This document shows, piece after piece, positions 1-34,242 of a DNA stretch of 34,242 bases; position 1 is the first letter of the stretch; each line of letters opens with the position of its first letter. Source of the DNA: Klebsiella terrigena. Its GTDB lineage: Bacteria; Pseudomonadota; Gammaproteobacteria; Enterobacterales; Enterobacteriaceae. The stretch is taken from assembly GCF_006539725.1 (NCBI RefSeq), contig NZ_BJNO01000034.1, positions 1 through 34,242 of the forward strand. The letters are read 5' to 3'. The notes beneath the pieces are model-generated. The model made no database searches. It saw only the letters and a program-made list of their open reading frames with translations, and was not told the DNA's origin. The position numbers and the translations under genes were made by a program.

Positions 1-7
1 GAAAATT

Positions 8-30
8 AAGCCTGCTTAACCAGCAGGCTT
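8..30. other. Perfect 9-bp hairpin upstream of tRNA-Trp
   Basis: AAGCCTGCT and AGCAGGCTT form a perfect inverted repeat around a 5-base loop. No T-run follows on the + strand; on the - strand a short AATTTTC follows, so it could be a weak terminator for something entering from the right or a processing hairpin in a tRNA transcript. In E. coli an aspT tRNA lies just upstream of trpT, but the window starts too late to see it. Confidence 0.4.
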
Positions 31-47
31 AATAATAAGCAGTATTT

Positions 48-123
48 AGGGGCGTAGCTCAGTTGGTAGAGCACCGGTCTCCAAAACCGGGTGTCGCGAG
101 TTCGAGTCTCTCCGCCCCTGCCA
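48..123 (+). tRNA. trpT: tRNA-Trp, anticodon CCA
   Basis: The 76 bases fold as a full cloverleaf: acceptor AGGGGCG pairs with CGCCCCT, the anticodon CCA is at 81-83, the T-loop is TTCGAGT, and the CCA end is encoded. It decodes UGG. The D-stem has a C11-G24 pair where E. coli tRNA-Trp (from memory) has U11-G24. The T-stem has a C50/T64 mismatch, an unusual non-pair. It sits directly before a strong terminator, so it is the last gene of its transcript. Confidence 0.98.
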
Positions 124-130
124 TATAATA

Positions 131-159
131 ATCCTTTGCTTCGGCAAAGGATTTTTTTT
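131..159 (+). terminator. Rho-independent terminator of the tRNA-Trp transcript
   Basis: ATCCTTTGC and GCAAAGGAT form a 9-bp stem around a TTCG tetraloop, followed by a run of eight T. It lies eight bases after the tRNA 3' end. Confidence 0.93.
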
Positions 160-217
160 GCCTGTAATTCACTGGCGTTACAATCACTCAACGCTCTCCG
201 TCCCTGGAGAGATGTGC

Positions 218-1039
218 TTATTCCAGAATGCTGGTTTTTAGAATCTCACGGATCTGCGCCTGTTTATCACTGTTTTGCAACCAGATGGCGTACAGTGGGC
301 GTGAAAGCGTGGTGCCATCCGTTACCGGGTAAAGCGCGCTCTTACCCTTTGCCCAGTGCGTTGGTAGCCACGTGCAGCCATTGAGAGGAGCGAGCTGCTG
401 ATACGCCAGCTCAGCGGAACTGGTGGTGAGCAACGGTACGTCATCACTGCCAATCAACCCGACTTCATTTTGTTGAAAGTCCGGACCCCATTCCAGTCGC
501 AGGTAGTTCAATTCGCTTTTATTTTTAACCGGCACAGCGCAATAAAGGGTTAGGGTGAAATTACCAAGCAACTGGCTACTTAACTCATCCATCTTCGGCG
601 ATTCTGTCGTGATCAGCAGGTCAAGCTGCCGTTCATGCAGCTGTTTGACCAGCGACTGACGCTGGGCAATACGGGCCTCGAACTGCAGGTCATAGGGCTC
701 CCTGTACAGTTTCCCCAGCCATCCGTTAAGCATGCACTCCCAAAGAGATGCGCTGCCGCCAATCGAAAACTCATTGTGTCGGGCGGAGTTGGCAACCTCT
801 TTACGCGCCGCCTGCCAGGTATTCATCAGGGTTTCAGCGTAGGGCAGCAGCTTCTCTCCGGCTGGGGTCAAACGGATATTGTTGCGATGACGGGTAAAAA
901 GGTTAACGCCAAGCTGATTCTCCAGCTGACGAATACGAAAGCTAACCGCTGACTGCGTCAGGTAAAGCGCCTCCGCTGCTCGCCCAAAGTGGCGAGTTCT
1001 GCTCACCTCAAGGAAAGTTTTGAGCAATTCCGTATCCAC
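218..1039 (-). CDS. hdfR: LysR-family regulator HdfR
   Basis: This 273-residue protein is a LysR-type transcription factor. The N-terminal winged helix-turn-helix (about residues 1-60) contains the LysR signature [20 protein letters not shown], and the rest is the effector-binding domain. In E. coli HdfR represses the flagellar master operon flhDC and is itself repressed by H-NS. The start is a GTG at 1039 giving MDTELLKTF, with GGAG about seven bases upstream, which matches the E. coli start. The length is slightly below the E. coli protein as I remember it. It is divergent from maoP, as in E. coli. Assignment rests on sequence recognition plus gene order. Confidence 0.95.
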
Positions 1040-1157
1040 ACTCTTCTCCGCAAAATTATTTGTCGTAATGATTTAAATCTTTTGTTTTACACTCTGTCAA
1101 GCGTAACTAATACTCCGCGCCATAAATAGCTCGGCCAAAGAATCAGGAGCGTGTAGG

Positions 1158-1496
1158 ATGGCGGAAAGCTTTATGACGACTAATCGTTTTTTCGATAATA
1201 AAAATTATCCGCGCGGGTTCTCCCGTCATGGTGATTTCACCATCAAAGAGGCGCAACTGCTGGAACAGCATGGTTATGCCTTTAACGAACTGGAACTGGG
1301 TAAACGCGAACCTGTCACTGAAGATGAAAAACAGTTTGTTTCGGTATGCCGCGGCGAACGTGAGCCGGTAACCGAAGTAGAGCGTGTGTGGATTAAGTAC
1401 ATGGCGCGTATTAAGCGGCCAAAGCGTTTCCATACGCTCTCCGGCGGTAAACCGCAGGTAGAAGGCGCTGAAGATTACACAGAAAGCGATGATTAA
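1158..1496 (+). CDS. maoP: Ori-macrodomain protein MaoP (YifE)
   Basis: This 112-residue acidic-tailed protein matches E. coli MaoP (formerly YifE) along its whole length, including the core [16 protein letters not shown] and the ending AEDYTESDD. MaoP acts with the cis site maoS to organise the Ori macrodomain of the E. coli chromosome. The ATG at 1158 is preceded by AGGAGCG. A short terminator follows immediately. The protein has no enzyme motif I can point to. In E. coli maoS lies near this gene, but I could not identify a maoS copy here. Confidence 0.95.
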
Positions 1497-1500
1497 GAAA

Positions 1501-1521
1501 AAGGGCGAAAGCCCTTTTTTT
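1501..1521 (+). terminator. Terminator shared by maoP and yifB
   Basis: AAGGGC and GCCCTT pair around GAAA, followed by T residues. The other strand is A-rich before the stem (AAGAAAAAGGGC), so the hairpin can work in both directions. It overlaps the yifB stop codon, so the two convergent genes share it. Confidence 0.85.
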
Positions 1522-3040
1522 ATGGCATAAGCTTTTGCAGATGGTTCAACATCCGGTCTATCGCCCGATAGCCTAGCGCCTCCTGCAGATGATGGCGTTC
1601 TATACGCGGATCGTCCTTTATATCGGCAATCGTCCTCGCCACTTTAAGCAGCCGTTGCCAGGCCCGTATAGAGAGACCCAGCTGCGTCAGGGTCTGTTCA
1701 AGCCAGATGGCATCGTTCTTATTCAACGCGCACCAGGTTTTCATCTCATTATTGTCTAAATCAGCGTTGAGCTTATTCTGTCGGGCCAGTTGCCTCTCGC
1801 GCGTAGCAAGAACCCGCCTGCGTACCGTCGCGCTGTCTTCTCCACCACCGCCTTGCTGGCTGAGTACTCCGGGCGGCGGTAGCGGTATTTCCAAAGAGAG
1901 ATCGAAGCGATCAAGGAAGGGGCCGGACAGCCGCCCCAGATAGCGTAGCGTCTGCTCGGGAGAAGCGCGATTGTGATGACCCTGATAATGTCCGGTTGGG
2001 CTGGGATTCATGGCCGCAATCAGCTGGAAATGCGCCGGATAGTCAATTTTCGCCCGGGTGCGAGAAATATGTATTTTCCCCGATTCAATTGGCTCGCGCA
2101 GGGCATCCAACACTCTGCGTTCAAACTCCGGCAGCTCGTCAAGAAACAGCACCCCATTATGGGCCAGTGAGATCTCGCCAGGCGCAGGTATAGCGCCACC
2201 GCCGACCATAGCCGCGACCGAGGCGCTGTGATGCGGGGCGCGAAACGGCCTGTGGCGCCAGCGGGTGGTCGCGTAGTTGGTGCTCACCAGACTGAGAATA
2301 GCAGCGCTTTCAAGCGCCTCCTGATTGCTTAGCGGGGGCAGTAATCCCGGTAACCGACTGGCAAGCATCGTTTTCCCTGTACCTGGGGGGCCGATTAACA
2401 GCAGGTTATGCCCGCCGGCAGCGACGATTTCCAGCGCGCGCTTACCCTGCTGCTGGCCAATGACGTCGCGCAAATCGTGGCGCGTTTCCTGCGGATCTTC
2501 TGCTGCGGCTACGGGAGGGGAGAGCGGATGCTGTCCTGCCACAAAGGCGCAGACCTCCTGCAGGTGTCCGGCGATAAGGCAGTCGCTACCGCCAATCAGC
2601 CCCACTTCGGCAGCGTTATCTTCGGCAACAATAATCTGCCGTCCGGCCCTGATGGCCTCCATTGCGCTGGAGATAGCGCCGGGAACGCCGCGTAGGGCCC
2701 CTGTAAGCGCGAGCTCGCCGATAAACTCATATTGATTCAGTCCGGGAGCCTCTAGCTGCTCGGAGGCGACCAGAAGCGCGAGAGCGATAGGGAGATCGTA
2801 CCGCCCTCCTTCTTTTGGCAAATCGGCAGGTGCGAGGTTAATGGTGATTTTTTTCGCCGGGAAGGTATAGCCACTGTTAATGATTGCGCTGCGCACCCGG
2901 TCACGCGCCTCCCTTACGGTAGTTTCCGGCAGCCCAACCATAGTGAGTCCGGGAAGGCCGCTGCTGATATGAACCTCAATAGTAATAAGCGGGGCGCTGA
3001 TACCGAGAGCGGCCCGAGTGTAGACGATCGCGAGTGACAT
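1520..3040 (-). CDS. yifB: YifB/ComM-family AAA+ ATPase (Mg-chelatase-like)
   Basis: This 506-residue protein has the three-part layout of the YifB/ComM family. It has an N-terminal ChlI-type (Lon-protease-like) domain at about 20-140, an AAA+ core with Walker A GPPGTGKT at 217-224 and Walker B GVLFLDELPEF near 296-306, and a C-terminal Mg-chelatase-type helical domain. ComM relatives are branch-migration helicases that extend incoming DNA during natural transformation; the role in enterics is less clear. Start: ATG at 3040 with a strong AGGAGG five bases upstream. The length equals the E. coli protein as I remember it. The gene converges on maoP. Confidence 0.95.
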   Translation of the reverse strand: MSLAIVYTRAALGISAPLITIEVHISSGLPGLTMVGLPETTVREARDRVRSAIINSGYTFPAKKITINLAPADLPKEGGRYDLPIALALLVASEQLEAPGLNQYEFIGELALTGALRGVPGAISSAMEAIRAGRQIIVAEDNAAEVGLIGGSDCLIAGHLQEVCAFVAGQHPLSPPVAAAEDPQETRHDLRDVIGQQQGKRALEIVAAGGHNLLLIGPPGTGKTMLASRLPGLLPPLSNQEALESAAILSLVSTNYATTRWRHRPFRAPHHSASVAAMVGGGAIPAPGEISLAHNGVLFLDELPEFERRVLDALREPIESGKIHISRTRAKIDYPAHFQLIAAMNPSPTGHYQGHHNRASPEQTLRYLGRLSGPFLDRFDLSLEIPLPPPGVLSQQGGGGEDSATVRRRVLATRERQLARQNKLNADLDNNEMKTWCALNKNDAIWLEQTLTQLGLSIRAWQRLLKVARTIADIKDDPRIERHHLQEALGYRAIDRMLNHLQKLMP

Positions 3041-3393
3041 AGTGCCTCCTGAATGTGGGCATCATGTCGGCAACCCTGCTATTAGTCACCTACAGGAACT
3101 GTGCTTTACGCGCCACGTTCCAGATAATTCACCGCAGATCGTTACATACTTTTCGTTATTGCACCCGGCTCGCAGGTTGCCGCAAGGGCAGGACAGCATG
3201 TCGTAAAAAGCCATAGGGCAACGCGATAAATTGAAATATCTTCACTTTATATTTTTTCCATTAAAAACAATTGTTTTACTGGAAATCGTTAGCGTGATCA
3301 GAAAGCGAGCCATAAAAAAATCTTGTGTTTAACGTGACGTCTGTGGTAACTCTTTAGGTATTCCTTCGAACAAGAAGCCAGAAAGTACATAAA
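3041..3393. promoter_or_regulatory. yifB-ilvL intergenic regulatory region
   Basis: This 353-bp gap holds no gene I can support. The part near yifB supplies that gene's ribosome binding site. From about 3230 to 3330 it is very AT-rich and contains the 14-bp palindrome AAAACAATTGTTTT at 3264-3277. In E. coli this position holds an IHF-dependent, supercoiling-sensitive upstream activating region for ilvGMEDA. The palindrome lies roughly 90 bp before the predicted start site, which fits that model by position only. Confidence 0.5.
3323..3352 (+). promoter_or_regulatory. Probable ilvLXGMEDA promoter
   Basis: A -35-like TTGTGT (3323-3328) and a weak -10-like TAACTC (3347-3352) are separated by 18 bp. 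Starting near 3360, the transcript would reach the attenuator T-run after about 185 bases, close to the leader length known for E. coli ilvGMEDA. The -10 match is poor, so the placement is inferred mainly from leader length. Confidence 0.45.
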
Positions 3394-3492
3394 ATGACAG
3401 CCCTTCTACGAGTGATTAGCCTGGTCGTGATTAGCGTGGTGGTGATTATTATCCCACCGTGCGGGGCAGCACTTGGACGAGGAAAGGCATAG
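3394..3492 (+). CDS. ilvL: ilvGMEDA operon leader peptide IlvL
   Basis: The 32-codon ORF begins MTALLRVISLVV and ends ALGRGKA, and I recognise it as identical or nearly so to E. coli IlvL. Of its 32 residues, 5 are Ile, 6 Val and 4 Leu, with most clustered at codons 7-20 (including VVVIII). Ribosome stalling at these codons when charged Ile, Val or Leu tRNA is scarce prevents the downstream terminator from forming. It is a regulatory peptide with no other known function. Confidence 0.97.
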   Translation: MTALLRVISLVVISVVVIIIPPCGAALGRGKA

Positions 3493-3514
3493 AAATCAAG
3501 CCTTAACGAACTAA

Positions 3515-3548
3515 GACCCCCGCACCGAAAGGTCCGGGGGTTTTTTTA
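3515..3548 (+). terminator. ilvGMEDA attenuator terminator
   Basis: CCCCCG and CGGGGG form the outer stem and ACC/GGT an inner stem around GAAA, followed by seven T. It lies 23 bases after the ilvL stop, the standard position for the attenuator that couples branched-chain amino acid supply to operon transcription. Confidence 0.93.
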
Positions 3549-3579
3549 TAACTTAAAAATGACAGACGGGGAGCAGAGA

Positions 3580-3630
3580 ATGAATAACAGCATAAAATTC
3601 TGTTTCTTCCGATCTATGGCGGGGATGTAA
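3580..3630 (+). CDS. ilvX: Small protein IlvX
   Basis: A 16-codon ORF begins MNNSIKFCF, with GGGGAG seven to eight bases upstream, and stops two bases before the ilvG start. It matches the short E. coli peptide IlvX, remembered as MNNSTKFCFSRFRTGN, in length and first half. Its function is unknown; the spacing suggests that its translation delivers ribosomes to ilvG, whose own ribosome binding site lies inside this ORF. Confidence 0.8.
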
Positions 3631-3632
3631 CT

Positions 3633-5279
3633 ATGAATGGCGCGCAGTGGGTAGTACATGCTTTGCGGACACAGGGAGTCGAGACGGTTTTCGGCTACCC
3701 GGGTGGCGCAATTATGCCGGTTTACGATGCGTTGTATGACGGCGGCGTGGAACACCTGTTGTGCCGTCACGAGCAGGGTGCAGCAATGGCGGCCATCGGC
3801 TATGCGCGGGCAACCGGTAAAACGGGCGTTTGCATCGCGACCTCCGGCCCTGGCGCAACTAACCTGATCACCGGCCTGGCGGATGCCCTGCTGGACTCTA
3901 TCCCCGTTGTCGCGATTACCGGCCAGGTGGCGGCACCGCTTATCGGTACCGATGCTTTTCAGGAAATTGACGTGCTGGGCTTATCGCTGGCCTGCACCAA
4001 ACATAGCTTCCTGGTGCAATCGCTGGAAGAGCTTCCGCGCGTCATTGCTGAAGCTTTCCTGGTCGCGAACTCAGGCCGCCCAGGCCCGGTACTGGTAGAC
4101 ATTCCAAAAGATATCCAGCTGGCAACAGGTGAGTTCGAACCCTATTTTTCCACGGTAGCCGATGACGTTGCTTTCCCTCACGCCGAGGTTGAGCAAGCGC
4201 TGCAGATGCTGGCTCAGTCGCAAAAGCCGATGCTGTACGTCGGCGGCGGCGTCGGTATGGCGCAGGCGGTGCCCGCTCTGCGCGAGTTTATTGCGGTCAC
4301 GCAAATGCCGGCGACCTGCACGCTGAAGGGGCTGGGCGCGGTTGATGCTGACTATGCCTATTACCTGGGGATGCTGGGCATGCACGGGACGAAGGCGGCT
4401 AACCTGGCGGTTCAGGAGTGCGACCTGCTGATTGCGATAGGCGCGCGTTTTGACGACCGCGTAACCGGCAAGCTGAATACCTTTGCTCCGCATGCCAAAG
4501 TTATCCATATGGATATCGATCCGGCGGAGCTGAACAAGCTGCGTCAGGCGCACGTTGCCCTGACCGGCGATCTCAATACGCTGCTGCCGGCACTGCAGCA
4601 GCCGCTGGCCATTGACGCCTGGCGTCAGCACAACGCGGAGCTGCGCGCTGAACATGCATGGCGCTATGACTACCCGGGTGAAGGTATCTACGCCCCGCTG
4701 CTGCTCAAGCAGCTTTCCGATCGCAAACCGTCTGACAGCGTGGTGACCACCGACGTGGGCCAGCATCAGATGTGGTCTGCACAGCATATGACCTACACTC
4801 GCCCGGAGAATTTCATTACCTCCAGCGGCTTAGGGACGATGGGCTTCGGTCTGCCTGCGGCGGTAGGTGCCCAGGTCGCGCGTCCGAACGATACGGTAAT
4901 CTGTATCTCCGGTGACGGCTCCTTCATGATGAATGTTCAGGAGCTGGGCACCGTAAAACGCAAGCAGCTGCCGCTGAAGATCCTGCTGCTGGATAATCAG
5001 CGTTTAGGCATGGTTCGTCAGTGGCAGCAGCTGTTCTTCCAGGAGCGTTATAGCGAAACGATCCTCACCGATAACCCCGATTTTGTCACTTTGGCCAGCG
5101 CCTTCGGCATTCCTGGCCAACATATCACCCGTAAAGACCAGGTTGAAGCGGCTCTCGACACCATGCTTTCGAGCCAGGGGCCATACCTGCTTCATGTCTC
5201 AATTGATGAACTTGAGAATGTCTGGCCGTTGGTGCCGCCCGGCGCCAGTAACTCAGAAATGCTGGAGAAATTATCATGA
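3633..5279 (+). CDS. ilvG: Acetolactate synthase II large subunit, intact
   Basis: IlvG is the catalytic subunit of the valine-insensitive acetohydroxyacid synthase II. It condenses pyruvate with pyruvate or 2-oxobutyrate, the first common step to valine/leucine and isoleucine. The 548 residues show the thiamine-diphosphate enzyme plan: N-terminal Pyr domain with the catalytic Glu in RHEQGA (near residue 47), a central domain, and a C-terminal PP domain with the cofactor motif GDGSFMMN...LLDN. The frame is open throughout, unlike E. coli K-12, where a frameshift inactivates the gene. Its end overlaps ilvM by four bases (ATGA). Confidence 0.98.
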
Positions 5280-5533
5280 TGCAACATCAGGTCGCCTTGC
5301 AGGCCCGCTCCAACCCGGAAACCTTAGAGCGCGTGCTGCGCGTAGTGCGCCATCGTGGCTTTCAGATTTGCGCCATGAATATGGAGACCGCCGCGGACAC
5401 CCGCGATATAAATATCGAATTGACCGTTGCCAGCCAGCGGCCCGTCGAATTACTGTTTAGTCAATTAAGCAAACTGGTGGACGTTGCCTGCGTCGAAATC
5501 CAGCAACCCACATCACAACAAATCCGCGCATAG
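5276..5533 (+). CDS. ilvM: Acetolactate synthase II small subunit
   Basis: IlvM is the ACT-domain partner that activates and stabilises IlvG. The 85-residue protein starts [20 protein letters not shown], and the single ACT fold takes up almost all of it. Its ATG overlaps the ilvG stop, which suggests translational coupling and equal synthesis of the two subunits. It is two residues shorter than the E. coli form as I remember it. Isozyme II is not feedback-inhibited by valine, and nothing here suggests otherwise. Confidence 0.96.
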
Positions 5534-5549
5534 GCGCAAGGGAAGAAAA

Positions 5550-6479
5550 ATGACGACGAAAAAAGCTGATTACATTTGGTTCAACGGCGAGATGGTTCCT
5601 TGGGGAGAAGCTAAGGTCCACGTTATGTCGCATGCCCTGCATTACGGTACTTCCGTTTTTGAAGGCATCCGCTGCTATGACTCGCACAAAGGACCGGTGG
5701 TGTTCCGTCATCGTGAACACATGCAGCGTTTGCATGATTCAGCCAAAATCTACCGTTTCCCGGTTTCGCAGAGCGTTGATGAGCTGATGGAAGCCTGTCG
5801 CGAAGTGATTCGTAAAAACGGCCTGACCAGCGCCTATATTCGTCCGCTGGTATTTGTTGGTGACGTGGGCATGGGCGTAAACCCGCCAGAAGGATATACC
5901 ACTGACGTGATCATCGCGGCGTTCCCGTGGGGAGCCTATCTCGGCGCCGAAGCGCTGGATCAGGGGATCGATGCCATGGTCTCTTCCTGGAACCGCGTGG
6001 CGCCGAATACGATCCCGACCGCAGCAAAAGCCGGCGGTAACTACCTTTCCTCCCTGCTGGTCGGCAGCGAAGCGCGTCGACATGGCTACCAGGAAGGCAT
6101 CGCGCTGGACGTTAACGGCTACATCTCCGAAGGGGCGGGTGAGAACCTGTTTGAAGTGAAAGATGGCGTGCTGTTTACCCCGCCGTTTACCTCTTCCGCG
6201 CTGCCGGGTATTACCCGCGATGCCATCATTAAGCTGGCAAAAGATCTGAATATCGAAGTTCGTGAGCAGGTCCTGTCTCGCGAATCCCTGTACCTGGCGG
6301 ATGAAGTCTTTATGTCCGGTACCGCAGCAGAAATTACGCCGGTACGTAGCGTTGATGGTATTCAGGTCGGCGAAGGCCGCTGTGGCCCGGTGACTAAGCG
6401 TATTCAGCAAGCATTCTTTGGCCTCTTCACCGGTGAAACCGAAGATAAATGGGGCTGGTTGGATCAGGTTAATCAGTAA
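5550..6479 (+). CDS. ilvE: Branched-chain amino acid aminotransferase
   Basis: IlvE is the fold-type IV PLP transaminase that makes isoleucine, valine and leucine from their 2-oxo acids with glutamate. I chose the ATG at 5550 (MTTKKADYIWFNGEMV, 309 residues), as in E. coli; a longer in-frame start at 5484 lies inside ilvM and is unlikely. GGAAG precedes the chosen start. The PLP lysine is K160 in PTAAKAGGNYLSS. The protein is close to identical with the E. coli enzyme. An ERIC-type repeat begins just after its stop. Confidence 0.98.
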   Translation: MTTKKADYIWFNGEMVPWGEAKVHVMSHALHYGTSVFEGIRCYDSHKGPVVFRHREHMQRLHDSAKIYRFPVSQSVDELMEACREVIRKNGLTSAYIRPLVFVGDVGMGVNPPEGYTTDVIIAAFPWGAYLGAEALDQGIDAMVSSWNRVAPNTIPTAAKAGGNYLSSLLVGSEARRHGYQEGIALDVNGYISEGAGENLFEVKDGVLFTPPFTSSALPGITRDAIIKLAKDLNIEVREQVLSRESLYLADEVFMSGTAAEITPVRSVDGIQVGEGRCGPVTKRIQQAFFGLFTGETEDKWGWLDQVNQ

Positions 6480-6480
6480 A

Positions 6481-6576
6481 TACCCGACATATTTTAAGCT
6501 GCATGTGCTTTGGCTGCGCTCGTTTACCGCAGCCGACCGGAGATCCTCTCTCCTGCAGCCTGGACTATTTAGGGTA
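6481..6576. repeat. Shortened ERIC-type repeat between ilvE and ilvD
   Basis: The segment begins TACCCGACATA and ends in GGGTA, giving 5-bp terminal inverted repeats. The left arm (AAGCTGCATGTGC, then TGGCTGCGCTCG) and the right arm (TCCTGCAGCCTGGACTATTT) match the enterobacterial ERIC/IRU consensus as I remember it. At 96 bp it is about 30 bp shorter than the usual ~127 bp; the central palindromic core is missing or decayed. It lies within the ilv transcript, starting one base after the ilvE stop. Confidence 0.8.
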
Positions 6577-6638
6577 GATAAGCATAAAAGACGGGGCGAC
6601 ACGCAGCGCCTCGTTTAACAGACACTGGGAGTAAAAGC

Positions 6639-8489
6639 ATGCCTAAGTACCGTTCCGCCACCACCACTCATGGCCGTAATATGGCGGGTGCCCGCGCGCT
6701 GTGGCGCGCAACCGGGATGACCGACGCTGATTTCGGTAAACCGATTATCGCCGTTGTGAACTCCTTTACCCAATTCGTCCCTGGCCACGTGCACCTGCGC
6801 GATCTGGGCAAGCTGGTCGCCGAGCAAATTGAAGCCTCTGGCGGCGTTGCTAAAGAGTTCAACACCATCGCGGTGGATGACGGGATCGCCATGGGTCACG
6901 GGGGCATGCTTTATTCACTGCCATCCCGCGAGCTGATCGCCGACTCGGTAGAGTACATGGTCAACGCACACTGTGCTGATGCCATGGTCTGCATCTCCAA
7001 CTGCGACAAAATCACCCCAGGGATGCTGATGGCCTCCCTGCGCCTGAATATTCCGGTGATCTTTGTCTCCGGCGGTCCGATGGAAGCGGGTAAAACCAAG
7101 CTTTCTGACAAGATCATCAAGCTCGATTTGGTCGATGCGATGATTCAGGGCGCGGACCCGAAAGTATCCGACGAACAGAGTGACCAGGTTGAGCGTTCCG
7201 CCTGTCCGACCTGCGGCTCCTGTTCCGGGATGTTTACCGCCAACTCAATGAACTGCCTGACGGAAGCGCTGGGCCTGTCTCAGCCGGGCAACGGCTCCCT
7301 GCTGGCCACTCATGCCGATCGTAAACAGCTGTTCCTCAATGCGGGAAAACGCATTGTCGAGCTGACCAAACGCTACTACGAGCAGGACGATGCCTCCGCG
7401 CTGCCGCGTAACGTCGCCAACAAAGCGGCGTTTGAAAACGCCATGACCCTGGATATCGCCATGGGCGGCTCCACGAATACCGTACTGCACCTGCTGGCCG
7501 CCGCTCAGGAAGCTGAAATCGACTTCACCATGAGCGATATCGATAAGCTGTCCCGCAAGGTGCCGCAGCTGTGCAAAGTAGCGCCGAGTACGCAGAAATA
7601 CCATATGGAAGACGTTCACCGTGCCGGCGGCGTGCTGGGGATCCTCGGCGAGCTGGATCGCGCCGGTCTGCTGAACCGTGAGGTGAAAAACGTGCTGGGT
7701 CTGACCCTGCCGCAAACGCTCGATAGCTACGACATTATGCTGACCAAAGACGACGCGGTGAAAGAGATGTTCCGCGCCGGCCCGGCGGGTATCCGCACCA
7801 CCCAGGCGTTCTCTCAGGATTGCCGCTGGGATACGCTGGACGACGATCGCGCTGAAGGCTGTATTCGTTCTCTGGAGCATGCCTACAGCAAAGACGGCGG
7901 CCTTGCCGTTCTGTACGGCAATTTTGCTGAAAATGGCTGCATCGTAAAAACTGCAGGCGTTGATGACAGCATCCTCAAGTTTACCGGCCCGGCAAAAGTG
8001 TATGAAAGCCAGGATGACGCGGTAGAAGCTATCCTCGGCGGTAAAGTCGTCGCGGGCGATGTCGTGGTGATTCGCTACGAAGGGCCGAAAGGCGGTCCAG
8101 GCATGCAGGAAATGCTCTATCCGACGACGTTCCTGAAATCAATGGGCCTCGGTAAAGCCTGCGCGCTGATCACCGATGGCCGCTTCTCCGGCGGTACTTC
8201 CGGTCTGTCGATTGGTCACGTTTCACCAGAAGCGGCGAGCGGCGGCAATATCGCCCTGATTGAAGACGGCGATATGATTGCCATTGATATCCCGAACCGC
8301 GGCATTCAGCTGCAGCTGAGCGACGCCGACATTGCCGCACGCCGTGAAGCGCAGGAAGCCCGTGGCGATCTGGCCTGGACGCCGAAAGCGCGTGAGCGTC
8401 AGGTTTCCTTCGCCCTTCGTGCGTACGCTAGCCTGGCAACGAGCGCTGATAAAGGCGCGGTACGCGATAAATCGAAACTTGGGGGCTAA
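6639..8489 (+). CDS. ilvD: Dihydroxy-acid dehydratase
   Basis: IlvD dehydrates 2,3-dihydroxy-3-methylbutanoate or -pentanoate to the 2-oxo acids, the third common step of valine and isoleucine synthesis. The 616 residues match the E. coli length. Iron-sulfur cluster cysteines are visible at C122 (ISNCDK) and in [10 protein letters not shown] (C189, C192, C195). The C-terminal half carries the conserved [10 protein letters not shown] motif. The ATG at 6639 has GGGAG about nine bases upstream. The enzyme is oxygen-sensitive in E. coli. It follows the ERIC insertion and ends two bases before ilvA. Confidence 0.98.
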
Positions 8490-8491
8490 TC

Positions 8492-10036
8492 ATGGCCGAA
8501 TCACAACCCCTGTCCGCCGCCCCTGAGGGGGCGGAATATCTCAGAGCGGTGCTCCGTGCGCCGGTCTATGAAGCTGCACAGATTACGCCGCTGCAAAAAA
8601 TGGAAAAAATCTCCTCGCGGCTGGATAACGTCATTCTCGTGAAGCGGGAAGACCGGCAGCCGGTCCATAGCTTCAAGCTCCGCGGCGCTTACGCGATGAT
8701 GGCGGGGCTGAATGAAGCGCAAAAAGCGCGCGGCGTGATCACCGCTTCCGCGGGTAATCATGCCCAGGGCGTCGCGTTTTCCGCTTCTCGCCTCGGCGTT
8801 AAGGCGCTGATTGTTATGCCTACCGCCACGGCCGACATCAAGGTTGATGCCGTGCGCGGGTTTGGCGGCGAAGTGCTGCTGCACGGCGCTAATTTTGATG
8901 AAGCGAAAGCGAAAGCCATCGAGCTGGCGCAGCAGCAGAATTTCACCTGGGTCCCGCCGTTCGATCATCCGATGGTCATTGCCGGGCAGGGTACGCTGGC
9001 GCTCGAATTGCTGCAGCAGGACGCCCATCTCGACCGCGTTTTTGTGCCGGTTGGCGGCGGCGGACTGGCGGCGGGCGTGGCGGTACTGATCAAGCAGCTG
9101 ATGCCGCAGATCAAAGTGATTGCGGTTGAGGCCGAAGATTCAGCCTGCCTGAAGGCGGCGCTGGATGCTGGTCATCCGGTGGATCTGCCGCGCGTTGGGC
9201 TGTTTGCTGAAGGCGTTGCGGTGAAGCGCATCGGCGACGAGACCTTCCGCGTCTGTCAGGAGTATCTCGACGATATTATCACCGTCGACAGCGATGCCAT
9301 CTGTGCGGCGATGAAAGACCTGTTTGAAGACGTTCGCGCAGTGGCTGAACCTTCCGGCGCGCTGGCGCTGGCGGGGATGAAAAAATATATCGCGCAGCAC
9401 AATATTCGCGGCGAACGGCTGGCACACGTCTTGTCCGGGGCCAACGTTAATTTCCACGGCCTGCGCTACGTTTCCGAACGCTGCGAGCTGGGCGAGCAGC
9501 GCGAGGCGCTGCTGGCGGTGACTATCCCGGAAGAGAAGGGCAGCTTCCTGAAGTTCTGCCAGCTGCTGGGCGGTCGTTCGGTTACCGAGTTCAACTATCG
9601 CTTTGCGGATGCCAAAGATGCCTGCATTTTTGTCGGCGTTCGCCTGAGCCGCGGGCTGGAAGAACGTAAAGAGATTCTGGATCTGCTGAACGAGGGGGGC
9701 TATAGCGTTGTCGATCTTTCCGATGACGAAATGGCCAAGCTCCACGTGCGCTACATGGTCGGCGGGCGTCCGTCGAAGCCGCTGCAGGAGCGCCTGTTTA
9801 GCTTCGAGTTCCCTGAATCACCGGGCGCGCTGCTCAAGTTCCTGCATACGCTGGGTACCCACTGGAACATCTCTCTGTTCCACTACCGCAGTCACGGTAC
9901 CGACTATGGCCGGGTACTGGCGGGCTTTGAGCTGGGCGATCATGAGCCGGATTTTGAAACCCGACTGCATGAGCTGGGCTACGACTGCCACGACGAAACG
10001 CACAATCCGGCATTCCGCTTTTTCCTCGCCGGCTAG
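8492..10036 (+). CDS. ilvA: Biosynthetic threonine deaminase
   Basis: IlvA converts threonine to 2-oxobutyrate and ammonia, the committed step to isoleucine, and is inhibited by isoleucine and activated by valine. The 514 residues comprise an N-terminal PLP domain with the Schiff-base lysine K62 in HSFKLRGAY and the phosphate-binding loop GGGGLAAG, then two ACT-like regulatory modules (about 330-514). The regulatory part marks it as the biosynthetic, not the catabolic (TdcB), enzyme. The start ATG is three bases after the ilvD stop. Its 3' end overlaps convergent ilvY by four bases. Confidence 0.98.
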   Translation: MAESQPLSAAPEGAEYLRAVLRAPVYEAAQITPLQKMEKISSRLDNVILVKREDRQPVHSFKLRGAYAMMAGLNEAQKARGVITASAGNHAQGVAFSASRLGVKALIVMPTATADIKVDAVRGFGGEVLLHGANFDEAKAKAIELAQQQNFTWVPPFDHPMVIAGQGTLALELLQQDAHLDRVFVPVGGGGLAAGVAVLIKQLMPQIKVIAVEAEDSACLKAALDAGHPVDLPRVGLFAEGVAVKRIGDETFRVCQEYLDDIITVDSDAICAAMKDLFEDVRAVAEPSGALALAGMKKYIAQHNIRGERLAHVLSGANVNFHGLRYVSERCELGEQREALLAVTIPEEKGSFLKFCQLLGGRSVTEFNYRFADAKDACIFVGVRLSRGLEERKEILDLLNEGGYSVVDLSDDEMAKLHVRYMVGGRPSKPLQERLFSFEFPESPGALLKFLHTLGTHWNISLFHYRSHGTDYGRVLAGFELGDHEPDFETRLHELGYDCHDETHNPAFRFFLAG

Positions 10037-10929
10037 TGGCCCGGGTTGGGTAAAATCGACCAGAATGCATCGATAAGCGGCTCATACAGCCGCTTTTTTT
10101 GTGCGCATACGCCGAGCTCAAAGGGCGTTTTCTCATCGCTGCGCTCTAAAATCATCACCCGGTTGCGCACCGGTTCCGGACTGTTCTCCAGCACCACCTC
10201 CGGCAGGAGCGCGACGCCGCAGCCGAGGGCGACCATAGAAACCATCGCCTCGTGGCCGCCCACGGTGGCATAAATCGATGGATTGCTGATTTTATGCCGC
10301 CGGAACCACAGCTCAATGCGCCGACGTACCGGCCCCTGATCGGCCATGATAAACGGCACGGTCGACCAGTCGGGCTGCTCCTGGGTGACCTGGTTACGCA
10401 CCGGGCAGGCTAAGGCCGGGGCGATCAGCACCACTGCCAGATTTTCCAGCATCGAGAAGGCTACCGATCCGGGCAGCGTTTCCGGCTTCCCGGCAATGGC
10501 CAGGTCCGCCTCGCCGGTGACGACCTTCTCCATCGCGTCGGCGGCATCGCCGGTCGAGAGCTTGATCTCCACCGACGGATGGGCGGCGCGAAAGCGATCG
10601 AGAATTGGCGGCAGATGGCTATAGGCCGCGGTCACGGAGCAGAAGATATGCAGCTCGCCGGAGAGCGATGGTCCCTGCTGGTCGATAGCGTGGCGCAGCT
10701 GCTGATACTGCAGCAGGGTCTGCTGGGCGAAAAGGCGCAGTTCCTCGCCCGCTTCGGTTAGCGTCACGGTGCGGTTATCGCGCACGAACAGCGGTTGGCC
10801 GAGGTCCTCTTCCAGGCGCTGGATCTGCCGTGAAAGGGTCGAGGGACTAACGTGCATGGCCCGCGCGCTGCGGCCAAAATGACGGCTTTCGGCCAGGTGC
10901 AGGAAGGTTTTCAGATCGCGTAAATCCAC
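10033..10929 (-). CDS. ilvY: LysR-family regulator of ilvC, IlvY
   Basis: IlvY activates ilvC when acetolactate or acetohydroxybutyrate accumulates and represses its own gene. The protein has a LysR helix-turn-helix (FGRSARAMHVSPSTLSRQIQ, residues about 18-37) and an inducer-binding domain. I chose the GTG at 10929 (MDLRDLKTF, 298 residues), which has GGAG eight bases upstream and matches E. coli. Another GTG nine bases earlier (10938) is too close to that site. It diverges from ilvC across 151 bp and meets ilvA tail to tail. Its 3' coding end contains the ilvA terminator hairpin. Confidence 0.95.
   Translation of the reverse strand: MDLRDLKTFLHLAESRHFGRSARAMHVSPSTLSRQIQRLEEDLGQPLFVRDNRTVTLTEAGEELRLFAQQTLLQYQQLRHAIDQQGPSLSGELHIFCSVTAAYSHLPPILDRFRAAHPSVEIKLSTGDAADAMEKVVTGEADLAIAGKPETLPGSVAFSMLENLAVVLIAPALACPVRNQVTQEQPDWSTVPFIMADQGPVRRRIELWFRRHKISNPSIYATVGGHEAMVSMVALGCGVALLPEVVLENSPEPVRNRVMILERSDEKTPFELGVCAQKKRLYEPLIDAFWSILPNPGH
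10075..10100 (+). terminator. ilvGMEDA terminator inside the ilvY coding region
   Basis: AAGCGGCT and AGCCGCTT form an 8-bp stem around CATAC, followed by a run of seven T, 38 bases after the ilvA stop. It reads as a textbook rho-independent terminator for the + strand. On the other strand it encodes the ...QKKRLYEPL... stretch of IlvY. Confidence 0.88.
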
Positions 10930-10952
10930 GGGCCGCACTCCACGATTTTATA

Positions 10953-11018
10953 TTGCAGATATTGCAACATGACGTTGTGAATATATCAATTTCCGCAATG
11001 AATTTCCTGTCATATAGT
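10953..11018 (+). promoter_or_regulatory. ilvY-ilvC operators and ilvC promoter
   Basis: TTGCA-GATAT-TGCAA (10953-10967) is a perfect LysR-type inverted repeat. A second, less symmetric region follows (TTGTGAATATATCAA, 10975-10989). These positions fit the O1 and O2 operators known for E. coli ilvYC. The ilvC -10 is probably TATAGT (11013-11018) with a poor -35 (TTCCGC, 10991-10996), as expected for a promoter that needs IlvY. Confidence 0.65.
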
Positions 11019-11080
11019 GGGTTCATTCTCGCAAAAGCGAACCGAACAATAAGACACACAACATCACGGAGTACATCACC

Positions 11081-12556
11081 ATGGCTAACTACTTTAATAC
11101 ACTGAACCTGCGCCAGCAGCTGGCACAGCTGGGCAAATGTCGCTTTATGGCGCGCGAAGAATTCGCCGATGGCGCGAGCTACCTTCAGGGTAAAAAAGTA
11201 GTCATCGTCGGCTGCGGTGCTCAGGGTCTGAACCAGGGCCTGAACATGCGCGACTCCGGTCTGGATATCTCCTACGCTCTGCGTAAAGAAGCGATTGCAG
11301 AAAAGCGCGCTTCCTGGCGTAAAGCGACCGAAAACGGTTTTACGGTCGGCACCTATGAAGATCTGATCCCGCAGGCCGACCTGGTCGTTAACCTGACGCC
11401 GGACAAACAGCACTCTGACGTTGTTCGTTCCGTACAGCCGCTGATGAAAGACGGCGCGGCGCTGGGCTACTCCCACGGTTTTAACATCGTTGAAGTCGGC
11501 GAGCAGGTTCGCAAAGACATCACCGTAGTGATGGTGGCCCCGAAGTGCCCGGGTACCGAAGTTCGTGAAGAGTACAAACGCGGTTTCGGCGTACCTACGC
11601 TGATCGCGGTTCACCCGGAAAACGACCCGAAAGGTGAAGGCATGGCCATCGCGAAAGCGTGGGCAGCGGCCACCGGCGGCCACCGTGCGGGCGTGCTGGA
11701 ATCCTCCTTCGTTGCGGAAGTAAAATCTGACCTGATGGGCGAGCAGACCATCCTCTGCGGCATGCTGCAGGCGGGTTCCCTGCTGTGCTTCGATAAGCTG
11801 GTGGCGGAAGGTACCGACCCGGCATATGCAGAAAAACTGATTCAGTTCGGCTGGGAAACCATCACCGAAGCGCTGAAGCAGGGCGGCATCACCCTGATGA
11901 TGGACCGTCTGTCTAACCCGGCGAAACTGCGCGCTTACGCGCTGTCAGAGCAGCTGAAAGAGATCATGGCGCCGCTGTTCCAGAAGCATATGGATGACAT
12001 CATCTCCGGCGAATTCTCCTCCGGCATGATGGCTGACTGGGCTAACGACGATAAGAAACTGCTGACCTGGCGTGAAGAGACCGGCGCCACCGCGTTCGAA
12101 ACCGCTGAGCAGTTTGAAGGTAAAATTGGCGAGCAGGAGTACTTCGACAAAGGCGTTCTGATGATTGCGATGGTGAAAGCGGGCGTTGAGCTGGCGTTTG
12201 AAACCATGGTTGCATCCGGCATTATCGAAGAGTCTGCATACTATGAGTCGCTGCACGAGCTGCCGCTGATTGCCAACACCATCGCTCGTAAGCGTCTGTA
12301 TGAAATGAACGTGGTTATCTCCGATACCGCCGAGTACGGTAACTACCTGTTCTCCTACGCTTGCGTACCGCTGCTGAAAGAGTTCATGACCACGCTGCAG
12401 ACCGGTGACCTGGGCAAGGCGATTGCCGAAGGTGCCGTAGATAATGCCCAGCTGCGCGATGTAAACGAAGCGATTCGCAACCACGCAATCGAAAGCGTCG
12501 GCCACAAGCTGCGCGGCTACATGACCGATATGAAACGTATCGCTGTAGCAGGTTAA
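11081..12556 (+). CDS. ilvC: Ketol-acid reductoisomerase (class II)
   Basis: IlvC isomerises and reduces acetolactate or acetohydroxybutyrate with NADPH and Mg2+ to the dihydroxy acids used by IlvD. At 491 residues it is the long class II form with a duplicated C-terminal knotted domain, typical of enterics. The Rossmann motif is [14 protein letters not shown] near residues 35-48. CACGGAG precedes the ATG. It is transcribed separately from ilvGMEDA, divergent from its activator gene ilvY, and is followed by a REP-like terminator hairpin. Confidence 0.98.
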
Positions 12557-12606
12557 TCTCCGCCGTCCTGCGGCCCGCGGGCCGCATCGACCAGTAAATC
12601 CTCTAA

Positions 12607-12642
12607 AGGCCCGGTAAGCGTAAGCGCTACCGGGCCTGTTTA
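12607..12642. terminator. ilvC terminator, REP-like hairpin
   Basis: AGGCCCGGTA and TACCGGGCCT form a perfect 10-bp stem around AGCGTAAGCGC, followed by GTTTATTT. The motif CCCGGTAAGCG...TACCGGG resembles the enterobacterial REP/PU palindrome family, which often lies at operon ends. A related hairpin occurs between rep and gppA. Confidence 0.75.
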
Positions 12643-12756
12643 TTTACGTCTTAGCGCAATCACCGAATCCGATACCTCTCCCTGTTCGCCTTCCGGCCCG
12701 TACATCGTGCGCGAAACGTCGTCGAAAACGGTCTCCCAACCTTCAGGCAACGGCAT
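12640..12756 (-). CDS. Small unrecognised ORF downstream of ppiC (doubtful)
   Basis: A 38-codon frame reads MPLPEGWETVFDDVSRTMYG, continues into an acidic stretch (EGEQGEV) and ends ALRRK. I do not recognise it. Composition and codon use are protein-like, and the frame stays open upstream to a possible GTG at 12813 (57 residues, proline- and lysine-rich extension). No good ribosome binding site is visible, and its stop touches the ilvC terminator. It may be the C-terminal remnant of a larger decayed gene. Confidence 0.22.
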   Translation of the reverse strand: MPLPEGWETVFDDVSRTMYGPEGEQGEVSDSVIALRRK

Positions 12757-12971
12757 CAAGCGATGCGAGGGCTTCTTTTGCCGACTGGAATGGTCTTTGG
12801 CGGGAGGCGGCACTGTCAAACAGCGGCTTTGCGCGGGTTGACTGGGTCATGACGGCGTTTATCACCATCACCTTCGCGACGCTGATTAGCGGACTGATGT
12901 TTAAGGAGTTGCAGGTAGCTATCGGCATGCATGTCATGAAGCACAGAAAACGCTGCCGGCGAAATAAGGAA

Positions 12972-12998
12972 AAAGCCTCTCTGTGGCAGAGAGGCTTT
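12972..12998 (-). terminator. Terminator of the ppiC pair
   Basis: AAAGCCTCTCTG and CAGAGAGGCTTT form a perfect 12-bp stem around a 3-base loop. On the - strand, reading out of ppiC, it is followed by more T residues. It lies seven bases beyond the ppiC stop codon. Confidence 0.9.
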
Positions 12999-13004
12999 AA
13001 TGCA

Positions 13005-13295
<291 letters not shown>

Positions 13296-13337
13296 TTAGA
13301 TAGGTTGCGATGAATCAGGGCGCAATATTAGCATGCG

Positions 13338-13619
13338 TTAACGGCGATACAGCACCTTAATGATGTGGTAGCCAAAGCGCGTTTTGACCGGGCCGTAGGG
13401 TTTCAGCAGCGGGCAGGAGAAGACCGCGCTATCAAACGGCCCAACCATCGCGCCCTGTTGGAACTCGCCTAAGTCGCCGCCGTTGCGCCCGGAGGGGCAG
13501 CGTGAATAGCGCTTCGCCAGATGGTCGAAGCTGACGCCGCGTTCCAGTTTGGCGAGGATCTCCTGCGCCAGCTTCTCTTCTTTGACCAGGATGTGCAGGG
13601 CCGCTGCGGACTTTGCCAT
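13338..13619 (-). CDS. Second PpiC-type parvulin (tandem paralogue)
   Basis: This is also 93 residues and one parvulin domain, beginning [16 protein letters not shown] and ending [12 protein letters not shown]. By hand alignment it matches the neighbouring ppiC at about 60 of 93 positions. It keeps the catalytic H8 and C40 and the [10 protein letters not shown] tail. Differences cluster in the second helix and around the substrate-facing loop ([13 protein letters not shown] versus [13 protein letters not shown]), suggesting a different peptide preference. I do not recall a second copy here in E. coli. It is likely the first gene of a two-gene transcript with ppiC. Confidence 0.93.
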
Positions 13620-13731
13620 GGTTTCGCTCTCAGGATGACGGATGTGGCCAACACTTTACCATTAGCCGGTAAATCTCCTCCCGGCTTTCTGCTACAATCC
13701 TCACCCCGTTCGAAGATTGAGCAAGACTCCC

Positions 13732-15753
13732 ATGCGTTTAAACCCTGGCCAACAACAAGCCGTCGAATTCGTTACCGGACCGTGCCTGGTGCTGGCGGGC
13801 GCCGGTTCCGGTAAGACCCGCGTTATCACCAATAAAATCGCGCACCTGATCCGCGTCTGCGGCTATCAGGCGCGCCATATCGCGGCGGTGACCTTTACCA
13901 ACAAAGCGGCGCGCGAAATGAAAGAGCGCGTCGGGCAAACGCTGGGACGCAAAGAGGCACGCGGCCTGATGATCTCCACCTTCCACACGCTGGGGCTGGA
14001 CATTATTAAGCGCGAATATGCCGCGCTGGGGATGAAATCTAACTTTTCCCTGTTCGACGATACCGACCAGGTGGGTTTGCTTAAGGATCTGACCGAAGGG
14101 CTGATCGAAGACGACAAGGTGGTGCTTCAGCTGCTGATCTCGACGATCTCCAACTGGAAAAACGATCTGCGCACGCCGGCGCAGGCGGCGGCAAGCGCGC
14201 AGGGCGAGCGGGATCGGATCTTTGCTCACTGCTATGAGCTGTACGATGCGCATATGAAAGCCTGCAACGTGCTGGACTTCGACGATCTGATCCTTCTGCC
14301 GACGCTGCTGCTGCAGCGTAATGAAGAGGTCCGCGAACGCTGGCAGAATAAGATCCGCTACCTGCTGGTGGATGAGTATCAGGATACCAACACCAGCCAA
14401 TATGAGCTGGTGAAGCTGCTGGTGGGGCAGCGGGCGCGCTTTACGGTGGTGGGCGATGACGATCAGTCGATCTATTCATGGCGCGGCGCCCGGCCGCAGA
14501 ACCTGGTTCTGCTGAACCAGGATTTCCCGGCGCTGCAGGTCATCAAACTGGAGCAGAACTACCGCTCTTCCGGCCGGATACTGAAAGCGGCAAATATTCT
14601 GATCGCCAATAACCCGCACGTGTTTGAGAAGCGCCTCTTTTCCGAGCTGGGCTATGGCATCGAGCTGAAAGTTCTCTCCGCCAATAATGAAGAGCATGAG
14701 GCGGAGCGGGTGACCGGGGAGCTGATTGCCCACCACTTTATCAATAAAACCCAGTACAAGGATTATGCGATCCTCTACCGCGGCAACCATCAGTCGCGGG
14801 TGTTTGAAAAAATGCTGATGCAAAACCGCATCCCCTACAAAATTTCAGGCGGCACCTCATTCTTCTCCCGTCCGGAGATCAAAGACCTGCTGGCCTACCT
14901 GCGGGTGTTGACCAACCCGGACGATGACAGCGCGTTTCTGCGCATCGTCAATACGCCGCGGCGTGAGATTGGCCCGGCAACGCTGCAAAAGCTCGGCGAG
15001 TGGGCGATGACCCGCAACAAAAGCCTGTTTACCGCCAGCTTTGATATGGGCCTCACCCAGACGCTGACCGGGCGCGGCTATGATTCGCTCACCGGCTTTA
15101 CGCAGTGGCTGGCCGAAGTTCAGCGGCTGGCGGAAAGCGAGCCGATTGTCGCAGTGCGCGATCTGATCCGCGGCATTGACTATGAATCCTGGCTGTATGA
15201 AACGTCGCCCGGCCCGAAGGCCGCGGAAATGCGGATGAAAAACGTCAACCAGCTGTTCAGCTGGATGACCGAGATGCTGGAAGGCAGCGATATCGATGAG
15301 CCTATGACGCTCACCCAGGTGGTCACCCGCTTTACCCTGCGCGATATGATGGAGCGCGGCGAATCAGACGAGGAGCTGGATCAGGTTCAGCTGATGACTC
15401 TGCACGCTTCGAAGGGGCTGGAGTTTCCGTATGTCTATCTGGTTGGCATGGAAGAGGGGCTGCTGCCGCATCAGAGCAGTATTGAAGAAGATAACGTCGA
15501 TGAGGAGCGCCGGCTGGCGTACGTGGGCATCACCCGGGCGCAGAAAGAGCTGACCTTTACGCTGTGTAAAGAGCGCCGCCAGTACGGCGAGCTGGTGCGT
15601 CCGGAGCCAAGTCGTTTTCTGCTGGAGCTCCCGCAGGACGATCTTATCTGGGAGCAGGAGCGCAAGGTTATCTCGGCGGAAGAGCGGATGCACAAAGGAC
15701 AGGCTAACGTCGCCAACATCCGGGCGATGCTGGCAAAGGCGAAAGGAAAGTAG
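13732..15753 (+). CDS. rep: ATP-dependent DNA helicase Rep
   Basis: Rep is a superfamily 1A 3'-5' helicase that clears proteins ahead of the replication fork and helps restart forks. I chose the ATG at 13732 ([13 protein letters not shown], 673 residues), as in E. coli; an upstream TTG at 13717 would add five residues. Visible motifs are Walker A GAGSGKT (23-29), Walker B VDEYQDTN, the [13 protein letters not shown] motif, and [17 protein letters not shown] with YVGITRAQ near the end. A -10-like TACAAT (13693-13698) lies upstream, but I see no clear -35. It converges on gppA. Confidence 0.97.
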
Positions 15754-15760
15754 CGCGCTC

Positions 15761-15788
15761 GCCCCGGTAAGCGCCGTGCTGCCGGGGG
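15761..15788. repeat. REP-like hairpin between rep and gppA
   Basis: CCCCGGTAAGCGCC...GCCGGGGG forms a GC-rich stem-loop in the 41-bp gap between convergent rep and gppA. The CCGGTAAGCG core is shared with the hairpin after ilvC at 12607-12637. No T-run is present, so it probably limits read-through or protects 3' ends rather than acting as a classic terminator. Confidence 0.65.
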
Positions 15789-15794
15789 ACGGTA

Positions 15795-17276
15795 TCAGAC
15801 GACTTCTAAGGCCCAGTGGACATAGCTTTGCCACTGGCACTCTTGCTCAACCATCTCGCTGCCTAGCGGATGGTTTTCCAGCCAGCCTTCCGGCAGCCTC
15901 AGCATCAGCTTTTCATCCTCGGCGGTCAGGGTGACGGACGGCAGCAGATCGTCCCGACGGCGGCTGGCAAACAGAATAGCCAGACGTAGCAGGCGGCATA
16001 AATGCTCCGCAACCCGAGGTTTGACCGCGTTCTGCTGGTGGAGCGAAGAGAGATCGACGGCGTTGGTTTGGTTGAGCAATAGCGTGGCAAGCAGCTTTTT
16101 CTGCGCCGGCGTGAAGCCGGGAAGATCGAGATTGCGCACCAGGTAGGCCGCGTGCTGCGGAGCGGACTTAAAATCAACGCTCAGGCCAATCTCATGCAGG
16201 GCGCAGGCGCTCACCAGCAGGTCGCGGCTAAGCGGCTCCAGCTCCCAGTAGCTATCCAGCTGGCTCACCAGGTCTGCCGCCAGGCGGCCGACGCGCTGGG
16301 CCTGCTCGGTATCGATCATAAAGCGGCGCTGAATGTTACGCAGCGTCCGGCTACGAATATCCTGATCGACCGCCAGGTGCAGCATGCCGTAAACCAGGCC
16401 TTCGCGCAGCGCGCCGCCGGCCAGGGTCATGCAGCGAATATTTAGCTCGCTAAATATAGCGATGAGAATGGCTAAACCGCTGGGGAAAACTAACGCACGC
16501 TCGAGAGTCAGGCCTTCTATTTCAAGCTCTTCCAGACGCCCGCACTGAATCGCCCGCTGTTTGAGCTGCTGGAGTTTAGCCAGCGTAATGCGCTCATCCA
16601 TACCCTGCGCCATCATGATTTCCTGCAGGGCCTGAACGGTACCCGAGGCGCCGACGCACACTTTCCAGCCGTGATAGTTCAGCGTATCGGTGATAGGCCG
16701 CAGGACTTCGCGCGCCGCATTTTCAGCAAGTTCGAAGTTGTCTTTCGTCAGGTTACGATCGGCGAAGTAGCGTTCCAGCCAGGTAACGCAGCCCATTGGC
16801 AGGCTAAAAAGAGAGGTGGTTTGCGCGCCGGTTCCGGTGACCAGTTCGGTACTGGCCCCGCCGATATCGACCACCAGGCGCTGGTCTTCACCGCCGGTGG
16901 TATGCGCTACGCCCTGATAAATCAGGCGCGCTTCTTCCTCGCCGCTAATGACCTGCACCGGGCAGCCGAGAATATCTCTGGCCTTAGCCAGAAACTCATC
17001 GGCATTAACCGCCAGACGCAGCGTCGCGGTCGCGACGACGCGGATTTGTGCCGGGGGGATATCCTGCAGGCGCTCGGCGAACAGCCGTAAGCACTGCCAT
17101 CCGCGCTCCATCGCTTCCGCGGAGAGCGCGTTGTCGCTATTCAGGCCCGCGGCAAGCCGCACTTTGCGCTTGATACGGCTGAGAGTCTGAATGCTCCCGG
17201 CCACCTCGCGAACAACCAACATATGAAAGCTATTAGAGCCAAGATCTATAGCTGCATAAAGCGAGGTGGAACTCAT
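15795..17276 (-). CDS. gppA: Guanosine pentaphosphatase / exopolyphosphatase GppA
   Basis: GppA hydrolyses pppGpp to ppGpp and can degrade polyphosphate, tuning the stringent response. It belongs to the Ppx/GppA branch of the actin/hexokinase/Hsp70 ATPase fold: phosphate-1 motif [15 protein letters not shown] near the N-terminus, [27 protein letters not shown], and a C-terminal HD-like helical domain. I chose the ATG at 17276 ([11 protein letters not shown], 493 residues) because AGGA sits eight bases upstream; an in-frame ATG at 17285 is too close to any ribosome binding site. The start codon lies inside the terminal repeat of an ERIC-like element. Confidence 0.95.
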
Positions 17277-17474
17277 ACACTTCATCCTTCAAATTGCCTC
17301 TGCGAAAGTAGCGTGCTTATTCGGCCCATCCCAGGGACTCACCCCGATGGGGCCGCTGCAAGCAGCGTTCAAATCCGTCAGACACAGATTTGTCACCCGA
17401 ACCACTTACTAAAGTAAGTCATTCGGGATTCGCTAACCTGGCGCCTTGATGCATCCCGAACGATTTTGTGTATG
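17274..17474. repeat. Long ERIC-like element filling the gppA-rhlB gap
   Basis: The 201-bp segment has 7-bp perfect terminal inverted repeats, CATACAC (17274-17280) and GTGTATG (17468-17474). The right half contains the core hairpin ACTTACT-AA-AGTAAGT flanked by CCCGAA/TTCGGG, then GGGATTCGCT and CGCCTTGATGCA, all resembling the ERIC consensus. About 70 bp beyond the usual length is present in the left half, including an internal imperfect hairpin (CAAATCCGT, CAGAC, ACAGATTTG). It abuts the gppA start and ends 10 bp from the rhlB stop, so it also forms the 3' flank of the rhlB transcript. Confidence 0.75.
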
Positions 17475-17484
17475 ACATACTTTA

Positions 17485-18750
17485 TTAGCCTGAACGACGG
17501 CGATTGCGAGGCGGTCCGTTGCGGCGCGGGCCGTTGCCCGTGCGTGGACGCGCCAGGCGCAGCGGCCGCGGCAGATCGGTCATCAGCACATCTGGGTTGT
17601 ACTTGCTTACCGGGATTGAGTGCCCGATATAGGTTTCAATCGCCGGCAGATTCAGCGCGTACTCTTCACAGGCCAGGCTGATGGAGTGGCCGCTGGCACC
17701 TGCACGACCGGTACGGCCAATGCGGTGTACGTAGTCTTCGCAGTCGTCCGGCAGGTCGAAGTTAAAGACGTGCGTGACGGCCGGGATATGCAGACCGCGT
17801 GCCGCAACGTCCGTCGCGACCAGAATATCGATATCGCCACGGGTAAACTCTTCGAGGATACGCAGGCGTTTTTTCTGCGCGACGTCGCCGGTCAACAGGC
17901 CAACGCGATGACCGTCCGCGGCGAGGTGGCCCCAGATATCTTCACAGCGATGCTTGGTGTTGGCGAAGATAATGGCGCGATCCGGCCACTCTTCTTCGAT
18001 CAGCGTCTGCAGCAGGCGCATTTTCTCTACGTTGGAAGGATAGAACAGCTCTTCCTTAATACGGTGACCCGTTTTCTGTTCTGGTTCGACTTCAACGTAT
18101 TCGGCGTTGTTCATCTGCTCAAACGCCAGTTCGCGGACCCGGTAGGAAAGGGTGGCGGAGAACAGCATGTTCAGGCGCTGGTTAGCCTGCGGCATACGAC
18201 GGAACAGCCAGCGGATATCTTTAATAAAGCCGAGATCGTACATGCGATCGGCTTCGTCGAGGACGACAACCTGAATAGCGCCAAGGTTGATATGATTTTG
18301 TTTGGCGTAGTCGATAAGACGACCGGTAGTCCCGATCAGAATGTCGACGCCGCTCTCCAGCACTTTCAGCTGCTTGTCGTAGCCATCGCCGCCGTAAGCC
18401 AGACCGAGCTTCAGGCCGGTGGCCTGCGCCAGCGGTTCTGCGTCAGCATGGATCTGTACCGCCAGCTCACGCGTTGGCGCCATGATCAGCGCACGCGGTT
18501 GGTTAACCTGGCGTTCAGCGATAGCAGGGTGAGAGAGAAGATAATGAAACGTTGACGTCAGGAACGCCATCGTTTTACCGGTACCGGTTTGCGCCTGCCC
18601 GGCGACGTCTCGACCTTCCAGCGTTAGCGGAAGAGCGAGTGCCTGAATGGGCGTACAATTATGAAACCCTTTCTTTTCAAGGGCTTCGATAACTGCCGGG
18701 TGCAGGGCGAAGTCGGAAAACTTCTGTTCTGTTAAATGTGTTTTGCTCAT
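17485..18750 (-). CDS. rhlB: ATP-dependent RNA helicase RhlB
   Basis: RhlB is the DEAD-box helicase of the RNA degradosome; it unwinds structured RNA for RNase E and PNPase. The 421 residues carry, in order, a Q-motif region ([14 protein letters not shown]...CTPIQ), Walker A AQTGTGKT (53-60), [13 protein letters not shown] (165-168), FSATLS, and the C-terminal helicase motifs [13 protein letters not shown] and [11 protein letters not shown] basic, low-complexity tail ([15 protein letters not shown]) ends the protein, as in other enterics. It is divergent from trxA. An ERIC-like repeat lies directly downstream, and I see no separate T-rich terminator. Confidence 0.97.
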
Positions 18751-19093
18751 AGTGTGGTAGAATATCAGCTAACTATTGCATTAAGAAAGCGTATCCGTTG
18801 AAATAACGTCAACCTTTCGTTGGCTATACGCGAAATTACTGAAGGTGCTCTGCGGCAACCGAATGAATCCTCGAAAGCTTAGACTACTAAGCGGACCGGC
18901 GGTGAATAATCTACCGGTAACGGGTTTGAAGACGGTTTGCTTTGACTCCTGCACGGCGAGGTCCATGATGGACCGGGTCGCACAGGCTGTCAGTTACAGA
19001 GGCATCCTGAAGGATAACGTGTATAACGTAGCATTAACGCGTCGTTGATGTCTGCGACACCAGCACACCAGGCTTATTCCTGTGGAGTTAAAT
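18751..19093. promoter_or_regulatory. rhlB-trxA intergenic region rich in inverted repeats
   Basis: This 343-bp gap holds the divergent promoters of rhlB and trxA, though I cannot place either with confidence. Visible structures are GCGTAT...ATACGC (18789-18831) enclosing GTTGA/TCAAC, CTTAG-ACTA-CTAAG, and the perfect palindrome GGTCCAT-G-ATGGACC (18960-18974). A TTGACT hexamer at 18942-18947 has no good -10 partner. A frame at 18845-19048 is open but uses rare codons and has no ribosome binding site; I do not call it a gene. Confidence 0.5.
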
Positions 19094-19423
19094 ATGAGCG
19101 ATAAAATTATTCACCTGACTGACGACAGTTTTGACACGGACGTACTCAAGGCTGACGGGCTAATCCTCGTCGATTTCTGGGCAGAGTGGTGTGGTCCGTG
19201 CAAAATGATCGCCCCGATTCTGGATGAGATCGCTGGCGAGTATCAGGGCAAGCTGACCGTTGCGAAACTGAACATCGATCAGAACCCAGGCACCGCGCCG
19301 AAATACGGCATCCGCGGCATCCCGACTCTGCTGCTGTTTAAGAACGGCGAAGTGGCGGCAACCAAAGTTGGCGCACTGTCTAAAGGCCAGCTGAAAGACT
19401 TCCTCGACGCCAATCTGGCGTAA
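19094..19423 (+). CDS. trxA: Thioredoxin 1
   Basis: TrxA is the main cytoplasmic protein-disulfide reductase; it donates electrons to ribonucleotide reductase, PAPS reductase and methionine sulfoxide reductases, and is recycled by TrxB. The 109 residues begin [13 protein letters not shown] and contain the redox-active WCGPC (cysteines 33 and 36) and the cis-proline in [10 protein letters not shown] chose the ATG at 19094, six bases after GGAG; an ATG four codons earlier overlaps that site. The protein is nearly identical to the E. coli one. A long hairpin follows. Confidence 0.98.
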
Positions 19424-19435
19424 TCAGTTTGCCAT

Positions 19436-19477
19436 TCCGGCGTCCGGATTCCTATTTTTTGCGGAACTCTGGACGCC
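19436..19477 (+). terminator. trxA 3' hairpin with two alternative folds
   Basis: TCCGG-CGT-CCGGA (19436-19448) is a short stem soon followed by six T (19455-19460). The same bases can instead form a much longer stem, GGCGTCCGGATTCC with GGAA-C-TCTGGACGCC (19439-19477), whose loop contains the T-run. The first would terminate; the second would cap the 3' end without a T-run after it. Confidence 0.6.
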
Positions 19478-19567
19478 CGGCTTGAGTCGTGCTAAGTTAA
19501 GTTCAGACTTCGTTTTAAACATACCTTTATTGTTTGAATCTTGCTTTACCCGAAGCATCCCGCAGAA

Positions 19568-19717
19568 ATGCGCGTGAAGCTAAAAATTCCGGGCTTATCA
19601 CTCATTCCGTTTTGTCGTTTCAGCTCTGCGTTCTTTCCTGTGACCAGGCAACGTACAGACACGAGATGTAGGCCGCTAACAGGCATGGATGTTCCTGCCA
19701 TACCATTCACAACATGA
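19568..19717 (+). CDS. rhoL: rho operon leader peptide RhoL, elongated
   Basis: A 49-codon ORF lies 39 bp before rho. Its centre, FCRFSSAFFPVTRQR, matches the remembered E. coli RhoL core CRFSSAYSPVTRQRKD. The N-terminus (MRVKLKIPGLS) differs, and the C-terminus runs about 16 codons beyond the 33 of the E. coli peptide. In E. coli the rho leader is where Rho terminates its own transcription when in excess; translation of rhoL may affect this. The homology is short, but position and core agree. Confidence 0.7.
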   Translation: MRVKLKIPGLSLIPFCRFSSAFFPVTRQRTDTRCRPLTGMDVPAIPFTT

Positions 19718-19756
19718 AGTTCGAGTTCTACCCCGAGTTTAAGAACCCACACCATT

Positions 19757-21016
19757 ATGAATCTTACCGAATTAAAGAATACGCCGGTTTCTGAGCTGAT
19801 TACTCTCGGCGAAAATATGGGGCTGGAAAACCTGGCCCGTATGCGTAAGCAGGATATTATTTTTGCCATCCTCAAGCAGCATTCGAAGAGTGGCGAAGAT
19901 ATCTTTGGCGATGGCGTACTGGAGATACTGCAGGATGGATTTGGTTTCCTCCGCTCCGCAGACAGCTCCTACCTCGCCGGTCCCGACGATATCTACGTAT
20001 CCCCTAGCCAAATCCGCCGTTTCAACCTTCGCACTGGTGACACCATTTCCGGTAAGATTCGTCCTCCTAAAGAGGGTGAGCGTTACTTTGCGCTGTTGAA
20101 AGTCAACGAAGTTAACTACGACAAGCCGGAAAACGCGCGCAATAAGATCCTGTTCGAGAACTTAACGCCGCTGCACGCAAACTCACGTCTGCGTATGGAG
20201 CGTGGTAACGGCTCGACTGAAGACTTAACCGCTCGCGTCCTGGATCTGGCTTCGCCGATCGGTCGCGGTCAGCGTGGTCTGATTGTTGCTCCGCCGAAAG
20301 CCGGTAAAACGATGCTGCTGCAGAATATTGCGCAGAGCATCGCATACAACCATCCTGACTGCGTGCTGATGGTCCTGCTGATCGACGAACGTCCGGAAGA
20401 AGTGACCGAGATGCAGCGTCTGGTTAAAGGTGAAGTTGTTGCTTCTACCTTTGACGAACCTGCATCCCGCCACGTTCAGGTTGCCGAGATGGTTATCGAG
20501 AAGGCCAAGCGCCTGGTTGAGCATAAGAAAGACGTTATCATTCTGCTCGACTCCATCACCCGTCTGGCTCGCGCCTACAACACCGTCGTACCGGCTTCCG
20601 GTAAAGTTCTGACCGGTGGTGTGGATGCGAACGCCCTGCACCGTCCGAAGCGTTTCTTCGGTGCTGCGCGTAACGTCGAAGAGGGCGGCAGCCTGACTAT
20701 CATCGCTACGGCGCTGATCGACACCGGCTCCAAGATGGACGAAGTTATCTACGAAGAGTTTAAAGGCACCGGTAACATGGAGCTGCACCTCTCGCGTAAG
20801 ATCGCAGAAAAACGCGTCTTCCCGGCTATCGATTACAACCGTTCCGGTACGCGTAAAGAAGAGCTGCTCACCACTCAGGAAGAGCTGCAGAAGATGTGGA
20901 TCCTGCGCAAAATCATCCATCCGATGGGTGAAATCGACGCGATGGAGTTCCTCATCAACAAGCTGGCTATGACCAAAACTAACGATGACTTCTTCGACAT
21001 GATGAAGCGTTCGTAA
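19757..21016 (+). CDS. rho: Transcription termination factor Rho
   Basis: Rho is the hexameric RNA-dependent ATPase that loads on C-rich unstructured RNA and ends transcription of untranslated RNA. The 419 residues have an N-terminal helical domain, an OSB-type RNA-binding domain with GFGFLRSAD (about 60-68), then the RecA-like motor with P-loop APPKAGKT near 178-185 and Walker [17 protein letters not shown]. The sequence is almost the same as E. coli Rho; one visible change is DMMKRS at the C-terminus in place of EMMKRS. It is translated from an ATG at 19757 after the rhoL leader and is followed by a strong terminator. Confidence 0.99.
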
Positions 21017-21031
21017 GTTTAAAAAAGCTGA

Positions 21032-21066
21032 AAAACGCCACGCAACCGCGTGGCGTTTTGTTTTTG
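21032..21066 (+). terminator. rho terminator
   Basis: AAAACGCCACGC and GCGTGGCGTTTT form a perfect 12-bp stem around AACC, with a further GTTTTTG after it. It separates rho from the ECA operon. Confidence 0.92.
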
Positions 21067-21144
21067 GGATTTGTATGATCCAGAAAGGGAAACCGGAGCG
21101 GTTATTATCGTATGATGAACGCGCCTCTCCTGGCAGAGATAACT

Positions 21145-21173
21145 TTAACAGACTAAAATCTATACAATAAATT
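21145..21173 (+). promoter_or_regulatory. Candidate promoter of the ECA (wec) operon
   Basis: TTAACA (21145-21150) and TAAATT (21168-21173) are separated by 17 bp, with a second possible -10, TACAAT (21163-21168), overlapping. The stretch is the most AT-rich part of the rho-wecA gap and lies about 85 bp before the wecA start. No operator is obvious. Confidence 0.4.
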
Positions 21174-21256
21174 TGTAATGATCTGCATTACCCCTTCAGG
21201 AGTTGAGACATCGTCGTTATACTTCCCGGATTAACCATGCTGAGAGCACATGCGTT

Positions 21257-22360
21257 GTGAATTTACTCACTGCTATTACTGAATTAATCAGTATTTTCTT
21301 ATTCACTACCCTTTTTATATTTGTGGCTCGCAAGGCGGCAAAAAAGGTTGGGTTAGTCGATAAGCCTAACTATCGAAAACGGCATCAGGGTCTGGTTCCG
21401 TTAGTGGGTGGCATCTCAGTTTACGCGGGTATTTGTTTTACATTTGCGATCGCAGATTATTACATTCCCCATGCTTCGCTGTACCTGGCGTGCGCCGGTA
21501 TTCTGGTACTGGTCGGCGCGCTGGATGACCGATTTGATATCAGCGTAAAAATTCGTGCGGTTATGCAGGCCGCCATTGCCGTCGTCATGATGATGGCAGG
21601 AAACCTGCATCTTAGCAGCCTCGGTTTTATTTTTGGCTCATGGGAGCTGGTGCTCGGCCCCTTCGGTTTCTTCCTCACTCTTTTTGCCGTTTGGGCGGCA
21701 ATTAACGCCTTTAATATGGTTGATGGCATCGACGGCCTGCTCGGCGGTCTGTCATCGGTCTCCTTCGCGGCAACGGGCATCATCCTGTGGTTTGATGGCC
21801 AGTACAGCCTGGCAATGTGGTGTTTTGCGATGATTGCCGCCATTCTGCCCTATATTTTACTTAACCTCGGTGCGCTTGGCCGTCGCTATAAGGTCTTTAT
21901 GGGCGATGCCGGCAGCACCATGATTGGCTTCACCATTATTTGGATCCTGCTGGAAACCACGCAGGGTAAAACGCATCCCATTAGCCCGGTTACCGCGCTG
22001 TGGATTATTGCGATTCCGTTGATGGATATGGTGGCGATTATGTATCGTCGCCTGCGCAAGGGCATGAGTCCGTTCTCTCCGGACCGCCAGCACATTCATC
22101 ATTTGATCATGCGCGCTGGGTTTACTTCCCGGCAGGCATTCGTCCTGATCACGCTGGCCGCCGCTTTACTGGCGCTGGTAGGGGTGGTGGCGGAATATAC
22201 CCGTATCGTTCCTGAATGGGTGATGTTAATACTCTTTTTGTTAGCCTTCTTCCTTTATGGCTACTGCATTAAACGCGCCTGGAAAGTGGCGCGCCTGGTT
22301 AAGCGCATCAGACGCAGAATACGGCGACACAGCAGCAATAATCCAAAATTAACCAAGTAG
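21257..22360 (+). CDS. wecA: UDP-GlcNAc:undecaprenyl-phosphate GlcNAc-1-phosphate transferase
   Basis: WecA makes lipid I (Und-PP-GlcNAc), the first step of ECA and also the start of many O-antigens. It is an inner-membrane protein of about 11 segments. Visible motifs are the catalytic Asp pair D90-D91 in GALDDRFD, NAFNMVDGIDGL, FMGDAGST and the sugar-selecting DRQHIHHLIMRAG. I chose the GTG at 21257 (MNLLTAITELIS, 367 residues), the E. coli length; an in-frame ATG at 21203 would add 18 polar residues. It is the first gene of the wec operon. Confidence 0.97.
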   Translation: MNLLTAITELISIFLFTTLFIFVARKAAKKVGLVDKPNYRKRHQGLVPLVGGISVYAGICFTFAIADYYIPHASLYLACAGILVLVGALDDRFDISVKIRAVMQAAIAVVMMMAGNLHLSSLGFIFGSWELVLGPFGFFLTLFAVWAAINAFNMVDGIDGLLGGLSSVSFAATGIILWFDGQYSLAMWCFAMIAAILPYILLNLGALGRRYKVFMGDAGSTMIGFTIIWILLETTQGKTHPISPVTALWIIAIPLMDMVAIMYRRLRKGMSPFSPDRQHIHHLIMRAGFTSRQAFVLITLAAALLALVGVVAEYTRIVPEWVMLILFLLAFFLYGYCIKRAWKVARLVKRIRRRIRRHSSNNPKLTK

Positions 22361-22373
22361 AACTGGGGACGTG

Positions 22374-23420
22374 ATGACTCAACCATTACCGGGAGCACAA
22401 GCAGTGAACGTTGAGAATGAGCTGGATATTCGCGGGCTGTTTCGCGCCTTATGGGCAGGGAAAATTTGGATAGCAGGGATGGCCGTGCTGTTTGCGCTGA
22501 TCGTACTGGTTTATGCCTTTTTTGCTCGCCAGGAGTGGAGCGCGACGGCAATTACCGACCGGCCAACCGTAAATATGCTGGGCAGCTACTACTCGCAACA
22601 GCAGTTTTTACGCAATCTCGATATCAAAGCCAATCTGGCTTCGGTCGATCAGCCTTCGGCAATGGACGACGCCTATAAAGAGTTCATCATGCAGCAGGGG
22701 TCCTGGGATACCCGGCGTGATTTCTGGCTGCAAACCGACTATTACAAACAGCGCCAGTCGGGTAATTCTCGCGCCGATGCCGCGCTGCTGGACGATCTGA
22801 TTAACAATATCCAGTTTATGCCGGGCGATGCGGTAAAGAATACTAACGATAGCGTCAAGCTGACGGCCGAGACCGCGCCGGATGCCAATAATCTGCTGCG
22901 CCAGTACGTGGCATTTGCCAGCCAGCGCGCGGCGGGCCACCTGAATGACGAGCTCAAGGGCGCCTGGGCGGCACGTACCGTGCAGATGAAAGCGCAGGTT
23001 AAGCGTCAGGAAGAGGTCGCGCGTGAGATTTTCAACCGCCGTACCCACAGCGTGGAGCAGGCGCTGAAAATCGCCCAGCAGCATAATATTTCCCGCAGTG
23101 AGACCGACATTCCTGCCGATCAGCTGCCGGATTCCGAGCTGTTTTTACTCGGCAGGCCGATGCTGCAGGCGCGGTTAGAAAATCTGCAGGCGGTCGGTCC
23201 GGAATACGATCTTGACTATGACCAAAGCCGCGCGATGCTGAATACCCTGAACGTCGGGCCGACATTAGATCCGCGTTTTCAGACTTACCGGTATTTGCGT
23301 ACGCCGGAAGAACCTGTAAAACGCGATAGCCCGCGCCGCGTATTTCTGATGGTGATGTGGGGGATTGTGGGCGCGCTCATCGGCGCAGGCGTGGCGCTAT
23401 CGCGACGTCGTATCCAGTGA
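22374..23420 (+). CDS. wzzE: ECA chain-length regulator WzzE
   Basis: WzzE is a polysaccharide co-polymerase that sets the number of ECA trisaccharide repeats made by WzyE. The 348 residues have the Wzz plan: one membrane segment near 31-51, a long periplasmic coiled domain, and a second membrane segment near 322-342 preceded by the proline-rich motif YLRTPEEPVKRDSPRR. The ATG at 22374 (MTQPLPG) follows GGGG by about six bases; the GTG just before it would add one residue. Its start is 13 bp after the wecA stop. Confidence 0.96.
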   Translation: MTQPLPGAQAVNVENELDIRGLFRALWAGKIWIAGMAVLFALIVLVYAFFARQEWSATAITDRPTVNMLGSYYSQQQFLRNLDIKANLASVDQPSAMDDAYKEFIMQQGSWDTRRDFWLQTDYYKQRQSGNSRADAALLDDLINNIQFMPGDAVKNTNDSVKLTAETAPDANNLLRQYVAFASQRAAGHLNDELKGAWAARTVQMKAQVKRQEEVAREIFNRRTHSVEQALKIAQQHNISRSETDIPADQLPDSELFLLGRPMLQARLENLQAVGPEYDLDYDQSRAMLNTLNVGPTLDPRFQTYRYLRTPEEPVKRDSPRRVFLMVMWGIVGALIGAGVALSRRRIQ

Positions 23421-23429
23421 ATGCGGCCT

Positions 23430-23457
23430 GTGATGAAGGTCATGCGGACTTCATCAC
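23430..23457. other. Intercistronic hairpin between wzzE and wecB
   Basis: GTGATGAAG and CTTCATCAC form a perfect 9-bp stem, and TC/GA pairs can extend it inward past a one-base bulge. No T-run follows. It lies in one of the few real gaps (56 bp) of an otherwise tightly packed operon, so it may be an mRNA processing or stability element. Confidence 0.5.
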
Positions 23458-23476
23458 CTAATCGAAGAGAATCGAT

Positions 23477-24607
23477 GTGAAAGTACTAACTGTATTTGGC
23501 ACAAGACCCGAAGCCATCAAAATGGCACCGCTGGTTCATGCGCTGGCCAGGGACCCTCATTTTGAGGCAAAAGTGTGCGTAACCGCGCAGCATCGGGAGA
23601 TGCTCGATCAGGTGCTGAAGCTGTTTTCTATTGTTCCGGATTACGACCTGAATATCATGCAGCCGGGTCAGGGCCTGACGGAGATTACCTGCCGCATCCT
23701 TGAAGGGCTGAAGCCGGTTCTGGAGTCGTTTAAGCCTGACGTTGTGCTGGTGCATGGCGATACCACCACCACGATGGCGGCGAGCCTGGCCGCTTTCTAT
23801 CAGCGAATCCCGGTGGGGCACGTTGAGGCGGGACTGCGCACCGGCGATCTCAGTTCGCCGTGGCCGGAAGAGGGTAACCGGACGTTAACCGGGCGGCTGG
23901 CAACCTGGCATTTTGCGCCGACGGAGACCTCGCGGCAGAACCTGCTGCGGGAGAACGTTGCCGATAGCCATATCACGGTCACCGGCAATACGGTTATCGA
24001 TGCGCTGTTCTGGGTTCGCGATCGCGTGCTGGGCGATGAGGCGCTGCGCATCGAGCTGACGCAGCGCTATCCGTTCCTGGCTAACGGAAAGAAGATGATC
24101 CTGGTCACCGGCCACCGTCGCGAAAGCTTCGGCCGCGGGTTTGAGCAGATCTGCCACGCGCTGGCGGAAATTGCAGCCAGCCATCCCGATGTACAAATTG
24201 TCTATCCGGTGCACCTGAACCCAAACGTCAGCGAGCCGGTAAACCGCATTCTTGGTCATATTGATAACGTGATTTTGATCGAACCGCAGGATTACCTGCC
24301 ATTTGTCTGGCTGATGGATCGCGCATGGCTGATCCTCACCGACTCCGGCGGTATTCAGGAAGAAGCCCCTTCGCTGGGCAAACCGGTTCTGGTGATGCGC
24401 GAGATGACGGAACGGCCGGAAGCGGTAGCCGCAGGCACCGTTACGCTGGTCGGTACCGATAGCCAGCGCATCGTCGCGGAAGTCACGAATCTGCTGAACA
24501 ACGATGCCGCATACCAGGCGATGAGCCGGGCGCACAACCCTTACGGCGATGGGCAGGCATGTAGCCGCATTGTGACCGTACTTAAAAATAATCAGGTAAC
24601 GCTATGA
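23477..24607 (+). CDS. wecB: UDP-GlcNAc 2-epimerase (non-hydrolysing)
   Basis: WecB converts UDP-GlcNAc to UDP-ManNAc for the second ECA sugar. The 376 residues form a two-domain GT-B-like fold with the family landmarks [46 protein letters not shown] and [22 protein letters not shown]. The start is GTG at 23477, with GAAGAG upstream, as in E. coli. It ends in a four-base overlap with wecC, so the two enzymes of ManNAcA synthesis are probably translationally coupled. Confidence 0.97.
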
Positions 24608-25866
24608 GTTTTTCTACCATTTCAGTGATTGGCCTTGGGTATATCGGTTTGCCAACCGCTGCCGCGTTCGCCTCCCGGCAAAAGCGGGTGGTGGGCGTTG
24701 ATGTTAATCAGCACGCGGTGGAGACCATTAACCGCGGCGAGATTCATATTGTGGAACCGGATTTGGCCAGCGTGGTTAAGACCGCGGTCGAGCAGGGCTA
24801 TTTAAGCGCCACTACCGTCCCGGTGGAAGCGGACGCCTATCTGATTGCCGTCCCGACGCCGTTTAAGGATCTGCACGAGCCGGATATGGTCTTCGTCGAG
24901 TCGGCGGCAAAATCAATAGCGCCGGTGCTGAAGAAGGGGGCTCTGGTTATCCTTGAGTCCACTTCCCCCGTCGGGGCGACGGAGCTGATGGCGGGCTGGC
25001 TGGCCGAGCTGCGCCCCGATCTGAGCTTCCCGCAGCAGGCAGGCGCAGCGGCGGACGTCAATATCGCCTACTGCCCGGAGCGCGTGCTGCCGGGCCAGGT
25101 GATGGTTGAGCTGATTAAAAACGACCGCGTGATTGGCGGTATGTCCCCGGTCTGTTCTGCCCGCGCCAGCGAGCTGTATAAAATTTTCCTCGAAGGCGAG
25201 TGCGTGGTGACCAACTCCCGCACCGCAGAGATGTGCAAGCTGACCGAAAACAGCTTCCGCGACGTCAATATCGCCTTTGCTAACGAACTGTCGCTGATCT
25301 GCGCCGAGCAGGACATTAACGTCTGGGAGCTGATTCGCCTGGCGAACCGCCATCCGCGCGTCAATATTCTGCAGCCGGGGCCGGGCGTTGGCGGCCACTG
25401 TATCGCGGTCGATCCGTGGTTTATCGTGGCGCAAAATCCGCAGCAGGCGCGGCTGATCCGCACCGCGCGTGAGGTCAACGACCATAAGCCTGAATGGGTT
25501 ATCGAGCAGGTGAAGGCGCGGGTGGCCGAGTGTCTTGCCGCCAGCAACCGACGCGCCAGCGAGCTGAAAATCGCCTGCTTTGGCCTGGCCTTCAAGCCGA
25601 ATATCGACGATCTGCGCGAAAGCCCGGCGATGGCTATCGCCATGCAAATTGCGGCCTGGCACAGCGGCGAAACGCTGGTCGTTGAACCCAATATTCACCA
25701 ACTGCCGAAGAAGCTCGACGGTCTGTGCGCCCTGGCATCGCTGAGCGATGCTCTGGCAAACGCCGATGTGCTGGTGATGCTGGTCGATCACCATGAGTTT
25801 AAAGCGGTAGGCGGCGACAGCGTAACCCAGGCATTTATCGTCGATACCAAAGGGGTATGGCGGTGA
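24604..25866 (+). CDS. wecC: UDP-ManNAc 6-dehydrogenase
   Basis: WecC oxidises UDP-ManNAc twice with NAD+ to UDP-ManNAcA, the donor for WecG. The 420 residues carry the N-terminal NAD motif [10 protein letters not shown] (10-19) and the catalytic cysteine in [30 protein letters not shown] opens the C-terminal UDP-binding part. Its stop codon overlaps a GTG (GTGA) that begins the remnant of rffG. Gene length and start equal the E. coli gene. Confidence 0.97.
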
Positions 25867-25967
25867 GAACGATTCTGGTCACCGGTATGAGCCAGGGCCC
25901 GATCCCTGGCTCCGGCTATGGCCAATACTTACTGGATCTCGTCCGTGTCCGTCCGCGCCAGTATTGA
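25863..25967 (+). pseudogene. In-frame rffG-rffH deletion remnant (34 codons)
   Basis: Where E. coli has complete rffG (dTDP-glucose 4,6-dehydratase, about 355 residues) and rffH (glucose-1-phosphate thymidylyltransferase, about 293), this window has a 34-codon frame. It starts with GTG overlapping the wecC stop. Codons 1-8 read MRTILVTG, the start of RffG. Codons 9-17 read MSQGPIPGS, which I cannot assign. Codons 18-34 read [17 protein letters not shown], the end of RffH. Roughly 1.9 kb is missing, including every catalytic residue of both enzymes. The frame is preserved from the wecC stop to the wecD start, so translation can still run through. Confidence 0.88.
25889..25912. other. Perfect hairpin at the rffGH deletion junction
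   Basis: GAGCCAGGG and CCCTGGCTC form a 9-bp GC-rich stem around CCCGAT. The hairpin coincides with the 9-codon unassigned linker. Imperfect direct repeats flank it: CCGGTATGAGCC (25882-25893) and CCGGCTATGGCC (25912-25923). Confidence 0.75.
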
Positions 25968-26619
25968 ACCCCTGGAGTGGGAAAATCGCTTCTTTGGCGT
26001 TAACAGCGCGATCGTGCGCTTTCGCCACGACGCCCCGCCGCTGACGAACCAGGCGCTGACCGGCTGGTCGCGGCTGCAGGCGAAGATTGCGGCGGACGAT
26101 ACCGAACGGCTGGATGCCTTACAGCAGCTGGGCTTCCAGCTAGTTGAGGGGGAAGTCGATCTGGCGCTGCCGGCCGGGACGGCCGAGGACCTCGGGTGCG
26201 AAATGGCTACCGCCGCTGACATCCCGCGCCTGCGGGAGCTGGCGGCGCAGGCGTTTGCCCTCAGCCGCTTTCGCGCGCCGTGGTATGCCGCTGATGCCAG
26301 CGGCCGTTTCTACGCCCAATGGATTGAAAATGCGGTGCTGGGGACCTTTGATAACCAGTGCCTGATTTTTCGCACCTCCGACGGCGATATCCGCGCTTTT
26401 GTCTCCCTGCGCCAGCTCAACGCTACGGACGCCCGGATCGGCCTGCTGGCCGGTCGCGGCGCCGGCGCTGAGCTGATGCAGGCGGCGCGAAGCTGGGCCG
26501 GATCGCGCGGGCTCTCTACACTGCGGGTGGCGACCCAGATGGGTAATACCGCCGCGCTTAAACGTTATATTCTCAGCGGTGCGAATGTGGAAAACACCGC
26601 GTACTGGTTATACAGGTGA
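25945..26619 (+). CDS. wecD: dTDP-fucosamine acetyltransferase
   Basis: WecD is a GNAT-fold enzyme that acetylates dTDP-4-amino-4,6-dideoxygalactose to dTDP-Fuc4NAc, the third ECA sugar donor. I chose the GTG at 25945 ([14 protein letters not shown], 224 residues), the E. coli length; it overlaps the end of the rffH remnant in another frame, as the E. coli genes appear to do. An in-frame ATG at 25918 would add nine residues encoded within remnant sequence. Conserved stretches include [18 protein letters not shown], and the acetyl-CoA-binding [13 protein letters not shown]. Its substrate depends on RffG/RffH activity that this locus no longer encodes. Confidence 0.93.
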
Positions 26620-26623
26620 CATG

Positions 26624-27754
26624 ATGATTCCATTTAACGCGCCGCCGGTGGTGGGAACCGAGCTTGATTATATGCAGTCTGCGATGGGCAGCGGCAAGCT
26701 GTGCGGCGACGGCGGATTTACCCGCCGCTGCCAGCAGTGGATGGAGCAGCGCTTTGGCACGGTAAAAGCGCTGCTGACCCCGTCCTGTACCGCTTCGCTG
26801 GAGATGGCGGCGCTGCTGCTGGATATCCAGCCGGGCGACGAAGTCATTATGCCGAGCTATACCTTCGTCTCTACCGCCAACGCCTTTGTGCTGCGCGGAG
26901 CCAAAATTGTCTTTGTCGATATCCGCCGCGATACCATGAATATCGACGAAACGCTGATCGAAGCCGCCATCACTGAGAAGACCCGGGCGATTGTGCCGGT
27001 TCACTATGCCGGCGTTGCCTGCGAGATGGACACTATCATGGCCATTGCCAGCAGGCATAACCTGTTCGTGGTGGAGGATGCCGCGCAGGGCGTCATGTCG
27101 ACCTACAAAGGGCGCGCGCTGGGCACTATCGGGCACATCGGCTGCTTTAGCTTCCATGAAACCAAAAACTATACCGCCGGCGGCGAAGGCGGGGCGACGC
27201 TGATCAACGATCGCCAGCTGGTCGAGCGCGCGGAAATCATTCGCGAGAAAGGCACCAACCGCAGCCAGTTCTTCCGCGGTCTGGTGGATAAGTACACCTG
27301 GCGCGATATCGGCTCCAGCTATCTGATGTCAGACCTGCAGGCCGCCTATCTGTGGGCGCAGCTGGAAGCGGCGGAGAAAATTAACCAGCAGCGCCTGACG
27401 CTGTGGCAGAGCTATTACGACGCGCTGCTGCCGCTGGCGCGCGCCGGGCGCATCGAGCTGCCGATTGTCCCTGCCGACTGCGGGCACAACGCGCATATGT
27501 TCTATATCAAGCTGCGGGATATCGACGACCGCAGCAGGCTGATCGCGTGGCTGAAAGAGGCCGAAATTCTCGCCGTCTTCCACTATATCCCGCTGCACAG
27601 CTGCCCGGCAGGGGAGAACTTCGGCGAGTTCCGCGGGGAAGACCGCTTTACCACTCAGGAGAGCGAGCGCCTGCTGCGCCTGCCCCTGTTCTACAATCTG
27701 TCGGCGGTTAACCAGCGGACGGTGATTAACTCGCTGCTGAGCTATTTCTCCTGA
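26624..27754 (+). CDS. wecE: dTDP-4-amino-4,6-dideoxygalactose transaminase
   Basis: WecE is a PLP-dependent sugar aminotransferase of the DegT/DnrJ/EryC1 family. It converts dTDP-4-keto-6-deoxyglucose to dTDP-4-amino-4,6-dideoxygalactose using glutamate. I chose the second of two adjacent ATGs, at 26624 (MIPFNAPPVVGTELDY, 376 residues). The PLP lysine is K181 in HETKNYTAGGEGG, and EDAAQG near 151 is the usual cofactor-binding aspartate motif. All key residues are intact, so the enzyme should work if supplied with keto sugar. It starts five bases after the wecD stop. Confidence 0.97.
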   Translation: MIPFNAPPVVGTELDYMQSAMGSGKLCGDGGFTRRCQQWMEQRFGTVKALLTPSCTASLEMAALLLDIQPGDEVIMPSYTFVSTANAFVLRGAKIVFVDIRRDTMNIDETLIEAAITEKTRAIVPVHYAGVACEMDTIMAIASRHNLFVVEDAAQGVMSTYKGRALGTIGHIGCFSFHETKNYTAGGEGGATLINDRQLVERAEIIREKGTNRSQFFRGLVDKYTWRDIGSSYLMSDLQAAYLWAQLEAAEKINQQRLTLWQSYYDALLPLARAGRIELPIVPADCGHNAHMFYIKLRDIDDRSRLIAWLKEAEILAVFHYIPLHSCPAGENFGEFRGEDRFTTQESERLLRLPLFYNLSAVNQRTVINSLLSYFS

Positions 27755-27755
27755 T

Positions 27756-29006
27756 ATGTCGTTGGCAAAAGCTTCGCTGTGGACCGCGGCGTCTACCCTG
27801 GTCAAAATCGGCGTCGGACTGCTGGTGGTTAAGCTGCTGGCCGTCTCCTTCGGGCCGGCAGGCGTAGGCCAGGCCGGTAACTTTCGCCAGCTGGTCACCG
27901 TGCTTGGCGTCCTCGCCGGGGCCGGTATTTTCAACGGCGTAACCAAGCTGGTTGCGCAGCATTATGACGATCGCCAGCAGTTGGATAAGGTAGTCGGCAC
28001 CTCCTCTTCGATGGTGCTGGGCTTCTCGACGTTGTTGGCGATTATCTTTTTACTCGCCGCGGCGCCGATTAGCCAGGGGCTGTTTGGTCATACGCAGTAC
28101 CAGGGGCTGGTGCGGCTGGTAGCGCTGGTGCAGATGGGCATTGCCTGGGCTAACTTCCTGCTGGCGCTGATAAAAGGCTTCCGCGATGCGGCGGGGAACG
28201 CGGTATCGCTGATTGCCGGTAGCCTGATTGGCGTGGTGGCATACTATGCCTGTTACCATTTCGGCGGCTATCAGGGCGCGCTGCTAGGGCTGGCGCTGGT
28301 TCCCGCGCTGGTGGTGGTTCCGGCGGCTATCGTGTTGTGGCGGCGGGGGAGTATCCCGCTTAGCGCGCTGCGCCCGCGCTGGGATAACGGCTTCGCCGGG
28401 CAGCTGTCCAAGTTTACCCTGATGGCGCTGATTACCTCGGTAACGCTGCCGGTCGCTTACGTGATGATGCGTAACCTGCTGGCGGAGCATTACGGCTGGG
28501 AGGCGGTGGGGATCTGGCAGGGGGTGAGCAGTATTTCCGACGCCTATCTGCAGTTCATCACCGCGTCGTTCAGCGTCTATTTGCTTCCTACGCTCTCCCG
28601 GCTAACCGCCAAAGCGGATATTACCCGCGAGATCGGCAAATCGCTAAAATTTGTCCTGCCGGCGGTGGCGGCGGCAAGCCTGACCGTCTGGCTACTGCGC
28701 GACTTTGCCATCTGGCTGCTGTTTTCCGAACGCTTCACGGCGATGCGTGACCTGTTTGCCTGGCAGCTGGTGGGTGACGTCCTTAAGGTCGGGGCCTATG
28801 TCTATGGCTACCTGGTGATCGCCAAAGCGTCACTGCGTTTTTATATTCTGACGGAAATCAGCCAGTTCACGCTGTTGACCGCCTTCTCACACTGGCTTAT
28901 CCCGGCGCACGGCGCAGTTGGCGCAGCGCAGGCGTATATGGCTACGTATATTGTTTATTTCGCCCTTTGTAGCGGCGTGTTTTTACTTTGGCGTAAACGG
29001 GCATGA
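27756..29006 (+). CDS. wzxE: ECA lipid III flippase
   Basis: WzxE moves undecaprenyl-linked ECA trisaccharide across the inner membrane. The 416 residues are a polytopic MOP-superfamily protein with about 12 predicted hydrophobic segments. Early landmarks are [16 protein letters not shown] and a [11 protein letters not shown] loop; [15 protein letters not shown] marks the second half. The ATG begins one base after the wecE stop, and the gene ends in a four-base overlap with wecF. Length equals the E. coli protein. Confidence 0.96.
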
Positions 29007-30082
29007 CAGCACTGATACACGTACTGGGATCGGATATTCCGCACCACAACCAGACCGTTCTGCGGTTCTTTAATGACGAGCTGGCCGCGGGTGACGCGCG
29101 GGCGCGCACGTTTATGGTGGTCGGTGACGCAGCGGGCGTCCGCGAGGCGTATCCGGCGCTATCCATCACCTGCTATCCCGGAAAGAAATCGCTGGCGCAG
29201 GCGGTCATCTCCGCGGCGAAAGCGGATCGGCGCCAGCGCTTTTTCTTCCACGGTCAGTTCAATACCGGCCTGTGGCTGGCGCTGCTCGGCGGCGGAATTC
29301 GCCCTTCCCAGTTCAACTGGCATATCTGGGGCGCCGATCTGTATGAGAATTCGTCCAGCCTGAAGTTCCGGCTTTTCTATCCGCTGCGCCGTATGGCGCA
29401 GGGGCGCGTGGGGCGCGTTTTCGCCACCCGCGGCGACCTGAGCTGGTTTGCCCGCCGCCACCCAAAGGTGGCGGGAGAGCTGCTCTATTTCCCGACCCGG
29501 ATGGATCCGGCGCTGAATACGCTGGCGGATAGCGCCCCGCGCACCGACGCGCTGACCATTCTGGTGGGCAACTCCGGCGATCGCAGCAATGAACATATTG
29601 CGGCGCTGCGCGCTATTCATCAGCAGTTTGGCGATACGGTAAACGTGATCGTCCCGATGGGCTATCCGGCCAACAATGCGGAATATATTAACGAAGTGCG
29701 CGCGGCGGGCGCGGCGTTGTTTAGCGCCGGGAATTTACAGGTGCTCAGCGACAGGCTGGAATTCAACGATTACCTGGCGCTGCTGCGCCGCTGCGATCTG
29801 GGCTATTTCCTCTTTGCCCGCCAGCAGGGGATCGGTACGCTGTGCCTGCTGATTCAGGCGGGTATTCCCTGCGTACTGAATCGGGAGAATCCGTTCTGGC
29901 AGGATATGACGGAGCAGAATATTCCGGTACTGTTTACCGGCGATACCCTGGATGTTGCCGTGGTACGCGAGGCCCAACGTCAGCTGGCGAACGTTGATAA
30001 GAACCAGATTGCTTTCTTCCGGCCAAACTACCTGACGGGCTGGCAGCGGGCATTGCAGATTGCCTCGGGGGTGAGCGCATGA
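29003..30082 (+). CDS. wecF: Fuc4NAc transferase (lipid III synthase)
   Basis: WecF adds Fuc4NAc from dTDP-Fuc4NAc to lipid II to complete the ECA trisaccharide. The 359-residue cytoplasmic or membrane-associated protein has the GT56 family start [20 protein letters not shown] and conserved stretches [12 protein letters not shown] and [20 protein letters not shown]. It overlaps wzxE and wzyE by four bases at each end (ATGA), implying coupled translation of flippase, transferase and polymerase. It is intact, so selection to use Fuc4NAc seems to continue despite the lost rffGH. Confidence 0.96.
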
Positions 30083-31425
30083 CATTAATGCAATTTAGCG
30101 GGCTGCTGGTGGTCTGGCTGCTGTCGTCGCTGTTTATTGCCACCGCCACGTATTTTGAGTTTCGCCGGGTGCGCTTTAACTTCAACGTCTTCTTTTCGCT
30201 GCTGTTTCTGCTGACTTTCTTCTTCGGCTTCCCGCTGACCAGCATTCTGGTCTTCCGCTTTGACGTCAGCGTTGCGCCGCCGGAAGTGCTGCTGGAAACC
30301 CTGCTGGTGTCGGTGTGCTTTTACGCGGTGTATTACGTCACCTACAAAACGCGGCTGCGTTCGCACGCTCACGATAGCCAGCGCCGCCCGCTGTTCACCA
30401 TGAACCGCGTGGAGACCCATCTGGCATGGATGATTCTGCTGGCCGTTGCGCTGCTGTGCGTCGGCATTTTCTTTGCCCACAACGGATTCCTGCTGTTCAG
30501 GCTCAACTCCTATAGCCAGATCTTCTCCAGCGAAGTGTCCGGCGTGGCGCTGAAGCGCTTTTTCTATTTCTTTATTCCGGCGATGCTGGTGGTCTACTTC
30601 CTGCGCCAGGACTATAAGGCGTGGATTTTCTTTCTTATCAGCACCACCGCCTTTGGCCTGCTGACCTACGCTATCGTCGGCGGCACGCGGGCGAACATCA
30701 TTATCGCCTTCGCCATCTTCCTGTTTATCGGCATTATTCGCGGCTGGATAAGCCTGTGGATGCTGGCTGCGGCCGGCGTGCTGGGTATTGTCGGTATGTT
30801 CTGGCTGGCCCTGAAGCGCTACGGGATGAACGTCAGCGGCGATGAGGCGTTTTATACCTTCCTGTACCTGACCCGCGATACCTTCTCGCCGTGGGAGAAC
30901 CTGGCGCTGCTGCTGCAGAACTACGATAAGATAGCGTTCCAGGGGCTGGCGCCGATGATCAGGGATTTCTACGTCTTTATCCCCAGCTGGATGTGGCACG
31001 GCCGACCGTCGATGGTCCTCAATACTGCCAACTACTTCACCTGGGAAGTGCTGAATAATCACTCCGGGCTGGCCATCTCCCCAACGCTGATTGGTTCGCT
31101 GGTGGTGATGGGCGGGGTGTGGTTTGTTCCGCTGGGGGCGGTCGCGGTCGGGCTGATTATTAAGTGGTTTGACTGGCTGTATGAGCTTGGCAACCGGGAG
31201 AGCAACCGCTACAAGGCGGCCATTCTGCATAGTTTCTGTTTTGGCGCTATCTTCAATATGATCGTGCTGGCACGCGAAGGGCTGGACTCTTTCGGCTCTC
31301 GCGTGGTGTTTTTCCTCGTGATCTTTGGTATCTGCCTGCTGGCGGCGAAGTTGCTGTACTGGTTCCTGGATAGCGTAGGACTGATTCATAAGCGGACCAA
31401 ACCGCTTTCGCAACCTCAGGTCTGA
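30079..31425 (+). CDS. wzyE: ECA polymerase
   Basis: WzyE joins ECA trisaccharide units in the periplasm, with WzzE setting the length. The 448-residue protein is highly hydrophobic with about 11 predicted membrane segments and a periplasmic loop containing [19 protein letters not shown]. It begins [17 protein letters not shown]. It is two residues shorter than the E. coli form as I remember it. The start overlaps wecF by four bases. A long open frame on the opposite strand is a by-product of the composition of this gene. Confidence 0.95.
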
Positions 31426-31436
31426 TAAGGATTAAC

Positions 31437-32177
31437 ATGTCTGAGAGTACTTCCGCGCCGTTGTATCTGCTGAGAGGTTTACAGCTCATCGGGTGGCGCG
31501 ACATGCAGCACGCACTGGATTTTCTCTATGCTGACGGCGCAATTCGTCAGGGTACGCTGGTGGCTATCAACGCCGAAAAGATGCTGGCAGTCGAGGACGA
31601 TCCTGAGGTTCGGGCGCTGATTGAAGCGGCCGAATTTAAATATGCCGACGGTATTAGCGTGGTGCGTTCATTACGTAAAAAATATCCTCAGGCCCAGGTA
31701 TCGCGCGTGGCGGGGGCCGACCTGTGGGAGGCCCTGATGGCGCGCGCCGGAGCCCAGGGCACGCCGGTCTTTCTGATCGGCGGCAAGCCGGAGGTGCTGG
31801 CCCAGACCTGTACGCAGCTGCGCCAGCGCTGGAACGTTAACATCGTCGGCAGCCAGGACGGCTATTTCTCCGCCGACCACCGTCAGGCGCTGTTTGAGCG
31901 CGTCCGCGACAGCGGGGCCAGGATTGTCACCGTGGCGATGGGTTCACCGCGCCAGGAGATCCTGATGCGCGACTGTCGGCTGGTCTATCCGCAGGCGCTC
32001 TATATGGGCGTGGGTGGCACCTACGACGTATTTACCGGCCACGTTCACCGGGCGCCCAGGTTCTGGCAGAACATGGGGCTGGAGTGGTTCTATCGTTTGA
32101 TATCACAGCCCAGCCGGATTAAAAGACAGATCAGGCTGCTGCGATATTTACGTTGGTATTATACCGGCCAGCTCTAA
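31437..32177 (+). CDS. wecG: UDP-ManNAcA transferase (lipid II synthase)
   Basis: WecG transfers ManNAcA from UDP-ManNAcA to Und-PP-GlcNAc, the second ECA step. The 246-residue protein is a GT26 (TagA/WecG) enzyme. It shows the family motifs NAEKMLA (about 40-46), [34 protein letters not shown] and the [13 protein letters not shown] core. Arginine- and tryptophan-rich residues at the C-terminus ([14 protein letters not shown] and [10 protein letters not shown]) probably anchor it to the membrane. It is last in the operon by gene order and 11 bp after wzyE. Confidence 0.96.
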
Positions 32178-32514
32178 TATTCCACTGCAAACTGGCGAGT
32201 TTTCACACATATTCTGTGTAATGCATTCACCTGGCTGATACTTTATTTGCCATTTCGGCAAAATTCATTAACCATTCGCATGCTTAATGCGCGCCGGCAC
32301 TCTTTGCCGGCGTGCAGGCAGGGCTATTTCCTTTCACACATTTATAAAAATAACCGGTATATGCGCGGGACCTTCAGAAGGGCATCAGGGCGGCTTATCA
32401 GCTGACTTTCCGACATCCATCATGATGACGGAGGGACGGGTGCGTGCTGCCAATAGCGAGGCCGTTCGGCGGGGAACGAGTAAAACCCGGAGCAGGGCAA
32501 ACACAAGAGGGTAT
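32178..32514 (+). promoter_or_regulatory. yifK: wecG-yifK gap and long yifK leader
   Basis: This 337-bp gap contains several hairpins: ACACA-TATTC-TGTGT (32205-32219), TTTGCC-ATTTC-GGCAAA (32246-32262) and the GC-rich CGCCGGCA-CTCTT-TGCCGGCG (32292-32312), the last possibly ending the wec transcript. Just before the yifK ribosome binding site is a C/A-rich stretch, CAAACACAAG (32498-32507). The sRNA GcvB represses yifK in enterics by pairing with such sequences. I could not place the promoter. Confidence 0.5.
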
Positions 32515-33900
32515 ATGACTGAGAAAAAAGCGGAACTTCAGCGCGGGCTGGAGGCCAGGCACATTGAGCTAATCGCCCTTGGCGGTACGATTGGCGTCGG
32601 TTTGTTTATGGGATCGGCGAGTACGCTGAAGTGGGCCGGCCCGTCGGTCCTGCTGGCGTATATTATTGCGGGCTTATTTGTCTTCTTTATCATGCGTTCG
32701 ATGGGGGAGATGCTGTTCCTCGAACCGGTAACCGGCTCGTTCGCCGTTTACGCACACCGCTATATGAGCCCGTTCTTCGGCTATCTGACCGCCTGGTCCT
32801 ACTGGTTTATGTGGATGGCGGTAGGGATATCGGAGATTACGGCCATCGGGGTTTACGTCCAGTTCTGGTTCCCCGATATGGTGCAGTGGATACCGGCCCT
32901 GATTGCCGTTGGGCTGGTGGCGTTGGCGAACCTGGCGGCGGTGCGCCTGTACGGTGAGATCGAGTTCTGGTTTGCGATGATTAAGGTCACGACCATCATC
33001 GTGATGATTGTGGTCGGGCTGGGGGTTATTTTCTTTGGCTTTGGTAACGGCGGGCACTCCATCGGCTTTGGCAACCTGACCGAACACGGCGGCTTCTTTG
33101 CCGGCGGCTGGAAGGGCTTCCTGACCGCGCTCTGTATTGTCGTTGCCTCCTACCAGGGCGTTGAGCTTATCGGTATTACCGCCGGAGAAGCGAAGAATCC
33201 GCAGGTGACCCTGCGCAGCGCGGTCGGCAAAGTTCTGTGGCGTATCCTTATTTTTTACGTAGGCGCGATTTTCGTCATTGTGACTATCTTCCCGTGGAAT
33301 CAGATTGGCTCCGGCGGCAGCCCGTTCGTGCTGACCTTCGCGAAGATTGGCATCACCGCCGCGGCGGGCATTATCAACTTTGTGGTTCTGACGGCCGCGC
33401 TTTCCGGCTGCAATAGCGGAATGTACAGCTGTGGCCGCATGCTCTACGCGCTGGCAAAAAACCGCCAGCTGCCGGCGGCAGTCGGCAAGGTCTCCCGCAA
33501 CGGCGTGCCGGCGGTCGGCGTCGCGCTGTCGATCCTGATCCTGCTGGTGGGCTCCTGCCTGAACTATATTATTCCCAACCCGCAGCGGGTGTTCGTCTAC
33601 GTCTACAGCGCGAGCGTGCTGCCGGGTATGGTGCCATGGTTTGTGATCCTGATTAGCCAGCTGCGTTTTCGCCGCGCGCATCAGGAGGCGATGGCCAGCC
33701 ACCCGTTCCGCTCGCTGCTTTTCCCATGGGCGAACTATATTACGATGGCGTTTCTGGTTTGCGTGCTGATCGGCATGGGTTTTAACGAAGATACCCGGAT
33801 GTCGCTGTTTGTCGGAATTCTTTTTCTGGCCCTGGTTACCCTTATTTATAAGGTTTTTGGCCTCGGGCGGCATGGAAATGTCGATAAAGCGGCTGAATAA
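32515..33900 (+). CDS. yifK: Amino acid permease YifK (APC family)
   Basis: YifK is an inner-membrane amino acid/proton symporter of the APC superfamily, with 12 expected membrane segments; relatives include AroP and ProY, and a threonine/serine role has been reported for the enteric protein. I chose the ATG at 32515 ([31 protein letters not shown] split at that start, 461 residues), with AGAGGG six bases upstream. The frame is open back to 32287, but that region has no conserved sequence or ribosome binding site. Family signatures visible are [13 protein letters not shown] (TM1) and [11 protein letters not shown]. The gene sits between the ECA operon and a tRNA cluster, as in E. coli. Confidence 0.95.
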
Positions 33901-33952
33901 GCAGCAAAGCGCATAAAGTGTGAGCAAACGGAAATTTTATTTAAAAAGGCAC

Positions 33953-33981
33953 TAGACAGCGGGGGGGGAAGTCCGTAATAT
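33953..33981 (+). promoter_or_regulatory. Promoter of the argX-hisR tRNA operon
   Basis: TAGACA (33953-33958) and TAATAT (33976-33981) are separated by exactly 17 bp, and each matches consensus at five of six. The spacer starts with C then eight G in a row. An A/T-rich stretch (GGAAATTTTATTTAAAAAGG) lies just upstream like an UP element, and a GC-rich discriminator follows, as at stringently controlled tRNA promoters. Confidence 0.8.
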
Positions 33982-34002
33982 CCGACCCCGCAACGGCGCT
34001 AA

Positions 34003-34079
<77 letters not shown>

Positions 34080-34143
34080 TTTAACCCGGTGCTTGAGCTG
34101 CGGTGGACTGTTTAAGACAGTGCCGCGTGAAAAGATTTGTAGT

Positions 34144-34220
34144 GGTGGCTATAGCTCAGTTGGTAGAGCCCTGGATTGTGATTCCAGTTGTCGTGGGTTC
34201 GAATCCCATTAGCCACCCCA
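34144..34220 (+). tRNA. hisR: tRNA-His, anticodon GTG
   Basis: The 77 bases form a cloverleaf with the extra 5' G (position -1) that is the identity mark of tRNA-His, anticodon GTG at 34178-34180, T-loop TTCGAAT, and an encoded CCA end. It lies 64 bases after tRNA-Arg and is probably co-transcribed. In E. coli leuT and proM follow, but the window ends 22 bases later. Confidence 0.98.
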
Positions 34221-34242
34221 TTATTTGATAGAGTTGTGAATT

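Follow-up and report, generated by a model that had tools for sequence, protein, structure and literature searches.

RffG and RffH, which are encoded in the wec operon for the enterobacterial common antigen (ECA), are reportedly partly redundant with RmlB and RmlA, as Marolda and Valvano are said to have described in 1995. The accessible parts of two reviews state the same partial redundancy, and they give the other genes of the standard wec operon in the order found in the Klebsiella terrigena DNA analysed here, a stretch of 34,242 nucleotides hereafter called the window (PMC7439462, PMC12212991). The operon has also been described, in the available text of another paper, as a 12-gene locus (PMC12607656). 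Unlike the window, the standard operon carries both rffG and rffH, with the start of wecD buried in full-length rffH. According to the accessible part of a Salmonella study, it is the double deletion of rfbB and rffG, and neither single deletion, that makes cells round and colonies small; the double mutant is also hypersensitive to bile (PMC12136496).

The closest described case is the ECA1 cluster of Cronobacter: the available part of a 2015 report gives rffG and rmlA2 as absent from all C. sakazakii strains of that study and from one C. malonaticus strain (PMC4599207). As in the window, both genes are naturally absent from an otherwise present wec operon; unlike the window, the locus belongs to a different genus, and the same part of the report mentions neither a remnant frame nor a substitute rmlBA (PMC4599207). 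Natural absence of the two genes is thus already known from Cronobacter. In the open-access literature, covered by titles and abstract openings and with most subscription papers outside this scope, we found no report of a reciprocity between rffGH and rmlBA across genera or of a remnant frame; as far as found, the reciprocity and the bridge discussed below are unreported.

The wec operon of the window and its rffGH remnant

The ECA genes of the window and the parts of the wecC-wecD junction are as follows, the names wecA, wzzE and wecB being taken from family knowledge and homology within the genus.

21257-22360, + strand: wecA, upstream ECA gene, open
22374-23420, + strand: wzzE, upstream ECA gene, open
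23477-24607, + strand: wecB, upstream ECA gene, open
24604-25866, + strand: wecC, UDP-ManNAc dehydrogenase, complete; its TGA (25864-25866) overlaps the next GTG
25863-25967, + strand: rffG'-'rffH remnant mini-ORF, 34 codons
25863-25885, + strand: what is left of the rffG start (MRTILVTG), with 1-2 differences to the 11 intact genomes of the genus within the first 24 bases
25886-25912, + strand: middle segment of 27 nt (MSQGPIPGS), for which an origin in rffGH is unsupported
25914-25967, + strand: remnant of the rffH 3' end, 17 residues and then the stop; 3 base differences from the rffH end of R. ornithinolytica
25945-26619, + strand: wecD, probably starting at GTG 25945 within the remnant, with an in-frame ATG at 25918 as the alternative
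26624-27754, + strand: wecE, downstream ECA gene, open
27756-29006, + strand: wzxE, downstream ECA gene, open
29003-30082, + strand: wecF, downstream ECA gene, open
30079-31425, + strand: wzyE, downstream ECA gene, open
31437-32177, + strand: wecG, downstream ECA gene, open

All ECA genes other than rffGH are present and open, without internal stops, and wecC shares 91-98% amino acid identity with its counterparts in the eight other rffGH-less genomes of the genus. At the junction, the tetranucleotide GTGA (25863-25866) joins the wecC stop to a GTG codon (25863-25865), from which the frame runs open through 34 codons to a TGA at 25965-25967. A sequence-only reading of this DNA had described such a frame, with an RffG-like start and an RffH-like end, and the comparison with close relatives that it called for bears this out. 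The 11 intact genomes of the genus share this GTGA overlap, which there begins a full rffG of 355 codons (V[RS]T[IV]LVTGGAGFIG), and the 3' ends of their full rffH genes match the remnant tail. When compared with intact R. ornithinolytica (G009), the window remnant differs at 2 of 24 bases at one end and 3 of 48 at the other, a likeness greater than chance would give, and the peptide encoded by its rffH-derived tail is identical.

The gap between the two flanking genes, counted from the final codon of wecC up to the conserved wecD codons for Ile-Glu, measures 99 nt in the window versus 1960-1962 nt in the 11 intact genomes; a net length of about 1.86 kb is therefore missing, and the remaining frame bridges wecC and wecD, in agreement with the in-frame deletion of both enzymes that had been proposed. 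Among all 20 genomes of the genus, nine have a short gap and no rffGH, and 11 a long gap with rffGH. The nine gaps measure 99 nt in seven genomes and 48 and 60 nt in the other two, with a difference of 12 nt, a multiple of three, between G001 and G002. The sequence-only reading had asked whether the junction occurs in independent genomes of the species; across the genus, eight further genomes are without rffGH at this position, and six of these share the gap length of the window. The mini-ORF likewise has 34 codons in six of the eight and is 17 and 21 codons long in the remaining two.

In the window, the 27-nt middle segment of the remnant shows no traceable match to rffG or rffH, 101 of 200 shuffled sequences scoring as well. 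The lowest values elsewhere were obtained for Klebsiella michiganensis DSM 25444 (G008, 8/200) and G012 (12/200) and are not taken as proof; in this test, the G007 piece was one base too long. The same segment of the window is identical at 22 of 27 bases to that of Enterobacter sp. 10-1 (G015), at 15 to that of Raoultella sp. BIGb0138 (G016) and at 13 to that of G012.

rmlB and rmlA genes at other loci

A WecD scan of a genome collection provided the best 80 of 174 relatives; after ten that duplicated genomes of the genus were dropped, the genus and these relatives together made up 90 non-duplicate genomes, of which 44 lack rffGH, 44 carry both genes and two, both Kluyvera, carry rffG without rffH. 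RmlB-type proteins were detected with TIGR01181 and RmlA-type proteins with TIGR01207 at E <= 1e-60, both being sought in the genomes of the genus and in the rffGH-less genomes outside it, and the 33 rffGH-bearing genomes outside the genus being searched for rmlB alone. Within the genus, each of the 11 intact genomes has exactly one rmlB-type and one rmlA-type gene, both in the wec operon, and all nine rffGH-less genomes have rmlB and rmlA elsewhere. Outside the genus, both genes are found elsewhere in 35 of 35 rffGH-less genomes, and a second rmlB in 6 of 33 intact ones. Overall, rmlB and rmlA occur elsewhere in 44/44 rffGH-less genomes versus a second rmlB in 6/44 rffGH-bearing genomes (Fisher p 1.2e-18, kinship disregarded). 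With correction for kinship, applied to 88 of the 90 rows with the two Kluyvera left out, 9-13 of 13 trait pairs agree and none is opposite (median p 0.000977). Since all 44 rffGH-less genomes carry rmlB and rmlA elsewhere, rffGH seem dispensable where another locus can make dTDP-4-keto-6-deoxyglucose. The sequence-only reading was right about the loss of both enzymes and missed its recurrence, these genes elsewhere and the wecD start inside the remnant.

In the genome of the window (G000), the only rmlB- and rmlA-type genes at E <= 1e-60 lie on contig C3, in two copies each; none is at wec, and no copy of rffGH was found elsewhere at that cut-off. In the stretch C3 302673-314065 (L130), one rmlB/rmlA pair, accompanied by rmlD, is situated between a wcaJ-type gene and gnd, and the second rmlB and rmlA lie past ugd. 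Such surroundings are usual for a capsule/O-antigen region, and the locus looks like one. A relocation of rffGH to this kind of locus is disfavoured: the 11 wec copies form a single clade in both the RffG and the RffH tree, with no copy from another locus inside, so that replacement fits better. The other-locus copies of the nine rffGH-less genomes of the genus share 73-81% (RffG-like) and 72-75% (RffH-like) identity with the K. pneumoniae proteins.

One possible exception is a Kluyvera genome without rffH (genomosp. 3, G020; L061 and L240), whose only rmlA match falls below the cut-off and is frameshifted. We set it aside as a counter-example because wecC, also frameshifted, and other nearby ECA frames look broken too; the assembly appears indel-rich, which is the probable explanation, a decayed ECA pathway being the other. 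Kluyvera genomosp. 1 (G024, L070), with rffG present, rffH absent and a full rmlA elsewhere, is a half-way state of the loss.

Probable start of wecD and proposed translation across the remnant

The probable start codon of wecD, GTG at 25945, lies within the remnant frame and 20 bases before its stop, the arrangement of the intact relatives; in an annotated E. coli genome, wecD (rffC) likewise starts inside the end of rffH (rfbA). The codon at this position is GTG in 45 of the 46 rffG-keeping genomes (43/44 with both genes and both Kluyvera). As this GTG is buried in the rffH tail and no clear Shine-Dalgarno sequence is seen by eye, wecD probably depends on upstream translation. In translationally coupled overlapping genes, the stop of one gene overlaps the start of the next, whose use is thought to depend on translation of the first. 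The window junction has the same stop-start overlap; unlike in the usual coupled genes, the coupler here would be the degenerate leftover of two genes lost by deletion.

We propose that rffGH were lost by deletion, that rmlBA elsewhere substitutes for them and that the remnant is a translational bridge, a reading to which we give a probability of roughly 0.7. The deletion would have taken rffG and rffH out of the wec operon, and an rmlB-rmlA pair elsewhere, as the gene pattern described above indicates, would supply dTDP-4-keto-6-deoxyglucose to WecE and WecD. What the deletion would have kept is present in the window: the rffG start codon overlapping the wecC stop, and the rffH tail with the wecD start. 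A ribosome ending wecC could then restart on the overlapping GTG, translate the 34 codons, pass over the buried wecD start and terminate 20 bases beyond, as a ribosome translating rffH would have done before. The remnant would act through its translation and not as a functional peptide, and the wecD start, freed from RffH coding, may have become ATG in several lineages, though not in the genome of the window.

The NTGA overlap at the wecC stop is kept in 28 of the 44 rffGH-less genomes. In 18 of them it leads directly into wecD. The other ten, nine from the genus plus Pseudocitrobacter faecalis, have an intervening remnant of 17-34 codons, open as far as the old rffH stop, where it ends; no broken frame was seen among the 28. 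Each of the ten remnants hence has a start overlapping the upstream stop and a frame open to the downstream start, as in coupled junctions, and this fits selection for continued translation towards wecD. The other 16 comprise two genomes with TGATG leading into wecD, 13 that lack an overlapping start and one, L128, with a two-codon frame, so that 14 of the 44 have another arrangement, with no overlapping frame into wecD, which speaks against the bridge. ATG stands at the wecD start in 7 of the 10 remnant genomes versus 1 of the 46 rffG-keeping ones (Fisher p 3.9e-6, uncorrected for kinship), the genome of the window, G015 and G016 having kept GTG. On a simple reading this would be a release from the coding overlap, because where rffH is present a substitution at that base would also change one of the codons for the RffH tail.

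The bridge has to be weighed against plain redundancy loss, in which the deletion was in frame by accident, the frame survives by drift and wecD initiates without translation of wecC. Indeed, rmlBA elsewhere already explains the loss, and GTG is kept in 3 of the 10 remnants. Moreover, stop avoidance alone is weak evidence: for the seven 99-nt remnants, neutral simulation gave P 0.06-0.21, depending on the starting sequence, for the absence of a stop in the other six, and the independent in-frame origins are few, each with a one-in-three chance of keeping the frame. The frame evidence for a bridge is, by itself, moderate, and the selection that the sequence-only reading had drawn from the preserved frame fits the ten remnants open to the old rffH stop. 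However, accident and drift sit poorly with 28 of 28 NTGA starts reading into or across the wecD start, with a stop shared by all ten remnants and with the G001/G002 length difference in whole codons; we regard plain loss as unlikely.

That the 34-residue peptide is itself functional is very improbable. Its conserved ends in the window and a tail peptide the same as in R. ornithinolytica speak for it, but the ten remnant peptides diverge widely and have 17, 19, 21 or 34 codons, the linkers of the seven 99-nt genomes lie 0.09-0.60 apart over 78 nt, and the amino acid conservation across species expected of a small protein is absent. Selection on a conserved RNA hairpin in the linker, suggested by inverted repeats visible to the eye in four of the linkers (window, G016, G008, P. 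faecalis), is hardly credible and was rejected, the mean folding z of ten linkers (-0.75) being close to that of 72 control windows of wecC (-0.66).

Recurrence of the loss and history of the alleles

On a tree of five ECA proteins from the 90 genomes, at least 17 changes of rffGH state are needed, as compared with a minimum of 24 and a mean of 30 in 300 label shuffles; if regain is forbidden, the same tree needs 22 losses. With 9 of 20 genomes of the genus and 44 of 90 non-duplicate genomes devoid of rffGH, the loss is natural and recurrent, not an artefact. The engineered deletion or assembly error that the sequence-only reading had kept in play, which the short junction as such could suggest before relatives were compared, has a negligible chance in view of related species whose genomes, each assembled separately, show the same junction or a similar one, and of the lack of another rffGH copy in the genome of the window.

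The loss is also seen in E. coli: in 115 of 5426 genomes, a single place covers 80% or more of the deletion-junction query. In strain 405 (O102 genes, NZ_CM132945.1), the one such strain in which the O-locus was read, wecC is directly followed by wecD, as in the window, and rfbBDAC lies in the O-antigen locus; unlike in the window, the gap is 61 nt, wecD has an ATG start of its own, and no start codon overlaps the stop of wecC. Its wecC-wecD spacer (L219, 3336-3377) is similar by eye to the spacers of further Escherichia species (L063, L075, L076), which suggests a shared old deletion allele.

In a species tree built from rpoB and gyrB, the rffGH-less G000, G015, G007, G016, G003 and G012 fall in a Raoultella-like clade together with intact G009; G008 stands among the intact relatives of K. 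oxytoca (G010), and G001 and G002 are paired beside K. pneumoniae (G013) and its intact relatives. At the operon end, wecG of G003 (L202) is closest to those of G001 and G002 (88%) and not to those of its Raoultella-like neighbours, suggesting recombination there.

The flanking genes of G008 and G012 are closest to those of intact K. grimontii (G004) and G009, respectively. Their remnant ends differ from the same relatives at 27 of 72 bases (G008 versus G004; flanking 4-fold sites 0.139, p 5e-7) and 22 of 72 bases (G012 versus G009; 0.102, p 1.7e-6). In two pairs of rffGH-less genomes, the linker and 4-fold divergences are about equal: 0.09 versus 0.150 for G003-G012 and 0.15 versus 0.131 for G000-G015. 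These sequence distances suggest that the deletion alleles are older than those species pairs and were moved by recombination; repeated independent deletions with fast linker drift are a possible alternative. In the window, only 5 of 72 bases of the remnant ends differ from G009, with a 4-fold value of 0.343. This likeness to intact rffGH goes far beyond the prediction from 4-fold sites, which is not the case for the ends in G016, G003, G012, G007 and G008. A mere bridge does not explain this conservation, which counts against it and also complicates any simple history of the alleles.

More tentatively, rffGH presence and absence could be two old alleles that Enterobacteriaceae exchange horizontally, coupled to what the variable capsule/O-antigen locus contains, such that one source of dTDP-4-keto-6-deoxyglucose is always kept, rffGH being lost when rmlBA arrives and regainable when rmlBA is lost, with the remnant retained as a bridge. 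R. ornithinolytica would then be a regain. Against this speaks the missing donor: among the other equal-length loci compared, none was found for its rffGH, the best reaching 82.9% (rffG) and 81.6% (rffH), and the genes may have been retained vertically.

Implications

The counts suggest that two genes of the ECA operon are optional and that their absence is linked to rmlBA at another locus, which in the cases inspected, the genome of the window and one E. coli strain, is in a capsule/O-antigen region. If this is true, many species depend for their ECA on enzymes encoded at a variable locus, and switching serotype could break ECA synthesis or favour the regain of rffGH. The gene-loss scars that share the same start-stop overlap form a natural series for testing translational coupling after gene loss.
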